In this document: piece after piece, positions 1 to 63,623 of the stretch
How positions within the stretch are numbered: position 1 is the first letter of the stretch
How the letters are laid out: every line of letters starts with the position of its first letter
DNA from: an uncultured Chloroflexota bacterium
GTDB taxonomy: Bacteria > Chloroflexota > UBA11872 > UBA12225
Reading direction: 5' to 3'
NCBI GenBank assembly: GCA_902805635.1
Contig: CADCTC010000050.1
Location: forward strand, 1 to 63,623
DNA: 63,623 nucleotides
Translations under genes and position numbers: made by a program
The notes under the pieces: model-generated
Database searches by the model: none
What the model was told of the DNA's origin: nothing
What the model saw: the letters and a program-made list of their open reading frames with translations, nothing else

Positions 1-318
1 CGAGTCGCACAGGAGCCGCTAAGCAGTTTGTTCACCGGCGTGGGCATACCGCTGCTGGTGCCGCTGATGGTGCTGGCAGTCGCCAAGTTCTTGATTATCG
101 GCGCCTTCTACATGCACCTACGCTTTGACAGTCGGGTGTTCACGATGTTCTTCATCATCGGGATGGTGCTGGCAACGTCCATGATCCTCACCATCATGGG
201 CCTGTTCTTGGCGCACTATCGAGAGCCGTTCGACCAGGTTGCGTGGCGGGCGTCGGTGCAGCAGCAGTCGGGCGCCGGGGGGGCAACCACGGGCGCGGCG
301 ACGGGCGGGGGGCACTAG
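1..318 (+). CDS. Cytochrome c oxidase subunit IV (prokaryotic type), 5' end outside the window
   Basis: The reading frame is open to the left edge, so the N-terminus is missing; a TTG at 28 is only a possible internal start. What remains shows two hydrophobic membrane segments separated by a short MHLRFD-type loop (FYMHLRFDSRVF), which is typical of the small prokaryotic COX4 family of aa3/caa3 haem-copper oxidases. The tail is Gly/Ala rich and ends in GGGH. This small subunit normally sits in the plasma membrane beside subunits I-III. The gene for the oxidase assembly protein CtaG follows 31 bases downstream on the same strand, which supports a cox operon entering from the left. The family call is likely; the exact subunit name is inferred. 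Confidence 0.75.
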   Translation, partial: RVAQEPLSSLFTGVGIPLLVPLMVLAVAKFLIIGAFYMHLRFDSRVFTMFFIIGMVLATSMILTIMGLFLAHYREPFDQVAWRASVQQQSGAGGATTGAATGGGH

Positions 319-349
319 CCGCGGCAGGCTTGCCTGCTGCCGGCGTCCC

Positions 350-1246
350 ATGGGCTGGACGTTCGAGCCCGGCGTCATCGCCGGGCTGTTGTTGCTTTCC
401 GTTGGCTACGCCCTGGCGGCGACGCGCTTCCGGGCACTGGTGGTTCGCGCCGGTGGCGCTGCGCCCCGGTGGCTGCCACCCGGCGCGCTGACCGCGGAGC
501 GCAGCGCGGGCCTGGCGCCGCGCCAGGTGGTGTGTTTCTACGCGGGAATACTAGTGGTGGCGCTGGCGCTGCTGTCGCCGCTGCACGCCTTGGGCGAGCG
601 TGCGTTGCTGAGCGCGCACATGGTGCAACACCTGGCGCTGACTCAGGTGGCGGCGCCGCTGCTGCTGCTGGGTGTCCCGGGCTGGATGCTGCGGCGGGTG
701 CTGCTGCGGCCGCCCCTGCGCGACCCCGCGCGTGCGCTGCTGGCTCCCGTCTCCGCCTTCGTGGTGTTCAACCTGGTCTTTCTGGGCTGGCACGCACCGG
801 CGCTCTACGATTTCGCGCTGCACTTCGCGCCGCTTCACGCCCTGGAGCACGCGCTGTTCCTTGGCCTGGCGTTGGTAGCGTGGTGGCCGGTGTTGGGCCC
901 GCTGCCGGAGCTGCCTCGACTGCCGCACGGCGCCCAGGTGCTCTACCTTTTCTTCATGTCGCTTCCGCCCACCGTGCTGGGCGCGATCATCTCGCTCGCC
1001 GAGCAGCCGCTCTATCCCACGTACTGGGCGGCGGCGCGTGCCGGGTTCCTGGGGTTCCCCACGCTGTCGCCACTAGAGGACCAGCAGCTCGGCGGCTTGA
1101 TCATGTGGATCCCCGGCGCGCTGGGCTATTTCCTGGCGCTGTCCATCGTCTTCTTCCTATGGCTGGAGCGCCGCAGCCCTACTGAGTCGCCGCCGTACGG
1201 CGCCATCAACCCGGACCTGGCGCGGAAGCCGGCTTCCGCGCGCTGA
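350..1246 (+). CDS. ctaG: Cytochrome c oxidase assembly protein, CtaG/Caa3 type
   Basis: This is a 298-residue polytopic membrane protein with about seven hydrophobic segments. The motif HMVQH followed by LALTQVAAPLLLLGVP, and later GWHAPALYDFAL, are hallmarks of the caa3-type CtaG family (not the Cox11-type CtaG), which helps build the copper centre of the oxidase. I start it at the ATG at 350 (MGWTFEPG); the frame is open further upstream but those 37 codons overlap the preceding gene in another frame and are Arg-rich, so they are unlikely to be translated. It follows the subunit IV gene and is probably co-transcribed with it. Its 3' end overlaps the convergent methyltransferase gene by 41 bases. 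Confidence 0.88.
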   Translation: MGWTFEPGVIAGLLLLSVGYALAATRFRALVVRAGGAAPRWLPPGALTAERSAGLAPRQVVCFYAGILVVALALLSPLHALGERALLSAHMVQHLALTQVAAPLLLLGVPGWMLRRVLLRPPLRDPARALLAPVSAFVVFNLVFLGWHAPALYDFALHFAPLHALEHALFLGLALVAWWPVLGPLPELPRLPHGAQVLYLFFMSLPPTVLGAIISLAEQPLYPTYWAAARAGFLGFPTLSPLEDQQLGGLIMWIPGALGYFLALSIVFFLWLERRSPTESPPYGAINPDLARKPASAR

Positions 1247-1793
1247 TGACGAACGCGGGCGGCACGTTGCGCCACTCATATCCCAGGCGGCAGCTGCCGA
1301 AGACCGAGCGGAGCAGCGGAGGCAGTGCGAACGGCGCGTAGCCGTATCCCGCAAACACTCCGCCAGGCTTGAGCGCGTCGTACGCGGCTTGCACGATCTC
1401 ACGGCGCAGCGGTGGTGGGAAGTTGGCGAATGGAAGGCCGGAAACGACAGCGTCCAACCCAGTCGGAAACCCCGCTTCGCTCGCGAGCTGCGGCAGCCGC
1501 TGCGCGGGGGCTTCAAGTACCTTGAGCCTTGCGTCGGGCAGCAGACGGCGCAGGTCAGCGCAAAACCCCGCGTCGATTTCTAGAGCCAGCACAGTTGCGG
1601 CTGGCTCCAGACGCTCTAACAGCACACGCGTGATGGGGCCGGTGCCTGGGCCCAGCTCCGCTACGGCGCGTGCCCCAGACGGGACGTGGGACGTGACGGC
1701 CCGGGCGAGGAAGCGCGAGCTGGGGGTGATAGAGCCCACCTCGCGCGGGTGGCGCACGAAGCCCCACAAGAACCGCAGCTTATCGGTCAGCAT
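1206..1793 (-). CDS. SAM-dependent methyltransferase, phospholipid N-methyltransferase-like
   Basis: A 195-residue class I Rossmann methyltransferase. The start MLTDKLRFLWGFVRHPREVGSITPSS and the glycine loop VAELGPGTGPIT (motif I) resemble the PmtA-like/rRNA adenine dimethylase-related family, whose members methylate phosphatidylethanolamine; LALEID is motif II and VVSGLPFANFP the motif IV region. The hydrophobic segment near YGYAPFALPPLLRSVF is typical of the PmtA-like group. The substrate is inferred and could be another lipid or a ribosomal target. It stands alone, convergent to ctaG with a 41-base overlap of the coding ends. No strong ribosome binding site is visible before the ATG. Confidence 0.72.
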   Translation of the reverse strand: MLTDKLRFLWGFVRHPREVGSITPSSRFLARAVTSHVPSGARAVAELGPGTGPITRVLLERLEPAATVLALEIDAGFCADLRRLLPDARLKVLEAPAQRLPQLASEAGFPTGLDAVVSGLPFANFPPPLRREIVQAAYDALKPGGVFAGYGYAPFALPPLLRSVFGSCRLGYEWRNVPPAFVISARKPASAPGPG

Positions 1794-1897
1794 GACTTCT
1801 TACACCCATCAGTGCAGCGCATGCCCGTGAGGATGGCAAACCCGGCATACTCACTGCACGTCCGAATGGGCAGTCAAACCTCGTTAGGAGCCGCTCG

Positions 1898-3202
1898 GTG
1901 ACTTTCGGCTCTCAGTGGGAGCAGGCGCTCGCCTGGCTGTCGCAGCACGAGTCTCTGCTCATCTTCCTCGCCATCCTCCTAGAGGAGTGCGGCGTGCCCA
2001 TGCCGATGCCCGCCGACCTGGCTATGGCGCTGGCCGGCTACCGGGTGGCCCAGGGGGAGATGAGCCTGCTGGAAGCGTTCATCATTGGCCAGGCGGCGAC
2101 GCTGATCGGATCGTCGGTGCTGTACTGGGTGGGCCGGCGTGGCGGGCGGGCGCTGCTGTTCCGCTACGGGCGCATCCTCCACCTCAACGCGCACCGCATT
2201 GCGCAGGTGGAGCGCCTGGTCACACGCCTGGGCCCGTGGTCGGTGATCATTGGCCGGCAGGTCCCTGGCCTGCGCCTGGCGGCGCCGCTGGCGTGTGGCG
2301 TCTTTCGTGTGCCGTTCAAGCTCTTCCTGCCGGCGATGTTCGTCGGCGCGTCGATCTACATCGGCATATTCATCGTCATTGGGATGTGGGGCGGGCCGGC
2401 CGCGCTCTCGGTGGTACGCCACAGCGGCTTACCGCTGCGCTTCCTGGCCACAACCGCCCTGCTGATCGTGGCCGCGGTACTGCTGCGGCAGCTCAGCCGT
2501 CGGGCGCGGGAGGTGATATCGCCGGTGCACCGCCTGGCGGCTTCGCGCCGACGCTCGCTCGAAGCCGCGCTGATCGCCGGCCTCGGCGCCAGCGCCCTGA
2601 CGGCGCTGTTCCTGGCGTGGCTCCTGGAGCTCGTCGGCCTGGTGACTCAGGCTACGCCGGAGCGAGCGCTGCTGCAGCTGCTGGAGAGCGACCCCACACC
2701 GGCGTTGATCGACAGTCTAAGCCAGGGAGGGGCACAGCGCCTGCTGTTCGCCGGCATCGTCGCCACTCTCCCGCTCCAGTTCGCCATCCACTTCATCTGG
2801 GCGCTGCTGTACGGCTTTGTGGTCGAGCCGCGCCTGCGCGGCCGCGCCGCCACTCGTGGCTTCCAGTTCTCGCTGCTGCCCTGGTTGTTCTCCTCGGTTG
2901 TGGTGTTTCCACTGCTCGGCGCAGGGCTGTTTGGGCTCAACGTGAGCCCGCTGCTGCTAGTCGGCGAGTTGGTGCGCAACGCCATTTTTGGCGTGTCGCT
3001 CGCCACCATCTACCGCCTGGTCCGGCTGGCGCGCCAGCCGCGCATGCATGATGGACAGCGTCACGGCCACCGGCACCAGCTGGGCGTCCAGGTTCCACTT
3101 CCCGGTCCATTGCTCGCGGGCGGCGCCGCGTCCCACGACACGGCCTTCCTTCAACGCGTCGAGCGCGCCGAGGCGCGCGCGGCCCGGGACGCCGGGGGCT
3201 AA
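1898..3202 (+). CDS. DedA/SNARE-associated-family membrane protein with an extra C-terminal membrane domain
   Basis: The 434-residue product begins with a DedA domain in residues 1-190: LLEECGVPMPMPAD near the N-terminus, GQAATLIGSSVLYWVGRRGG, and the arginine-containing GRQVPGLRLAAPLACGVFRVPF, the conserved stretch linked to flippase activity in this family. DedA proteins are usually about 200 residues; here about 240 more residues follow, containing several further hydrophobic helices (about 220-245, 285-310, 325-350, 355-380) whose family I do not recognise, and a charged His/Arg-rich tail. The GTG start at 1898 is supported by AGGAG at 1886-1890. The stop overlaps the convergent DUF815 gene by four bases. 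A role in lipid transport or membrane homeostasis is inferred from the family. Confidence 0.82.
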   Translation: MTFGSQWEQALAWLSQHESLLIFLAILLEECGVPMPMPADLAMALAGYRVAQGEMSLLEAFIIGQAATLIGSSVLYWVGRRGGRALLFRYGRILHLNAHRIAQVERLVTRLGPWSVIIGRQVPGLRLAAPLACGVFRVPFKLFLPAMFVGASIYIGIFIVIGMWGGPAALSVVRHSGLPLRFLATTALLIVAAVLLRQLSRRAREVISPVHRLAASRRRSLEAALIAGLGASALTALFLAWLLELVGLVTQATPERALLQLLESDPTPALIDSLSQGGAQRLLFAGIVATLPLQFAIHFIWALLYGFVVEPRLRGRAATRGFQFSLLPWLFSSVVVFPLLGAGLFGLNVSPLLLVGELVRNAIFGVSLATIYRLVRLARQPRMHDGQRHGHRHQLGVQVPLPGPLLAGGAASHDTAFLQRVERAEARAARDAGG

Positions 3203-4557
3203 GCCGGCGGCGGGCCGGCGAGTTCCACCAAGCCTAGCTCGCCCTCCAGGAAGTCGACCAGCTGGCGCGCAGCGCGGCCGCTGCGGCCGTTGTGCCACGC
3301 TGCCCACTCCACGGCGCGGGCGCGCAGCGCAGCCGGCTCGATGGCCAGGCCGCGCTGCTGGGCCAACCCTTCGACGATCGCCAGATAAGCTGCCTGGTCA
3401 GGCGTGGGGAACGTGATTGCGATGCCGAAGCGGTCGGCGAACGAGAGCTTCTCCTGTACGGTGTCCCACGCGTGCACGTCGCCCGACCCGGGTGCGGTGC
3501 GGTCGGTGAACTGCTCGCGCACCAGGTGGCGCCGGTTGGAGGTCGCATAGACCACCACGTTGTCTGGACGAGCCTCCAACCCGCCTTCGAGGACGGCCTT
3601 CATCTCCTTGTACTGGGTCTCTCCCTCCTCGAAGGAGAGATCGTCCACGAAGAGGATGAAGCGTTGTGGACGCTCCCGCAGCTGCGCCACGACGGCCGGG
3701 AACTCCGCCAGGAGTGCCTTTGGCACTTCCACCAGCCGCAGGCGGTTCCAGTCTCCCTGGCGGTCCCACAGCAGCGATTTGACGCTCGACGACTTTCCCG
3801 TGCCGCGATCGCCGTACAGCAGCACGTTGTTGGCTCGGAACCCGGCGACGAACTGCGCCGTGTTGGCGCGCAGGAGCGCTCGCTCTTGTTGGTATCCCAC
3901 CAGCGATGCGGGGGGGGGCACGTCCGGCACTTCGACCGGCAGCAGCGTGCCGGCGGCCCAGCGGAAGGCGCGGTAGCGCGCGAACACTCCGCTGCCATGC
4001 GCCGTGTACTGCGCCGCCACCGCGTCCACCAATGCGCCCCAGTCGGGCGCTTGGGCGAATTGCGCAACCATAGAATGCACATGACCCACGCCACCACCGT
4101 CCGTGACTGGGCTCGATGCGCCACCCACTGGCCACGGCGGCGCCTGGTCCAGCGCCGCCAGCTCGGCCACCGCCTGGGGCAGGTGTGGAGCGGCGCGCAG
4201 GAGCGCCTGCATGGTGCGCAGGTCGGAGATTGCCGCAGCTCGTACGGCGCCGGTACGCGATTCGCCGCGACTCAGCGCGTTCTCGTCGAACGCCAGCGCC
4301 TCCACCGTCAGATGGGTGAGCGCGTCAGCGCCTACGGTGACGGCGGTATTGACGAGCACGCCGAACAGGGCGCTGTACTGCTGCATGGCGTCGCGCGCGT
4401 TTCGCGTGCTGAGCGCTTGGGCGAGCGCCACCAACTCGCGCAGAGGAGACAATCTCAGAAGGCCGCCGAACACCAGCAGCCCGTGCAGTCGCAGCGCGTG
4501 CGCGTGCCAGTCGGGGGCCGCCAGACCGGTGTGAGTGGTAGCGCTGGGACCTGTCAT
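3199..4557 (-). CDS. AAA+ ATP-binding protein of the DUF815 family
   Basis: 452 residues. The first 200 residues are helical and unrecognised; then comes the DUF815 AAA+ core, with VGYQQERALLRANTAQF leading into Walker A YGDRGTGKSS near residue 248, Walker B RFILFVDDLSFEEGE near 300, and the sensor region VVVYATSNRRHLV. The C-terminal part (FADRFGIAITFPTPDQ, AARQLVDFLEGE) matches the usual DUF815 lid. The nucleotide-binding residues are intact, so ATPase activity is expected. The biological role of DUF815 is not established to my knowledge. The gene is monocistronic and runs divergently from the FlgM-like gene about 120 bases away. Confidence 0.85.
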   Translation of the reverse strand: MTGPSATTHTGLAAPDWHAHALRLHGLLVFGGLLRLSPLRELVALAQALSTRNARDAMQQYSALFGVLVNTAVTVGADALTHLTVEALAFDENALSRGESRTGAVRAAAISDLRTMQALLRAAPHLPQAVAELAALDQAPPWPVGGASSPVTDGGGVGHVHSMVAQFAQAPDWGALVDAVAAQYTAHGSGVFARYRAFRWAAGTLLPVEVPDVPPPASLVGYQQERALLRANTAQFVAGFRANNVLLYGDRGTGKSSSVKSLLWDRQGDWNRLRLVEVPKALLAEFPAVVAQLRERPQRFILFVDDLSFEEGETQYKEMKAVLEGGLEARPDNVVVYATSNRRHLVREQFTDRTAPGSGDVHAWDTVQEKLSFADRFGIAITFPTPDQAAYLAIVEGLAQQRGLAIEPAALRARAVEWAAWHNGRSGRAARQLVDFLEGELGLVELAGPPPA

Positions 4558-4677
4558 TGCCCCAGATGATAGGTCTCGCTGCCAGGCCGGAACTGCTCCC
4601 GATTTACTCTGCCGTTCAATCCGTGGGCGCCCCCTAAAGGAATTGGCTGAACGGCCGATACTGCCTGTAAGGGCACC

Positions 4678-5025
4678 ATGGTGTTAGACGCAAAAGTACT
4701 CCGACGACCGCTGGAATGGGCAGCGCCTTCAGGAGCGGGTGGGCTGGACGGAAGTGGCGACCTGCTTGCCCAGGCCAGCGTTCCGCCGGAGGGCGAACGG
4801 GAGCGTGCCGAGCGAGTGCGCCGGCTGGCGGAACAAGTGCGCGGCGGCAGCTATGCCGTTCATGCCGGGCGCCTGGCGCTCGCGCTCTTGGAGTGGGACC
4901 CACGACGCTCGGTCGCCCGGCAATCGCATGAAGGCGACGACCGGCGACGCACCTACATGCGCGATTACATGCGCCGGCGCCGCGCGGCGCGCATGCAGGA
5001 CGAAGCGGCTCCGGCGCCGCTCTAG
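4678..5025 (+). CDS. Small basic protein with a FlgM (anti-sigma-28)-like segment
   Basis: 115 residues starting at an ATG preceded by AAGGG. Residues about 42-72 read ERVRRLAEQVRGGSYAVHAG and continue RLALALL, which fits the C-terminal FlgM pattern of a short helix, a G-S/T-Y-x-V turn and an A..(I/L)A..LL helix that wraps sigma-28 in flagellate bacteria. The C-terminal 40 residues are strongly basic (RRTYMRDYMRRRRAARMQ). No flagellar genes are visible in the window. The FlgM assignment is a pattern match by eye only; it could be an anti-sigma factor for a different alternative sigma, or an unrelated regulator. Confidence 0.5.
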   Translation: MVLDAKVLRRPLEWAAPSGAGGLDGSGDLLAQASVPPEGERERAERVRRLAEQVRGGSYAVHAGRLALALLEWDPRRSVARQSHEGDDRRRTYMRDYMRRRRAARMQDEAAPAPL

Positions 5026-5054
5026 CTCACTGTGGCCGTGGAAGTCCGGCGTCG

Positions 5055-5438
5055 TTAGCGCCGCCGGCCGTAGCGGCGTGGCTCGCGGCGCACCGGACCG
5101 GACCAACGGCCCAGCAGCGTGGTGACCGGCGCGGGCACGTCAAGCTCATAGCGCGGGGCGAGTCGCTCCACCACTTCGGCCACCCATCGGTGGTCGTCGT
5201 CAGTCGGGGCAGGGCCGTCCCATTCCCGCTGGACCACCTGGTCGGCGGCGAACGCTTCGCCCATGTCCTTGAGCGTCTGTTCCTGCTCTTCCGAGAGCGC
5301 CGGGAATCCCTGGCGCACGATCGTTACCCAATCCAGCCGGTTTGCCGCCTCGAAAGCGAGGTCTTGCAGGAGCTCGTCCAGGTCGTCGAGTTCGCTCGGC
5401 GCCTCGTCGTCGGTCGTTGTGCGAGATGCGTCAGCCAT
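5055..5438 (-). CDS. Hypothetical acidic protein
   Basis: 127 residues with an acidic N-terminal half (TTTDDEAPSELDDLDELLQ), a short amphipathic core (DWVTIVRQGFPALSEEQEQTL) and a basic end (RREPRRYGRRR). I do not recognise a family. It converges on the FlgM-like gene with a 29-base gap, and a perfect TATAAT lies just upstream of the ATG, which supports it being expressed. GGGAG precedes the ATG by about six bases. Charge polarity suggests a nucleic-acid or protein-binding role, but that is a guess. Confidence 0.6.
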   Translation of the reverse strand: MADASRTTTDDEAPSELDDLDELLQDLAFEAANRLDWVTIVRQGFPALSEEQEQTLKDMGEAFAADQVVQREWDGPAPTDDDHRWVAEVVERLAPRYELDVPAPVTTLLGRWSGPVRREPRRYGRRR

Positions 5439-5449
5439 GCGTTCTCCCG

Positions 5450-5455
5450 ATTATA
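5450..5455 (-). promoter_or_regulatory. Candidate -10 element of the hypothetical acidic protein
   Basis: Read on the minus strand this is a perfect TATAAT ending about 11 bases before the ATG at 5438. A weak -35-like TGAACT lies 17 bases further upstream. If used, the transcript would have almost no 5' leader. The -35 match is only three of six, so this is a candidate only. Confidence 0.35.
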
Positions 5456-5515
5456 GAGTGCGTCTGTGGTCCAGTTCATTGACCGCCGGCCTGTCTCATA
5501 GCTAGAGTGGCGGCG

Positions 5516-6316
5516 ATGACCCAGGCACATACTTCCAACGCCGCCGGCCAGCTTGCCGGCAAGGTCGGCATTATCACCGGCGCAGCGCGCGGCATTGGCG
5601 AGGGAATCGCCGAGCTCTTCGCTCGCGAGGGCGCCTCACTGGTGCTGGCCGACCTCGACGTAAACGGGGGGCGCGCACTGGCTACGCGCCTCAAGAGTGC
5701 GGGCGCCTTTGGCGAGATAGAGTTCCGCCGCTGTGATGTCTCGCACGCCGCCCAGGTACACGGCCTGGTCGATACTGCGGTAACTCAGCTTGGCCGGCTG
5801 GACTTCGTGGTCAATAACGCGGGATACGCCGTGTACAAAGGGGTGGAGGAGACGACCGAGGAGGACTGGGACCACGTGATCGGCGTGTGCTTCTCCGCCC
5901 TCTTCTACGCCACCAAGTACGCCGCGCCGCACCTGCGCAAAACGCACGGCGCGGTAGTCAACATCGCATCCGTCCGCGCGCTAGCGACTACCGCCGACGT
6001 ATTTGCATACTCCGCCGCCAAGGCGGGCGTCCTGGGGCTTACGCGTGCCGCGGCGCTTGACTTGGCTCCCGACGTGCGTGTGAACTGCATCCTGCCGGGC
6101 GCCGTCGATACTCCGCTGCATCGAGAGAACGTGGCCGCGACTGGGGACCTGGAGGAAGGGCTACGGCGGGTGCGCGAGCGGATCCCGCTCAAGCGCCACG
6201 GCCAGCCGCTGGACATCGCCCGCGCCGCGCTCTTCTTGTGCACCGAGGCATCCTCCTGGGCAACCGGCGCCCCGTTCATAATCGACGGCGGCACCTCTTC
6301 GCTCGTTGCCGGCTGA
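5516..6316 (+). CDS. SDR-family NAD(P)-dependent oxidoreductase
   Basis: About 266 residues from the ATG at 5516 (a GTG nine bases earlier is an alternative). It shows the classical short-chain dehydrogenase layout: nucleotide loop TGAARGIGEG near residue 20, acidic cofactor-selecting LADLD after beta-2 (favouring NAD), NNAGYAVY, catalytic Ser in NIASVRA, and YSAAKAG with the Tyr and Lys of the catalytic site, then LPGAVDTPLH and a C-terminal GAPFIIDGG. It probably oxidises a hydroxyl on a sugar or hydroxy acid; the substrate is unknown. It is followed closely by the HTH/AT-hook gene on the same strand. Confidence 0.9.
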   Translation: MTQAHTSNAAGQLAGKVGIITGAARGIGEGIAELFAREGASLVLADLDVNGGRALATRLKSAGAFGEIEFRRCDVSHAAQVHGLVDTAVTQLGRLDFVVNNAGYAVYKGVEETTEEDWDHVIGVCFSALFYATKYAAPHLRKTHGAVVNIASVRALATTADVFAYSAAKAGVLGLTRAAALDLAPDVRVNCILPGAVDTPLHRENVAATGDLEEGLRRVRERIPLKRHGQPLDIARAALFLCTEASSWATGAPFIIDGGTSSLVAG

Positions 6317-6344
6317 CCTACGGGGTTCGCGCTACCATTCGCAC

Positions 6345-7094
6345 ATGGTGGCAGGGGAGGGCGGCGCCGCGGAACGCCTGCCTGGTGAGGGGACCTCTCG
6401 CTATCTTTCGGTAGCTCAAGTAGCGCGGCGACTCAGCTGCAGCGTCAGCCTGGTGCAGAAGTGGCGTCGCCTCGGCTGGCTCCCCGCTACTCGGCTTGGG
6501 CCTGAAGAGGTCCCGGTGTACGGCTATCAGATCGAGGATGTGGAGCGGTTCGCCGCCGAACGGTGGAACCGCCGCCGCGGGCGGCCTCCCGGATCCGGCA
6601 CGCGCAGCCGCCCGGCGGGTGTTCCCGTAGGCCACCCAACAGATGGCCGTGCCGGCACGCCCTTTGGCGCTGCGGACGTGGCGCCAACCGTGGACTCGCC
6701 GACCAATGAAGTCGCGAAGGCGGTGGACGCACCGCCGCTGGGCGCTGCATCGGTGCGTGCACCGTCCGTGGACACACTGCCTGCCGAAGTTGCGCCGCCA
6801 TTCAGCGCGACGTTGCCGGCGGAGGGAGCATCGCCGGCAACGGCCGTGGACACAGCACCCATGCCGGCACTGCCTGAGTCCGGCCGCCCCGTGGTGATCT
6901 GGGATGCCGACCCCCGCGACGGGACCGCTATCGTGCTGGCACGCTTCGGTGCGCGTGAGATCCAGACGGCTCTGGACACCGCCGAATCGTGGGCGCGCCG
7001 CTACCCAGACCTCGCGGTCGGCGCATTGGCGTCTGCAGCATCGGAGCCGTACCTCATCGCCGTCTGGCGAGGTGGTCGGCGGCTGCCCGGATGA
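6345..7094 (+). CDS. MerR/excisionase-type HTH protein with AT-hook and Val-Asp repeat linker
   Basis: 249 residues from the ATG at 6345; a TTG at 6306 would overlap the SDR gene and is disfavoured. Near the N-terminus YLSVAQVARRLSCSVSLVQK followed by WRRLGWLPATRLG is a MerR-like/excisionase winged helix (HTH_17). Immediately after it the basic stretch RRRGRPPGSG contains the AT-hook core RGRP. Residues about 110-185 form a low-complexity Ala/Pro/Val linker in which V-D-(S/A/T) recurs four times (DNA GTGGAC). The last 65 residues, from VVIWDADPRDG, form a small compact-looking domain I do not recognise. It looks like a sequence-specific DNA-binding regulator or nucleoid-associated protein. 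Confidence 0.7.
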   Translation: MVAGEGGAAERLPGEGTSRYLSVAQVARRLSCSVSLVQKWRRLGWLPATRLGPEEVPVYGYQIEDVERFAAERWNRRRGRPPGSGTRSRPAGVPVGHPTDGRAGTPFGAADVAPTVDSPTNEVAKAVDAPPLGAASVRAPSVDTLPAEVAPPFSATLPAEGASPATAVDTAPMPALPESGRPVVIWDADPRDGTAIVLARFGAREIQTALDTAESWARRYPDLAVGALASAASEPYLIAVWRGGRRLPG

Positions 7095-7183
7095 GCAGCG
7101 GTACCGAACCGGTATGGTTCGGCGCCGCGTGATCGCCGCACGTAGCGTTTGTCGTCGCGCATAGCAGAGTTGGAGGGAACCCT

Positions 7184-8284
7184 ATGAAGATCACCGACGT
7201 CACCGTCACGGAGTTCTCGCTGGGCGCGCTGAAGACGCCGTATTGGAACTCGATCATCCGCACTACCAGCAAAGGCTTCTCGCGCATAGAGGTGCATACC
7301 GACGAGGGCATCACGGGCATGTCGTTCGGCGGCCACCGCTCGCACGTAACCGGCCGCTTCAAAGACCTGTTGGTTGGACAAGACCCACTCAACGCCGAAG
7401 CATGCTGGGACCGTTTGTACGCCCACAACCGGAAGCCGGTGGCCAAGGGCGAGTACATCTCCGCCATTGGCGTTATCGACATCGCGTTGTGGGACTTGCG
7501 CGGCAAGACGCTCAACCAACCATGTTGGAAGCTGCTCGGCGGCCATCGGCAGCGCGTGCCAGTGTATGCCGCGGGAGGCTACTACGAAGGCACAGGTGCC
7601 GATGATGACAAGGGCATCGCCGGATTGGTGGCGGAGATGACCGGCTTCCTGGAGCACGGGTACCGCGCGGTGAAAATGAAAGTGGGATGGCCCGGAGCCG
7701 GGCTCAAGCACGACGCCGAGCGAGTGCGTGCCGTACGCGAAGCGATTGGGCCGGACAAGGACCTGCTGGTGGACGTGAACAATGCCTGGGACGCGACGAC
7801 CGCGATCCGGTTCGGCCGGATGATCGAGAAGTACGAGCCCTACTGGCTGGAGGAGCCCACCCCCGCCGACGACTACCGCGGCCAGGCCGCCATCTGCGCC
7901 GCGCTGGACACACCGGTAGCGAGTGGCGAGAACGAGTTCACCCGCTGGGGGTTCCGCGACTTGATCGAAGCCAAGGCAGTGGACATCGTGCAGGCGGACC
8001 CGCGCACGTGCGGTGGATTCACCGAGTGGCTCAAGATCGCCGCCCTATCGTCCGCCTACCACCTGCCCATGGCGCCACACGGGGGACCGCACGTCGGCGC
8101 CCACTGTGTTGGCGCCGTCTCCAATGGCCTGATTGTGGAGTCATACGTCCACTCCATCCAGTCGCACCTGAACGAGTTTGTCCAGCCGCCCAACATCGCC
8201 GGCGGTTACGTCACCCTGCCTGACCGCCCCGGCCTGGGGCTGGTCTGGGAAGAGGACGCCATCCAGCGCCGGGCCCGGGGATAG
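7184..8284 (+). CDS. Mandelate racemase/muconate lactonizing enzyme family protein
   Basis: 366 residues starting at an ATG preceded by TTGGAGGG. It has the enolase-superfamily capping domain (1-125) and TIM-barrel. The catalytic pieces of the mandelate racemase subgroup are visible: KMKVG with K164 and K166, DVN with metal ligand D197, EEP with E223 and E249 in ASGEN, D272, and H299 in MAPHGG. These would abstract an alpha proton from a carboxylate; sugar-acid dehydratase or racemase activity is the usual outcome, but the substrate cannot be read from sequence. It converges on the Ldh-type dehydrogenase with a 14-base gap, suggesting a shared sugar-acid catabolic neighbourhood. Confidence 0.88.
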   Translation: MKITDVTVTEFSLGALKTPYWNSIIRTTSKGFSRIEVHTDEGITGMSFGGHRSHVTGRFKDLLVGQDPLNAEACWDRLYAHNRKPVAKGEYISAIGVIDIALWDLRGKTLNQPCWKLLGGHRQRVPVYAAGGYYEGTGADDDKGIAGLVAEMTGFLEHGYRAVKMKVGWPGAGLKHDAERVRAVREAIGPDKDLLVDVNNAWDATTAIRFGRMIEKYEPYWLEEPTPADDYRGQAAICAALDTPVASGENEFTRWGFRDLIEAKAVDIVQADPRTCGGFTEWLKIAALSSAYHLPMAPHGGPHVGAHCVGAVSNGLIVESYVHSIQSHLNEFVQPPNIAGGYVTLPDRPGLGLVWEEDAIQRRARG

Positions 8285-8298
8285 GCCGGTCCGGCTGC

Positions 8299-9378
8299 CT
8301 ACGGCGCGAGCCACCCGTATCCGGCGACGTCCACGGCGAGTTGCGTGGCGGCGCTGCGGATGCCAGCCAGGGTGTCGTCGTTGAGTGGGATTCCTTCGCT
8401 AAGGTAGCGCTCCTCGGTCAGGAACTCAAGCTCTCCGGGTGCATAGATGCGCTCCACCCCTGGCGCACGGCGGCAGTCGTGCAGTTGGCGGATGGCGGTA
8501 TCTACGCGCTGCTTGAAGCGAGCCACGTCTTCGAAAGCGCTGATCCGGATCGCCGCCAGGAAGTGGCCATCCTTCCCCGCGTGCGGCCCATCTTCAATGC
8601 TGCCCAGCTCGGTGCCATACGCCGCGCCGGAAAGCATGGACGAAAGGATGCCCATCACCATGGCGAGCGCAGTGCCCTTGAAGTCGCCAATCGGCAAGAG
8701 CAGATGCGCCTCGGCGGGATGCACCGTTGGGTGTCCGTCCTTGTCCAGCGCCCACCCGTCCGGGAGTGACAGTCCCTTCTGCTGGTAGACGCGCACCTTG
8801 CCGTGCGCCGTGGCCGAAAAAGCGGCATCGTAGACGATGGGCCGCTCCTCCCAGGCGGGCACCGCGACGCCCAAGGGGTTGATGCCCAGCACGCGCTCGG
8901 CGCCGCCCCACGGGGCCATCGTCGGCAGCGCGTTGGTCGTGGCCAGCCCGATCATGTCGTGCGGCAGCGCCATCATGGCGTAGGTGGCCATGGCGCCGCA
9001 GTGGTTGCTTCCCCTCACCGCCACCGCCGCCATGCCGGTCTGCCTCGCACGCTCGATCGCCTGCTGCATGGCGAAGCGCGCGCCAATCTGCCCCATGGAG
9101 TTCCTGCCATCCACCACCAGGCAGACACCGTCTTCGTGCACCACCTCCGGCCGCCCGCGCGGGTCAACCCCCTGCACCGTCAGCTTCTTGACGTACTCAG
9201 GCACGCGCAGCACGCCGTGGGAGTGGACACCTCGCAAGTCCGCCTGGACCAGGTGCCCCGCCATCACCGCCGCGTCTTCGTCGGACATGCCGCAGCGCCT
9301 GACTAGCGTCCCCACCACGCGCTCCAGCTCGGTAGCCGGCACGCGCCGCTCTTGCTCCGTCCCTGGGTATCCCGGCAT
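8299..9378 (-). CDS. Ldh-family (malate/L-lactate/ureidoglycolate-type) NAD(P)-dependent oxidoreductase
   Basis: 359 residues with the non-Rossmann Ldh_2 fold signatures: GVHSHGVLRVPEYV, VDGRNSMGQIGA, VRGSNHCGAMATYAM with the family's histidine, TTNALPTMAPWGG and GINPLGVAVP. Family members reduce or oxidise 2-hydroxy/2-keto acids such as malate, lactate, 2,3-diketogulonate or ureidoglycolate; which one is unknown. GAGGAG sits about 11 bases before the ATG. It faces the mandelate racemase-like gene tail to tail and is divergent from the ABC transporter operon, so it may act on material brought in by that transporter. Confidence 0.88.
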   Translation of the reverse strand: MPGYPGTEQERRVPATELERVVGTLVRRCGMSDEDAAVMAGHLVQADLRGVHSHGVLRVPEYVKKLTVQGVDPRGRPEVVHEDGVCLVVDGRNSMGQIGARFAMQQAIERARQTGMAAVAVRGSNHCGAMATYAMMALPHDMIGLATTNALPTMAPWGGAERVLGINPLGVAVPAWEERPIVYDAAFSATAHGKVRVYQQKGLSLPDGWALDKDGHPTVHPAEAHLLLPIGDFKGTALAMVMGILSSMLSGAAYGTELGSIEDGPHAGKDGHFLAAIRISAFEDVARFKQRVDTAIRQLHDCRRAPGVERIYAPGELEFLTEERYLSEGIPLNDDTLAGIRSAATQLAVDVAGYGWLAP

Positions 9379-9453
9379 GTCAGCTTCGCTCCTCGTGAGG
9401 CATAGTGGCGCAGATGGTACGCCGCCTGTTACCTATGGGCGTGAGGACCAGGG

Positions 9454-10407
9454 ATGACCGCGTACATCATCCGGCGGCTGTTGATGATGGTGCCGGTGGC
9501 GCTGTTCGCCAGCGTCATCCTCTTTGCCTTGCTCAAGCTCACGCCGGGAGACCCGGTGCGCATCCAGCTTGGCGAGCAGGTCACGCTGGAGAACGAAGCT
9601 GCGCTACGCAAAGAGCTGGGGCTGGACCAACCGCTGCCAGTTCAGTACGCCCGATGGCTCGGGCGCATCGTACAGGGCGATCTGGGCAAGTCGCTGCGCA
9701 ACAACGCCAAAGTCACCGACGAGATTGCGACTCGAATCCCGGCGACCCTGCAGCTCGGCGTTGCGTCGCTCGTGCTGTCCGTATTCATCGCCGTTCCGTT
9801 GGGAACGTTCGCGGCGATCTACCGGCGCTCCGCCGCCGGTTTCCTGGCCACCGCCTTCACCACTGTGGGCGTGTCGCTCCCGAGCTTCTTTTTTGGGTCG
9901 CTCCTGATCTATTTCTTTGCTGCCCAGGCACGCCTGTTCCCGCCGGGCGGCTACGTAGCGCCTCAGCAGGACCTGGGGCAGTGGCTGCACCGCCTGGTCC
10001 TGCCGGCAGTCACGCTCTCGCTGGCGGGCGCCGCAACGCAGACCCGCTTCATCCGCTCCGGCCTCCTGGACACGCTCCACCAGGACTACATCCGTACCGC
10101 GCGCGCAAAGGGGCTGGCAGAGAAGGCAGTGATCTTTGCCCACGCGCTGCGCAACGCACTCATTCCCAGTGTCACCCTGCTCGGTCTGCAAGTTGGCACC
10201 ATTCTGGAAGGCGCCTTTATTACCGAAAGCATTTTCGCGTGGCCCGGCATCGGCCGTCTGGCCGTGCAGGCGCTCGGAGCGCGCGACTTTCCCATGGTCC
10301 AGGGGGTGGTGTTGCTGGCCGTATTTGCCTTCATGGTGGCCAACTTGCTGGTCGATGTGGCCTATGCGTACCTCGACCCCCGGATCAGTTATGGCCGCGG
10401 TCGATAG
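9454..10407 (+). CDS. Dipeptide/oligopeptide-type ABC transporter permease (DppB-like)
   Basis: 317 residues with the typical N-terminal MTAYIIRRLLMMVPV, LTPGDPVRIQLG, LGLDQPLPVQY, six membrane helices, and the cytoplasmic EAA loop DYIRTARAKGLAEKAVIFAH that would touch an ATPase subunit. The C-terminus DPRISYGRGR overlaps the next permease start by 17 bases, indicating translational coupling. With the following permease and binding protein it forms a three-gene importer. No ATPase subunit gene is present in the window, so the ATPases must be encoded elsewhere or shared. Confidence 0.92.
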   Translation: MTAYIIRRLLMMVPVALFASVILFALLKLTPGDPVRIQLGEQVTLENEAALRKELGLDQPLPVQYARWLGRIVQGDLGKSLRNNAKVTDEIATRIPATLQLGVASLVLSVFIAVPLGTFAAIYRRSAAGFLATAFTTVGVSLPSFFFGSLLIYFFAAQARLFPPGGYVAPQQDLGQWLHRLVLPAVTLSLAGAATQTRFIRSGLLDTLHQDYIRTARAKGLAEKAVIFAHALRNALIPSVTLLGLQVGTILEGAFITESIFAWPGIGRLAVQALGARDFPMVQGVVLLAVFAFMVANLLVDVAYAYLDPRISYGRGR

Positions 10408-11374
10408 TCCCACCGGCACCACCGGCTCTACTGGCTCCGGCGGTGCTGCCACCTCCGCGGGTGCGGCCGGAGCCGTCCGCGAGAGCGGCGCCATCGCGCT
10501 GCCTCGGGTTAGCGCTCTGGAGGCTGCCGCCACATTCACGCTCCGCCGCGGCCAGGTCTGGTGGAAAGGGCGACCCAAGCTGTATTTCTTCGCCAGCCTC
10601 GTCATGCTCATGGTCGTGGCCGGTCTAGCCGCCCCCTTCGTCGCGCCCTATGATCCTGTGCAAACCGCGCCTGCTCAATCGCTCCAGGCGCCGTCGGCGG
10701 CGCACCTGCTGGGCACCGACCAACTAGGGCGCGACACGTTGTCTCGCGTTCTGCACGGTGCACGCCTCTCGCTGTCCGTCGCGGTGATCGCGGTCAGCAT
10801 CTCGCTTGCCGGCGGCGTGGCGCTGGGTCTTGTCGCTGGCTACCGTGGCGGCTGGCTGGACCAGGTGATAAGCCGGTTCATCGACGCCATGCTCGCGTTC
10901 CCAGGTATTCTGCTCGCCATCGCTATCACCAGCGCGCTCGGACCGTCACTGCAAAACGCCATGATCGCCGTCGGAATCATCGGCATCCCCACGTACTTCC
11001 GGCTCACGCGGGGCCAGGTCCTTCAAGTGCGCGAGATGGAGTTCATTACTGCGGCCACAGTGCTCGGCGCCAGCTCCAGTCGCATCATCACCCGTCACGT
11101 CTTGCCAAACATCGTCAACCCCCTCATCGTCTCGGCCTCGATCGCCTCATCGTCGGCTATTCTCTCGCTCGCAACGCTGTCCTTCATCGGGATCGGCACC
11201 CAGCCGCCGCAACCCGATTGGGGCTCGATGTTCCAGGCGGCCACCGGCTACCTCAACCGCTATCCCTGGCTCGCATTTGGTCCCGGCGCCGCCATCTTCA
11301 TCACCGTCTTCTCTTTCTATATGCTTGGCGACGCGCTGCGTGATGCCCTGGACCCGCGACTACGCAACCGCTAG
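10391..11374 (+). CDS. Dipeptide/oligopeptide-type ABC transporter permease (DppC-like)
   Basis: 327 residues starting at the ATG at 10391 inside the end of the upstream permease gene. The N-terminal 45 residues are a Gly/Ala/Thr-rich extension, then comes the OppC_N region (KLYFFASLVMLMVVAGLAAPFVA), HLLGTDQLGRDTLSRVLHGA, and the EAA loop EMEFITAATVLGASSSRIITR followed by HVLPNIVNPLIV. The end GDALRDALDPRLRNR is typical. It would form a heterodimeric membrane channel with the DppB-like subunit. The long low-complexity N-terminal extension is unusual for the family but has no obvious function. Confidence 0.92.
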   Translation: MAAVDSPTGTTGSTGSGGAATSAGAAGAVRESGAIALPRVSALEAAATFTLRRGQVWWKGRPKLYFFASLVMLMVVAGLAAPFVAPYDPVQTAPAQSLQAPSAAHLLGTDQLGRDTLSRVLHGARLSLSVAVIAVSISLAGGVALGLVAGYRGGWLDQVISRFIDAMLAFPGILLAIAITSALGPSLQNAMIAVGIIGIPTYFRLTRGQVLQVREMEFITAATVLGASSSRIITRHVLPNIVNPLIVSASIASSSAILSLATLSFIGIGTQPPQPDWGSMFQAATGYLNRYPWLAFGPGAAIFITVFSFYMLGDALRDALDPRLRNR

Positions 11375-11479
11375 CATGGCACTCGCACGCATTTACGGGT
11401 TTTCCCCCTTTTGCCGCAAGTGCGAATCGTGGTAAGTATTGTCAGTCCTCCAACCTGCACTCGTGATGAGGTACATCGC

Positions 11480-13120
11480 ATGAAGTCCATCAAACGCCGC
11501 GTATTCATCACTAGCGCGCCCCTCGCGGGCGTGCTGTTCGCCGCCTGCGGCCCCAACCAAACCGCCGAGCCGCGGCCCGCCGGCACTGCGAGCGCTGGCA
11601 CCGGGTCCGCCGCGGCCACTTCAGCGGCCGGCGCGCCGGCCGCCGGCCGGCCGGTACGTGGCGGCGCGATAACCATCGCCATGCCGCGCGACGCGGTCAC
11701 CTTCGACCCAATCCGTCAGAACGACGCGTACTCGGCGGTGGTGCTCAACATGGTGGTGGACACGCTCTACGAGATCGACGGCAGGGGCAACGTGGTTGGC
11801 CGGTTGGTAGAGAAGACCGAAAACCCGCAGCCGAACGTCTACGTCATGAGCCTGCGCCGGGGCATCAAGTTCCAGGACGGCACAGACCTCAATGCCGAAG
11901 CGGTGAAGTTCAACCTAGAGCGTCACATGACCGCTGCCAACAGCGTGCGTAGCCAGGACGTCAAGGACATCCAATCCATCGAGACTCCTGACGCCAGCAC
12001 GGTTCGCATCACGCTTAAGCAGCCGTTTGCGCCCTTCACCAGCAAGCTCACCGCCGGCGCCGGCTTCATGCTCAGCCCCAAGGCGGTGCAGAGTCTGGGC
12101 GAGAATCTGCAACGCGACCTGACCGGCGCGGGCTCCGGGGCCTTCCGTCTGACCTCGTGGCAGAAAGACGTTGCCATCACGCTGGAGCGCAATCCCACCT
12201 ACTGGAAGAAGGACGCCGACGGCGGCGGGCTGCCGTATTTGGACCGCGTCACGCTCAAGGCGTTTCCCGACGAGAACGTGCGCCTGACCAACGTGCGCAC
12301 CGGCGACGCCGACGCCATGATCGGCAACCCGCCGTACAAGGACATCGCCGACCTGGCCAAGGACCCGAACCTAACCGTCAACGAGACGCCCGGCATCGGC
12401 TACTCGCTCCTCTTCATGAACACGCAGTCCGAGCCGTTCAACAACGCCGCTGTGCGGCGTGCATTTTCCTACGCCATCGACCGCGCTCAGATCCGCAAGA
12501 CGGTCTTCTTCGACTATGGCAAGGTACTCGACACCCCCGTCCCGGAGTCGATCCCCTGGGCGCATGTGAAAGACGGCCAGTACCTGCGGCGCGACGTTGC
12601 CAAGGCCCGCCAGGAGCTGCAGTCGGCCGGCAAGTCCAGCGTGAACTTCACGTTCCAGGTCTCCAACGCTTCCCCCGAGCTCCAGCAAGTGGCCGAGCTG
12701 GTCAAGGACCAGATCAAGGAGGTTGGTCTCAACATGGAGATTCAGCTGCTGGAGTTTGCCACCGTTGCCGCCAACGGCGGCTCCGGCGCGTACCAGTCGC
12801 TTGGGATTGGCTGGACCGGCGACATCGACCCGGACACGATCTACTCGCTGCTGGCGACCGGCGCGGGCTTCAATTTCAGCAAGATCTCCAACCCGCAGCT
12901 CGACAAGCTGCTCAATGACGCCCGCGCCACACCGGAGCAAGCCAGGCGAACCTCAGCCTACCAGGAGGCGCAGAAACTGCTCTTCCAGGAGCAGCCGATG
13001 ATCGTCTACTTCAACCCGCCGCAGTTCGCCACGACCCGCAAGTCCATCCAGCAGTACCCGAACAACTACAACGGCTACTGGGGTTCACGCGACTACGACA
13101 AGATGTGGAAGCGGAGCTAG
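11480..13120 (+). CDS. ABC transporter substrate-binding lipoprotein, family 5 (DppA/OppA-like)
   Basis: 546 residues from the ATG at 11480, preceded by TGAGG. The N-terminus MKSIKRRVFITSAPLAGVLF followed by AAC is a lipoprotein signal with the lipid-carrying Cys in LFAAC. The mature protein has SBP_bac_5 features: DAVTFDPIRQNDAYS, VYVMSLRRGIKFQDGTD, GAFRLTSWQKD, and a C-terminal YDKMWKRS. It would capture peptides, or other solutes handled by this family, outside the membrane and hand them to the two permeases upstream, 105 bases away. A strong hairpin after the stop closes the operon. Confidence 0.93.
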   Translation: MKSIKRRVFITSAPLAGVLFAACGPNQTAEPRPAGTASAGTGSAAATSAAGAPAAGRPVRGGAITIAMPRDAVTFDPIRQNDAYSAVVLNMVVDTLYEIDGRGNVVGRLVEKTENPQPNVYVMSLRRGIKFQDGTDLNAEAVKFNLERHMTAANSVRSQDVKDIQSIETPDASTVRITLKQPFAPFTSKLTAGAGFMLSPKAVQSLGENLQRDLTGAGSGAFRLTSWQKDVAITLERNPTYWKKDADGGGLPYLDRVTLKAFPDENVRLTNVRTGDADAMIGNPPYKDIADLAKDPNLTVNETPGIGYSLLFMNTQSEPFNNAAVRRAFSYAIDRAQIRKTVFFDYGKVLDTPVPESIPWAHVKDGQYLRRDVAKARQELQSAGKSSVNFTFQVSNASPELQQVAELVKDQIKEVGLNMEIQLLEFATVAANGGSGAYQSLGIGWTGDIDPDTIYSLLATGAGFNFSKISNPQLDKLLNDARATPEQARRTSAYQEAQKLLFQEQPMIVYFNPPQFATTRKSIQQYPNNYNGYWGSRDYDKMWKRS

Positions 13121-13170
13121 GCTGAGGATGGGCGGAACGTTCCGCTTCCCCAACTGCTGTCCATGAGCGA

Positions 13171-13196
13171 AGGGCGCCGACCAACATCGGCGCCCT
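13171..13196 (+). terminator. Intrinsic terminator of the dpp-like operon
   Basis: A perfect 10-base stem AGGGCGCCGA / TCGGCGCCCT with a six-base loop, followed by TTTGTG. It lies 50 bases after the binding protein stop. A possible early ATG of the next gene (13163) lies inside the upstream flank of this hairpin, which is why I prefer the later start at 13214. Confidence 0.75.
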
Positions 13197-13213
13197 TTGT
13201 GTACCCTCGGCCC

Positions 13214-14134
13214 ATGTCCCTGCGACTCACCCATGTCCTCGATGAGTCCATCGAGGTCGAGCATGCCGGCGTCACGCTGTTCCGCTACGTGTACCAGCCG
13301 CACACCAACCCGTTCGAGACGCCCAAGCCGTACTTCCACCCGTTGCGAACGCTGGCTGGCAACCTGGTAACCAACTTCCGTCCCCACGACCACCTCTGGC
13401 ACGTCGGCCTGGCCATGACGTTCGCTCACGTAGACGGCCAGAACTTCTGGGGCGGGAACAACTACGTGCACGGCCAGGGCTATGTCCGCCAGCCGCACCT
13501 GGTGGGGAGGCAGGAGCACCGCGCCTGGGATGAAGTGACGTGCGACGGAGAACGGGTGGCGCTTCGCCAGCAGCTCACCTGGCGCTCCTACGAAGGGGAA
13601 GCGTGGCTGGACGAGCAGCGCGATATCCGGCTGGATGAGCTGGACCAGGCGGAAGGCTACTGGTCACTGGCGTTCGGCACTACCTTGCGCAATCTGCGCC
13701 CGCAGGCGCTCACCATTGGCTCCCCCACCACGCTTGGCCGCCCCAATGCCGGCTACGGGAGCCTGATGTGGCGTGGCCCGCGGTCCTTCTTGAAGGGACA
13801 GATCCTCGCCGCTGGAGACATGGAGGGGCCGGACGTGATGGGGCAGCGCGCGCCGTGGCTGGCCTTCATCGGCCGGCACGATGGCGTGGATGGCGCACCC
13901 GCCGCGGCTTCACCGGCAGTCACGCAGTCCACGCTTGTATTCATAGATCAGCCGACCAACCTGCGTTATCCCACCAAGTGGTTCGTACGCAACGATCCGT
14001 TCGCCGCCGTAAGCTTCGCCTCCACCTTCGACGAGGAGATCGTCCTGCAGCCGGATGAGGCGATCACTCTGCACTACCGCATACTCCTAGCAGATGGCGC
14101 GTGGACCCGCGCCCAGATCGAGCGCCACGCGTAG
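13214..14134 (+). CDS. PmoA-like protein (DUF6807 family)
   Basis: 306 residues from the ATG at 13214. An earlier in-frame ATG at 13163 would put the start codon upstream of the terminator hairpin, so it is rejected. The sequence has the family's features: LFRYVYQPHTNPFETPKPYFHPL near the start, RPHDHLWHVGLAMTFAHV, and NFWGGNNYV, followed by beta-rich sequence. The name comes from an old methane monooxygenase-operon annotation; proteins like this are common in polymer-degrading bacteria and are probably not methane-related. The conserved His residues suggest metal or sugar binding. Its function is not established. Confidence 0.75.
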   Translation: MSLRLTHVLDESIEVEHAGVTLFRYVYQPHTNPFETPKPYFHPLRTLAGNLVTNFRPHDHLWHVGLAMTFAHVDGQNFWGGNNYVHGQGYVRQPHLVGRQEHRAWDEVTCDGERVALRQQLTWRSYEGEAWLDEQRDIRLDELDQAEGYWSLAFGTTLRNLRPQALTIGSPTTLGRPNAGYGSLMWRGPRSFLKGQILAAGDMEGPDVMGQRAPWLAFIGRHDGVDGAPAAASPAVTQSTLVFIDQPTNLRYPTKWFVRNDPFAAVSFASTFDEEIVLQPDEAITLHYRILLADGAWTRAQIERHA

Positions 14135-14258
14135 CCCCATCATTGCGTACGGGTTTGCCCGCTCCTCTCCGGCGTAGGGCTAGGACGGAAGAGCGACTCG
14201 TGTGCCGGTTACGACCCGGTCACGTCTGTGGCACAGATCGTGCTTTACTGGCGCGGCA

Positions 14259-14600
14259 ATGGCAACGGAGATGCTCGACGCTCAGCGGCGGCAGGGAATC
14301 GGCGTGGACCCCCTCCTCTCGGGCGTGCTCGCCGCCGAGAATGCCCTGTCACTGGCGTGGCAGCGCCTGAACGAGCTGCGCCGCGCTGCCTTCCACGGCG
14401 GCCGCTACGACTCGGTGCAGTATGACCGTGCTGTGCGTGCGTACCATGACGCCGAAACCACGCTTAGGTCCGCACGAGCAGCCTGGCTGCGCCGGGCGCA
14501 TTCGACCCCGCTGAGTTTGGTAGGCGCGCCCGTTGCGAGCGCGCCCGTTGCGATCGCGCTGGCAGCGATGCCGCCGGCGGATCAGCTGCGCGCGGCCTGA
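14259..14600 (+). CDS. Hypothetical protein, helical
   Basis: 113 residues from the ATG at 14259, with a further in-frame start 57 bases upstream that I consider less likely. The middle is a charged helical pair (ENALSLAWQRLNELRRAAFH and VRAYHDAETTLRSARAAWLRR) that could form a coiled-coil hairpin; the last 30 residues are Ala/Pro/Val rich. I do not recognise a family. It faces the THUMP/UPF0020-type methyltransferase gene tail to tail. Confidence 0.45.
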   Translation: MATEMLDAQRRQGIGVDPLLSGVLAAENALSLAWQRLNELRRAAFHGGRYDSVQYDRAVRAYHDAETTLRSARAAWLRRAHSTPLSLVGAPVASAPVAIALAAMPPADQLRAA

Positions 14601-14701
14601 CCGGGGTCCAGCGCAGCTTGGCACTTCCCTGAGCGGGATGCGCCACAGTCCTCCCGGCTGCGGGTGCTCACACTGCCCACGGCTGTTCACTCTACTCACG
14701 A

Positions 14702-15901
14702 CTAGCGCGTACGGTGTCCTGCCGGCCCCGCCGGACCGCGTGGGGGCTGCCCGTAGACAATGGCAGCCGGCTGCCCAAGCACCAGCACGTGCTTGACCCG
14801 GAGGCTCAGCGCCTGGCCGACCTCAGCCGCCTGCTCGCGACTCATCAGCAGCGCCATCGCCGCCGCCTTTCGACGGACCTGGACCAGGAACCGCACCAAT
14901 CGCGCCGTCTCCACTGCCTGGAACGTCACGCCAAATGGGAGATTGGACACCATCCGCACCCCCTCAGGCAGCCTCGACAAGTCGAGCGAGTCAAACGCGC
15001 CGTGGAGCAGGTCCACTTCCAGTACGTCGTCAGCTCGCGCGGCGGCGGCCGCTTCGATGCGCTGCTGCGCAACGCGGAATGGCAGGCGGTCTACTTCCGC
15101 TCCGCCGCACAGGCCGGCGCCGTAATGGTCGGCCGCGGCTCTCAGGATGGTCCCGCTGCCCATGAACGGGTCCAGCACCGCGTCCCCGGCGCGCACACCT
15201 GCCAAAGCCAGCAGCCCGCACGCTAAGTGCTCCCGCAACGCGCCGGGGCGGCTCTCATCCTCCGGTCCAACGCGGCTGTACCGCTGCACACCCACCACCG
15301 CGGCCTGAAGGTCCGCCTTGCACAACAGCCGTACCAGGGGCGCTTCACCCTGCCCCGCCCCGGCCGCACGCGCATCACGCGTCCGCCCTGGCCGGCGCGC
15401 CAGTGCTACCGTCGGTCGGGCGGCGCGCTCCGCGCTCCGCGCACGAACCGTCGGCTCCTCACTTGGCTCGCGCCAAGTTGGGAAGACGGTGCGTACCGCG
15501 CGACGCATCACGCTTGCCAGCTCCCGTCGCCGCAGCTGCGTGTCACCCCACACCTCGCTCACCACCACGTACAGCACTGGTTCGGGTCCCATACGTGATC
15601 CGCGCCCGCGGGCACGTCCATGGCGGCCCAGCGCGGACCGCAGGTCCACTTGCTCCACCCGCTGGGCCAGCGCCCGTGTGGCGTCCCACTGCCCGCGTGC
15701 GGTCGCGACCGCTACGCCGTCGTACGCCTCCGCCACCGTCAGTAGCTGGCGCCGCCTCAGGTCCGGAGAAGGGGGCAGCACCAGCGTCGAGTCACGGTGC
15801 CATAGCTCCGCGCGCTCCTCCACCCCCAGCGCCCTCAGCTCCGCCAGCGTCGCAAACGCCCAGCCGGGCTGCGTTGTGTAGAAGATCGGCTCGTCCGACA
15901 C
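14702..15901 (-). CDS. UPF0020/THUMP-type RNA methyltransferase-like protein
   Basis: 399 residues. The N-terminal half (FYTTQPGWAFATLAELRALG) is a predicted RNA-binding region in the position of a THUMP domain, with a long Arg/Ala-rich low-complexity stretch around residues 95-185. The C-terminal domain contains the UPF0020 signature: REHLACGLLALAGVRAGDAVLDPFMGSGTILRAA (motif I) and, where relatives carry the catalytic NPPYG or DPPY, the sequence SNLPFG. The related COG0116/Trm14 proteins make m2G in tRNA or rRNA. The missing second Pro and aromatic residue mean that the substrate or even activity is uncertain. A second protein with the same SNLPFG is encoded at 48172. Confidence 0.7.
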   Translation of the reverse strand: MSDEPIFYTTQPGWAFATLAELRALGVEERAELWHRDSTLVLPPSPDLRRRQLLTVAEAYDGVAVATARGQWDATRALAQRVEQVDLRSALGRHGRARGRGSRMGPEPVLYVVVSEVWGDTQLRRRELASVMRRAVRTVFPTWREPSEEPTVRARSAERAARPTVALARRPGRTRDARAAGAGQGEAPLVRLLCKADLQAAVVGVQRYSRVGPEDESRPGALREHLACGLLALAGVRAGDAVLDPFMGSGTILRAAADHYGAGLCGGAEVDRLPFRVAQQRIEAAAAARADDVLEVDLLHGAFDSLDLSRLPEGVRMVSNLPFGVTFQAVETARLVRFLVQVRRKAAAMALLMSREQAAEVGQALSLRVKHVLVLGQPAAIVYGQPPRGPAGPAGHRTR

Positions 15902-15969
15902 AGTACACAGATACTACGCCCCAGGCATGCACGCATGATGGCCATGGTGGCTCACCACCCCATGCTTAG

Positions 15970-16677
15970 CTACGGCGTCGCGTACAGCAGCACCGCGCAG
16001 TAGTGCAGCACGGCGCCGGCCAGCACGAAGAGGTGCCAGGCCGCGTGCGCATACGCCATCCGCATCAGGAAGAACACCACGCCGAACGAGAAGCACAGGC
16101 CGCCTGAGAGCAGCAGCACGATCCCGCCGCGCTCCATGAGCATGGAGAACGGTCCGATCACGACTACGATCAGCCACCCCATCGCTAAGTAGAAGGGGAT
16201 CGAGATCAGGTCGGACCTGATCTTGAACACCGTCTTCGACAGCACCCCCAGCGTGCCCAGGCCCCAAACGGCGCACAGCATCACAGTGCCCTGCCAACCC
16301 CGCAGAACCGTGAGCATGAATGGCGTGTACGTGCCCGCGATTAATGCGTAGATGCACGAGTGGTCCAGCCACAGGAACACCGGCTTGAACCGCCTCGACG
16401 TCGTCGCGTGGTAGAGCGTCGACGCCGAGAAGACCGCCACCAGCGACACGCCGTACACGGCAACCGCCATGGTGTGCGCCACGTCCGCGTACCTGATCGA
16501 CCGCCAGACCAGCACCGCCAGCCCTACCAGCGCCAGCACCGCGCCGACGCCATGGCTGAGCGAATTGACCAGCTCTTCGCGGCTGATCCCCCAGCGCCGC
16601 CACACCTCGACCGCCCGGCCGGTGCGTGAGTGTGATCCTTTCACTCGACCAGCGCCCGCGCCGCCTCTATACTGCAT
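15970..16677 (-). CDS. trhA: Hemolysin III / TrhA-family membrane protein (PAQR superfamily)
   Basis: 235 residues with seven hydrophobic helices and the PAQR signatures: SASTLYHAT, LDHSCIYALIAGTYTPF and the C-terminal AWHLFVLAGAVLHYCAV with the metal-binding His residues. Despite the old hemolysin name, family members are thought to act in membrane lipid homeostasis. The ATG at 16677 gives an unusually long 30-residue N-terminal extension; a GTG at 16644 (VKGSHSR) fits the usual family length better. It is divergent from the NHL-repeat gene. A candidate promoter for that neighbour would overlap the longer start. Confidence 0.85.
   Translation of the reverse strand: MQYRGGAGAGRVKGSHSRTGRAVEVWRRWGISREELVNSLSHGVGAVLALVGLAVLVWRSIRYADVAHTMAVAVYGVSLVAVFSASTLYHATTSRRFKPVFLWLDHSCIYALIAGTYTPFMLTVLRGWQGTVMLCAVWGLGTLGVLSKTVFKIRSDLISIPFYLAMGWLIVVVIGPFSMLMERGGIVLLLSGGLCFSFGVVFFLMRMAYAHAAWHLFVLAGAVLHYCAVLLYATP
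16645..16673 (+). promoter_or_regulatory. Candidate promoter of the NHL-repeat gene
   Basis: TCGACC, a 17-base spacer, then TATACT, about 70 bases upstream of the ATG at 16744. The spacing is ideal; the -35 box matches four of six and the -10 box five of six positions. It overlaps the possible 5' end of trhA on the other strand. Confidence 0.4.
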
Positions 16678-16743
16678 GGGCAGATGCTGTCAATACATTT
16701 CTCCACGCCGCCCGTGCCGCGGCGCTCAAAGGGGCACTCACTC

Positions 16744-17937
16744 ATGTCTCGCTGGTCATTTACTCATGCGATCCAGGCCTGGCCGCGTCTCTCACGGCGC
16801 GCCGTGAGAGCAGTCAGCGCCGGTGCTATCTGCTTCCAGGTCGCTGCCTTGGCAGCAGGACCAGGCCTAGCTGTTGCACAAAATGTGCCGTCCGGCTCCG
16901 AAACCCCCGCGGCGTTGCGTTGCGGCGGATTCTTGGATCCCGGCTCGCCACCAGACGCGCGCCCTGGCTGGGAGCTGCGCTGGGAGTGGCGCTGGGAAGT
17001 GTTCAACGCCGATCCCATCTTCGGGCAATACAAGCCCATGGGGATCGCCGTCGATGCTGACTGTAACGTGTACGTTGGCGCGTACTCACCAACCGGGGGC
17101 CGCGTCGTCAAGCTGTCCAAAGGCGGCGATACGATGGCACAGTGGGGCGCCGACGGCGCCGCGGCCGGCCAGTTCGAGCGCCTAGAAGCCGTGGCGGTGG
17201 ATGGCTCTGGCAACGTCTACGCCGCCGACGCCGGCAACAACCGTATCCAGAAGTTCTCCTCAGCCGGCGCGCCGACCACCATTTGGGCCAACCGGTTCCG
17301 CTGTGCGGGCCTGGCGAGTACTGGAGGCCCGGCGGTCACCTGCCACGTGCTCCCTGACGACGCCGACTTCAACGGGAACCCAGTCGTCACCGCCGCCGAA
17401 AACGGCACCCTCTTCGTTGGCGACAGCTTCAAGGGCGTCAAGAAGCTCACGCCCGCGGGGCCAGTCGCCGCCAAGTGGGACGCCGCCGTGCCGGAGTCAG
17501 CCATTCAAGGCATCTCGCTGGATGCGCAGGGCAACGTCCTGCTGGCCGAATCGAGGCACAAGATCGTCCGTCAATCCGCCACGGGCACGCCGCTCAGTCA
17601 GTGGGGCGTGCAGGGCAGCGGGGCCGGGCAGTTTGACAATCCCAACGGCGTTGCGGCTGATGCCGAGGGCAACATCTACGTCGCCGACACCGACAATCAG
17701 CGTATCCAGAAACTCTCTCCCAGTGGCGAGATGCTCGAACAGTGGGGCCGCTGCTCCGACGGCGAGGGCATGACCTGCACACGCTTCGGCACCGGGGACC
17801 AGGCGGGCCAGTTCGCGCAGCCCCGCCACTTGGCAGTCAACGGCCGCGGCGAAGTCGTCGTCGCTGACCACTTCAACTACCGCGTCCAGGTCCTCAAGGC
17901 GATCCCGGTCTGGTCCAACCCCACCCCGCTGCAGTAG
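16744..17937 (+). CDS. Secreted NHL-repeat (six-bladed propeller) protein
   Basis: 397 residues from the ATG at 16744, with AAAGGGG upstream. A long Arg-containing signal peptide (RRAVRAVSAGAICFQVAALA) precedes cleavage near AVAQN. The rest is built of NHL repeats: GIAVDADCNVYVGA, AVAVDGSGNVYAADAGNNRI, GISLDAQGNVLLAES, GVAADAEGNIYVADTDNQRI and HLAVNGRGEVVVADHFNYRV, each ending in an aromatic/hydrophobic strand, so a beta-propeller. NHL propellers in bacteria bind protein, carbohydrate or RNA partners, sometimes with lyase activity; no catalytic domain is visible here. It probably works outside the cell membrane. Confidence 0.85.
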   Translation: MSRWSFTHAIQAWPRLSRRAVRAVSAGAICFQVAALAAGPGLAVAQNVPSGSETPAALRCGGFLDPGSPPDARPGWELRWEWRWEVFNADPIFGQYKPMGIAVDADCNVYVGAYSPTGGRVVKLSKGGDTMAQWGADGAAAGQFERLEAVAVDGSGNVYAADAGNNRIQKFSSAGAPTTIWANRFRCAGLASTGGPAVTCHVLPDDADFNGNPVVTAAENGTLFVGDSFKGVKKLTPAGPVAAKWDAAVPESAIQGISLDAQGNVLLAESRHKIVRQSATGTPLSQWGVQGSGAGQFDNPNGVAADAEGNIYVADTDNQRIQKLSPSGEMLEQWGRCSDGEGMTCTRFGTGDQAGQFAQPRHLAVNGRGEVVVADHFNYRVQVLKAIPVWSNPTPLQ

Positions 17938-17984
17938 CAACGACCATCCCGCTAGTGGCCGGCGTCCCCAGCGGGTGCTCCACC

Positions 17985-19847
17985 TCAACTCAGCGGCGCC
18001 ATGCCCGCTTCTCTCAACACGGCGAACGTCTGGGTTTCCTCCAGCGGCACGAACACGCACAACCCATCTCGCCCGCGGGTGAGCAGCACCCGGTAACTGT
18101 TCACTCGCAGGCGGTGCGGGTCACGTGCCCCCGACCTGCGCTGCGGCGGGCTCTCCCATGTACCCCCGTGCCACCGGAGGTCATCTCCCCAGCAGATAAT
18201 CGGTAGATCTAGCTCAAGCCCCTGGCACGCGAACTCGGTCGCGACGATCTCGAGGCGACACGCCGAGGCGGTGGAGTCTGGCGAGTCGACGAACCACGGC
18301 CCTTCTCTCATGCCCTTCGTGGACTGCCAGTCGTTGCTCACGCCATGCGCCGCCAGGTTCTTCGCTCGTGATGAGGCAAGCAGCCCGTACCGCTTCACGG
18401 GGTCGTCAACGTACCGCTCGCGTGCGTATCCCTTAGCCTCCTCCAGCTCCTGCGTCACGTACAGCGCGAACCCTTGCTCGCGCAGCCGGGCCGCCGTGGC
18501 CGCACACTCTACGATCCGTCCATCCAGCAGCTGTTCGACCCATTCCACAGCACCCTCTGCCGGAGCCGAACGCAGCGACCGGTTGAGATCGAGTGCGGCC
18601 GTGGTCATTGCCTGGGTTTCGCCGAAGGACCGCGCCAGCTCCGGCGCGCAATGCACGTTCCATTTCGGCTGTGCGCCTGACACGGCCTCACCCCACAGTG
18701 CCATCCCGCCTTCTTCTCCGACGTGCACCGATTGGCCCTCGCCGATCATCGCCACCAGCACCGACCATCCCGGCGCGCGCTCGGCTGCCCGCAGCAGCTG
18801 GGTCGGTACCGAGCCAGCCGATTGCAGCTTCTCGGTGGCGCGTTCCTGATCCCAGGCGCGCTGTGCGTCATCGTATACCCAGACGTGCGCTAGCGACGGG
18901 GGCTGATCCGGACCGCCGTGCTCCCGCAGAAAGGTCTGCGGCCACAGCACCAGGTGCTCCTTTTCCACGGGGGTGCCGCTCGCCACATAGCGCAGCACCG
19001 CCAGCGCCGCGCCGCTGCCGGCCAGGAAGACCGCCGCCTCGTCCGGATTGCCGGTATAAGTGGTGCGCTGCGCCAGCACGAGCTCCAGACCAGCCAGGGT
19101 CTTGCCCGACCCCGGTACACCCCGAATCAGCACCAGGTGGCGTTCTCCGGCCACACGCGCCGCTTCCACGATCTGGTTCAGCTCAGCCAGCACGCCTCGC
19201 ACGCATGTACCCGCGTCGTCCTCCGGCAGCTGATCGCCGGAGAACATCGCCCGGGCCGCCCCGATGAGTGAGGGCCGCGGGAAGTGATCAGACGCGAGCC
19301 AGCGGTCGAGGTCAAGCTGCGCCGCGTCTGCCGGCGGCGCGAGGGAGAGCAGCAGCGGCGCCAGCCCCGCGGCTGCTGCAACGTGAACGCCATCGATCGC
19401 TGCCGACTCCCGCTCGAACGCTGCGGGCGTCAGCACCGGGATGATCCTGCGCCCACGGGACTCGACATGGCACCGTTCCAGCGTCCGCGTGGTCGCGGCG
19501 ACGCGGTCCACCGATGCGCGCAGTGGCGTATCGTGCTCAGTCACGTCCAGCACGAACACGGTGTCGCCTACCAGCAGCAGGACGCCTGGCCCGTCGGACA
19601 GCTCGTACTCGAATACCAACTGCCAGCCGCGCGCATCGGGGCGCGTTGGCAGCAGCCCAACCAGGTGCTTGCGCAGCAACCGAAAGGTGCTGCGCCACCG
19701 GTCCACCTGCGACGTGCGCGGACGCTGCCGCGTCGCCAGGGCGTGGTGCTCGGCCAACGACGCCAGCCATGCGGATTCGGAAACGGTCAGCAGCGCCTTG
19801 ATCGTGCCGCACCAGCCGCACGCCAGCGCTGCCGTTGAAGAGGTCAC
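17985..19847 (-). CDS. DUF2075 P-loop helicase-like protein with a degenerate N-terminal nuclease-like domain
   Basis: 620 residues. The C-terminal part is the DUF2075 superfamily-1-like ATPase: Walker A IRGVPGSGKTLAGLEL near residue 245, VWVYDDAQRAW as the Walker B region, and the C-terminal EFACQGLELDLPIICWGDDL and NSYRVLLTRGRDGLCVFVP with the arginine finger. In relatives the N-terminal domain carries a PD-(D/E)xK-like nuclease pattern with FEYELPR..RRxDVVLL and EFK. Here the corresponding sequence is VFEYELSDGPGVLLLVGDTVFVLDVTEH, so the first Asp is gone and the E-x-K is replaced by D-V-T. The ATPase looks intact but nuclease activity is unlikely. Confidence 0.75.
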   Translation of the reverse strand: MTSSTAALACGWCGTIKALLTVSESAWLASLAEHHALATRQRPRTSQVDRWRSTFRLLRKHLVGLLPTRPDARGWQLVFEYELSDGPGVLLLVGDTVFVLDVTEHDTPLRASVDRVAATTRTLERCHVESRGRRIIPVLTPAAFERESAAIDGVHVAAAAGLAPLLLSLAPPADAAQLDLDRWLASDHFPRPSLIGAARAMFSGDQLPEDDAGTCVRGVLAELNQIVEAARVAGERHLVLIRGVPGSGKTLAGLELVLAQRTTYTGNPDEAAVFLAGSGAALAVLRYVASGTPVEKEHLVLWPQTFLREHGGPDQPPSLAHVWVYDDAQRAWDQERATEKLQSAGSVPTQLLRAAERAPGWSVLVAMIGEGQSVHVGEEGGMALWGEAVSGAQPKWNVHCAPELARSFGETQAMTTAALDLNRSLRSAPAEGAVEWVEQLLDGRIVECAATAARLREQGFALYVTQELEEAKGYARERYVDDPVKRYGLLASSRAKNLAAHGVSNDWQSTKGMREGPWFVDSPDSTASACRLEIVATEFACQGLELDLPIICWGDDLRWHGGTWESPPQRRSGARDPHRLRVNSYRVLLTRGRDGLCVFVPLEETQTFAVLREAGMAPLS

Positions 19848-19886
19848 CCCGGCATTGTCACAGTCCCGGCGCCGAGGCTGTTTGGC

Positions 19887-20194
19887 TCACTCCAGCCGCG
19901 GGATCTTCGGGAAGACCACGCGAACTGTGCAGTCCAGACCGCAGTCGGCTGCCTGGCCGATGCACACGTCCCCGCGCAGCGAGCAGCAGATTCACCTGGT
20001 CGCGTGTCACGCCGACCCGCTCCGTCAGCAGCGTCGCCATGTGGCCCAGCGCCTCGCGCTGCGCCTCTTCTAGCTTGGGCGCGCAGGCGTAGGTCATCCA
20101 CCAGTCCACAGACTCGAACCACGGCCGCTCGACGTGCGGCGACACCCCTGAGATCTTCTCGTTGATTGCCCCACGTCCCATGGTTATCGAGTAG
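19887..20194 (-). pseudogene. Acetamidase/formamidase remnant, C-terminal third with a frameshift
   Basis: Read on the minus strand, about 100 residues match the C-terminal part of the acetamidase/formamidase family: INEKISGVSPHVERPWFESV, then WWMTYACAPKLEEAQREALG and TRDQVNLL. Around 19981-19988 the frame breaks; after skipping one base it continues SLRGDVCIGQAADCGLDCTV and RVVFPKIPRLE to a TGA. Restoring two bases (CTGCTGTGCTCG) would give the family's LLCSLRGD. No N-terminal two-thirds precedes it: homology stops at about 20194, exactly where the remnant on the other strand begins. An intact relative of this family is encoded at 33605-34534. Confidence 0.75.
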
Positions 20195-20681
20195 GGCCTG
20201 CGCGACCCCCTGATCCCCCACGACTGGGCCGAGCGCGGCCTCGACCGTATCCGGCGCGCGTACGCCCCGTGAAGTGGGCGCTGAGCCGGCGAAGCTTCAC
20301 GACCTGCTGCGCCGATCGGACGCGGTCTTCGTCATGGCCGTCCCCACGTCAGAGAACCGCGCCCTGCTCGGCCCCGCGGAGCTCGACCTCCTGCGCCCCG
20401 ATAACGTCCTGCTGGTGATTTCCCGCGCCTCCCTTGTAGACGAGAGCGCCCTGATCGAGCGCCTGCGCGCCGGGAAGTTTCGCGCGGCCATGGATGTGTT
20501 CGAGATCGAGCCTCCGCCGGCCAACCACCCCTACCGCTCGCTCGCTAACGTCGTGCTCACCTCGCATCGCGCTGGCGGCACCCTGGAATCGTATCGCGGG
20601 ATTGGCCACGCGCTGGTGAATGACCTTGAGCGCCTCGCACGCGGTGAGCCCCCGGGCGGAAAACGCGGTCGTAACGATTGA
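20195..20681 (+). pseudogene. D-isomer-specific 2-hydroxyacid dehydrogenase remnant, missing its N-terminal half
   Basis: From 20195 the frame reads GLRDPLIPHDWAERGL, which matches the end of the Rossmann beta-strand of 2-hydroxyacid dehydrogenases. The frame then shifts near 20235-20245 and continues REVGAEPAKLHDLLRRSDAV, FVMAVPTSENRALL, VLLVISRASLVDESALIERL, AMDVFEIEPPPANHPY, NVVLTSHRAGGTLESY and ends RGRND. The catalytic domain halves upstream and the GxGxxG loop are missing, and VDESALI and the His of TSHRAG are retained. A TAG stop lies directly before 20195. The gene cannot encode a working enzyme. It abuts the acetamidase remnant head to head. Confidence 0.75.
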
Positions 20682-20804
20682 AGGCGCGCGTCTCCAGAGC
20701 CGCTTGGCCGAATCGTAGACGATCACCCGCGACACGTCGCGCGCACCGGACCTTCATCACGCGGTATGCCATTGCGCTGTCCGCGCAAGACATCGCGGCT
20801 GCGC

Positions 20805-20824
20805 TAGAGCTTGTGTTCTATAAT
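20805..20824 (+). promoter_or_regulatory. TATAAT box overlapped by a LexA-like palindrome
   Basis: TAGAGCTTGTGTTCTA (20805-20820) is a palindrome with one mismatch to the GAAC-N4-GTTC arrangement used by Gram-positive-type LexA, and it overlaps a perfect TATAAT at 20819-20824. No recognisable -35 box is present at the expected distance, and no SOS gene follows. The nearest downstream gene is the sulfatase, 315 bases away. Confidence 0.3.
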
Positions 20825-20950
20825 GCCGTCCCGCGGTGCAGCGGCCCCCGCCCGGTGCCCTGCAGGCCATGGGATCGGGTACAAGTCGATTTGGAAAATC
20901 ACCACACTCCTACCAGATAGGAAAAGCCACTTCGCCTGCCACCAGCGGTC

Positions 20951-20980
20951 ACGTTTTGCCACACTTTGCCACGTTTGTGC
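20951..20980 (+). repeat. Three 10-base helical-phase iterations
   Basis: ACGTTTTGCC, ACACTTTGCC and ACGTTTGTGC follow each other without spacers. Ten-base periodicity places each copy on the same DNA face, as in multimeric transcription factor sites. They lie about 160 bases upstream of the sulfatase ATG. Three short imperfect copies could also be chance. Confidence 0.35.
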
Positions 20981-21138
20981 GCCTGGCGACACGCCGGCAG
21001 GCTCGCGCAATCCTTTACATCCATACCCGCTTCCGTTACCTGCTCGCGTCCATGCTTCCCGCAGCACGGTCATTCGGAAAGACGCTGTCGCACTGCCTGT
21101 CCGTACGCGAAACCGACGGGCATAATGCCTGACTAGCC

Positions 21139-22884
21139 ATGTCCAACCGTCCGAACATCCTGCTCTTGATGGCTGACCAGCACCGCGCCGACGCGATTAG
21201 CGCCGCGCGTGCAGCCGGCGGGGAGAGTCAGCCGGCCCTCCAGACCCCCAGCCTCGACCGGCTGTGCCGCGAGGGCGTCCGCTTCGCCCGCGCCTACACC
21301 GAGTCCCCGGTCTGCGTCTCCGCGCGCGCCACGATCTTGACCGGCCTACTGCCGCACCGCAGCGGCGTCTTCGACAATGGCTACAAGCTCGGCGCCGACC
21401 TCCCGAAGCTGCCCCAGCTGCTGCGCGAGCGCGGCTACCACTGCCAGGCCATCGGCAAGATGCACTTCTCTCCCGTGCGCGAGCACCACGGGATGCATCG
21501 CCTCTGGCTCTCCGAAGAGATCCCGCGCACGCCGGATGAGGACGAGTTCATGCGCGACGTAATCGCCGCCGGCTTCGGCCACGTGGAAGAGCCGCACGGC
21601 GCGCGCCACGAGATGTACTACGTCCCCCAGGTGAGCCAGCTCCCTGAGCGGCTGCACACCACCGCCTGGACCGGCCGCAAGACCATCGAATACCTGGACG
21701 AGCACGTCCGTGAGCGTGCCGGCGCGTCCGGCTCGGACCAGCCCTTCTTCTGCTGGTCCAGCTTCATCAAGCCGCACCCCCCGTTCGACCCGCCCGTGCC
21801 GTGGCACACACTCTATCGGCCAACAGACGTGCCGCTGGGGACGCCAATCTGCATTGAGGACGAGCCGCAGCGTCACACCTACTATCACCGTACCCAGAAC
21901 CGCTTCAAGTGGACCGATTACCAGCCCGATGCCAACCTGCTGCGCATTATGCGCGCGTACTACGCCGCGTGTGTGAGCTTCATCGACCACTGGGTTGGGC
22001 AGATCCTCGACACCCTAGACCGGCTGGGATTGCGCGAGAACACCCTGGTTCTCTACGTTGCGGACCACGGCGAGTACTTGGGAGACCACTACGCCTTTGG
22101 CAAGCGCGGCTATCACGATCCGCCCAGTCGCATCCCGTTTGTAGTCTCCTGGCCCGGAACGCTCCCCGCAGGTCAAGTGCGCCACCACCTGGCCGGCCTG
22201 GCCGATGTGCTCCCGACGTGCATCGCGGCTGCCGACGGGTCCGCTGACGCGCTGCCGGCGCTCGGGCTGGACGGCCGGGATGCTCTCCCGGCCGCGCGAG
22301 ACGCGGCAACTCCCGGCCGCGATGTGCTTATCGGCCAGCTCGCCGAGAAACAGAAGGGCCTGTACGCCGTGATCGACCCTGAGTGGAAGTACGTCTATTC
22401 CGCCCCCGACGACCGCGAGTACCTCATCTACCGCGGCGCGGGCGAAGGGCCAGCCTGCGACCGCAACGAGTGCGACGACCACGCCGCCGATCCTATCGCG
22501 CGGCCGGTGCTGGAACGTCTGCGCGCCGCCCTGGTCGAGCGTTTCCAGCGCGACGGGTACGACGATGCCCTCGACCCGTCACACCACACGGGCCTGCGCC
22601 ACTACCCGCCGCTCCACGTTCCGTGGGAGCCGCTCGACGAGATGGAAGCGCGCAGCACCGTCGCGCGTGGCTGGCAGTACGCCGTCTGGAACCGCCGCGC
22701 CCCCTACGATACCGCTGCATTCGATCCCCGCAAGAGTCCCGAAAAGGCCGGCTTCGAGTTTCCCTCGCTGGAGGTGGACTTCCGCATTAAACCGGGCAGC
22801 ACCCAGCCGTCCGCGGTGCGCGAGTCACCTCCTGAAGCACGCGGAACCCAGCCCGACCTCCCGGCCATGCCCGGTCCCCGCTAG
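21139..22884 (+). CDS. Sulfatase (alkaline phosphatase superfamily)
   Basis: 581 residues with the N-terminal NILLLMADQHRADAI, where D13 and Q14 are metal ligands, and the sulfatase signature SPVCVSARATILTG with C59 as the residue to be converted to formylglycine and R63. The motif is C-V-S-A-R rather than the usual C-x-P-S-R. Other landmarks are HRSGVFDNGYKLG, HCQAIGKMHF, SFIKPHPPFD and YVADHGEYLGDHYAFGKRG, which holds the second metal site. No export signal is obvious, so it may be cytoplasmic. It would hydrolyse sulfate esters, probably on sugars. No formylglycine-generating enzyme is in the window. The last 60 residues are Pro-rich. Confidence 0.88.
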   Translation: MSNRPNILLLMADQHRADAISAARAAGGESQPALQTPSLDRLCREGVRFARAYTESPVCVSARATILTGLLPHRSGVFDNGYKLGADLPKLPQLLRERGYHCQAIGKMHFSPVREHHGMHRLWLSEEIPRTPDEDEFMRDVIAAGFGHVEEPHGARHEMYYVPQVSQLPERLHTTAWTGRKTIEYLDEHVRERAGASGSDQPFFCWSSFIKPHPPFDPPVPWHTLYRPTDVPLGTPICIEDEPQRHTYYHRTQNRFKWTDYQPDANLLRIMRAYYAACVSFIDHWVGQILDTLDRLGLRENTLVLYVADHGEYLGDHYAFGKRGYHDPPSRIPFVVSWPGTLPAGQVRHHLAGLADVLPTCIAAADGSADALPALGLDGRDALPAARDAATPGRDVLIGQLAEKQKGLYAVIDPEWKYVYSAPDDREYLIYRGAGEGPACDRNECDDHAADPIARPVLERLRAALVERFQRDGYDDALDPSHHTGLRHYPPLHVPWEPLDEMEARSTVARGWQYAVWNRRAPYDTAAFDPRKSPEKAGFEFPSLEVDFRIKPGSTQPSAVRESPPEARGTQPDLPAMPGPR

Positions 22885-22984
22885 TCAGTCGTCAGGCGTA
22901 TCCATAGCGGCCGACCGCACACGCCGCGGCACCCGTGCTCGTCGGTGCAGACGAACCGCAGGGTGTGACGTGTACTGCTCGACA

Positions 22985-23986
22985 TCAGTCTGCCTTCCGC
23001 GCCTGTGCCAGCTCTTCCAGGTCCTGTGCCGTGTAGCGTCCCGGCGTCTCGCCTCGCGACGCCATGCGGTTGCAGACCTCCTGCAGCACCTCGTTGTGCG
23101 GAGTGGGGATGCCGTACACACGCCCTAGCCGCACGATCTCGCCGTTCAGAAAATCGGCTTCGGCATTGCCCGTTCCACGCATCAGGCTCTGCCAGGTAGA
23201 CCCCAGGTTGCGCAGCCCCGGCGGCAGCTCGGTGACGCCGCGCGCCGCCTTCATGCGCGCGTCGAACTCCTCGCGCGGCTCGCACCGGATGCCGGCAGCG
23301 TGGAAGCACGCCAGCGCTTCATCTCTCACCGCCGCCATGAATGCCTTGTTGTCACCCTTGCCGTCGGTAATGGCGCCCATCGCATTGCCCAAGTTGCCTA
23401 GCATCTTCGCCCCCTTGGCCCCCATGACGCGCGGATTGGCGAACGAGACGTAGCTTCCTTTCGCGAACGCCGCCGCCGCCTCCTCGGCCAGGTCGTCCAC
23501 ACCCTCCGCGTAGCGACCCACCTCCAGCACCCCCGCGTTGCCTTGGATGGGGTTGTGTACCACCCCTGGTTCCAGGAAGACGCCGGGCACCACCACCAGC
23601 ACGCCATACACGCGCCTGAAGTAGCGCAGCGCCGCCGGCTCGTTGGTGATGCTGTTCTGGCAGCACAGGATCGGCAGATTGCGCGCCGCGTCACCCCCAG
23701 CCGCGCGGATCTCTACCAGTGAGGAGTCTGTGTCCTGCGACTTGACGCACAGAAGCAGCACGTCCCCCCCGCGGAAGCCTACCTTCTGCGCCGTCGCTAC
23801 TACCGGTACTTTCAGCGAGTACGTCTCAGCGGGAGTCACCAACTGCAGCCCATCGCGCCTGATCCGCTCTACGTGCGCCGGCCTGGCCACCAGCATCACG
23901 TCATGCCCGGTGCGGAACAGGTGCCCTCCAATGCCGCTGCCTATCGCCCCAGCGCCGTAGACCACGTACCGTGTCTTCGTTGTCAC
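22985..23986 (-). CDS. Ketopantoate reductase family protein (PanE/ApbA-like)
   Basis: 333 residues starting with GTG at 23986 behind a near-perfect AGGAGGTGG. The Rossmann loop YGAGAIGSGIGGHL, LLLCVKSQDT and QNSITNE with the family's N are visible in the NADP domain; the C-terminal helical domain has the Lys of MGAKGAKMLGNL and the MRGTGNAEADFLNGEIVRLG region with substrate-binding N and E. In PanE this reduces 2-dehydropantoate to pantoate in coenzyme A biosynthesis. No other pantothenate genes are nearby, so a related catabolic keto acid reductase is equally possible. It lies in a gap between sulfatase and the polyamine-type gene. Confidence 0.85.
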   Translation of the reverse strand: MTTKTRYVVYGAGAIGSGIGGHLFRTGHDVMLVARPAHVERIRRDGLQLVTPAETYSLKVPVVATAQKVGFRGGDVLLLCVKSQDTDSSLVEIRAAGGDAARNLPILCCQNSITNEPAALRYFRRVYGVLVVVPGVFLEPGVVHNPIQGNAGVLEVGRYAEGVDDLAEEAAAAFAKGSYVSFANPRVMGAKGAKMLGNLGNAMGAITDGKGDNKAFMAAVRDEALACFHAAGIRCEPREEFDARMKAARGVTELPPGLRNLGSTWQSLMRGTGNAEADFLNGEIVRLGRVYGIPTPHNEVLQEVCNRMASRGETPGRYTAQDLEELAQARKAD

Positions 23987-24331
23987 CGCTCCACCTCCTC
24001 AGAGTTGTGTCCGGTGCTCGCCTACTCCACGAGCGCCGCGAACGCTGTCAAGGCGGACCACGCAGCGAGCGCCCACGGGAAGAGCAGCGGGAAGTTCAGA
24101 ATGCCCCGACCGATGCGGCGAGCTGCCCGCCGGCTCGCGGTCCGGGGCGGCACAGCGGATTGACGGCGTGTCTGCCGGCGCGGCCCGCGGTGCACGCTGC
24201 TCCAGTCGATCATCGGTGCTCGTCGCCCATGCCATGCGCGGCGTCACCCTTGAAGGGGTGTAGCCGGGTGAACGGTACCAATCAAGCCACGGCAGCCTCT
24301 CGAGACGTCACCTGCCAGGTGGCGCGCCGGT
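23987..24331. other. 345-base stretch between panE-like and MFS/spermidine synthase genes
   Basis: Holds only a doubtful small membrane ORF on the minus strand and a short CACCC/GGGTG hairpin near 24245. The promoters of the two divergently oriented flanking genes are expected here, but no clear -35/-10 pair is visible. Confidence 0.5.
24022..24213 (-). CDS. Possible small membrane protein
   Basis: 63 residues: a basic N-terminal half (RRQTRRQSAV, SRRAARRIGRG) followed by one hydrophobic helix (ILNFPLLFPWALAAWSALTA) and FAALVE. It ends 35 bases before the panE-like start. No clear ribosome binding site is seen and codon bias cannot be judged at this length, so it could be a chance ORF. Confidence 0.3.
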   Translation of the reverse strand: MIDWSSVHRGPRRQTRRQSAVPPRTASRRAARRIGRGILNFPLLFPWALAAWSALTAFAALVE

Positions 24332-26011
24332 ATGCTCATCGCAGTGACCGATGCGGAGCCGCGGGACTTGCAGCGCGGCCTGGCGGCCTGGCAGGCATAT
24401 CTGCTGGTATTCGCCGCCAGCCTATGCACGCTGGTCATAGAGATCGTCGCCGGTCGGGTGCTGGCCCCCACAATCGGCGTTTCACTGTATACCTGGACTA
24501 GCGTCATCGGCGTGGTGCTGGCCGGCGCCGCTGCCGGCAGCTGGGCGGGTGGCGCGGCGGCGCGCCGGAACGCCTCGGCGGGGACGCTGGCGATGGTGCT
24601 CTTCGCCGCTGGGGCCACTGCCCTGCTGGCGGCGCTCGTCAGCCGCACTGTGCCCCTGAATGCAGTCTTGCCGGCGCTGCCGCCGCTGCCACGCGTGCTC
24701 GTGCTGGTGACCGGCTTTTTCTTCGTTCCTTGCGCCCTGCTTGGCGCCGTGACGCCGCTAGTCGCGCAGCTCGTGCTGCGCGACCGGGCCCAGGCTGGCG
24801 CGGTTGTGGGCCGGTTGGGCGCAGCCGGCGCTCTCGGCAGCATCGCCGGCACGTTCCTGGCCGGTTTTCTCCTCATCCCCCTGTTTGGATCGCGCACCAT
24901 CCTCACCGCCGTCGCCGGTGTCCTGGTGCTCCTGGCGCTGCTCATCCTTGTCCTCGCTTCCCGCGGTACAGACAACGCCGCCAACACCGAGCGCCGGTTG
25001 CGCAATATCGGCGTGATCGTGGCGGCACTCGCCGTGGGTGCTGGCGGCGGCCTCACCCTGACGCAGGATGTGAATGCCTGCCTGCGCGAGACCGCGTACT
25101 ACTGTGCTCGCCTCGACTGGGGATCGGTCGGGACGACCGACTATGGAACGCTCATACACGACCGCGCCATCCAGGGTTACACCTCCCCCGTTGAGCCGCG
25201 TCTCCTGGTGGCGGCCTATACGCAGGGCCTTGCGGAAGTGGCGATGTACCAGGCCGAACGCGCCAGCTCGTCAGCGGCAAGCGCCGGCCAGCCTCTTGGC
25301 AGTCCTGCGCTAGACCGTGAGGGCAGTGACCCACCGCGCGCGCCACTTCGCACCCTGTTCGTTGGTGGTGGCAGCTATACGCTGCCGCTCTACTTTGCAG
25401 CGGTGCTGCCGGGCAGTGTCCTTCACGTGCTCGAGATCGATCCCGGCGTGACTGCCACCGCGGTGCAGCATCTCGGTCTTGCGCCCGCCCTCGAGCTCGG
25501 CGCAGTGAACGTTAGCCACGGCGACGCGCGTCTGGCAATCACCCAGCTTCCGGACGGCCAGTTCGACCTGGTGATTGGCGATGCCTTTAGCGACCTCTCG
25601 GTGCCCTGGCACCTCGCGACCATCGAGTTCGGGCGCGAGGTCCGTCGCGTCCTCGGGGCGGACGGTATCTACGCGGTGAACGTGATCGACCAGTGGCCAC
25701 GCGGCGCTTACCTCGGCGCGTTCGTCCGCACGCTGGGAGAGGTGTTCCCCCACGTCGCGCTGATGCGCGTCCAGGACTGGGATGAAGACCGCTCGATGAA
25801 CTGGATCGTGATCGGCGCCAATCAGCCGCTTGGCCAGCAGCGCCTGGAGGCGGTTCGCCGTCCCGCTCCGGGCGGCGCAGAGCCCGCTCGCGGCCGGTTG
25901 GTGAGCGCTGTCGAGCTGGAGCGCTGGCTGGCCGCCCTCAGGTCGCCGGTGCTCACCGATGACTATGCGCCGGTTGACGCGCTACTGGCGCCTATCTACC
26001 TTGGCCGATAG
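24332..26011 (+). CDS. Fused MFS-like membrane / spermidine synthase-like protein
   Basis: 559 residues. The N-terminal 240 residues carry about eight hydrophobic helices, beginning LLVFAASLCTLVIEIVAGR, the E and R of which are conserved in this family. The C-terminal half is a spermidine synthase-like Rossmann domain: FVGGGSYTLPLYF, VLEIDPGVTATA, HGDARLAITQ, VIGDAFSD and the end LTDDYAPVDALLAP. True spermidine synthases have GGGDG; here it is GGGSY, so aminopropyl transfer is doubtful. The family is widespread and its substrate is unknown. It converges on a binding protein gene across a strong bidirectional hairpin. Confidence 0.85.
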   Translation: MLIAVTDAEPRDLQRGLAAWQAYLLVFAASLCTLVIEIVAGRVLAPTIGVSLYTWTSVIGVVLAGAAAGSWAGGAAARRNASAGTLAMVLFAAGATALLAALVSRTVPLNAVLPALPPLPRVLVLVTGFFFVPCALLGAVTPLVAQLVLRDRAQAGAVVGRLGAAGALGSIAGTFLAGFLLIPLFGSRTILTAVAGVLVLLALLILVLASRGTDNAANTERRLRNIGVIVAALAVGAGGGLTLTQDVNACLRETAYYCARLDWGSVGTTDYGTLIHDRAIQGYTSPVEPRLLVAAYTQGLAEVAMYQAERASSSAASAGQPLGSPALDREGSDPPRAPLRTLFVGGGSYTLPLYFAAVLPGSVLHVLEIDPGVTATAVQHLGLAPALELGAVNVSHGDARLAITQLPDGQFDLVIGDAFSDLSVPWHLATIEFGREVRRVLGADGIYAVNVIDQWPRGAYLGAFVRTLGEVFPHVALMRVQDWDEDRSMNWIVIGANQPLGQQRLEAVRRPAPGGAEPARGRLVSAVELERWLAALRSPVLTDDYAPVDALLAPIYLGR

Positions 26012-26026
26012 GCGTCGCGCGCTGAC

Positions 26027-26061
26027 GGTGTCTCGCTGCCCAGCTGCGGCAGCGAGACACC
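26027..26061. terminator. Bidirectional terminator hairpin
   Basis: A perfect 14-base stem GGTGTCTCGCTGCC / GGCAGCGAGACACC with a CAGCTGC loop lies between the convergent MFS/spermidine synthase and binding protein genes. Neither side has a long T run. Confidence 0.65.
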
Positions 26062-26117
26062 GCTCTGTCGGGCCGACCACACACCTGAGGCTGATAGGCT
26101 GACCGCTCCGTCTTCGG

Positions 26118-27482
26118 TTAGACAAAACCTTCGCGTGCCTTGGCCATGATTGCGTCGAAGTTCGGCATCGCTTGCTGGAGCGCTTGCTCGTTGCTGGTGT
26201 CGCCCTTCCAGGCCGGCGTGAGTGTCTGACCAATGGCCGTGTTGAGTTCCGCCCACCGGTAGTTGGCCGGCTGGTGCCACGCGGACGCCTGCTCCATTAG
26301 GTCCACCCAGGGCGTGTGTGCTTTCATGTCGCTGGCCAGCTTAGGGTGGCGCAGTACGCTCTTGCGCAATCCAGGCCGGCTGGCGCCGGAGAGGATGGCA
26401 GGGAGCTGCACGTCCGGCTCCATGATGAACCGCAAGAACTGCCAGGCAGCATCCGGCGCCTTGCTTCCGGACCACATGGTCATGCCATTGACGACCAGCT
26501 GAGACCCGACCTTGCCAGTAGTGCCCTTCGGGAGCAGCACCATGCCCCACTTGAACTTCCCGGCGATCTTCGCCTCGCCTGGAGTGAACTGCCCGCCATA
26601 CCCCTGCTGCCACAGCGCCAGCCGCCCCTGGGCAAACAGGTCCGCGTCAGGCACGGGACCGCCGAGTGGCGGCGCGACGCGGTGGCGCACGAAGAAGTCG
26701 CGGTACATGTTCAGCGCCGCCAGGCCACCCGGACTGGAAACGATGAACTTCTTTCCCTCCTTGTCGAGCCAGTCCGCACCATTGCCGCGTACGGCGCCGA
26801 TCTGGCCCAGGTAGTCAGGCGGGTATGGCTTGAACCCATAGACGTCGCCGTTGGGGTCGCCGTTCACGCGTGAGACCGCTTTCGCCACCTCCGTCAGCTT
26901 GTCCCAGGTCCAACTGGCGTCTGGGGCTTTCTGTCCCGCCTTGGTCAGCAGGTCCTCGTTGTAGAGCAGCCCCTGGTAGCCAGGATGGCCTCCCCACGGT
27001 AGACCGAACAGCTTACCTTCGTGCCGCAGCGAGTCCAGGCCGGCCGGGACGTAATCCTTGAAGTCGTATTTATCTGAGCGTGCGAGTGGCTCTAGCTCCT
27101 TCATCACGCCGCGCGACGCGAGCGCGCTGAAGCCGCCGTTACTGGCCCACACCACGTCGCCCAGATCCTTGCCGAGGTGACCAGTGACCACCTTCGCCCA
27201 GTAGTCGGGCTCGCCTCCGAGTGAGGCGTGCTCCACCTTGATGTTCTCGTGCTGCTTGGCGAAGGCCGGAATGATGACCTGCTCCATCCCGGTACCATCG
27301 CCGCCGCCCCGCGTGATGACGCTGATCCGCGCCGGAGCGGTGGTCTTCTGCGCCCCGCCACCCGCATCCGGCGCGCCGCACGCCGCCAGCGCCAGAACCG
27401 CGCTCCCGGCGGCGCGGCCGGTAACCCCACGTCGCGTCAGGCGCGACCCCCGCGCTGTCGCCGGTGCCCCTGTACTGTCCAT
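26118..27482 (-). CDS. Sugar-type ABC transporter substrate-binding lipoprotein, Tat-like signal (orphan 1)
   Basis: 454 residues from the ATG at 27482, which has AGGAGGGG seven bases upstream. The signal LTRRGVTGRAAGSAVLALAAC has a twin-Arg motif and a lipobox ending in Cys. The mature protein follows the family 1 layout (PAFAKQHENIKVEHASLGG, DVVWASNGGF, GLPWGGHPGYQGLLYNEDLL, LWQQGYGGQF, SGSKAPDAAWQFLRFIM). Such proteins deliver sugars to MalFG-type permeases. No permease or ATPase is adjacent; instead a zinc-type dehydrogenase lies upstream. It is one of three similar orphan proteins within 7.4 kb. Confidence 0.88.
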   Translation of the reverse strand: MDSTGAPATARGSRLTRRGVTGRAAGSAVLALAACGAPDAGGGAQKTTAPARISVITRGGGDGTGMEQVIIPAFAKQHENIKVEHASLGGEPDYWAKVVTGHLGKDLGDVVWASNGGFSALASRGVMKELEPLARSDKYDFKDYVPAGLDSLRHEGKLFGLPWGGHPGYQGLLYNEDLLTKAGQKAPDASWTWDKLTEVAKAVSRVNGDPNGDVYGFKPYPPDYLGQIGAVRGNGADWLDKEGKKFIVSSPGGLAALNMYRDFFVRHRVAPPLGGPVPDADLFAQGRLALWQQGYGGQFTPGEAKIAGKFKWGMVLLPKGTTGKVGSQLVVNGMTMWSGSKAPDAAWQFLRFIMEPDVQLPAILSGASRPGLRKSVLRHPKLASDMKAHTPWVDLMEQASAWHQPANYRWAELNTAIGQTLTPAWKGDTSNEQALQQAMPNFDAIMAKAREGFV

Positions 27483-27723
27483 CTGAACCCCTCCTGCGCG
27501 CCCGAACGCGCGGTCTTGCCTCCGCAGGCCGCGCCCCATATAAGGGTGCCTACGATGCGTCAGCCTATCACGCAGTGGCTCGCCGCGCCAGGCGAGTGAG
27601 TAGGGAACCCACGACGCATTCCGTTCGAGAACGTGCATGGATGTGGGGCCCAAGCGGAAGCATTCATGTTGCCCCGCCGGTGCACGCCCTACTCCAGGCT
27701 CCCAAGGTCTCACAGTTGGTCCC

Positions 27724-28761
27724 TCAGCCGAACCGCACGCCCAGCTTCACACTTGTGGATGAGTCCGCGTCGATCATCCGGTACGCGTCCGGCGTCTCTT
27801 CGAACGGCACGATGGGGTCAACGATCCCGTCGTGCTTCAGCCGGCCGGTGCGCAGAAGTGTCTCGGCCAGGCCGACGATCCGCTCGTGGTCCCAGCCGTA
27901 ATCGCGCAGCGGCAGGCTCACCGTCCGACAAGAAATCAAGTTGATCGCGTTCCAGTGGAACTCATCGCCCAGGTTGAGCTGGCTCGCCGTCTTCCCGTAG
28001 GCGGCGATCACCGCCACTGTGCCGGAGTACTTGGTGGAGCGGATCGCCTGGTGCAGCGCGCGTGAGTTGCCGCTGACTTCCAGAGACACATCGGCTCCCA
28101 GCTTGCCGGTGTGCTGGTGAATCTCCAGGCCCACGTCGCCATGCGTAGGGTCGAGCACCATGTCCGCGCCTAGGCGTTGCGCCAGCTCCCGGCGGTGTGG
28201 CACCGGATCGGCGGCGATAACCAGCTCGGCGCCGGAGAGCTTGCAGAGCTGCACGGCGAATAAGCCAATTGCGCCCAGTCCGAATATGGCCACCCGATCG
28301 CCGACCCGCACGTGCGCGTCGCGCATCGCCAGCGCCGCGTCCACCGGGTCGGTACACACCGCCGCTTCAGGACTCATATCCGCGGGTAGCGGCGCCAGGC
28401 GCTCCACCGGCGCCACCTGGACATCGCGCAGCGGCAGGTGACCGTACACGCGGTCGCCAACGGAGAAGCCCTCCACACCCTCTCCGACAGCATCCACCCG
28501 CCCCACGACGATGTTGCCCAGCGGGAGGGGAAAGCCACGGCTGGCAACCTGGTCGGGCTCTTTGGGCACCAGCATCCGCAGCTCGCGGTCGTAGCGGTGC
28601 GTGTTGAAGATCGCCTCCCCGCGGTACCCCATCATCTCAGTGCCGTGCTTGGCGGCGCCAAACTCGGCCACCACCCGCACGGTGCCCGGCCTAACCGGCC
28701 CCGGCTGGTACTCCCTCAGCACCGGCGTCCGCGCCTCCACCGCTACCAGCTCACGTGCCAT
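27724..28761 (-). CDS. MDR-family alcohol/polyol-type dehydrogenase
   Basis: 345 residues of the medium-chain dehydrogenase fold. GNIVVGRVDAVGEGVEGFSV and GDRVYGHLPL mark the N-terminal GroES-like part and FGLGAIGLFAVQLCKLSGAE the NAD-binding Rossmann loop, with the acidic AADP after beta-2. The usual catalytic-zinc Cys is replaced (EFGAAKHGTEMMG), and the four-Cys structural zinc loop is absent, so it may be a zinc-independent or divergent member. The substrate is probably a sugar alcohol or sugar. It lies upstream of the orphan sugar-binding protein on the same strand, 241 bases apart, which may indicate linked function. Confidence 0.82.
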   Translation of the reverse strand: MARELVAVEARTPVLREYQPGPVRPGTVRVVAEFGAAKHGTEMMGYRGEAIFNTHRYDRELRMLVPKEPDQVASRGFPLPLGNIVVGRVDAVGEGVEGFSVGDRVYGHLPLRDVQVAPVERLAPLPADMSPEAAVCTDPVDAALAMRDAHVRVGDRVAIFGLGAIGLFAVQLCKLSGAELVIAADPVPHRRELAQRLGADMVLDPTHGDVGLEIHQHTGKLGADVSLEVSGNSRALHQAIRSTKYSGTVAVIAAYGKTASQLNLGDEFHWNAINLISCRTVSLPLRDYGWDHERIVGLAETLLRTGRLKHDGIVDPIVPFEETPDAYRMIDADSSTSVKLGVRFG

Positions 28762-28874
28762 CGCTCATCTCCAAGTACTGGACTTGCTGGGCCAGGATAC
28801 CGTCACGGTACCCGACGTTGCCCCGTCGCCCCGGCGTCGGAGTACCGGTCCGTATTGGTGGTTGGGTGGATTGG

Positions 28875-29462
28875 TCAGCCGCCGAGTGCGCCGGCCGCGT
28901 GCAGCGCGGCGACGGCGCTGACGCCGGCCACGTACAGTGCCTCGCCAAACCCGCCGCTCCTGATGGCGACCGACCGGGGGATCCCGGCCCGCACGCGTGT
29001 GGCCGGCCAGAACAGCGGTACGCCGCGTCGCGTCGCCATGTCCGCCAACAAGTGGGCGGCGTAGCCCCACCCGATGACCATGCCCAGACCGGCGCCTCCA
29101 AGTGCCCGGCCAAGGTACTCCGCGCCCATCCCAACCACGATCAGCGCCGCCAGCGAGTGCAGTGCTCCCCGATGGCCGAACGTCTCGCGCAGCGCCAAGG
29201 AGGGAATGAGGAGCGGCCGGAAATACCGCCAGGCGCCGCGCGTGCCGGCCGGTTGGAGCCGCGCGAGCAGCGCGCCGGGGTGGTCCAGGTCGGGCAGCAG
29301 CGCACCCAACGCCACTACGGCCAGGCTGCCCAACGCAGGTGGCAGTTCCGCGCCGAAAGGCACATGCGGCGCGGTCACCACCACGCTCCCCAGAATCAGC
29401 GGCCGCCACCAGACTCCCGCCCACAGCGCCCCGGCGATCACGACGTGCGTCCGTCCGAGCAT
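28875..29462 (-). CDS. YdjM-like metal-dependent hydrolase family membrane protein (DUF457)
   Basis: 195 residues. GRTHVVIAGA, GALLPDLDHPGALLA, FGHRGALHSL and GYAAHLLADMATRRGVPLFWP are the conserved pieces of this integral membrane family, whose His and Asp residues line a putative metal site between four or five hydrophobic helices. The exact reaction is not established; E. coli YdjM is LexA-regulated. It lies between the zinc-type dehydrogenase and the second orphan binding protein, all on the minus strand. Confidence 0.85.
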   Translation of the reverse strand: MLGRTHVVIAGALWAGVWWRPLILGSVVVTAPHVPFGAELPPALGSLAVVALGALLPDLDHPGALLARLQPAGTRGAWRYFRPLLIPSLALRETFGHRGALHSLAALIVVGMGAEYLGRALGGAGLGMVIGWGYAAHLLADMATRRGVPLFWPATRVRAGIPRSVAIRSGGFGEALYVAGVSAVAALHAAGALGG

Positions 29463-29535
29463 GGCCGTTCCAGATTACTGACGCAGCGCGCGACAGTGCC
29501 GTGAACTGACGCGGAGTACGTCACTTGGAGGCCGG

Positions 29536-30888
29536 CTATTTCTCCAGCACCGGTGAGATCTCGCGGCCGAGCGCGGCGGCCGCGTCTTTGGGCGTGCGCT
29601 GGCCATTGTTCATCTCGTTCAATACCTTGGTCGCGATCGGCACGACGTTGGCGGTATAGCCGACCGGGAACGTGACCACCGGCGACACCTTGATCCACTC
29701 CATAATGTTGGCGCGGGTGTCAGGCGGCGCGGTGCCCTCCTTGATGTAGGTGTCCAGGTAGCTCTTGCGCACGGTCGGCCAGCCGTGGTGCTCCATCCAG
29801 AACCGATTGGCGTCCTTACCGCTGTACTCTCCGGCAATCGCCCAGGCCCCCTCAGGGTTCTTGCTCCCCGTCACCACACCGACTTGGTGCACGAACTGGA
29901 ACGTCATTGGCGCAGCCGGGCCCTGCACCACCGGCCCGGTGTCCCACTGCGTGCCTGTCTGCAGCTTGCGAAGGTTCTGCGCGCGCGCTGCATTGTGCAG
30001 CATCATGGCGATGGTGCCCTCCGACTCGTGCATGTCGATGGTGCCGGTGTCCGGGCCGTACTTGCGTCTGGCAACGAGGTCGAATGCGTACTCGATCCCC
30101 GCGGTCGCCTGCGGTGAGTCGAGCAGGCACTTCGTGTGGTCTGGGTCCAGGAACTTGCCGCCAAACCCGTAAACGTGGGTCAGCACGTCAAACCAACCGC
30201 GCGTGACGAACAGCCCGTAGATCTGCTTTTCGCCGCGGCCAAACGTGAGCTTCTGCGTCATCTCCTCCAGCTGCTTGTAGTCGACCTTGGCAGGGGCGCC
30301 GGGCCGTGTCGGCAGCGGGACGCCACGCTCCTGGAGCAGCGCTTTGTTGAACCACCACCCGCGCACAGCTACCTCGCGCGGCAGCCCCAGCGTCTTGCCT
30401 TTGCGCACCGACCCTTGTTGCCAGATCGGCAGCCAATCGTCCACGTCGATCTTCTTCGCGTCGCGCTTCAGAAACTGGTCGAGCGGCTGGTAGAAGCGGC
30501 TGGTATCTCCGAAGAAAGGCGCGGTGATGGACGACATGTCTGGGGGCGTGCCGCCCGCCGTCGCGACCGTCAGCTTCTGTGGCTGCTCGGCCTGTGGCGT
30601 GTCTACCCACTCCACCTGGATGTTCGGGTGCTTACGCGCGAAGAGCTCCTTCAGCTGTGGCGCTGCCGGTGAGTTCTGGTAGAGCTTCCAGAATTCCACC
30701 TTGCCTGCGCCGGTCGAGCTCGGCGGCGCCGCTTTCTGGTCGGCGCAGCCGGCCAGGGCGCCGCCCGTGGCGCCGATGCTTGTCGCTGTCGCGACTGCGC
30801 GCGCGAACGAGCGGCGCGTCGTGGCTCCGCGACCTCCGTTCCCGCCTCTCGCCTGCGCCATCACTTCGCCGGCGCTGTGTTGGGCCAT
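29536..30888 (-). CDS. Sugar-type ABC transporter substrate-binding lipoprotein, Tat signal (orphan 2)
   Basis: 450 residues from the ATG at 30888, preceded by AGGAGGGACC. The twin-arginine segment ATTRRSFARAVATATSIGAT and the lipobox LAGC mark a Tat-exported lipoprotein. The mature part has KVEFWKLYQNSPAAPQLKEL, ARKHPNIQVEWVDTP, DMSSITAPFFGD, RGWWFNKALLQERG and YSGKDANRFWMEHHGWPTV, typical of family 1 sugar-binding proteins. It is followed downstream by nothing transport-related and preceded by serC 44 bases upstream. It has no permease or ATPase neighbour. Confidence 0.88.
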   Translation of the reverse strand: MAQHSAGEVMAQARGGNGGRGATTRRSFARAVATATSIGATGGALAGCADQKAAPPSSTGAGKVEFWKLYQNSPAAPQLKELFARKHPNIQVEWVDTPQAEQPQKLTVATAGGTPPDMSSITAPFFGDTSRFYQPLDQFLKRDAKKIDVDDWLPIWQQGSVRKGKTLGLPREVAVRGWWFNKALLQERGVPLPTRPGAPAKVDYKQLEEMTQKLTFGRGEKQIYGLFVTRGWFDVLTHVYGFGGKFLDPDHTKCLLDSPQATAGIEYAFDLVARRKYGPDTGTIDMHESEGTIAMMLHNAARAQNLRKLQTGTQWDTGPVVQGPAAPMTFQFVHQVGVVTGSKNPEGAWAIAGEYSGKDANRFWMEHHGWPTVRKSYLDTYIKEGTAPPDTRANIMEWIKVSPVVTFPVGYTANVVPIATKVLNEMNNGQRTPKDAAAALGREISPVLEK

Positions 30889-30932
30889 GGTCCCTCCTGG
30901 TGTGAGTGTGCCCCGCGTAGATGATCCTAGTG

Positions 30933-32048
30933 CTACCCGGCGCGCCGCGCGAAGTCGTCCATGAAGCCGGCCAACGTGCGCGCCCACTCCACCGGGACGG
31001 CATTGTAGAGCGAGACGCGGATGCCGCCCACGCTCCGGTGCCCCTTGAGGCCGATCATGCCCTGCTGCTCGGCTTCTTTGACGAAGCGACTCTCCTGTTC
31101 CGGCGACGGAAGGCGGAACACCACGTTCATCCACGAGCGGCTGTCGCGTTCGACCGGGCAGTTGTAGACCTGCGCGTGCCGGTCGATGGCGCCGTAGATC
31201 AGGTCCGCCTTCTCCCGGTTCCAGCGCTCCACCTGCTCGAGCCCACCCGACTCCTTTACCCACTGCAGGACGCCACGCACCAGGTAGATCGCGAAAGTCG
31301 GGGGCGTGTTGTACAGCGAGTTGTTTGCGGCATAGGTTCGGTACTGGAAGATCGCGGGGATGTCCTTACGTCCCGCCTCGACGAGCTCCTTGCGCGCGAC
31401 GATGACCACCACGCCGCTGGGGCCGATGTTTTTCTGCGCCCCGGCGTAGATCATCGCGAAGCGCGAGACGTCCACCCGCCGCGAGAGCACGTCGCTTGAC
31501 ATATCGCACACGAGCGGCACGCCGCCGGGGTCGGGGAATTCAGTGAACTGCACACCGTGGATCGTCTCGTTGCTCGTCACGTGCAGGTAGGCAGCGTGTG
31601 TGTCCGCGTTGATCTCACCCGCTCGGAGCACGCGCGTGAAGGTCGCGCTTTTTCCCGCTCCGGAGGCGGTGCTTGCCGCCACGCGTACCCCGCCACCGCC
31701 CAGGGCTGCGGCTGCTTCCGCGTCGGCCAGTGCGCGCTCTCCCCAGTGGCCGGTCAGCACGTAATCCGCGCTGCGTCCCTCCGAGAGGAGGTTCATCGGG
31801 ACCTGCGCGAACTGCTGCGACGCGCCGCCCTGCAGGAACAGCACCTCGTAGCCGTCCGGGATGCCCATCAGCTGGCGCAAGAGGGAGATCGCTTCGTTGT
31901 GCACGCCCTCGTACGCTGCGCCGCGGTGGCTGTGCTCCATGATCGACATGCCGGTGCCGGCAAAGTCGATCAGCTCATCCCGCGCGCGTTCGAGCACCGG
32001 CAGCGGTAGCGCCGCCGGCCCCGGGTTGAAGTTCATGGTCCGTGTCAT
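30933..32048 (-). CDS. serC: Phosphoserine aminotransferase
   Basis: 371 residues (an ATG at 32036 would shorten it by four). [57 protein letters not shown], and the pyridoxal phosphate lysine K206 in [13 protein letters not shown] are all present. It converts 3-phosphohydroxypyruvate and glutamate to phosphoserine and 2-oxoglutarate, the second step of serine biosynthesis, and also serves in pyridoxal phosphate synthesis in some bacteria. The C-terminal [19 protein letters not shown] is the family's end signature. The gene sits between two orphan sugar-binding proteins; no serA or serB is nearby. Confidence 0.95.
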
Positions 32049-32181
32049 CGGCCCAATTGTGCCGGGCGGCGTCACGCCAGCCGACCGCGCCGAGGTTCTG
32101 TGGTCGTAGGAACGACGTTCAGGACAGGCCGAGCCGGCGGCTGATGACGCGGAGCAGTCGCTCCGCGTCGAGTGGCACCGG

Positions 32182-33495
32182 TTACCTTGCTGCTGACGGA
32201 CGCGGTTGGTCGAGAAACGTCTGGATGGGGCCAACCGCCGCCGCGATCGACTGGTCTACCGACTGCGGCGCCGCTGTCCAGAGCGACTCGAACGCCTTGG
32301 GGAAGAGCGTATTGGTGAACTCCAGCATGCGCAGGTTGTATGGCAGCGCCACCAGGCCTACGCCCTCTTTCTCCACGAAGTCTTTGAACACCTTGAACAT
32401 TGGCTTGGCCACCACCGCCGGATCGCTCCAGTTGTCGGGACGGCAGCCGGGTAGCCCGATCTCCCCGAACAGCGCCTGGCCGGTCTCCTTGTTGGTCATC
32501 CACTTGTGCAGCTGCCACGCCTCATCCTTGTACCGCGTGCGCGCGAACATGCCCCACATGTCCACGTGCCCCTGCGAGCCGCGCTTGCCACCAGTCCCCT
32601 TGGGGATCAGCACGGCGTCCATCTTGAACTTGCCTGCTATCTGCTTTTCGTAGTTGAACCCGTTGCTCATCAGCGTCGTCTGCATCGCCACGTTGCCGTC
32701 GATGAAGTTCGCCTTGTCTACGCCGTTGAGCGGGTGAGCGCGGTGCTTGTGACGCAAGTCGTACAGGTACTGGAGCGCCTGCTTCGCCGGGGCCCGGTCA
32801 AACGCCACCTTCTTGCCCAGGAAGCCGGGGTCCATCAGCTCGCCGCCAAACGACCGTACCCACGGCGTGAAGTGCGCCGCCGCCGTGCTTTCGGTCTGGA
32901 TGCCCCATACCGATGCCGTTTGCATCTTGCGTGCGATCTCGGCCAGCTCGTCGTAGGTGGTCGTCAGTGTCGGCGGCTTTACGCCGGCGGTCTCGAACAG
33001 GTTGACGTTATAGAACAGCCCGATGTGGCTGGGGTGCATTAGGGACGGCAGGCCGAACAGCTTGTTGTCCACGATCTTCGCTGTGTCGACGCCAACTTGA
33101 AGGTACTGCTTGAGATCGAACTTCTCGGCGGCCGCAAGCGGCTCGACGTTCATCAAGTTGCCCAACACCGCCATCTCGAAATACGTGCCGATGCCGGTGC
33201 TCATCCAGATCACGTCGCCGGGGTCCCCTGCCGCGATCTGCGCCACCAGCTTTTCGTAGCCGGTGTCGGTCAAGATGTCCACTTTGATGTGCGGGTTCTG
33301 CTGCGTGAACTGCTCCGCCCGCTTGGGGACGTACAGCTCGGTGCGGTGGTTCAGCTTAAGCGTGACCGGCTGCTTCGCCTTGCTCGCGCTCTCGCTCGAT
33401 CCACCTGTCGTCTGCTGGCCGCACGCGGCCAGCGCGAGCGCCCCCACTCCCACCGATGTGCTACCGCCAAACCCTCTGCGTGTGATTCGTGCCAT
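32182..33495 (-). CDS. Sugar-type ABC transporter substrate-binding lipoprotein, Tat signal (orphan 3)
   Basis: 437 residues from the ATG at 33495 with GAGGGAG upstream; an ATG 12 bases earlier is an alternative. The Tat-type signal [20 protein letters not shown] continues into the lipobox ALAAC. The mature protein has [59 protein letters not shown] and [17 protein letters not shown], typical of family 1 sugar-binding proteins. It lies upstream of serC and downstream of the acetamidase gene, all in the same direction, with no transporter partner. Confidence 0.88.
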
Positions 33496-33604
33496 GTGCT
33501 CCCTCATCGCGCGGCTGCTGTGTCCGCGGCTGGCACCACAATACACCGGGTTGCCCCGTTTGTCACATGGCATCCGTGGCGGGACAGCCGGGCCTGTAAC
33601 GCGG

Positions 33605-34534
33605 TCAGCTGCGCTTGAAGGGCTCCAGGTACTTCTTTGCGACCTTCGCGACCATCGTATAGGCCGGGTCGAAGACGTTGCCCACGTCGTATTTGATGCA
33701 TTGTCCCAGCATCACCGACGCGGCGCTGTAGTCCAGGCCATAGTCCTCCTCCAGCCACTTCAGCAGCTCGGTAGTGGCGTGCTGCAGCGCCTGGTCTAGC
33801 GGGCGCGCGTTGCCGGCGGCCATCAGGAACTCCGCGTCTTCGGCGCGCGGCCAGCCAATCGGCTTGTTCTTTCGATGGATCCACGCGGTGAACGTGACGT
33901 CCATCGAGATCTCGGTCCCGTTCCCGGTGATCTCGCCGTCCCCCTGGGTCGCGTGGCCGTCGCCCAGGTGGAACAGTGCTCCCTCGACAAACACCGGGAG
34001 GTAGATCGTGGCGCCCTGGCGGAAGCCGTTGTAGTCCATATTGCCGCCGTACGGTCCGGAGGTAGAGCACGAGATCGCCTGGCCGCGGTCGGGCGCCACC
34101 CCGAAGCACCCCAGCATTGGGTCGAGCGGCACCTCCAGCTTGCCCTTCAGCGCCTCCGGCCCCTCTGGCGTCGCCACGCCGCGTGCCACGTCCACGTGCC
34201 ATTGGATGCGCCCTCTATCGACCGGGAACCGCGTCACGAATTGCGGATCCACCACCGAATAGGAGACGTAGGCGCTGGTCACCGCCTGCGGGCGGTTGGG
34301 CGCGATACGATCGAACCGCACCGCCAGCACGTCGCCGCGCTCCGCGCCCTCCACGAAGAACGGCCCCGTCTGCGGGTTCCCCGGTGGCGACACATTCTTG
34401 AGATCGCGGTCCCTACCACCGCTGTCGGCGGTGGACGTGACTACCGTGTCGCCGGGCGCGATGCGCAGCACCGGCTCGTGCGTGCCGATGGTGATGTGGT
34501 AGTGCGTTGGCTCGAAGCGATGTGTTGTTGGCAT
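33605..34534 (-). CDS. Acetamidase/formamidase family protein
   Basis: 309 residues, intact. Signatures are APGDTVVTSTADSGG, GPFFVEGAERGDVLAVRF, CSTSGPYGGNMDY, LPVFVEGALFHLGDGHATQGDGEI and WPRAEDAEFLMAAG. The His and Asp of LGDGHATQGDGE and of the MDYNGFRQGAT region bind the catalytic metal in relatives. It hydrolyses small amides such as formamide or acetamide to ammonia and acid. It has a divergent truncated relative in the window at 19887-20194, from which it differs strongly, so the two are not recent duplicates. It is followed 109 bases downstream by orphan 3 on the same strand. Confidence 0.88.
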   Translation of the reverse strand: MPTTHRFEPTHYHITIGTHEPVLRIAPGDTVVTSTADSGGRDRDLKNVSPPGNPQTGPFFVEGAERGDVLAVRFDRIAPNRPQAVTSAYVSYSVVDPQFVTRFPVDRGRIQWHVDVARGVATPEGPEALKGKLEVPLDPMLGCFGVAPDRGQAISCSTSGPYGGNMDYNGFRQGATIYLPVFVEGALFHLGDGHATQGDGEITGNGTEISMDVTFTAWIHRKNKPIGWPRAEDAEFLMAAGNARPLDQALQHATTELLKWLEEDYGLDYSAASVMLGQCIKYDVGNVFDPAYTMVAKVAKKYLEPFKRS

Positions 34535-34559
34535 AACGCGGCGCAGTGTAGCTGCCGCG

Positions 34560-35867
34560 CTATCCCTCCAGCAGCAGCGCTTCCGGGTCCTCGATCAGCT
34601 CCTTTACCCGCACCAGGAAGGTGACAGCTTCGCGGCCGTCGATCACGCGGTGATCGTAGCTGAGCGCCAGGTACATCATGGGGCGAATTACCACCTGTCC
34701 ATTCACCGCCACCGGCCGCTCCTGGATCTTGTGCATGCCTAGGATGCCCACCTGGGGCGGGTTGAGGATGGGAGTTGAAAGCAGCGAGCCGAACACGCCG
34801 CCGTTGGTGATGGTGAACGTGCCGCCGGTCAGCTCGTCGATCGTCAGCTTGCGCTCGCGCGCCCGCGTGGCCAGCTCGCCAATCCGTTTCTCGATCTCCG
34901 CGAACGTCAAGCGGTCGGCGTCGCGCACCACCGGCACCACCAGCCCTTCGTCAGTGCTGACAGCAATGCCCAAGTCGTAGTACCGCTTGAGCACTAGGTC
35001 ATCGCCCTGCAGCTCGGCGTTGACTGCCGGGAACACCTTGAGCGCGCCCACGCACGCCCTGGCGAAGAATGACATGAAGCCCAGCCCGATACCGTGCCGC
35101 TCCTTGAAGCTGTCCCGCCGCCGCTTTCGGATCTCCATGACGGCGGTCATGTCCACCTCGTTGAAGGTGGTCAGCATGGCGGCGGTGTGCTGCGCCTCCA
35201 CCAACCGCCGTGCGATCGTCAGCCGGCGGCGAGTCAGTCGCACGCGCTCCTCAGGCCGCCCTAGCGGATCGCCGGCCGGAGCCGAAGCCCGAGAAGCCGC
35301 TTGGAGCGCCGATGCTGCCGCCGGGAGCGCGGGCGCCTCGCCTGCGCTCCTGGCCCCTGAGGCCGCGCCTGGGCCGGGCGCAGGCGGCTGGACGCGGCTA
35401 AGCACGTCCTCCTTCATGACCCGCCCACCTGGGCCGCTCCCGTGCACGCTCGTCGGGTCGATACCGTGCTCTACCGCGAGCCGGGCGGCCACCGGGGACA
35501 CGGACACATCTTCAGCGGATGTGTGTGCGGATGCCGCGGGCGTGGGTACTGGCTCGGCCGGAATCGCCATAGCCACTGCGGCTGTCGGCGCCGGAGCTGG
35601 CGCCTGCCCTGCACCATTGCTTCCCCCGCTTTCGCCACCTCCAATGACGCCCAGCGCTTCACCCACCTTTACGGTGTCGCCTTCGCCATGCAGCACCTGC
35701 TCCAGGACGCCGCCGGCTTCCGCGGCGACCTCCACGTTCACCTTCTCGGTCTCCAGCTCGACGATCGCTTCGCCGGCCTGTACCTGGTCTCCCTGGCCCT
35801 TCAGCCAGCGCGCGACCGTCGCTTCCACCACCGATTCGCCCAGGTGCGGCACCAGTATCTCAGCCAT
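34560..35867 (-). CDS. sucB: 2-oxoglutarate dehydrogenase E2 (dihydrolipoyllysine-residue succinyltransferase)
   Basis: 435 residues. The N-terminal lipoyl domain (1-78) carries the modified Lys in [11 protein letters not shown] (K42). A Pro/Ala linker follows, then the subunit-binding domain ([33 protein letters not shown]), a second linker, and the catalytic domain from about 200, ending in the transferase motif [16 protein letters not shown] with the catalytic His and Asp. It transfers the succinyl group to CoA in the TCA cycle. It follows sucA with a 37-base gap, and GGGAGTGAGC sits before the start. No lpdA (E3) gene is present in the window. Confidence 0.93.
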
Positions 35868-35904
35868 TGCTCACTCCCACTGCTCGGTCCTCAGCTGCCC
35901 TTGA

Positions 35905-38979
<3,075 letters not shown>

Positions 38980-39287
38980 CTCCTCCCTTACTCTAGCGGC
39001 TGCGTGTGTGCACGGCGAGGCAACGGTCACTCGCTCCGTATACTTGCTTCCGTACCGTCCGAAGGGGAGTAGCGGGCGGCAGTAGTGGGGGCGCATTGCT
39101 CACGCGCGGGCCAGATGCAGCGGCCTCGCAGCATCGTGGCACGTCGCTCCGGTACTGTCGTTCTGGTGGGCCGTCAGCACGAGTCGCGCGTCCGGCAATC
39201 AATCGGATGCCCGCCTCCGGTCCCCGCCTGGCCATGTTGCCGGGCCGCCAGACCTCCGTGCGATTCATGACGCATGGAGGTCATCAC
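38980..39287. other. 308-base divergent control region between sucA and the exchanger
   Basis: No gene is visible. A TATACT at 39039-39044 could serve as a -10 box toward the exchanger, but the expected -35 position shows no match. The promoters for both divergent genes should lie here. Confidence 0.5.
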
Positions 39288-40688
39288 ATGCAGCCACCTA
39301 CTCCCATAAACACCCACGCGACCGGCACGACTGGCACGACTGGCCACGAAGGCGCGGAGATCATCGCGCACGACCCTCATTCGTCGCATCCGGGGCGTTC
39401 GGGGTGGCTCCTGATCTTGCTGGCTATGGGCATCGCCCTGCCCTGGCTCTACGTTCGCTTCACGATCGACTTCCATCACGATCTGTCGCCAGCGCTTGTC
39501 GCGTTGCTCTCCGGCATCGCCATCTTGGGCGCCGCGTTTCTCCTTTCATGGGCCGCGGAAGCGTTCCAGATGGACGTTTCGCAGGCGTTCGCCCTAGCGC
39601 TCCTCTCGCTCATCGCAGTACTCCCTGAGTACGCCGTGGACGCGGTGTTCGCCTGGCGAGCGGCGTCTGACCCGTCCCAGGCGCCGTTGGCGGTCGCCAA
39701 CATGACCGGCGCCAACCGGCTGCTCATCGGCGTTGGCTGGAGTGGCGTGGTCCTCCTGGCGTGGTGGCGCCACCGCCGTGCCATGCGCGGTAGGCCTGTG
39801 GGAGGGCCCGAAGCCGACTCGGGTGAGGTGACCACCCGGGGCGTGGTGCTGCCGCGCAGCCAGGCACTCGAGCTCGCGACTCTGGGGCTCGCCACGCTCT
39901 ACTCGTTCATCATTCCGCTCAAGCACGTGCTTGGCAGCGAGATCCCGCTGTTCCGCGGTATCGGGCCGATCGACACGGTCATCCTAGTGTCGCTCTTCGC
40001 GCTCTACGCTTGGGGCACGGCGCGCGCGCCCGCCGAGGACCCGCACCTGGTTGGCCCCGCCGCGACGATCGGCGCACTTCCCACCTTGTGGCGTCGGGTG
40101 ACGACCTACGGCCTCTTCATCTATGCCGCTGCCTTGATTTTCGCGAGCGCGGAGCCATTCGCGGAGGGGCTGGTACAGACCGGACGCACCTTCAACATCG
40201 ACGAGTTCCTGCTGGTGCAGTGGCTGGCGCCGTTCGCATCTGAGTCGCCCGAGTTCATCGTGGCGCTCCTCTTTGCGTGGCGCGGACTGGCCAGCGCCGG
40301 GTTGCGCACGCTGGTCGCCTCGAAGGTCAACCAGTGGACGCTGCTGATCGGCACGCTCGGCGCCGTCTACAGCATCGCGTCCGGCGGCCCGGCCGACTTG
40401 CCTCTGGATGCCCGTCAGACCGAAGAGCTCTTCCTCACCAGCGCCCAGTCGCTCTTCGCCCTGGTGTTGATCTCGAACTTCGACCTGAGCGTGCGCGAGG
40501 CCTTGATCCTGCTGGGCACGTTCCTGGCGCAGCTGTTCTTCCCGCAGACGGAAGTCCGCGTTGCGTTCGCATTCTTCTACGTCATCGCCGCCATCGGACT
40601 AGTGGTCTGGGACCGGAGCCGGCGGGAGGCAATTGCCCAGCTCCCCGCCATGGTTCGCGAAGCCGTCGGATTGGCTCCGAGGCGATAG
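39288..40688 (+). CDS. Sodium/calcium exchanger family membrane protein
   Basis: 466 residues from the ATG at 39288, chosen because GGAGG stands seven bases before it; an earlier ATG at 39267 has none. After a His/Gly-rich N-terminus there are about eleven hydrophobic helices arranged as two halves, each with an inverted-repeat alpha segment: AVLPEYAVDAVFAWRA..NMTGANRLLIG in the first and APFASESPEFIVALLFAWRG..SKVNQWTLLIG in the second. These are the acidic ion-binding regions of the CaCA superfamily, with the usual E of LPE/SPE retained. It probably exchanges Ca2+ for Na+ or H+. A strong terminator follows. Confidence 0.8.
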   Translation: MQPPTPINTHATGTTGTTGHEGAEIIAHDPHSSHPGRSGWLLILLAMGIALPWLYVRFTIDFHHDLSPALVALLSGIAILGAAFLLSWAAEAFQMDVSQAFALALLSLIAVLPEYAVDAVFAWRAASDPSQAPLAVANMTGANRLLIGVGWSGVVLLAWWRHRRAMRGRPVGGPEADSGEVTTRGVVLPRSQALELATLGLATLYSFIIPLKHVLGSEIPLFRGIGPIDTVILVSLFALYAWGTARAPAEDPHLVGPAATIGALPTLWRRVTTYGLFIYAAALIFASAEPFAEGLVQTGRTFNIDEFLLVQWLAPFASESPEFIVALLFAWRGLASAGLRTLVASKVNQWTLLIGTLGAVYSIASGGPADLPLDARQTEELFLTSAQSLFALVLISNFDLSVREALILLGTFLAQLFFPQTEVRVAFAFFYVIAAIGLVVWDRSRREAIAQLPAMVREAVGLAPRR

Positions 40689-40715
40689 GCAGGCGCCACC
40701 AAGCGTGTGAAATAC

Positions 40716-40747
40716 AGAGAGGCCGGCACGTTAGTGCCGGCCTCTCT
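40716..40747 (+). terminator. Intrinsic terminator after the exchanger gene
   Basis: A perfect 14-base stem AGAGAGGCCGGCAC / GTGCCGGCCTCTCT with a GTTA loop, followed by TATTGTG. It works in either direction in principle, since the convergent small membrane protein gene ends 94 bases downstream. Confidence 0.8.
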
Positions 40748-40748
40748 T

Positions 40749-40768
40749 ATTGTGACCGAGGTCACAAT
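40749..40768. repeat. Nine-base inverted repeat next to the terminator
   Basis: ATTGTGACC / GGTCACAAT around a central GA, immediately after the exchanger terminator. The perfect dyad resembles an operator but lies between two gene ends, so a transcription or recombination role is unclear. Confidence 0.5.
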
Positions 40769-40772
40769 GTTT

Positions 40773-40796
40773 GTTCGCCCTGAGCTTGTCGAAGGG
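40773..40796. repeat. REP-like dispersed intergenic repeat copy
   Basis: The 24-base GTTCGCCCTGAGC/TTGTCGAAGGG, here in one copy (core CCTTCGACAAGCTCAGGG on the minus strand), matches a short palindromic-type sequence I recognise as frequent in intergenic regions of many environmental bacteria. It is followed by a GTGGTT/AACCAC dyad at 40798-40818. A whole-genome count would tell if it is dispersed here. Confidence 0.55.
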
Positions 40797-40841
40797 TGTG
40801 GTTCGACAGTCTAACCACGCGCAGAGCGTTGAAACGATCCG

Positions 40842-41456
40842 CTAGTGCGCGCCGGCCGGCGTGGAAGATGACGGAGCGCTGGAACCGGAGCTGCCCGAGC
40901 CGCCGACGCTGCCGTACATACTGGAGGAGTAGTCGCCGCCGGACCCGGCGTTCCACGACTGATCGTCCTTGCGCGACTGCAGCCACTGCCAGCCCGCATA
41001 CGCAATACCCACCAGCAGCCCGGCTTTGATCAGGAAGGTGGTCAGCCACCATAGCCAAGAGAACATCGCGCCAAAGAAGGCGCCGATCCCGGTGGCCACA
41101 CCCGCGGCCGCTGCGCCGGTTGCCGCAGCTCCGGTTGCCACCGATGACGCGGCGGTGCTCGCCATGTCGCCGGCGGCCGAAAGGCCGGCGCCTGCACGCT
41201 TCTCCGTCGTCTCCCAGGCATGCTTGGCGACATCGGTCGTCTTGCGCAGCGCAGGTGAAACAGCCCCCGTCACGCCATCGGCGCTGAACGAGACGTTCTT
41301 CGCCATGCGGGCGGGCTTCGCCAGCACCGGCAGCATGCTCTCCACCACGTCCTCCACAGACTCCACCACGTCGCCCGCGGCATCCTGCACGCGGTCTAAA
41401 AAGGTCTTCTTACGGCGTAGGCCAAGTGTCTCCGCCCACGCTCCCAGGTCGATCAT
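40842..41456 (-). CDS. Hypothetical membrane protein with Ser/Gly tail
   Basis: 204 residues from the ATG at 41456 with AGGAGG nine bases upstream. The first 55 residues (RRKKTFLDRVQDAAGDVVES, VEDVVESMLPVL) form amphipathic charged helices; residues about 85-125 are an Ala/Gly/Thr-rich stretch; then a membrane helix around FSWLWWLTTFLIKAGLLVG, and a C-terminal tail of Ser, Gly and Pro. No family is recognised. The design, helical segment plus one anchor plus disordered tail, suggests a membrane-tethered scaffold or envelope protein. Confidence 0.65.
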   Translation of the reverse strand: MIDLGAWAETLGLRRKKTFLDRVQDAAGDVVESVEDVVESMLPVLAKPARMAKNVSFSADGVTGAVSPALRKTTDVAKHAWETTEKRAGAGLSAAGDMASTAASSVATGAAATGAAAAGVATGIGAFFGAMFSWLWWLTTFLIKAGLLVGIAYAGWQWLQSRKDDQSWNAGSGGDYSSSMYGSVGGSGSSGSSAPSSSTPAGAH

Positions 41457-41620
41457 CGTCACAGTCCTCCTCGTTGCCACGCGGCGGTCACCCCTGCACC
41501 AGCAGGGCCGCCCGCGTACGGCTCTCCCATGTGTATCAGCAGGTTCCGTGCCCGGCCCGGCAGACGCAGCATCTATTAAGCGCATGCCGGCACCGCGGTG
41601 CTGGCGGGTAGACTGGAGAC

Positions 41621-42367
41621 ATGGTGGACACGGCCGCAGACGGCACCAGCACCGGCGAGCGGTTGCTCCGCAGTCCCCACGTCGCGCAGGCGGCTGCTGC
41701 GGTTGAAGCGGACGTGCGGCAGCAGCTCGCCGCCGCACTCCACGGACCGATCGGCACGGCGCTGGCAGCCACTTCGGGCAGCGCTGGGCTCGCCGGCCCC
41801 GGCACGGAAGGCGGTGGTGGCGGCGCGCACGCGTTGCTGGGCGCAGCGATCCCGCGCGCGTTCATCGCCACCGGCGCCGCGCTGACCACCGGCTACATGG
41901 GCCTCGCCGCGGGAGACGACACGCGTGTGGCCGGCGCGCTGCTGTGTGCCCAGCGCCTGCTCTTTCCAGGTGACCCTCTTGGAAACGCAGCGGTACGCGC
42001 CGCCGCGCAGCCTGCGCTCGATAGCCTGCCTGACCGTTCAGAAGAGCCCGCCGCCGCTGACGACGCCGAAGCCGCCGCCGGCATGCAGCGCCGCGTTGCA
42101 GCCGACGTGGAGGCTATCGAGCGGGCATTTCTGGCTGTGGTGCCGCACGTCTCTGCCGCCGCGCTGTCGTCATTCTCGTGGAAGCACGCAACGGGCGGGG
42201 CGGGTCCGGCATCGGGCGCGCTGACCAGCCACCTGGGGCCCTTCCTGGACGGGCTTGTACGGTGGGCGTTCTACGTCGAGGTGGCCCTGGAGGGAATCCG
42301 GCACGACGACTGGGCGCGTGCCGGCGCTTCGCTCATTGCCGCTCGCCGTGTCACGGCCACCCAGTAG
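41621..42367 (+). CDS. Hypothetical Ala-rich helical protein
   Basis: 248 residues, divergent from the membrane protein above with a 164-base gap. The protein is mostly Ala-rich helix (ATSGSAGLAGPGTEGGGGGA as a flexible stretch; DAEAAAGMQRRVAADVEAIE; EVALEGIRHDDWARAGASL). I see no signal peptide and no recognisable domain. The Gly-run DNA around 41808-41825 is repetitive and may be variable. Confidence 0.55.
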   Translation: MVDTAADGTSTGERLLRSPHVAQAAAAVEADVRQQLAAALHGPIGTALAATSGSAGLAGPGTEGGGGGAHALLGAAIPRAFIATGAALTTGYMGLAAGDDTRVAGALLCAQRLLFPGDPLGNAAVRAAAQPALDSLPDRSEEPAAADDAEAAAGMQRRVAADVEAIERAFLAVVPHVSAAALSSFSWKHATGGAGPASGALTSHLGPFLDGLVRWAFYVEVALEGIRHDDWARAGASLIAARRVTATQ

Positions 42368-42417
42368 GCAGTCTCACCCCGGCCATCGGCAGCACCGCGC
42401 GCAGGCCGGGCACGGCG

Positions 42418-43251
42418 CTACTGCGTGCTGCTGACCAGGTCGAACCGCCAGTGGCTCAGTGCAGTGCGTCCCAGGAGGTAGGCGCGGTCCTCATAACTTG
42501 CCAGCGGTAGGAGCTGCGCGGCGAACCGCAGCGCATTCGCATATCCCTCGCGGAAGCTCACCGGCGGGAAATCGGAGCCCCACATCATGCGGCGCGCGCC
42601 GAACGCCTCTAGCGCCACCTCAAAGAAGCGGACGGTGTCGGTGTACGGTGACCAGGGCAACTGCGTGAACGAGTAGAACCCACTTACTTTGAGACTCACG
42701 TGCGGTAGCTCGGCCAGCGCCATCGCGCGGCGGTAAGTCTCGAAGGGTGCCGGCTCCTTCGGGTCGGGGTGGCCCAGGTGCTCGACGTGCAGCCGCGCGT
42801 GTGTGAAGCGTCGGGCGACCTGCGCCATCTCCGGCGATGCCAGTTCTCTCAACGAGCCGGCCATGGTCACGTTCAGCCCCAGCTCGTCCGCGCGCTGCCA
42901 CAGCCGCTCTGCCCCTAGCGCACCGCCGAACAACTGCGAGAGATACAGCCGCACGCCCTGGACGGCCGGGGAGCGCTCTACCCATGCGGTCAGCATGTCC
43001 GCGGCGTCGGGCTGCTGCGCGTCCACCAGGCACGCCACCACGAACCGTCCGGGGTAGCGCTGCGCGCACTCCACCAGATACGTATTGTCGAACATCCCCG
43101 CGTGCTGCACCAGCACCGCATGGTCCACCCGTTGGCGGAACATCTGGTCCAGCAGCGACTCGATTGGCTCGTACTTCGTCAACCCGGCGTGGACGTGCGT
43201 GTCCACCACCCGTCCCGCCGGTGGGACGCCGGCACTGCCTGTTTGGCTCAC
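42418..43251 (-). CDS. Amidohydrolase family protein (Amidohydro_2-type TIM barrel)
   Basis: 277 residues from a GTG at 43251; the ORF is open further upstream but that part is Arg/Ser-rich and out of family. Metal-site signatures are VVDTHVHAG (first HxH), VEHLGHPDPKEP, LKVSGFYS and MWGSDFPPVSF with the catalytic Asp. Members hydrolyse lactones or decarboxylate aromatic acids. The N-terminal helix-loop GLTKYEPIESLLDQM is family-like. There are no neighbours of related function; the receiver proteins follow on the other side. Confidence 0.8.
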   Translation of the reverse strand: MSQTGSAGVPPAGRVVDTHVHAGLTKYEPIESLLDQMFRQRVDHAVLVQHAGMFDNTYLVECAQRYPGRFVVACLVDAQQPDAADMLTAWVERSPAVQGVRLYLSQLFGGALGAERLWQRADELGLNVTMAGSLRELASPEMAQVARRFTHARLHVEHLGHPDPKEPAPFETYRRAMALAELPHVSLKVSGFYSFTQLPWSPYTDTVRFFEVALEAFGARRMMWGSDFPPVSFREGYANALRFAAQLLPLASYEDRAYLLGRTALSHWRFDLVSSTQ

Positions 43252-43282
43252 GGAGCGGCAGTATAGCCGTCCGCGCGCGTGG

Positions 43283-43717
43283 TCACGCCGCGGGAAGTGA
43301 GGCGTCGCCCGCGATGATGTCGAGTCGCTGAGCGCCCAGCGGCGATGCGTTCGCCACGCGTGTGCCCTCCTCCAGCAGTCGCTCGACCGTCTGGAGCAGC
43401 TCGTCCACGTCGAATGGCTTGGCTGCAACGGCGGAGATGCCTAGCGTTGAGGGCAAGTCAGAGAGCGCATCCTGGTGACCGGTGCAGCCGAGGATCGGCC
43501 CGCCGGCCGTTAGGGCGCGCAGCTCATCCAGATGCGGCCACGGCTGTCCCGGTGTAAAGATCGGCGCCAGATAGTCAGAGACCACCAGATCGTAGGTGCC
43601 GCGTGCCTGCGCCACTGACGTCGCCACGTGCGATTCGTATCCGGCGTCCGCGAGCACCGCGGCCAGTAGGTTGGCAAGCGCCAAATCGTCTTCGACAATG
43701 AGGATGCGTTGTGCCAT
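43283..43717 (-). CDS. Stand-alone response regulator receiver with C-terminal extension
   Basis: 144 residues from the ATG at 43717. The receiver core begins ILIVEDDLALANLLAAVL with the acidic pair; the phosphorylation Asp sits in LVVSDYLAP; the switch Thr is in GCTGHQD and the Lys in VAAKPFDVDEL. The usual D-x-R-M-P after the Asp is replaced by D-Y-L-A-P and an extra loop (IFTPGQPWPH) is inserted. About 25 more residues follow the receiver fold but no output domain is present. It could act through a partner protein. It is the last gene of a run with a second receiver and the GAF kinase. Confidence 0.8.
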   Translation of the reverse strand: MAQRILIVEDDLALANLLAAVLADAGYESHVATSVAQARGTYDLVVSDYLAPIFTPGQPWPHLDELRALTAGGPILGCTGHQDALSDLPSTLGISAVAAKPFDVDELLQTVERLLEEGTRVANASPLGAQRLDIIAGDASLPAA

Positions 43718-43880
43718 GCCGGCGTGGTTCACCAGATCAGAATCCGACAACAGGCTCACTCCATGTATCTTAACGCGGAGGTCCAATTGAGGATAGTGCT
43801 ACGGGACCTCTGTAACAGTACCGACACAAGCTCCTCGTGCGGACGCAGTCGCCGCGGACACTGCCTGTGCGTGTCCCGCG

Positions 43881-44264
43881 TCAGCAGACGCGCAGCCGCT
43901 CGACCGCGTCCAGCAGCTGTGGCACCTCGAACGGCTTGGCCACCACCCCCTGCGCCTCGATCTCTTCCGCCCATGCTCGCGCGCTCTGCGCCGCCGTCAT
44001 GACGAGAATGGGTAGCGTCACTCCGCGCGCCTTTAGCGCCGCCGCGAACCCCCATCCGTCAAGCACCGGCATGCGCATGTCTAGCAACACCAGCGACGGC
44101 CGGCTGCGCTCTACCGCCTCCAGGGCCTCCGCGCCGTCAGCGGCGGTAGTGACTGGGTAGCCCTCCATGTCCAGGATCTCGGACACCACGCTCAAGATGT
44201 TTGGGTCGTCGTCCACGACCAGGATCGGCGCGTTGTTCACTGTACGTTGCTCCGATAATGGCAT
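43881..44264 (-). CDS. Stand-alone response regulator receiver
   Basis: 127 residues. VVDDDPNILSVVSEIL, LVLLDMRMPVLDGWG with the phosphorylation Asp, LVMTAAQSAR with the switch Thr, and VVAKPFEVPQL with the Lys form a complete canonical receiver with no output domain. It lies 21 bases downstream of the GAF histidine kinase gene in the same direction and is likely its phosphorylation partner. As in CheY-type proteins its output would be by protein interaction. Confidence 0.88.
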   Translation of the reverse strand: MPLSEQRTVNNAPILVVDDDPNILSVVSEILDMEGYPVTTAADGAEALEAVERSRPSLVLLDMRMPVLDGWGFAAALKARGVTLPILVMTAAQSARAWAEEIEAQGVVAKPFEVPQLLDAVERLRVC

Positions 44265-44285
44265 ACCGTGACCGGCCGATACTCT

Positions 44286-46223
44286 TTAGGGTGCCGTATG
44301 CGTGACCACTTCCGCCCGCTGCGACTGTCGTCCAGCACTTGCGTGATCGTGCGCGGCGTGCGCAGATGCGGGTGGCGCAATGGGCAGTGAGACCGTGAAG
44401 GTCGTCCCGTCGTCGGGGGTGCTATCGACCACAATGGCGCCGCCATGCTCCTGGGCTATAGCACGACAGATGAACAGCCCCAGGCCCATTCCCGCGAACT
44501 GGCGGTCATCCACGTTGCGCGCCCGGTGGAACCGGTTGAAGACATGGGGGAGATCTGCCGCCGGGATCCCAATGCCGTGGTCGCGCACGCTCAGGCACGC
44601 AGAGGCGTCCTGCGCCCAGACTCGCACCTCTATCGGACCGCCGTCCGGGCTGTATTTGATCGCGTTCTCCAGCAAGTTGTTGATCAGCTGCTGCACCCGC
44701 GTTCGGTCAAGCTGGCCCATGACGGGGCCGCTCGTGTCCAGCCGGCACGCGTGTCTCTCGGTGGTGTAGCGGCCACATGCCTCGGCCGTCAGCTGCGCCA
44801 GGTCCACTAGCTCGCGCGGCCCCACGATGCGGCCCTTCTCTGCGCGAGACGCGTCCAGGAGCTCCAGCACCAGCGAATTGAGCCGTCGAGTCTCGTGGAC
44901 CATGCGCTGGATTCCGGGCAGGTCGGCCGGCGCCTGCGGTTCGCGCTGCGCGCGGCGCTCCATCAACTGGGCTTGCGCCGTCAGCGTCGTCAGCGGCGTT
45001 TTCAGGTCATGTGCCGCCGACGAGAGGAAGTCATCACGCAGACGTGTCGCCTCCTCTCGTGCCCGCACCCGCGCGGCCTCGTCAATCAGCGCCCGGCTCT
45101 CCAGGACCACCGCCGCCTGGTCGGCCAGCAGCTGTACCAGCACCAGGTCGTCATCTGCGAACACGGGCGGCCGCGGGGCGTAGACGGTCAGCACCCCTAG
45201 CCGCTGGCTCCCGGCGGTGATCGGCGCCGCCAGTATTGCCCTGGCGCCGGCGGCAGCATACTGGTCAGCATTAGCTGGATCGGCGCGTGCGGCGTCGTCC
45301 GCATAGAGCGCCTGTTGCGATTCGAACGCGCGGCCGGCGACGAACTGGTCCGCCGCCGCCTCGATCCACTCCCCGCCGGCCTCGACTGGCGCATAACGCA
45401 GCACTCCCCTGTCGGCGTCCCATAGGCCCACCGTGCTACTGGGTGCGCCGGTGGCGGCCGCGGCGCCGTTCTGGATCTCGCGCAGGATGGCCTCGGTATC
45501 GGGCAGGCGGGGCAGCCGCGCCGCACGGGCCAGGAAGGCGCGTAGCTCAGGCTCCTGCCACGCACGCCGCAGCAGCCCCGGTGGTGCGAACCCCAAGGCG
45601 TATGCGACGCCGGACGCCAGTCCGCACACCCGCGATAGCACTGTCCACACGGCCTGCCACTGCGGCAAGATCACTCCCGGCAGCACGAGCGCGAGCACGA
45701 GGCCCAGGAACAACGAGCCCAACGCCACGGCCTGCATCCGCCGGCTGGTCACTCCACTTGTGCGCCGCGCCTCCAGGACGAACTTCACGGCGGCATACAG
45801 CTTGTACGCCACGAAGTACACCACCAGCGCAATCATTGGCGCAATGCGCCGCGGGTCGCCCGGCGGCCAGGTGGCCATGACCGCCAGGGCGAGCACAGAG
45901 AGCGCCAGTCCGACCTCGGCCGACCGCATTACCCAACGCGGCACGGTGGAGAAGTCGTCCACCAACCGTAGCAGGGTGTACGGCAGCGCCATCGCCAGGC
46001 TTCCGATGAGCACGCCCAGCAGCGGTGTCGACTCCACGTGCAGCGCCGCGCGTGCCCACTGCCCCGCGATGATCAGCGCGAGCGCGCCGAAGAAGATTGC
46101 AGTGTCCACATTGGCGCGCCTCGGTCGGCGCAGCGCCTGGACTCCCACATACAGGAAGACCAGGAAGTAGACCGCCTGGGTAAGGAACTGGAGCAGTGCG
46201 TCTGCTGTGAGGGTGGAGCTCAT
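44286..46223 (-). CDS. Membrane-bound GAF-domain sensor histidine kinase
   Basis: 645 residues from the ATG at 46223. The first about 220 residues have six or seven hydrophobic helices (LLQFLTQAVYFLVFLYVGVQ and following), giving a membrane sensor. A GAF domain spans about 260-400 (VGLWDADRGVLRY, AILAAPITAGSQRLGVLTVY). Then comes the HisKA dimerisation helix with the phosphoacceptor His in SSAAHDLKTPLTTL and the HATPase_c domain with N-box NNLLENAIKYSPDGG, G1 VRDHGIGIP and G2 GMGLGLFICRAI. The ligand is unknown. It is followed by the two receivers, forming a complete two-component set. Confidence 0.88.
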   Translation of the reverse strand: MSSTLTADALLQFLTQAVYFLVFLYVGVQALRRPRRANVDTAIFFGALALIIAGQWARAALHVESTPLLGVLIGSLAMALPYTLLRLVDDFSTVPRWVMRSAEVGLALSVLALAVMATWPPGDPRRIAPMIALVVYFVAYKLYAAVKFVLEARRTSGVTSRRMQAVALGSLFLGLVLALVLPGVILPQWQAVWTVLSRVCGLASGVAYALGFAPPGLLRRAWQEPELRAFLARAARLPRLPDTEAILREIQNGAAAATGAPSSTVGLWDADRGVLRYAPVEAGGEWIEAAADQFVAGRAFESQQALYADDAARADPANADQYAAAGARAILAAPITAGSQRLGVLTVYAPRPPVFADDDLVLVQLLADQAAVVLESRALIDEAARVRAREEATRLRDDFLSSAAHDLKTPLTTLTAQAQLMERRAQREPQAPADLPGIQRMVHETRRLNSLVLELLDASRAEKGRIVGPRELVDLAQLTAEACGRYTTERHACRLDTSGPVMGQLDRTRVQQLINNLLENAIKYSPDGGPIEVRVWAQDASACLSVRDHGIGIPAADLPHVFNRFHRARNVDDRQFAGMGLGLFICRAIAQEHGGAIVVDSTPDDGTTFTVSLPIAPPASAHAAHDHASAGRQSQRAEVVTHTAP

Positions 46224-46402
46224 CAGGCGCTGCCGCCGCGTGTCATCCGGGCGTACGCACACGCTCCGTCACGTCATCGTACGGCATGCGGCCCCTTCGT
46301 GGCTCAACAAGTCCGTGGCGCCCGCAATCACTGTGCGCAATGCGCGAATAGGCTCGCCGCCAACCCCCAAGAGCCGAGAGTACATGGCAGCGATCGCATG
46401 CC

Positions 46403-46418
46403 TGGCACGGTTCTTGGA
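46403..46418 (+). promoter_or_regulatory. Sigma-54-type (-24/-12) promoter candidate
   Basis: TGGCACG-GTTC-TTGGA matches the sigma-54 consensus TGGCACG-N4-TTGCA at all but one position, but the C of the most conserved -12 GC is a G. It lies 43 bases upstream of the ATG at 46461. rpoN is encoded in this window. The -12 mismatch makes this a weak candidate. Confidence 0.35.
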
Positions 46419-46460
46419 TTGCCGTACCCGTGAAGGCGCAATCGGTACGCCACCACAACG

Positions 46461-46853
46461 ATGATCACGATGGACAACGCGCGCGGCGAGCGTCACGTAC
46501 AGCTCCGAGAATATCGCAGCGCCTGGGAGTATTGGCGCGACCTGCAGCAGCACGTCTTGGAGGGGTGGGCTATCGAGAGCACGATTACGCGTTCGCCGGC
46601 GCGTGACTGGCTGCACTACGTCAGCCTCGGTCTGGCCGCGCGGCTGCGTGGACCGGAGCGACTGGTTACGTACGTCCGCGACGCAGCTACGGGGAGTGCA
46701 CCGCAGGTTGCCACCGCAGCCGCAGCCACGCCAGCACTGTTGCCCGGCCTGCCGATGCCATCACCTGTACCGGCGTTGGCCAGCGTGGCCAGGGCCGCGA
46801 GCAAGGCCATTGGTATGCCTGTGGCAGGGGTCGACGTTGTCACGGGCGGGTAG
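46461..46853 (+). CDS. Hypothetical protein
   Basis: 130 residues (an ATG at 46470 is an alternative). The N-terminal half has charged and aromatic helices (REYRSAWEYWRDLQQHVLEG, RSPARDWLHYVSLGLAARL); the second half is Ala/Pro/Val rich. No family is recognised. It is divergent from the histidine kinase and is followed by a strong hairpin. A sigma-54-like element lies upstream. Confidence 0.6.
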   Translation: MITMDNARGERHVQLREYRSAWEYWRDLQQHVLEGWAIESTITRSPARDWLHYVSLGLAARLRGPERLVTYVRDAATGSAPQVATAAAATPALLPGLPMPSPVPALASVARAASKAIGMPVAGVDVVTGG

Positions 46854-46885
46854 CGGCCCTGTCGTCTCCACTGTCGCTGGTCGCT

Positions 46886-46916
46886 CCCTAGCCGTGGCCT
46901 TAATCCACGGCTAGGG
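46886..46916. terminator. Bidirectional terminator
   Basis: CCCTAGCCGTGG / CCACGGCTAGGG, a perfect 12-base stem with a CCTTAAT loop, between the hypothetical protein and the convergent small hydrophilic protein. Confidence 0.75.
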
Positions 46917-46927
46917 ACCTCGGGAAG

Positions 46928-47110
46928 TTACTTCTTCTCGTTCTCCTTCGCCTTCTGCTCCACGATGCGTGTACCGGCCGGAGAGCCAGTCGTGCTCGTG
47001 TCGCTCGACATATCCTTATCGCCATACTGGTGATCGCCTGTATTCGTCGTGACGTTCCGCGTGTCCCCGCTCGCGCCGTGGACCTTTGGTTCTGGTGCGC
47101 CTCGCGCCAT
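46928..47110 (-). CDS. Small hydrophilic protein
   Basis: 60 residues from the ATG at 47110 with AAGGAG seven bases before it, the best support for the start. The sequence is Gly/Ser/Thr/Asp rich without hydrophobic segments (NTGDHQYGDKDMSSDTST) and ends KAKENEKK. It looks disordered, as do many stress-related small proteins. I do not recognise the family. The good ribosome site and terminator argue that it is real. Confidence 0.6.
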   Translation of the reverse strand: MARGAPEPKVHGASGDTRNVTTNTGDHQYGDKDMSSDTSTTGSPAGTRIVEQKAKENEKK

Positions 47111-47257
47111 GTATCGACTCCTTCTTGTGACTGGCTCCGCGTCCGTCCGCTCCAAGCACGAGCTCGTGGGCCATCTTGCGGGGCTGCCGATGGCGTGGGC
47201 AAGCTACATGCCACCCCGCTATCACTCGCATTGGTGTAGCCTAACGGTGAGACTTGC

Positions 47258-48175
47258 GTGTCCCACCCGCCTGAACGCCGCCAGGAGCGTCAGCCCCCGC
47301 CGTCTGGCGAGGGAGTGGAGTCTGCTTCTCCTGCCCCACCCGCCATGCGCGAGGCGCCTGCCGTGGCTGCCCCGCCAGGAACCCGTGATCACCTGCGGAC
47401 CGAGGGCGGCTTCGCCGGCCGTGCCATGGCGTTCGTTCTGGACCGAATTGACGACGCCGACGAAGTCGCCGCGTATGACCGCGCGCGCCGGCTGCGCAAA
47501 GAGCACCCCGACTGGACGGTAGCGCAGCTGGTCGAGCAGCTCGTCAAGCGCAAGGTACAACAGACCGCCGCCGTCGGCGCCGCCGCCGCAGGGTCGGGCT
47601 TGGTGCCCGGTATCGGCACTATCGCCGCGCTCACCGTCGGGACCTTAGCGGACCTGAGCGCCACCATCCGGTTGCAAACTGAGCTCGTGCTGGAGATCGC
47701 CGCTGCCCACGAGCGCACGCTCTCGCCGGAGGAGAAACAGCGTGCCGTCTTGCTCGTCGCCGGCCTCACAGCCGGCGGCAACCGGCTCGTCGCTCGCGGA
47801 GGAGCGCGTCTCTCTCTGCAGCTCACCGAGCGCTTCGCGCAGCGTTGGCTGGCGCGTGCCGTGCCCTTCGCTGGCGTCGCCGCCGCGGCTGGTATGAACG
47901 CGCTCTCCACTTATCTCATCGGCAGACGCGCAGACGCCTACTTTGCCGGCGGACCGGAGGCGCTTGGTTCCTGGCAAGACAGCCTAAGAACCATCAGCGG
48001 CGTGGACGAGCGCGTGCTCACGAGTTGGCTTGCGGACAGCACCTGGCGCTCCCCCGGTGCTGCACGGGCACGCTCGGCACTGGCCGGCGTCGCACGCGGT
48101 GCGCGTGCGCGGGTCACTGCTGGCGGAACGCGCGCCCGCAGCCTCTTTCCGGGGCAAAAGAAATCACAACCGTGA
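47258..48175 (+). CDS. EcsC-like protein
   Basis: 305 residues starting at a GTG. After a Pro-rich disordered N-terminus, residues 50-250 contain DADEVAAYDRARRLRKEHPDW, QLVKRKVQQTAAVGAAAAGS and GLVPGIGTIAALTVGTLADL, ALRLQTELVLEIAAAHE, a hydrophobic Gly-rich helix pair reminiscent of the EcsC/DUF697 families, whose function is poorly known (EcsC is linked to the Ecs transporter in Bacillus). The last 60 residues are Arg/Ala rich. It ends in GTGA, overlapping the start of the methyltransferase gene, so the two are translated together. Confidence 0.55.
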   Translation: MSHPPERRQERQPPPSGEGVESASPAPPAMREAPAVAAPPGTRDHLRTEGGFAGRAMAFVLDRIDDADEVAAYDRARRLRKEHPDWTVAQLVEQLVKRKVQQTAAVGAAAAGSGLVPGIGTIAALTVGTLADLSATIRLQTELVLEIAAAHERTLSPEEKQRAVLLVAGLTAGGNRLVARGGARLSLQLTERFAQRWLARAVPFAGVAAAAGMNALSTYLIGRRADAYFAGGPEALGSWQDSLRTISGVDERVLTSWLADSTWRSPGAARARSALAGVARGARARVTAGGTRARSLFPGQKKSQP

Positions 48176-49236
48176 CGCGCTACCTCGCCACCGTCCTTGC
48201 GGGACTCGAAGGAGTCGCCGCCGGTGAGCTCGGCACAAAGGTCGCTTCGGCGCGCATCGCGGAACGGCACCGTGGACGTTTCATCTTTGAAGTTGACGCT
48301 CTCCCCACAGACCTGCTGGCGCTGCGCACCATAGACAACCTGTTTGCCTTCCTGGGCACGATAGAAGCAGGGCCGCACCGCACCCACCTGCCCGCACTTG
48401 GTCGCGCCGCCGCTTCAATGGTCGGGGCGGACCTGCCTGCGGTCGTGCGGCGCTTCGCCGTGGCCGAGATGCATAGAGATCCGAAGGCTCAGGCGGTAAC
48501 GCTGTGGACGAACGCGAGCCGTGTCGGGAAGCAGACCTATTCGCGCTTCGAGGCGGCGCATGCTGTCACAGAAGCGGTAGTACGCCGCCATCCAACGTGG
48601 CGCCTGGGCACGGCAGATGAGCACACCGTCGAGCTGCGGCTGGACGTGGAGGGCACCCAGGCGACGCTCAGCGCGCGACTGACGGCGCCGGAGTTCCGCT
48701 TCCGAGGAGCGGCGCGCGGGTTCTCTCCCGCCGCCCTGCGACCGCCCGTGGCGCACGCGCTGGTATGGCTTTCGGGTCCTGAGGCCGGCGACGTATTCCT
48801 CGACCCCTTCTGCGGCTCCGGCACAATCCTCGCCGAGCGTGCCGCGTACCCCGCCCGTGCGCTGCTGGGCAGCGATGCGTCGGCGGAGGCGCTGGCAATC
48901 GCGCGCAGAAATCTTCCCATGGACGATGACCGCGTGCGCCTGGAACGGTGGGATGCCCGCCGGCTGCCGCTCGACTCCGGCTCGGTCACCGCTCTGGTGA
49001 GCAACCTGCCGTTTGGGCAGCAGGTGCTCTCGCTGGTTGAGCTGCCGGCGCTCTACCTCGCCTTCACGCACGAGGTGCAGCGCCTGCTCGCTCCCGGCGG
49101 GCAGAGCATCGTGCTGACCGACCAAGTAGACACCCTGCTTGCGGCCGTCGAGAAGACCCGCCTCCAGGCAACACGCGTGCTGACCCTCAGTCTGAAGGGC
49201 CTCCATCCGGAGGCGCTTCGCCTGACCCTGCCGTAA
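48172..49236 (+). CDS. THUMP/UPF0020-type RNA methyltransferase-like protein
   Basis: 354 residues from the GTG at 48172, overlapping the EcsC-like stop by four bases. MTRYLATVLAGLEGVAAGEL begins a THUMP-like region (1-175), which has the family helices GRAAASMV and FEAAHAVTEAVV; the methyltransferase domain has VFLDPFCGSGTILAERAAY (motif I), LLGSDASAEALAIARRNL and SNLPFGQQVLS at the motif IV position. Relatives carry NPPYG or DPPYG there, so a changed or lost base specificity is possible. It shares this SNLPFG with the protein at 14702. COG0116 relatives methylate guanosine or cytidine in rRNA or tRNA. The 3' end overlaps the convergent secreted protein by 50 bases. Confidence 0.72.
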   Translation: MTRYLATVLAGLEGVAAGELGTKVASARIAERHRGRFIFEVDALPTDLLALRTIDNLFAFLGTIEAGPHRTHLPALGRAAASMVGADLPAVVRRFAVAEMHRDPKAQAVTLWTNASRVGKQTYSRFEAAHAVTEAVVRRHPTWRLGTADEHTVELRLDVEGTQATLSARLTAPEFRFRGAARGFSPAALRPPVAHALVWLSGPEAGDVFLDPFCGSGTILAERAAYPARALLGSDASAEALAIARRNLPMDDDRVRLERWDARRLPLDSGSVTALVSNLPFGQQVLSLVELPALYLAFTHEVQRLLAPGGQSIVLTDQVDTLLAAVEKTRLQATRVLTLSLKGLHPEALRLTLP

Positions 49237-50659
49237 GAGACACCGCAGGCGCCGCAGGCCCCGCCGAGAGCGCCGGGGTCAATGGCACGGGACCGGCAGC
49301 GTAGTACCGCTGCGCCGCCAGGCGCAGATAGCCGCCGTCGTCGTCGGGGTGCACGCTCTCCCGCTCCGCACAGACCTGCCCGCTGCTCACCCCATCGCGC
49401 GTGCACACTGGTTGTGGGTTCGTCACTCCGTCCTTCTTGTCGTCGGTGTTAGTCGTGCTGCCGCCGTTTCCCCGGCCGAACAGCAGCCCGACGATGCCCA
49501 CGGCGCGCAACTCGTCGATGTGCTCCAGGAAGTATTCGGCACGGTTGTCCTGGTAGTGCCCGTCCGTGTTGTCCATGGTGCGGAAGACTTGATTGCCCAA
49601 CGGCACCTGCCAGACGAGCATGGGCTTGCCAGTGACTCGGTTGATCGCCCCTACGTGCTGCTCCCTTCGGTGAAAGTTCGGTAGGGTGACGTTCAGGCGG
49701 TCCCACCAGCGGCTGCGGTCGCGCAACACCAGGGCGTAGAACCCGGCGTCACGATCGAGCACGTCATTGAACACCAGGTCGTACGTAGACAGCCCGGCCG
49801 GTGCCCCCTCCACGACCGCGGCGCCGCTCATGCGAGTGAACTGTCCGGTCTCCTCGCCCAGCCGGACGACATCCAGGCGCGCATCGCTGCTTGACCCAAC
49901 ATCCATGCCGGTGGCCCACGAGCTCACGTGGACCGCCAGCAGAACGTTGGGAGCGTAGCGGTCCCGCAGCCGCAGCAGCGCCCAGTTGAACCCCTGGTAT
50001 GTGTCGGGCAGCCCATGCGCCGCCGGGTGCCCCGACCGCGCCACCGCCGCCCGAACGAACGCCGGCGAGTTGCCGGTGCCCGTGCAAAACCCGTAGCAGC
50101 GCGCGGGGTTGCGTGCCGCCTGCATCGCGTAGCCGGAGAGGTCAGGCTCCACGTGCACGATCGCCGGCCGGCCAAACCCGGCGATGCCATCGTGGGTCTC
50201 AGTGCCGAGCCGCTTCATGAGCAGCTCGAAGTCCGCGAAGTACCGCTCCATGACCGCCGGGTCGTTCAGGTGCGCCAGGTCTCGCTGCGCCTCGCCGCAG
50301 GCGCCACACTGGCCGTTGCTCTGCAGCAGCATGTAGTACGGGAAGACCGGAATCGCTCCCAGAGCGGCTGCTCCTTGCGCGTACGATGTGACGAACCGCC
50401 CGGCAGTGTTCCACGTGGCCCAGCCATTGCCGGTGTTCACGCCACCCGCCAGGTACTGGTAGGCGTAGGCCCACGGCACGCCGGCCTCCGGCATCCAGCC
50501 ATACAACCCGGACTGATCAGGGTGCGCCGCCAGCCCGAGCCCAAAGTGGGCAGGCAGTCCGGGAGGCGGCGACACGGCAGGTGATGTGCCTTGTGCCGAG
50601 GCGCCCGCCGGCAGTAGCAGCAGGGACAGAAGCCCCACGATGGCGCAGAGTCGTGTCAT
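49187..50659 (-). CDS. Secreted protein, glycoside hydrolase-like TIM-barrel appearance
   Basis: 490 residues with a clear signal peptide (LCAIVGLLSLLLLPAGASAQ). The mature part has a repeated aromatic/His pattern and stretches like FGLGLAAHPDQSGLYGWMPE, FPYYMLLQSNGQCGACGEAQ, GRPAIVHVEPDLSGYAM, NVLLAVHVSSWATGMD and GKPMLVWQVPLGNQVF, consistent with a (beta/alpha)8 barrel glycosidase in which the Glu of HVEPDL and another acidic residue would be catalytic. I recognise no exact family. A CGAC may hold a disulfide. It is the last gene of the sigma-54 operon-like run, 35 bases after the SDR gene. Confidence 0.6.
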   Translation of the reverse strand: MTRLCAIVGLLSLLLLPAGASAQGTSPAVSPPPGLPAHFGLGLAAHPDQSGLYGWMPEAGVPWAYAYQYLAGGVNTGNGWATWNTAGRFVTSYAQGAAALGAIPVFPYYMLLQSNGQCGACGEAQRDLAHLNDPAVMERYFADFELLMKRLGTETHDGIAGFGRPAIVHVEPDLSGYAMQAARNPARCYGFCTGTGNSPAFVRAAVARSGHPAAHGLPDTYQGFNWALLRLRDRYAPNVLLAVHVSSWATGMDVGSSSDARLDVVRLGEETGQFTRMSGAAVVEGAPAGLSTYDLVFNDVLDRDAGFYALVLRDRSRWWDRLNVTLPNFHRREQHVGAINRVTGKPMLVWQVPLGNQVFRTMDNTDGHYQDNRAEYFLEHIDELRAVGIVGLLFGRGNGGSTTNTDDKKDGVTNPQPVCTRDGVSSGQVCAERESVHPDDDGGYLRLAAQRYYAAGPVPLTPALSAGPAAPAVSLTAGSGEAPPDGGPSD

Positions 50660-50694
50660 CCGCGTATTTAACGGCGTGACACTGCCGGAGTGAC

Positions 50695-51504
50695 TTACGT
50701 GTAGTTCGACACCTGGCCAACCGGGTTCGGCCAGGGGCTGCCGGCCGTGAAGCCGCCGTCCACGGGAAACGTCTGCCCCGTGCAGTAGTCGGACACCGGG
50801 CTAGCCAGGTACAGCGCCAGCCCGGCGATGTCTTCCGGTACGCCGTAGTGGCCCTGCGGCACGTGCTCTTCCACCCACTGGCGGCGCGACACCGCCATAC
50901 CCGCCGTCAGCGGCGTGTCGATCCATCCGGGTGCGATGGCGTTCACCCGCACCCCTAACGGCGCCCACTCTATCGCCTGCATCTTCGTCAGGTTCACGAT
51001 GGCGCTCTTCGTCGCGCCGTAGACCGAGCTGCCGTCGAACCCGCGATAGCTGGTCATGCTGGCGATGTTGATCACCTTGCCCCAACTGGCTTCGCGCGCC
51101 AGGAGCCGCCGCACAAACGCCTGAGACGCGAAGTAGACGCTGCGCAGGTTGACGGCGAAGACCCGATCGTACTCCTCCAGCGTCACATCCAGGATCTGCT
51201 TGCGCAGCGTGGTCCCGGCCACATTGGCGAGGATGTCCGGCTCGCCCAGCTGGTCGACCGTCTGCGTCAGCATGCGCTCCAGCTGGGCCATGTCGGCCAC
51301 GTCGGTCTGCACTACCGCCACGCGCCGCCCCGCCTCGCGCACGCGCTCCGCCACGCGCCCCAGGTCATCCGTGTTGCGCGCCGCGATCGCCACGTCGGCG
51401 CCGGCCTGCGCAAACGCCACCGCCACGCCCTCGCCAATGCCATGGCTCGCGCCCGTCACCAGCGCCACCTTGCCGTCCAGCCGGTAGTTGTCCAGGATTG
51501 TCAT
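50695..51504 (-). CDS. SDR-family NAD(P)-dependent oxidoreductase
   Basis: 269 residues. The nucleotide loop TGASHGIGEG, AIAARNTDD after beta-2 (favouring NADP), NVAGTTLR, catalytic Ser in NIASMTSYRGF, YGATKSAIVNL with the catalytic Tyr and Lys, and APGWIDTPL are all present, followed by the end QTFPVDGGFTAGSPWPNP. It resembles 3-ketoacyl-ACP reductase/gluconate-5-dehydrogenase-type enzymes. It starts within the stop codon of the argininosuccinate synthase-like gene (ATGA overlap), so the two are co-translated. Confidence 0.9.
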   Translation of the reverse strand: MTILDNYRLDGKVALVTGASHGIGEGVAVAFAQAGADVAIAARNTDDLGRVAERVREAGRRVAVVQTDVADMAQLERMLTQTVDQLGEPDILANVAGTTLRKQILDVTLEEYDRVFAVNLRSVYFASQAFVRRLLAREASWGKVINIASMTSYRGFDGSSVYGATKSAIVNLTKMQAIEWAPLGVRVNAIAPGWIDTPLTAGMAVSRRQWVEEHVPQGHYGVPEDIAGLALYLASPVSDYCTGQTFPVDGGFTAGSPWPNPVGQVSNYT

Positions 51505-52745
51505 CGCTTCAGCTCTCCAAACATGCGGTGCGCGTAGTTGCGCGCCGGCACTCCCAATACGCGCAGGAACCCCTCGGCGTCCGCGTGGTCGAAGCTGCCC
51601 GCCCGCTCCATCGAAGAATCGTCCGCCGCGTACAGGCCGCCCTCCGCCCCGGTGGCGCCTTGGAACACCACGTTGCCCTTGTAAAGGCGCAGCTTCACTG
51701 TGCCATCTACCAGGCTCGCGTAACGGTCAAGCGCGTCTAACGCTGCCGTGGTCGCCAGGTCGTACCAGTACCCCTGGTAGACCTGCACCGCCACAAAGCG
51801 CGAGAGGTGCTCGAACAGCTCGCGCGCCCGTCGATCCAGGTAGAGCTGCAGCAGGAACTCGTACGACTGCCCTAGCAGCTCCATACCCGGCGCTTCGTAC
51901 ACGCCCCTCGACTTGATGCCCACGAAGCGGTTCTCCACCACGTGCCGCCCAATGCCTATCCCGTGTTCGCCTCCCACGGCGTTCGCGGCCCGGAACACAT
52001 CGTCAAGCGATTGCTCCACGCCGTCGAATGCCACCGGCCGGCCGGCGCGCCACGTGACCGACACCTCTACCGGTGCATCGGGCGCGTCCCACGCCCACAC
52101 GCCCATCTCCGGGGTGATCAGCGTCGCACCCGTTTCTAAATCTTCGAGCTGCCCCGCCTCGTGAGTCAGCCCCAACATGTTGGCATCGGTGGAGTAGATC
52201 TTCTCCAGCGAGGCGCGGATCGGCAGGTTGTACGCCGCGGCGTACTCCACCATTTCTTTCCGGCCGCCAAAGGTGTCCAGCATGGCCGGGTCGCGCCACG
52301 GCGCGTAGACCTCCATCTGTGGCGCCAGCATGTTCGTCGCCAGCTGAAAACGAACTTGATCATTCCCACGGCCGGTCGCGCCGTGGAACAGGATGTCGAT
52401 CCCCTGCGCCCGCAGCGTCTCGATGGCGAGCCGCGTGGTGACGTACCGCGCGATGCCGGTGGTGTTCCAGTAGCCGCCTTCGTAGCGGGCCTGCGCCTGG
52501 ATCACTTTCAGTCCGGCTTCCGCCAGCGCCTCCTTGCCGTCCAGCACCACCGCGGAGGCGGCGCCGCACGCCAGCATACGCTGACGCACCACGTCCAGGT
52601 CCGGCTCGTCCGGCTGACCCAGGTCCAGCGTGATGCAGTGCGGCTCCGCCCCCTGCGCCCGCAGCCAGTGGGTGATAGTAGTGCTATCGAGCCCGCCCGA
52701 CACGAGCCCGCCGATCTTCTTGCCCTTGAGGTCCTCTACCCGCAT
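51501..52745 (-). CDS. Divergent argininosuccinate synthase-family protein
   Basis: 414 residues. SGGLDST at 16-22 is the PP-loop; ArgG normally has AYSGGLDTS. The strongly conserved ArgG parts remain: DLGQPDEPDLD, GATGRGNDQVRFQL, YAPWRDP, GRKEMVEYA, YSTDANMLGLTHE and ENRFVGIKSRGVYEAPG, which form the citrulline/aspartate site. The pairing suggests ATP-dependent ligation of aspartate to a ureido or amide group, but the substrate may differ from citrulline. No argH, argF or argJ is nearby; it is coupled to an SDR and follows rpoN by 24 bases. It could be a specialised ligase in a biosynthetic or catabolic route. Confidence 0.75.
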   Translation of the reverse strand: MRVEDLKGKKIGGLVSGGLDSTTITHWLRAQGAEPHCITLDLGQPDEPDLDVVRQRMLACGAASAVVLDGKEALAEAGLKVIQAQARYEGGYWNTTGIARYVTTRLAIETLRAQGIDILFHGATGRGNDQVRFQLATNMLAPQMEVYAPWRDPAMLDTFGGRKEMVEYAAAYNLPIRASLEKIYSTDANMLGLTHEAGQLEDLETGATLITPEMGVWAWDAPDAPVEVSVTWRAGRPVAFDGVEQSLDDVFRAANAVGGEHGIGIGRHVVENRFVGIKSRGVYEAPGMELLGQSYEFLLQLYLDRRARELFEHLSRFVAVQVYQGYWYDLATTAALDALDRYASLVDGTVKLRLYKGNVVFQGATGAEGGLYAADDSSMERAGSFDHADAEGFLRVLGVPARNYAHRMFGELKR

Positions 52746-52769
52746 GTCAGGCAGAGGGTAGCGAACCCT

Positions 52770-54188
52770 TTAGCGCAGGATGCTCGGCAGGATCCCCAGC
52801 TGTTCCCGGTACTTCGCCACAGTGCGTCGTGCTACGTTGATGCCGCTCTTGGACAGACGCTCAGCGATCTGCTCGTCGGTCAACGGCTCATTCTCGTGCT
52901 CGATCATGTCCTTGATCACGTCCTTCGCCGAAAGCGACGGCGTGAAGAAGTTGGCCAGCGGCACGACCTCACCCGATGGCAACATGATGTACTTGGCCGC
53001 CGTGGCGCGCGATACGGTCGATTCGTGTACGCCCAACTCCACCGCCACCATGGCGCGCGTCAGCGGACGCAGGTGGCGCACACCCTTGTCCAGGTACTCC
53101 GCCTGGTACGCCACCAAGAACGCAGCGATCCGCTGCAGCGTCTGCCGGCGCTGGTCGATGTTGGCCATGAACAGCCGGGCGCGTGAGACGTACTGCTGGA
53201 TGTGCTTCTTCTCGTTGTCGTTGAGGCTCGCCGCTTCTTGCTCGGCGCGCATCATCAGCTCGCGGTACAGCGGGTTGATGCGCAGGAAGATGCGCTTACT
53301 CTCCACCACGTCCACTTCAAAGCCGCGACCGCGCTTAGCGATGATCACGTCCGGCAGCACGTAGCCGGACGTGATGGCGCTGCCCGCCTGCGAGCCCTGC
53401 GCCGGGAACGGATTGAGGAACTTCTTGATGAACTGCGCCGTGTCCGACACCGCCTGGCTGCTGATGCGCATCTCCTGCGCGATGCGGCTGTACTTGTGCT
53501 CGCCAAGCTGGTCAAGGTGGTTCTCGATGACCTTGCGCGCGTGCGGATGCGTGATGCCTTGCTCCGCCAGCCAGTCGATCTGCAACAGCAGGCACTCCTT
53601 CAAGTCGCGCGCGCCAATGCCCACCGGCTCCTGCGACTGAAGCTCTTTCAGTACCGTTTGCACGTCCTCTTCGGACCGCTCCAGGATCATCGCCACGTGC
53701 TCGACGCTGACCTCCAGGAACCCACGTTCATCCAGGTTCCCCACCAGGAACTCGGCGATCTCGAATTGTTCGGGCCGCAGCACCGCCCCCAGCTCACGCA
53801 TCAGGTGCTCTTGAAGAGACATCTCCGACGCGACGCGGATCATCGGGTCGAAGTCGTCCTCCGGGTCCTTGCGTGACATCGACGGCCCTTCTTCGTAGAA
53901 GTAGTCGTCACGAGAGAGCGCCTGGTCAGCCGTGTCACGCCGGTCCAGGTCGTCCTGCTTCGGCACCGTCATGCAGTGCGGGCAGACCATCTTCTCCACC
54001 GCAGCGCCGCAGCGAGGACAGACATCCTTGTCTTCCATCTCCAGCGCCGGGTTTTCCGAAAGCTCCTGGGAGATCAGTTGCTGGAGCTCCATCGAGGAAA
54101 GCTCCAATACGTGGTTCATCGCCACCAGGCGTGGCGAGACCTTCATCTGCACTGTCGCGAGCTGGGAGAGCTCCATACCTTCTATCAA
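52770..54188 (-). CDS. rpoN: RNA polymerase sigma-54 factor with a zinc-ribbon insertion
   Basis: 472 residues from a TTG at 54188 that has GGAGGT six bases upstream; an ATG 12 bases later has a poor site, and MIEGMELSQL aligns with E. coli RpoN's start. Region I (activator-binding) and the core-binding and DNA-binding regions follow, with the RpoN box ARRTVAKYRE at 453-462. Between region I and the core region, about residues 57-72, there is CPRCGAAVEKMVCPHC, a four-Cys zinc-ribbon pattern absent from the E. coli protein. Sigma-54 directs transcription from -24/-12 promoters with AAA+ activators, and an NtrC-type gene lies directly upstream. Confidence 0.93.
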   Translation of the reverse strand: MIEGMELSQLATVQMKVSPRLVAMNHVLELSSMELQQLISQELSENPALEMEDKDVCPRCGAAVEKMVCPHCMTVPKQDDLDRRDTADQALSRDDYFYEEGPSMSRKDPEDDFDPMIRVASEMSLQEHLMRELGAVLRPEQFEIAEFLVGNLDERGFLEVSVEHVAMILERSEEDVQTVLKELQSQEPVGIGARDLKECLLLQIDWLAEQGITHPHARKVIENHLDQLGEHKYSRIAQEMRISSQAVSDTAQFIKKFLNPFPAQGSQAGSAITSGYVLPDVIIAKRGRGFEVDVVESKRIFLRINPLYRELMMRAEQEAASLNDNEKKHIQQYVSRARLFMANIDQRRQTLQRIAAFLVAYQAEYLDKGVRHLRPLTRAMVAVELGVHESTVSRATAAKYIMLPSGEVVPLANFFTPSLSAKDVIKDMIEHENEPLTDEQIAERLSKSGINVARRTVAKYREQLGILPSILR

Positions 54189-54361
54189 CTACCCACCTCC
54201 CTCACACGACCGCGACACGCTAGCGACACGATCGGGCGTCTTACGGGAACGAAATATGTGTAACACGCCGGCCGCAGTTACCTTAGCGCCGGCTCGCCGG
54301 GGCATCGAATAGCAAGATCTGTGCCGCGATGACGGCATACATCTTGTCTAGTTCGCCAAAG

Positions 54362-55786
54362 CTACACCGTGATATCGAGGCGCTTCGCCGTCGATTCGAG
54401 CACTGCGTCGGAGATCCCAAGCATGCGCGCGGTGAGCCCCTTGTCCTTGCCGGACTCGCGCAGCGCGAACTGGATCGCCCGCCGCTCGACACTCGATACC
54501 AGGTCCGGCAGCGACTGGCCGCGGCGCACCGCGGTTTCGATGTCTACCGCCCCCGCCGCCGATCCCATCACGGGCGAGTGCGAGAACACGATGTGATCCG
54601 GCGTGATCATGTCCCCCTGGCTCATGATCACGGCGCGCTCTATCAGGTTCTCCAGCTCGCGCACGTTGCCGGGGAAGTCGTGATGGATGAGCTTCTCCAG
54701 CGCCTCTTCTGAAATGCGCGACGGCGTGGGCGCGTTGTTGTAGCGGTGCTTTTCCAGAAATCGAAGCGTCAGGTTGCGCAGGTCGTCCAGGTTGGGGTCG
54801 GGGTGGTGCCGGTCGCGCAGCGGTGGCATCTCGATCGTGACCACGTTGAGCCGGTAGTAGAGGTCCTCGCGGAAGTTCCCCTTGGCCACCTCATCCGGCA
54901 GCCACTTGTTCGTCGCTGCAACCACGCGCGTATCGATCCGGATCGGGATGCTGCCGCCGACTCGCTCGAACTCACGGTCCTGCAAGACGCGCAGCAGCTT
55001 GCGCTGCGTCGCCAGCGACATCTCACCGATCTCGTCCAGGAAGATGGTGCCCTTGTGCGCCATCTCGAAGCGCCCCTTGCGCTGCGCGATGGCGCTGGTG
55101 AAGGCGCCCTTCTCATGCCCGAACAGCTCGCTCTCCAGCAGCGTCTCAGGCAGCGTGGCGCACGCTACCGTGACGAACGGCCCTCCCCGGCGGTTGCTGG
55201 CGCGGTGGATCTGCTCCGCCAGCATCGTCTTGCCCGACCCCGTCTCCCCCATCACCAGCACTGTGGCGTCCGACCGCGCGATGCGCGCGATGGTCTTGAA
55301 GACGTCCAGCATCTTCGGATGGCGCCCCACCATGCCGTCTGAGCCCGGTGAGGTCAGCTGGTCGCGCAGCTCGTGCACCTCGCGCATGAGGTCCTGGTGC
55401 GCGAACAGGTTCTTGATGGTGACCGAGAGCTCTTCCAGGTCGAAGGGCTTGGCAACGTAGTCGTACGCGCCAAGCTGGATCGCCTCGATCGCCATCTGTG
55501 ACGTGCCCGCGGCCGTGAAGACGATGGTCGGGATGTCCTTCTTCTCGTCCTTCAGCTTCTTGATGACCTCGATGCCGTTGGACCCCGGAGGCATGTTGAC
55601 GTCGATCAGCAGCAGGTCGGGCGGGTTCGCCCGCACCTTCGTGAGCGCCTCGTCGCCGGAGCGTGCCGGCTCAAAGGCGTACCCTTCACCGGTGAGGAAG
55701 CTCTCCAGCATCCCCACAATCGTTGGGTCGTCATCGGCTGCCAGGATGCGCTTGGTTTCAGCGCTGCCGTTGGTGGTAGCGGTCAT
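54362..55786 (-). CDS. Sigma-54-dependent NtrC-family response regulator
   Basis: 474 residues from the ATG at 55786. The receiver (1-130) has LLIDVNMPP with D62 and VAKPFDLEEL. The AAA+ domain has Walker A GETGSGKT at 180-187, Walker B TIFLDEIGEM around 248-256, and GHEKGAFTSAI where the sigma-54-contacting GAFTGA loop reads GAFTSA (227-232). HPKMLDVFKTIARIA and the sensor/Arg-finger region (FREDLYYRLNVVTIEMPPLRDR) are normal. A Fis-type HTH ends the protein (ARMLGISDAVLESTAKRL). It likely activates sigma-54 promoters when phosphorylated; the kinase is unknown. rpoN follows 173 bases downstream on the same strand. Confidence 0.93.
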   Translation of the reverse strand: MTATTNGSAETKRILAADDDPTIVGMLESFLTGEGYAFEPARSGDEALTKVRANPPDLLLIDVNMPPGSNGIEVIKKLKDEKKDIPTIVFTAAGTSQMAIEAIQLGAYDYVAKPFDLEELSVTIKNLFAHQDLMREVHELRDQLTSPGSDGMVGRHPKMLDVFKTIARIARSDATVLVMGETGSGKTMLAEQIHRASNRRGGPFVTVACATLPETLLESELFGHEKGAFTSAIAQRKGRFEMAHKGTIFLDEIGEMSLATQRKLLRVLQDREFERVGGSIPIRIDTRVVAATNKWLPDEVAKGNFREDLYYRLNVVTIEMPPLRDRHHPDPNLDDLRNLTLRFLEKHRYNNAPTPSRISEEALEKLIHHDFPGNVRELENLIERAVIMSQGDMITPDHIVFSHSPVMGSAAGAVDIETAVRRGQSLPDLVSSVERRAIQFALRESGKDKGLTARMLGISDAVLESTAKRLDITV

Positions 55787-55927
55787 CAGATCGTTACCAA
55801 TGAGTGTAACCGCCCCTGATTGTGCGCAGAAGGCCCGACGCGAGCCGGTAGTCCGCCCGGAGCGCACCTGAACGACGGCTTCGCGGCGGCGTCAGGGTAG
55901 AGTCCCGTTTCAAGGAAGTCAGCCTGC

Positions 55928-56950
55928 ATGACACCCATCAAGATGGCCCAGTACGGCACCGGCCACGGCCACGCCGCCGGCAAGGCCGCCGCCATGCAAC
56001 AGAACCCGGACGTGGACTTCGTGGGTGTGTACGAGCCCGACGCCGCCAAGCGCGCTCGCGCCGAGCGGCAGCGTGCGTACGAGGGGCTGGCCTGGCTCCG
56101 CAGCGAAGACGAGCTGCTTGGCGATCCATCCATCCAGGCAGTTGCCATCGAGGGCATGAACAATGAGAGCCTGCCCATGGCAATTGCCGCTGCCCGCGCC
56201 GGCAAGCACCTCTGGTACGACAAGCCAGCTGGCGACTCATGGGACGACTACCAGCACCTCGTGGAGCTCGTGCGCGCCCGACGGCTGTACCTCCAGATGG
56301 GCTATATGTTCCGCTACCAGGATGGCTTCCAGAAGCTTGCCTCCTGGGCCCGCGACGGCCTCCTGGGAGACATCTTTCAGATTCGGGGACACATGTCCAC
56401 TTGGATCCCGGAGCACGGCGGCGCGTTCACGCGCGGTGCCATCGCCGCCTCACACAGCGCCGGCATCCTCTATGACTTATCGGGTCACATGCTTGACCAG
56501 GTGCTCTGGCTGCTGCGCGACGAGCGTCCCGGCCGCGTCACCGCCTTCACCCGCAACGACGCGACCCCTGCCATCCCGGCCTTCCGTGACAACACGCTTG
56601 GGGTGTACGAGTTTTCGCACGCTATCGCAACTGTGGACATAGCGGCAATGGAGGTCGAGCCCAAGCAGCGCCGCTTTGAGGTGTACGGTACTCGCGGCAG
56701 CGTCATCCTGGACCCCATGGAACCTGCCACCGGCGCGCGCCTCATCCTGGCCGTTGCCACCGCCGGCTACGACGCCGGATTGAACGAAGTCCCGCTCGCC
56801 GGCACCACCCGACAGCGCTCGTACGAGCTCGAGCTAGAAGCGTTCATCCCGGCCGCGCTGGGTCAGGGCGAGCCGGACCGCCCACTAGACCACGAAGTGC
56901 TGGTGCAGGAGACCCTCCTGCGCGCCACCTGCGGCATCCCCGGCGGGTGA
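55928..56950 (+). CDS. Gfo/Idh/MocA-family oxidoreductase
   Basis: 340 residues. The N-terminal Rossmann domain begins MTPIKMAQYGTGHGHAAGKA; the usual GxGxxG is YGTGHGHA, with DFVGVYEPDAAKR after beta-2 and YDKPAGDSWDDY, which matches the family's EKP at the substrate-binding Lys (K of DKP). The C-terminal domain has GHMLDQVLWLLRDERP, where the His is the usual catalytic residue, and YGTRGSVILDPM. It probably oxidises a sugar, inositol or sugar derivative with NAD(P). It is divergent from the sigma-54 activator; AAGGA precedes the ATG. It starts a four-gene run. Confidence 0.85.
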   Translation: MTPIKMAQYGTGHGHAAGKAAAMQQNPDVDFVGVYEPDAAKRARAERQRAYEGLAWLRSEDELLGDPSIQAVAIEGMNNESLPMAIAAARAGKHLWYDKPAGDSWDDYQHLVELVRARRLYLQMGYMFRYQDGFQKLASWARDGLLGDIFQIRGHMSTWIPEHGGAFTRGAIAASHSAGILYDLSGHMLDQVLWLLRDERPGRVTAFTRNDATPAIPAFRDNTLGVYEFSHAIATVDIAAMEVEPKQRRFEVYGTRGSVILDPMEPATGARLILAVATAGYDAGLNEVPLAGTTRQRSYELELEAFIPAALGQGEPDRPLDHEVLVQETLLRATCGIPGG

Positions 56951-57025
56951 CACCGCGTCTCCGCGGCGCGACGCTGTACCAACGGCGTGACACACCCTTT
57001 CGGTACCCTTGCCTAGCAGCACGTC

Positions 57026-58123
57026 ATGGCCATTACCTTTGAGCTGGTGCCGGAAGAGCTCGGACTCCGCGACCCTCTGTTCGTCGGCGCCTTCATGGGG
57101 TGGCCGGACGCCTCCATGGGCGCCTCCGGCGCCGTGCGCTACCTTGTGGAGAAGCTGAACGCCGCCCCGCTGGCCACTTGGGACACCGACGACTACTACG
57201 ACTTCGTGGAGCTCCGGCCCGTCTCGCGCGTCTTGCAGTCGCGGGAGCGCACCTTGATCTGGCCACAGGGCGAGTTCTGGACGGTGCGCGACGTGCCACT
57301 AGGATCCCCGGCGCAGGACCTGCTCGCCGGGGCCGGCATGATGAACCTGGGCGGCGCTTCACCCACGCCGGGGTCGCGGAGCCTGGTGCTCTTCCTGGCG
57401 CACGAGCCGCGCCTGCGCTGGCGCGCCTTTGGCCGGGAGCTGGCCGAGTTCGCCACGCGCTGCAATGTGAAGCAGGCGGTCTTCTTTGGCTCCGCGTGGG
57501 CGGACGTGCCGCACACGCGTACCCCAATCGTCACCGGGTGGGCCACCGAGTCGCGCCTGCGTACCCGCCTGGAAGCGCTCGGCGTCCCATTTTCCGCCTA
57601 CCAGGGGCCGTCCAGCATGCAGTCGGCGTGCATTGAGGCATGCCGCGAGGCGGACATCGCCTGTGCCAGCCTGTTCAGCAATGGCCCGCACTACCTGCCC
57701 GTGCCCAACGCCAACCTATCTCGCGCGCTGCTGCGCCGCATGGCCGACGTCTTCATGCTCGACCTCGACCTTCAGCCCCTGGAGGAGGCCGGCGAAGCCC
57801 TGGTGCGCCAGGCCAACGCCGCCATGGACGAGCGCACCGAGTTCCGCGACCACGTGCGACAGCTGGAGAACCAGTTCGACCGGCAGGGCGACGCGCTGGC
57901 CCCCGGTGAGGTGCGCCGCGAGCAGCTGCGTCGCGAGCAGGAAGATGCCGCCGGGCCACTCAACGTCGATCCGCAGGACGTCGTGCGCGAGCTTGAAGAC
58001 TTCCTCCGCAAGCGCAACCAGGCGCAGCGTGACGAGAACGAGGAGCAGGACGGAGAAGGCGGGCAAGGCGGGCAAGGCGGACAGGACGGCGGGGATGACC
58101 GAGGCAAGACGCCCGAGGCGTGA
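57026..58123 (+). CDS. PAC2-family protein (proteasome assembly chaperone-like)
   Basis: 365 residues. The PAC2/ATP-grasp-like core is visible in the first 250 residues: FVGAFMGWPDASMGASGAVRYL, TLIWPQGEFW, LFLAHEPRLRWRAFGRELAEF, VFFGSAWADVPHTRTPIVTG and FSAYQGPSSMQSACIEACRE. The C-terminal 100 residues are a charged coiled coil (LENQFDRQGDALAPGEVRRE) ending in a GQGGQGGQDGG repeat tail encoded by a GGCAAGGCG-type repeat. Family members in actinobacteria and archaea may help assemble or act beside the proteasome; a role in protein quality control is inferred. Confidence 0.78.
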   Translation: MAITFELVPEELGLRDPLFVGAFMGWPDASMGASGAVRYLVEKLNAAPLATWDTDDYYDFVELRPVSRVLQSRERTLIWPQGEFWTVRDVPLGSPAQDLLAGAGMMNLGGASPTPGSRSLVLFLAHEPRLRWRAFGRELAEFATRCNVKQAVFFGSAWADVPHTRTPIVTGWATESRLRTRLEALGVPFSAYQGPSSMQSACIEACREADIACASLFSNGPHYLPVPNANLSRALLRRMADVFMLDLDLQPLEEAGEALVRQANAAMDERTEFRDHVRQLENQFDRQGDALAPGEVRREQLRREQEDAAGPLNVDPQDVVRELEDFLRKRNQAQRDENEEQDGEGGQGGQGGQDGGDDRGKTPEA

Positions 58124-58168
58124 GCTGCCGCGGACGGATTCTACGGCCGGATAAGCACGACCCCGCAT

Positions 58169-58972
58169 GTGACACCGGAACTGCGCAACCTGAATGAGAG
58201 TGAGTGGAGCGTGAACGGCGAAGATCGAGACGCGGCAGCCGGCGCAGGCAGTACAGGCGCGGGGAGCGGCGACTTGGTGCTACGTGGCTCAGGCGTAGAG
58301 CGGCGCCGGCACCCACGCGTGCCGTGGCAGCACGAGTCACTGGACGGGCTATTGCTTGAGGTGGAAGAACGCCCGGAGTCGTGGCGGATGGTGCCGTGCA
58401 GCCTGGTGGATCTCGCCGCAGGCGGCGTGGGGGTGATGGTGGGCGAGCCGCTGCAGCCGGGCGCCCGCGTGCGCGTCACTTTCCCACTCCCCGACGACAC
58501 TCCTGCCGGTCAGAACGACCAGCTGCTGGACGTGTCTCCCTGGTCAGCGCTGGCGGAAGTTGTGCACGCCCGTAAGGGCGGCGACCTGCCTGAGCCGGTC
58601 GCCACATCGTTGCCCGACACCACCGAGCTTCCCCACCATCGCGGTGTCCGCTTTCAGCAGCTGGAGGACGATTCGCAGCTGCGGCTCCTGCGCGCCCTCT
58701 ACGGCCGCCTGCCCGCCGGGTGGGCGGTCGAACAATATCGCGTCCGGCGCCCCAGCGGCGACGGGGAGGTCGCCCGGTATGCCGTCCTTCGTGAGGGGAA
58801 GCGGGTGGCCCAGGGGTTCTCTACCTATGAGCGTGCTCGCGGTCGCGCCACGTCCATGCACATGGACGAAGTTGCCGAGACCCGCAGGCGCAAGGCGGGA
58901 AGTGCTGGCGCGGGGGGCACAGGGGGCGCACGTGGCGCCGCTAGCAGCCGCGGTCAGGGGCGACCCGCATGA
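58169..58972 (+). CDS. PilZ-domain (c-di-GMP-binding) protein
   Basis: 267 residues from a GTG. The PilZ hallmarks RRRHPRVPW (RxxxR) and LVDLAAGGVGVMVGEPL (D/NxSxxG with A in place of S) lie at about residues 45-90, and VRVTFPLPDD follows the beta barrel. Another 150 residues carry an unrecognised alpha/beta portion, RYAVLREGKRVAQGFSTYE, and a Gly/Ala/Arg tail. PilZ proteins sense cyclic di-GMP and control motility or exopolysaccharide. It sits downstream of the PAC2 gene and overlaps the GDPD gene start by four bases. Confidence 0.82.
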   Translation: MTPELRNLNESEWSVNGEDRDAAAGAGSTGAGSGDLVLRGSGVERRRHPRVPWQHESLDGLLLEVEERPESWRMVPCSLVDLAAGGVGVMVGEPLQPGARVRVTFPLPDDTPAGQNDQLLDVSPWSALAEVVHARKGGDLPEPVATSLPDTTELPHHRGVRFQQLEDDSQLRLLRALYGRLPAGWAVEQYRVRRPSGDGEVARYAVLREGKRVAQGFSTYERARGRATSMHMDEVAETRRRKAGSAGAGGTGGARGAASSRGQGRPA

Positions 58973-59778
58973 GCAGTTCCAGCAGCGTGGCCGCTGAGCG
59001 GCTGCACGCCTATGTCCTGCGCCACTCGCACACCTGGGAGCAGGTCGACCACGCCGCCACCCGCGGCTTCAAGGTCATTGGCCACCGTGGCGCCGCCGGC
59101 CACGCGCCGGAGAACACCTTTGCCGCCTTCGACCACGGCCTCTTCATGGGCGTGGATGGCGTTGAGACCGATGTCCGCCTCACTAGAGACGGCGCCCTGG
59201 TGCTCATGCACGACGCGACTGTGGATCGGACCACCGACGGCACCGGCGCTATCGCAGACCTCACACACGGCCAGGTCGCCATGCTGGATGCCGCGGCGCG
59301 CTTCCGGGAGGGCCAACATCAGTTCGGCGCCCAAGGCGTACCTCGCCTGGAGGACTTCCTGGACCGCTACGGCGGCCGCACCACCTTTCGCTTGGAGATC
59401 AAAGCGGCCGGCGCAGAGGCCGGCACGGTGCGCGCCGTGCGTTCCCGCGCCCTCACCGAAACTGTCATCTACACGTCGTTCCAGATCGAGTCGGTGCGTG
59501 CGCTGCGCCGCGCCGCCCCGGAAGCACAGGTCGCCCACCTCTCCAACGTAGCCACCTTTGACGAGCACGCCATTCAGCTAGCGCTGGATGCCGGCGCGAA
59601 CGAGATCGCGCCCCGCGCCGAACGCGTCACGCCGGAGATGGTGCAGCGTGCCCAGGCGGCCGGCCTGCGCGTCTGGGCCTGGGGCATCAAGGAGCCGGCG
59701 GCGCTCCGTCACGCCATCAGCGCCGGCATCGGCGGCTGCACCCTCGACAACCCTGAATGGGCCGACTCGGCCCGCTAG
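58969..59778 (+). CDS. Glycerophosphodiester phosphodiesterase
   Basis: 269 residues from the ATG at 58969, overlapping the PilZ gene by ATGA. The GDPD signature is clear: VIGHRGAAGHAPENTFAAF with catalytic His and Glu, GVDGVETDVRLTRDGALVLMHDATVDRTTDG with the second His and metal-binding Glu/Asp, and the late TFRLEIKA and VWAWGIKEPAAL. It hydrolyses glycerophosphodiesters to glycerol-3-phosphate and an alcohol, feeding glycerol and phosphate recovery. No signal peptide is seen, so it is likely cytoplasmic. It is followed by the M23 gene on the other strand, converging. Confidence 0.93.
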   Translation: MSSSSSVAAERLHAYVLRHSHTWEQVDHAATRGFKVIGHRGAAGHAPENTFAAFDHGLFMGVDGVETDVRLTRDGALVLMHDATVDRTTDGTGAIADLTHGQVAMLDAAARFREGQHQFGAQGVPRLEDFLDRYGGRTTFRLEIKAAGAEAGTVRAVRSRALTETVIYTSFQIESVRALRRAAPEAQVAHLSNVATFDEHAIQLALDAGANEIAPRAERVTPEMVQRAQAAGLRVWAWGIKEPAALRHAISAGIGGCTLDNPEWADSAR

Positions 59779-59784
59779 GCCACC

Positions 59785-61179
59785 CTATAGCGACGCCAGG
59801 TCCGGCCGGCTGAATGGCGCCCGCTGGAACCACTCCAGCGGTTCAACAGTGACGTTGCGCACACGCACCTCCACGTGCAGGTGCGGCCCGGTCACAAAGC
59901 CGGTGGAGCCTACCAATCCAATCTGCTGCCCCTTCTTCACCATCTGCCCCTCCTGCACTTGCTGCTGGAACATGTGGAAGTACCCTGTCATCACGCTCCA
60001 GCCGTGATCGATGATGACCACCTTGCCGCGCGTGCCCAGCTCTCCGATGTAGGCGACCTTGCCGTCGGCGCACGCCAGGATCGGATCGCCGGTGTCCACC
60101 TCGTAGTCGGTGCCCTCGTGCGCCCATCCCGTGGACACGCCGTTGATGCTGCGCTTAGTGCCGAACTCCGATGACAGTGGCACCGGCCCCGCCGGTGAGA
60201 ACATTGGCTCTGCGAACGGCCCTTTCCAGTAGCGCTCCGGCGTGAACTTCCCCATAATGCCGCTGACGAATGCCTCCTCCTGGTTGACTTTCACCGGGTC
60301 GAGCAGCGTCATGGTCTTGGGGTCCACGATCAGGTCTTCGGTCGGGTACTCCGGGTTGACCACCCGGAATGTGTCGGCGGCGTCGTTCCGCGTCACCCGG
60401 CGGCCCGCCCCGTCCACCAGCGTGAACCGCAGCGGCCGTGCCCCCAGCTGTGAGAGGTTGCGGTGGATGCCGAACAGCCCGACGAACGCCTCCCCGTCTT
60501 TTACGAGCTGCTGGTCGCGCCCTTCCAGCGTCACCGTGGCGCTTTGCGCCGCCGTCGACCACACTCTGATCAGCACGGTTGTCCCCTGGCGCGCGTCGCG
60601 CGGCGACACGTCCACACGCCCAATGAACGCCATCTCCGGCCGGTCTTCGCGCGCGAGAGCATCAGGCGGCGGCTCGGGCGCCACGCCGTCGCCGCGGCGC
60701 ACACCTGCCTGCGTGCCCACCAGCCAGCCCTGCTGAAACCGCTGCACGCGTGACCCCTCGGGCAGCCCGGCGCTTGCGGGCGCGTTGAACGATCGCGCGG
60801 TTGGCAGCCCAAGCGCCTGCACGCCGCCCTGGCGCTGCAGCTCGGTCCAGAAGCGCGGCCCGCCCGGCTCATCGCGCACCGCGTAGCCCGGCACGGCAAA
60901 GTACCAACCACTTTCTATTGCGTACTCCCGCGGCTCCGGCACCGGTGTCGGCGCAGGTGTCGGAGTCGGGGGCACCGTCGTTGGCGGCGCCGGCGCCGCC
61001 GGCGGTGCGGCCCGCGTGGTGGAGACCCCTGACGGGTCACTTGACGGCGCTCCTGGCGCGCCGGCCGCCTGGCCAAAGGGCCCGCAGCCGGCCGCCACGG
61101 GCACCAGCACCGCACCGCCGAGACGCAGCGCTCGCCGCCGAGTCCAGGACTCAGTCACCACGCTCAATCGGTCTGTCAT
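59785..61179 (-). CDS. M23 (LytM-type) metallopeptidase lipoprotein with an LGFP-like module
   Basis: 464 residues from the ATG at 61179; an ATG at 61197 is possible but lacks a ribosome site. The signal ESWTRRRALRLGGAVLVPVA with twin Arg and GC lipobox is followed by a Pro/Thr linker. Residues 105-190 form a module with FWTELQRQGGVQALGLPTAR and VQRFQQGWLVG, like modules common in Chloroflexota secreted proteins. The M23 domain at the C-terminus has H and D in WAHEGTDYEVDTGD and HxH in PHLHVEV. It would cut peptidoglycan cross-bridges or anchor at the cell surface. Confidence 0.85.
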   Translation of the reverse strand: MTDRLSVVTESWTRRRALRLGGAVLVPVAAGCGPFGQAAGAPGAPSSDPSGVSTTRAAPPAAPAPPTTVPPTPTPAPTPVPEPREYAIESGWYFAVPGYAVRDEPGGPRFWTELQRQGGVQALGLPTARSFNAPASAGLPEGSRVQRFQQGWLVGTQAGVRRGDGVAPEPPPDALAREDRPEMAFIGRVDVSPRDARQGTTVLIRVWSTAAQSATVTLEGRDQQLVKDGEAFVGLFGIHRNLSQLGARPLRFTLVDGAGRRVTRNDAADTFRVVNPEYPTEDLIVDPKTMTLLDPVKVNQEEAFVSGIMGKFTPERYWKGPFAEPMFSPAGPVPLSSEFGTKRSINGVSTGWAHEGTDYEVDTGDPILACADGKVAYIGELGTRGKVVIIDHGWSVMTGYFHMFQQQVQEGQMVKKGQQIGLVGSTGFVTGPHLHVEVRVRNVTVEPLEWFQRAPFSRPDLASL

Positions 61180-61311
61180 GCAGTAATCCACTCTCATGCC
61201 AGGCAGGATCGGTTCCAAGAACTATTCTGCACCCGCCCCATCACTTAATAGCGCCGCCAATAGGGCCGCGCGTGGTGAACACGTCCCGAAACACAGATCG
61301 GCGCGGCCGAA

Positions 61312-62643
61312 CTACGGTAGCTCCCGGCTGAGCGCTAGCCACGCGGCAGGGTCGACCGCCTGGCCGCGTAGCCGTATCTCCCAGTGCAGGTGCGGCCCGG
61401 TTGAGAGTCCCGTGCTGCCCACGGCTCCCACCGGTTGCCCCTGCGTCACCATCTGACCCACCTGTACCCCCGGCTGCACAAGGTGGGCGTACAGGGAGTA
61501 GACGCCCCACCCGTGGTCCAGCACCACAGTATTCCCACGCTGCGGAAGCGATCCCGCGAAGGCCACCGCGCCGGTCGCGACCGCCAGGACCGGTGTGCCC
61601 TCCGGCGCGGCAAGGTCAAAGCCGCCGTGGAATACCACGTGCCCGTCGGCGTAGTCGCGCCGGTCGCCAAACCCGGTGGTGCGCGCCGCCGCAGCGGGAA
61701 GGGGCATCCGGAACTCCCCGCTCCACAGGCGGTCGGGCCGCACCCCTACCATGAGAGCGGCCAGCTGGCTCGCTTCGCCCGTCGCCACGGGTCCCGTCGC
61801 CAGCGCCGCCAGCGACGCAGGCACCACCAACGCCTGCCGTGGCAGCGTCGCTGCGTCGACTAGCACCCGCGTCACGTGTTCGGACACGTTCCCCGCGGTG
61901 TCGCGCGCCGCCAGGCGCAGCACAAGCTCCCCCGAGGCCGTGTTTGGCGGCGTGCCGGCCAGCACGAGCAGGTTCGCCGCGTGCTCCGCACCTGCTAGGG
62001 GAAGCTGAACCACCGTCCACTGCGTGTCGCCGCCGTGCACGTCCAGCTGCGCCGGCTCGTCCACAGCGATGCGGAGCGCGGTCGGCGCTCCGGCGCGAAG
62101 CCGAGCGGGTGCGCCGGTTACCGAGATCCGCGGTGCCGTGTTGTCGCTGACGAATGTCACGTCCAGCGCACTGCGATTGCGCCGCCGCGAGCGGTCCTCC
62201 GCCTCCACGCGCAGCGTGTGATGGCCATCCGGCAGCGCCGCGGTGTCCAACGTCAGCCTCAGCGGCGCCTCGGTACCTGCGTCGCCACCTCGTCCCGGTC
62301 GCTGTGGGGACGCGGCCGTCGACGATGACGCTGGGATCGTCAGTGGCGCGCCGTCCAAGGTCGCTGCCACGAGGAACGCCCTGCCTTCCGGCGTGAGCGC
62401 CACCGGCACTTCAAACGCACCGCGCTGCGGCCCGGCTGGCGCCGGCGAATCAAGTACCGGCGGCGTGGCGTTGGTCAGCCACCACACTGCCTCTTCCAGG
62501 TACCCGGTCCGCCAAGCTACGCCTGCGGCGCCTGCCGTACAAACCAGCAGCCCCAGAATCAGCAGCGGAGCCAGCACCAGTGGGCGCCGGCTCCGCTGTC
62601 TGCGTGCAGGTCGAGCCCGGTCGGTCCGAGCTGCGGCGGTCAT
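61312..62643 (-). CDS. M23 (LytM-type) metallopeptidase with an N-terminal membrane anchor
   Basis: 443 residues from the ATG at 62643, with AGGGGGAAT about ten bases upstream next to a large hairpin. A basic N-terminus precedes one membrane helix (LVLAPLLILGLLVCTAGAAG). Residues 60-290 are beta-rich Ig-like segments (GRAFLVAATLDGAPLTIPAS, DGHHTLRVEAEDRSRRRN, LVLRLAARDTAGNVS). The M23 catalytic domain is at the C-terminus: FHGGFDLAAPEGTPV, HGWGVYSLYAHLVQPG, and TGPHLHWEIRLRG with the zinc-binding HxH. It is likely a membrane-tethered peptidoglycan endopeptidase, placed in tandem with the lipoprotein M23 gene. Confidence 0.88.
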   Translation of the reverse strand: MTAAARTDRARPARRQRSRRPLVLAPLLILGLLVCTAGAAGVAWRTGYLEEAVWWLTNATPPVLDSPAPAGPQRGAFEVPVALTPEGRAFLVAATLDGAPLTIPASSSTAASPQRPGRGGDAGTEAPLRLTLDTAALPDGHHTLRVEAEDRSRRRNRSALDVTFVSDNTAPRISVTGAPARLRAGAPTALRIAVDEPAQLDVHGGDTQWTVVQLPLAGAEHAANLLVLAGTPPNTASGELVLRLAARDTAGNVSEHVTRVLVDAATLPRQALVVPASLAALATGPVATGEASQLAALMVGVRPDRLWSGEFRMPLPAAAARTTGFGDRRDYADGHVVFHGGFDLAAPEGTPVLAVATGAVAFAGSLPQRGNTVVLDHGWGVYSLYAHLVQPGVQVGQMVTQGQPVGAVGSTGLSTGPHLHWEIRLRGQAVDPAAWLALSRELP

Positions 62644-62655
62644 GATGCGATTCCC

Positions 62656-62700
62656 CCTGACGGTGGATCGCCGGCATAGTGCCGGCAATCCACCGTCAGG
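62656..62700 (-). terminator. Large hairpin between infC and the M23 gene
   Basis: CCTGACGGTGGAT and ATCCACCGTCAGG form a 13-base arm, extended by GCCGGCA / TGCCGGC around a TAG loop with one mismatch, so about 20 base pairs in all. It lies 32 bases after the infC stop. There is no T run on the minus side (GGGGAATC follows), so it may be a terminator, an RNA-processing site or an attenuator for the M23 gene. Confidence 0.6.
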
Positions 62701-62732
62701 CTATGCGGAGTACTCTGGACCGGCCAATCAGC

Positions 62733-63605
62733 TCATGAGGCTGCCGACAGCACCGGCGCCCCGGCAGGTTCAGCGGGGGTTGCCGTTGTTGCCGAAGTAG
62801 TCGAGGCAGCAGCAGGTGGAGCCTGCTTTGCTTCCGTGGCCACGTCAGAGGCCACGTCAGACGCTGCCTCCGTCGCCGCCCCGCCGGCAGCCGCGATCGG
62901 AACGGCGACGTCGTCAGCCGGCGCAGGCGTGGCCACCCCGTCCGCATCTGCGCCATCGCGCGCCGCTCCATCGGCCGATGGCCCGGCAGCCGCCTTCGTC
63001 GCCTTGACGCCCTTCGCGAGCCGCACCAACGCCACCATCTGGCGACCTTCCATGCGCGGCGATGCGTCCACCTGGATCGGGATCAGCTTGCCCAGGTGCT
63101 CGAGCGCCGTGTCGAGCGCCTGCTTGCCGACCTCGGGGTGCCGCATGTCGCGCCCAAGGAAGCGCACCACCATGCGTACCGGGTGCCCTTCTTGCAGGAA
63201 CCGGTGCGCGCGGTCGATCTTGAACTCCATGTCGTGATCGTCGATGCGCGGCGAGAGCTGCACGTCCTTCATCTCGGACGCCGCCCGGCCCGCCTTGCCC
63301 GCGCGGTGTGCTTCGCGCTGCTTGCGCTCCATGAGGTATTTGAAGCGCCCGTAGTCCATGATCTTGCACACCGGCGGCTGCGCCATCGGCGCGATCTCCA
63401 CCAGGTCCAGGTCACGCTCCTGTGCCATCTTGATCGCTTCGAAGGTGGGCATGACGCCGAGGTTCTTCTCCTCGTCATCCTCCTCGATGATCACGCGGAT
63501 CTCAGGCGTGCGGATGCGCTGATTGATCCGGTACGGCTCCTCAACCGGCAGGATTGGCCGCGGGCCACCGCGACCACGCATCATGGGCGGCGTCGCCGCC
63601 GTCAT
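62733..63605 (-). CDS. infC: Translation initiation factor IF-3 with an Ala/Pro-rich C-terminal extension
   Basis: 290 residues from the ATG at 63605; the frame is open to the right edge, so an upstream start (infC often uses rare start codons) is possible. After an N-terminal Arg/Gly extension the IF3 signature is clear: EEPYRINQRIRTPEIRVI, MPTFEAIKMAQERDLDLVEI, QPPVCKIMDYGRFKYLMERK, KDVQLSPRIDDHDMEFKIDR and MVVRFLGRDMRHPEVGKQAL, ending VDASPRMEGRQMVALV. About 95 Ala/Pro/Asp/Thr-rich residues then follow that most IF-3 proteins lack. rpmI and rplT are not downstream; a hairpin and an M23 gene are. Confidence 0.92.
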   Translation of the reverse strand: MTAATPPMMRGRGGPRPILPVEEPYRINQRIRTPEIRVIIEEDDEEKNLGVMPTFEAIKMAQERDLDLVEIAPMAQPPVCKIMDYGRFKYLMERKQREAHRAGKAGRAASEMKDVQLSPRIDDHDMEFKIDRAHRFLQEGHPVRMVVRFLGRDMRHPEVGKQALDTALEHLGKLIPIQVDASPRMEGRQMVALVRLAKGVKATKAAAGPSADGAARDGADADGVATPAPADDVAVPIAAAGGAATEAASDVASDVATEAKQAPPAAASTTSATTATPAEPAGAPVLSAAS

Positions 63606-63623
63606 GCTCGCGCTGCCGCTCGC

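Follow-up and report, generated by a model that had tools for sequence, protein, structure and literature searches.

A four-cysteine zinc-ribbon-like element directly behind region I of sigma-54 in Chloroflexota

Introduction

In Escherichia coli, the activator hexamer threads the N terminus of sigma-54 (RpoN) into its pore, unfolding helix RI-H1; the number of residues unfolded and the end of the reaction are stated to be unknown in the available parts of the two reports (PMC9770992, PMC12054792). The following region II is ranked as the least conserved part of sigma-54 in the accessible text of PMC10786286 and is described as variable and nonessential in that of PMC12316311. According to the accessible text of PMC10786286, neither region I nor the beginning of region II is resolved in initial transcribing complexes. 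A zinc ribbon that serves sigma-54 has been described as a separate protein, the RpoN-protecting FlgZ (HP0958) of Helicobacter pylori. Its family (DUF164, PF02591) is defined, in the part of PMC3372290 available, by a Y/F-x18-23-CxxC-x18-26-CxxC ribbon behind a coiled coil.

Sigma-54 has been found in some Chloroflexi (PMC3162934, available part), and the accessible text of PMC12316311 holds no mention of "chloroflex." In the full-text literature searched, which mostly excludes subscription papers, we found no report of a zinc ribbon in sigma-54. Here, we describe a zinc-ribbon-like element inside the sigma-54 of Chloroflexota.

Results

The window analyzed is a stretch of 63,623 nucleotides (contig CADCTC010000050.1) from an uncultured Chloroflexota bacterium; the features considered are collected in Table 1. 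The rpoN product matched PF00309, PF04963, and PF04552 above cut-off at residues 7 to 51 (activator-interacting domain [AID]), 119 to 308 (core-binding domain [CBD]), and 328 to 470 (DNA-binding domain [DBD]), respectively, and scored 327.7 bits against the NCBI equivalog TIGR02395 (cut-off, 277.35). Judged by the three Pfam domains and TIGR02395, the product is a member of the sigma-54 family. All of its strong structure and fold matches were sigma-54 chains, and the product shares AID, CBD, DBD, and an RpoN box with the sigma-54 of E. coli and Klebsiella structures such as 7QV9 and 8F1I. A Pfam search of the whole genome returned rpoN as the sole PF04552 match, with no second sigma-54 gene. 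No Rfam RNA family was found within the window.

Table 1. Features of the rpoN locus in the window
Feature	Positions	Strand	Remarks
rpoN (sigma-54, 472 aa)	52770..54188	minus	start codon TTG (54188) or ATG (54176)
Region I / activator-interacting domain, residues 1-50	54039..54188	minus	ends NPALE; PF00309 at residues 7-51
Four-cysteine zinc-ribbon-like element, residues 57-72	53973..54020	minus	C57, C60, C69, C72
Rest of region II, residues 73-118	53835..53972	minus	acidic, length-variable; pLDDT <50 from residue 79
Core-binding domain	53265..53834	minus	PF04963
DNA-binding domain	52770..53207	minus	PF04552; RpoN box ARRTVAKYR
Candidate -24/-12 promoter	54311..54326	minus	CGGCACAGATCTTGCT, one mismatch to TGGCACNNNNNTTGCW; upstream of rpoN
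NtrC-type activator (receiver + AAA+)	54362..55867	minus	loop GAFTSA; next gene upstream of rpoN

A sequence-only reading of this DNA had pointed to a C-x2-C-x8-C-x2-C pattern at residues 57 to 72 of RpoN, and the pattern is indeed read there, on the minus strand. The stretch is CPRCGAAVEKMVCPHC; it lies directly behind region I, with a gap of six residues between NPALE and the first cysteine, and the protein has a single further cysteine, C199. Shuffling the whole protein gave a C-x2-C-x7..13-C-x1,2-C pattern in 6 of 200,000 trials, which, together with the conservation across the phylum described below, led us to reject a chance motif. In the full-length AlphaFold model, the region I helices (residues 19 to 29 and 32 to 45) form a block with pLDDT above 90. 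A strand at residues 49 to 52 leads into the ribbon, over which confidence is moderate (about 71 to 74 for residues 51 to 70), and disorder follows. A 100-residue fragment modeled from nine sequences had a confidence of 66 overall and contained a small hairpin (55-56/63-64).

The element shares with DZR (PF12773) and Zn_Ribbon_1 (PF13240) two CxxC knuckles with CPxCG, and of the Pfam families DZR comes closest to it. Unlike those families, it is a single ribbon with a loop of 7 to 13 residues, is built into sigma-54, and stays under the Pfam cut-off. The window protein scored 19.9 bits against DZR (cut-off, 27.3) and does not count as a DZR member; with E values up to 1 allowed, DZR matched 20 of 30 members (best E, 0.00073).

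To see how far the motif extends within the phylum of the window, we surveyed 400 genomes and read every locus with a match. Sigma-54 was present in 119 genomes and, within the window's class, in 3 of 41, so that the factor itself is patchy. The loci yielded 137 distinct sigma-54 open reading frames (ORFs), of which 132 were counted after exclusion of five fragments lacking the N terminus. Two cysteine pairs were found in 130 of the 132 proteins, in the form CxxC..CxxC in 125 and CxxC..CxC in 5, and the idea of a single-genome oddity was rejected. The sequence-only reading had looked to the recurrence of the CxxC pairs in related RpoN proteins, and we found the cysteines conserved rather than drifting. 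It had also put a zinc-ribbon pattern in the linker that joins the activator-interacting part to the core; a zinc-ribbon-like element at this place is now strongly supported by four cysteines that are nearly universal in the phylum. The labels of ribbon-bearing relatives include Anaerolineaceae, Anaerolineales, Chloroflexi, and Anaerolineae. All five CxxC..CxC proteins belong to one family, f14 (loci L006, L187, L210, L216, and L219), and combine the C-x-C second knuckle with a longer loop. Several genomes of the phylum have two or three sigma-54 genes.

The two ribbonless proteins among the 132 are L227 (genome G124) and L019 (genome G359). In L227, the linker is cut down to a Pro-rich stretch, and its sister proteins L218, L197, and L200 (support, 1.0) all bear the ribbon; L227 represents a genuine loss within a group of carriers. 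L019 lies on a contig of 6,030 bases (G359:C35) whose ORFs read lptC-lptA-lptB-rpoN-hpf-ptsN, which we take to be a proteobacterial gene order. Because of this order and a position outside the ribbon clade, we treated L019 (with L231) as contamination and not as a genuine ribbonless Chloroflexota sigma-54. The contig is probably a proteobacterial contaminant in a Chloroflexota genome, and L019 is still included in the 132.

The anatomy of the linker relates the ribbon to region I. In an alignment of eight diverse proteins, the only invariant columns between residues 51 and 113 were C57, C60, G61, C69, and C72. Six residues separate NPxLE from the first cysteine in 128 of 139 distinct proteins, whereas the spacing between the last cysteine and the CBD ranged from 24 to 60 in the same 139. 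This contrast indicates that the ribbon is tied to region I and only loosely joined to the rest; by spacing, it behaves like an extension of region I. Apart from the ribbon, the linker was free of cysteine in 131 of 134 carriers. The sequence between the cysteines is variable across carriers, and the loop between the knuckles spans 7 to 13 residues (8 in the window protein).

Region I and the CBD lie on average 65 residues apart in 137 ribbon-bearing proteins, compared with 73 residues in 67 proteins from other phyla; 18 rows were skipped in this comparison. Since the distance is no greater than elsewhere, the ribbon takes over the opening part of region II instead of lengthening the protein. 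An acidic stretch is retained behind it, with a net negative charge of 0.17 per residue compared to 0.24 for linkers from other phyla. The earlier placement of the cysteines at the acidic spacer of E. coli is correct for the most part, with the ribbon filling the beginning of region II and the acidic stretch persisting behind it. In other phyla, the corresponding part is nearly free of cysteine and acidic.

For sigma-54 outside the phylum, genome contigs were scanned and the best 80 of 588 relatives were taken, 79 of them distinct. Nine were excluded: eight carry Chloroflexota-type labels, have a complete N terminus, and all bear the ribbon; the ninth, L048, is a fragment labeled only "bacterium." In this sample of phyla drawn from the best 80 of 588 relatives, none of the 70 remaining linkers contained the four-cysteine ribbon or more than one cysteine: 68 had none and 2 had one. 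We also searched with a profile, A4, that spans region I and the ribbon (67 positions; cysteines of its first row at 48, 51, 60, and 63). All 14 matches in 12 genomes of other phyla stopped at positions 41 to 47, before the ribbon. In the phylum of L115 (labeled Actinomycetota), 9 of 296 genomes matched A4; seven sigma-54-sized frames ended at 45 to 47, and in two unrelated frames the match was confined to the ribbon part. The phyla of L108 (labeled Clostridia; 214 of 348 genomes matched) and L124 (labeled Planctomycetaceae; 318 of 343) were judged by the profile end positions of the best-scoring matches rather than by sequence reading. Among the matches listed for either phylum, none went past position 51, so the second cysteine pair was never reached. 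Viral contigs gave 69 pattern matches, none of which was a relative by tblastn, and viral carriage was rejected.

We then built a FastTree tree from 214 distinct CBD and DBD sequences, with region I and the ribbon excluded. Ribbon carriers formed one clade (support, 1.0) that contained six ribbonless tips, namely L227 and the five fragments lacking the N terminus. To explain this pattern, one gain and one loss are sufficient; the computation shows a single origin of the ribbon, which would lie at the root of Chloroflexota sigma-54.

PF00158 gave six matches in the window's genome; the activator next to rpoN was the single strong one (next best E, 7e-7). The suggestion that the ribbon helps contact an activator with a changed GAFTGA loop did not survive comparison with 31 distinct Chloroflexota activators near ribbon-type rpoN genes. 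The fifth position of GAFTGA was G in 20 and S, N, or D in 11, and the ribbon was present in all of the genomes, whichever loop the activator had. As unchanged and changed loops both occur beside ribbon-type rpoN, presence of the ribbon is not linked to a changed loop, and we rejected the ribbon as a partner of such a loop.

The -24/-12 pattern TGGCACNNNNNTTGCW occurred 11 times in the window's genome, compared to 4 for a reversed-pattern control. Counts above the control were also obtained in the relatives G002 (14 versus 2) and G004 (12 versus 4); there was no excess in three other genomes of the phylum, G055 (5 versus 4), G052 (3 versus 3), and G043 (0 versus 5). The candidate site upstream of rpoN in the window is, taken alone, no better than chance. 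Of 128 rpoN upstream stretches across the phylum, 38 contained a site deviating from the pattern by no more than one mismatch, compared to 0 of 128 for the reversed pattern, although these loci are related and the 38 are not independent events. From the pattern counts and the sites upstream of rpoN, this sigma-54 probably works at -24/-12 promoters, with DNA recognition of the usual kind. The candidate upstream sites suggest positive autoregulation of rpoN in many lineages.

In the window's genome and in relatives, canonical -24/-12 sites often preceded genes of a stress or envelope kind: BON, PRC-barrel with DUF2382, Hsp20, three Transgly_assoc (GlsB-like), YflT, DUF308, and DksA/TraR (loci including L248, L252, L261, L270, L272, L275, L283, L284, and L286). 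Of 20 proteins scanned behind such sites, 6 had no Pfam match. In the window's family, a general-stress-like regulon may be under the control of sigma-54 and its one activator.

Discussion

The ribbon is very probably a structural metal-binding element, with zinc the most likely metal, that belongs to region I. According to our model, the four cysteines would fold round one metal ion and the ribbon would form an end-piece attached rigidly to the C terminus of region I. As the AAA+ activator draws the N terminus of sigma-54 into the pore, unfolding the first helix of region I, the ribbon could dock the end of region I onto the polymerase or the promoter complex. Alternatively, it could act as a knot that does not pass the pore, so that pulling would halt after region I and the CBD would stay put. 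The sigma factor would otherwise be an ordinary one, working at -24/-12 promoters. As a whole, this explanation (a structural ribbon, gained once, that serves as end-piece of region I and as anchor or stop during pulling) falls just short of an even chance; the anchor or stop role by itself is tentative. That the ribbon is a mechanical stop proper, a metal-pinned knot limiting how far the activator pulls and unfolds sigma-54, seems unlikely. Against the explanation stand the natural loss in L227, which marks the ribbon as dispensable, and the sigma-54 of other phyla, which do without it. The C-x-C second knuckle of the five f14 proteins and the moderate model confidence also count against it.

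Nucleic acids and proteins are frequent ligands of zinc ribbons, and the ribbon might instead be a docking module with no role in pulling. It would bind a fixed surface of RNA polymerase (the beta protrusion or flap) or promoter DNA and would replace the acidic, DNA-mimicking start of region II. Its place at the first part of region II fits this idea, as does the E. coli region II, which fills the downstream DNA site and the RNA exit channel (PMC10786286, available part). However, the spacing is fixed to region I and not to the CBD, and the variable sequence between the cysteines makes no conserved binding surface evident. We consider such docking to polymerase or DNA possible but doubtful, nearly as likely as an anchor or stop; sensing is less likely. 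The sequence-only reading had raised the latter, with metal occupancy or cysteine oxidation switching sigma-54 activity in response to zinc or redox state. Four cysteines in a regulatory linker, and promoters that partly serve stress-type genes, would suit a sensor. Yet the ribbon is kept in essentially the whole phylum, including Anaerolineae-labeled genomes, and Anaerolineae are generally known as anaerobes. A short, fixed knuckle containing CPxCG is the usual mark of a structural site, and the receiver domain of the activator already supplies a signal input. The motif is thus phylum-wide, strongly conserved, and short-looped like structural ribbons, with no sign of sensing, and we regard a sensor as improbable.

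Shielding of sigma-54 from proteolysis, as an in-cis counterpart of FlgZ, is distinctly unlikely. FlgZ prevents RpoN turnover and needs its ribbon cysteines to maintain RpoN levels (PMC3372290, available part), which is the precedent for such a role. The PF02591 ribbon, C-x2-C-x18..26-C-x2-C, differs from that of Chloroflexota sigma-54: FlgZ is a separate protein of coiled coil and ribbon, whereas the window RpoN carries its ribbon internally, behind region I and with an 8-residue loop, and thus falls outside the FlgZ/DUF164 definition. Moreover, within the phylum PF02591 was present in 64 of the 119 genomes that have sigma-54 and in 155 of the 281 that lack it (P = 0.83). It is neither enriched nor depleted, which indicates no trade-off with an in-cis ribbon, and replacement of FlgZ was rejected. 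A functionless relic or neutral insertion could draw on the one lineage without the ribbon (L227) and on a region II that is variable and nonessential (PMC12316311, available part). Retention of the four cysteines throughout the phylum, within an otherwise drifting linker, makes it very improbable.

A four-cysteine element is thus nearly invariant in one phylum, although region II ranks as the least conserved part of sigma-54 (PMC10786286, available part). The ribbon provides a simple molecular marker for Chloroflexota sigma-54, and models built on enterobacterial sigma-54 only overlook an architectural class. Its fixed distance to the segment that the activator unfolds offers a natural handle on how the pulling of sigma-54 is limited. 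If the ribbon were a mechanical stop, a whole phylum would have a built-in terminator of the remodeling reaction.
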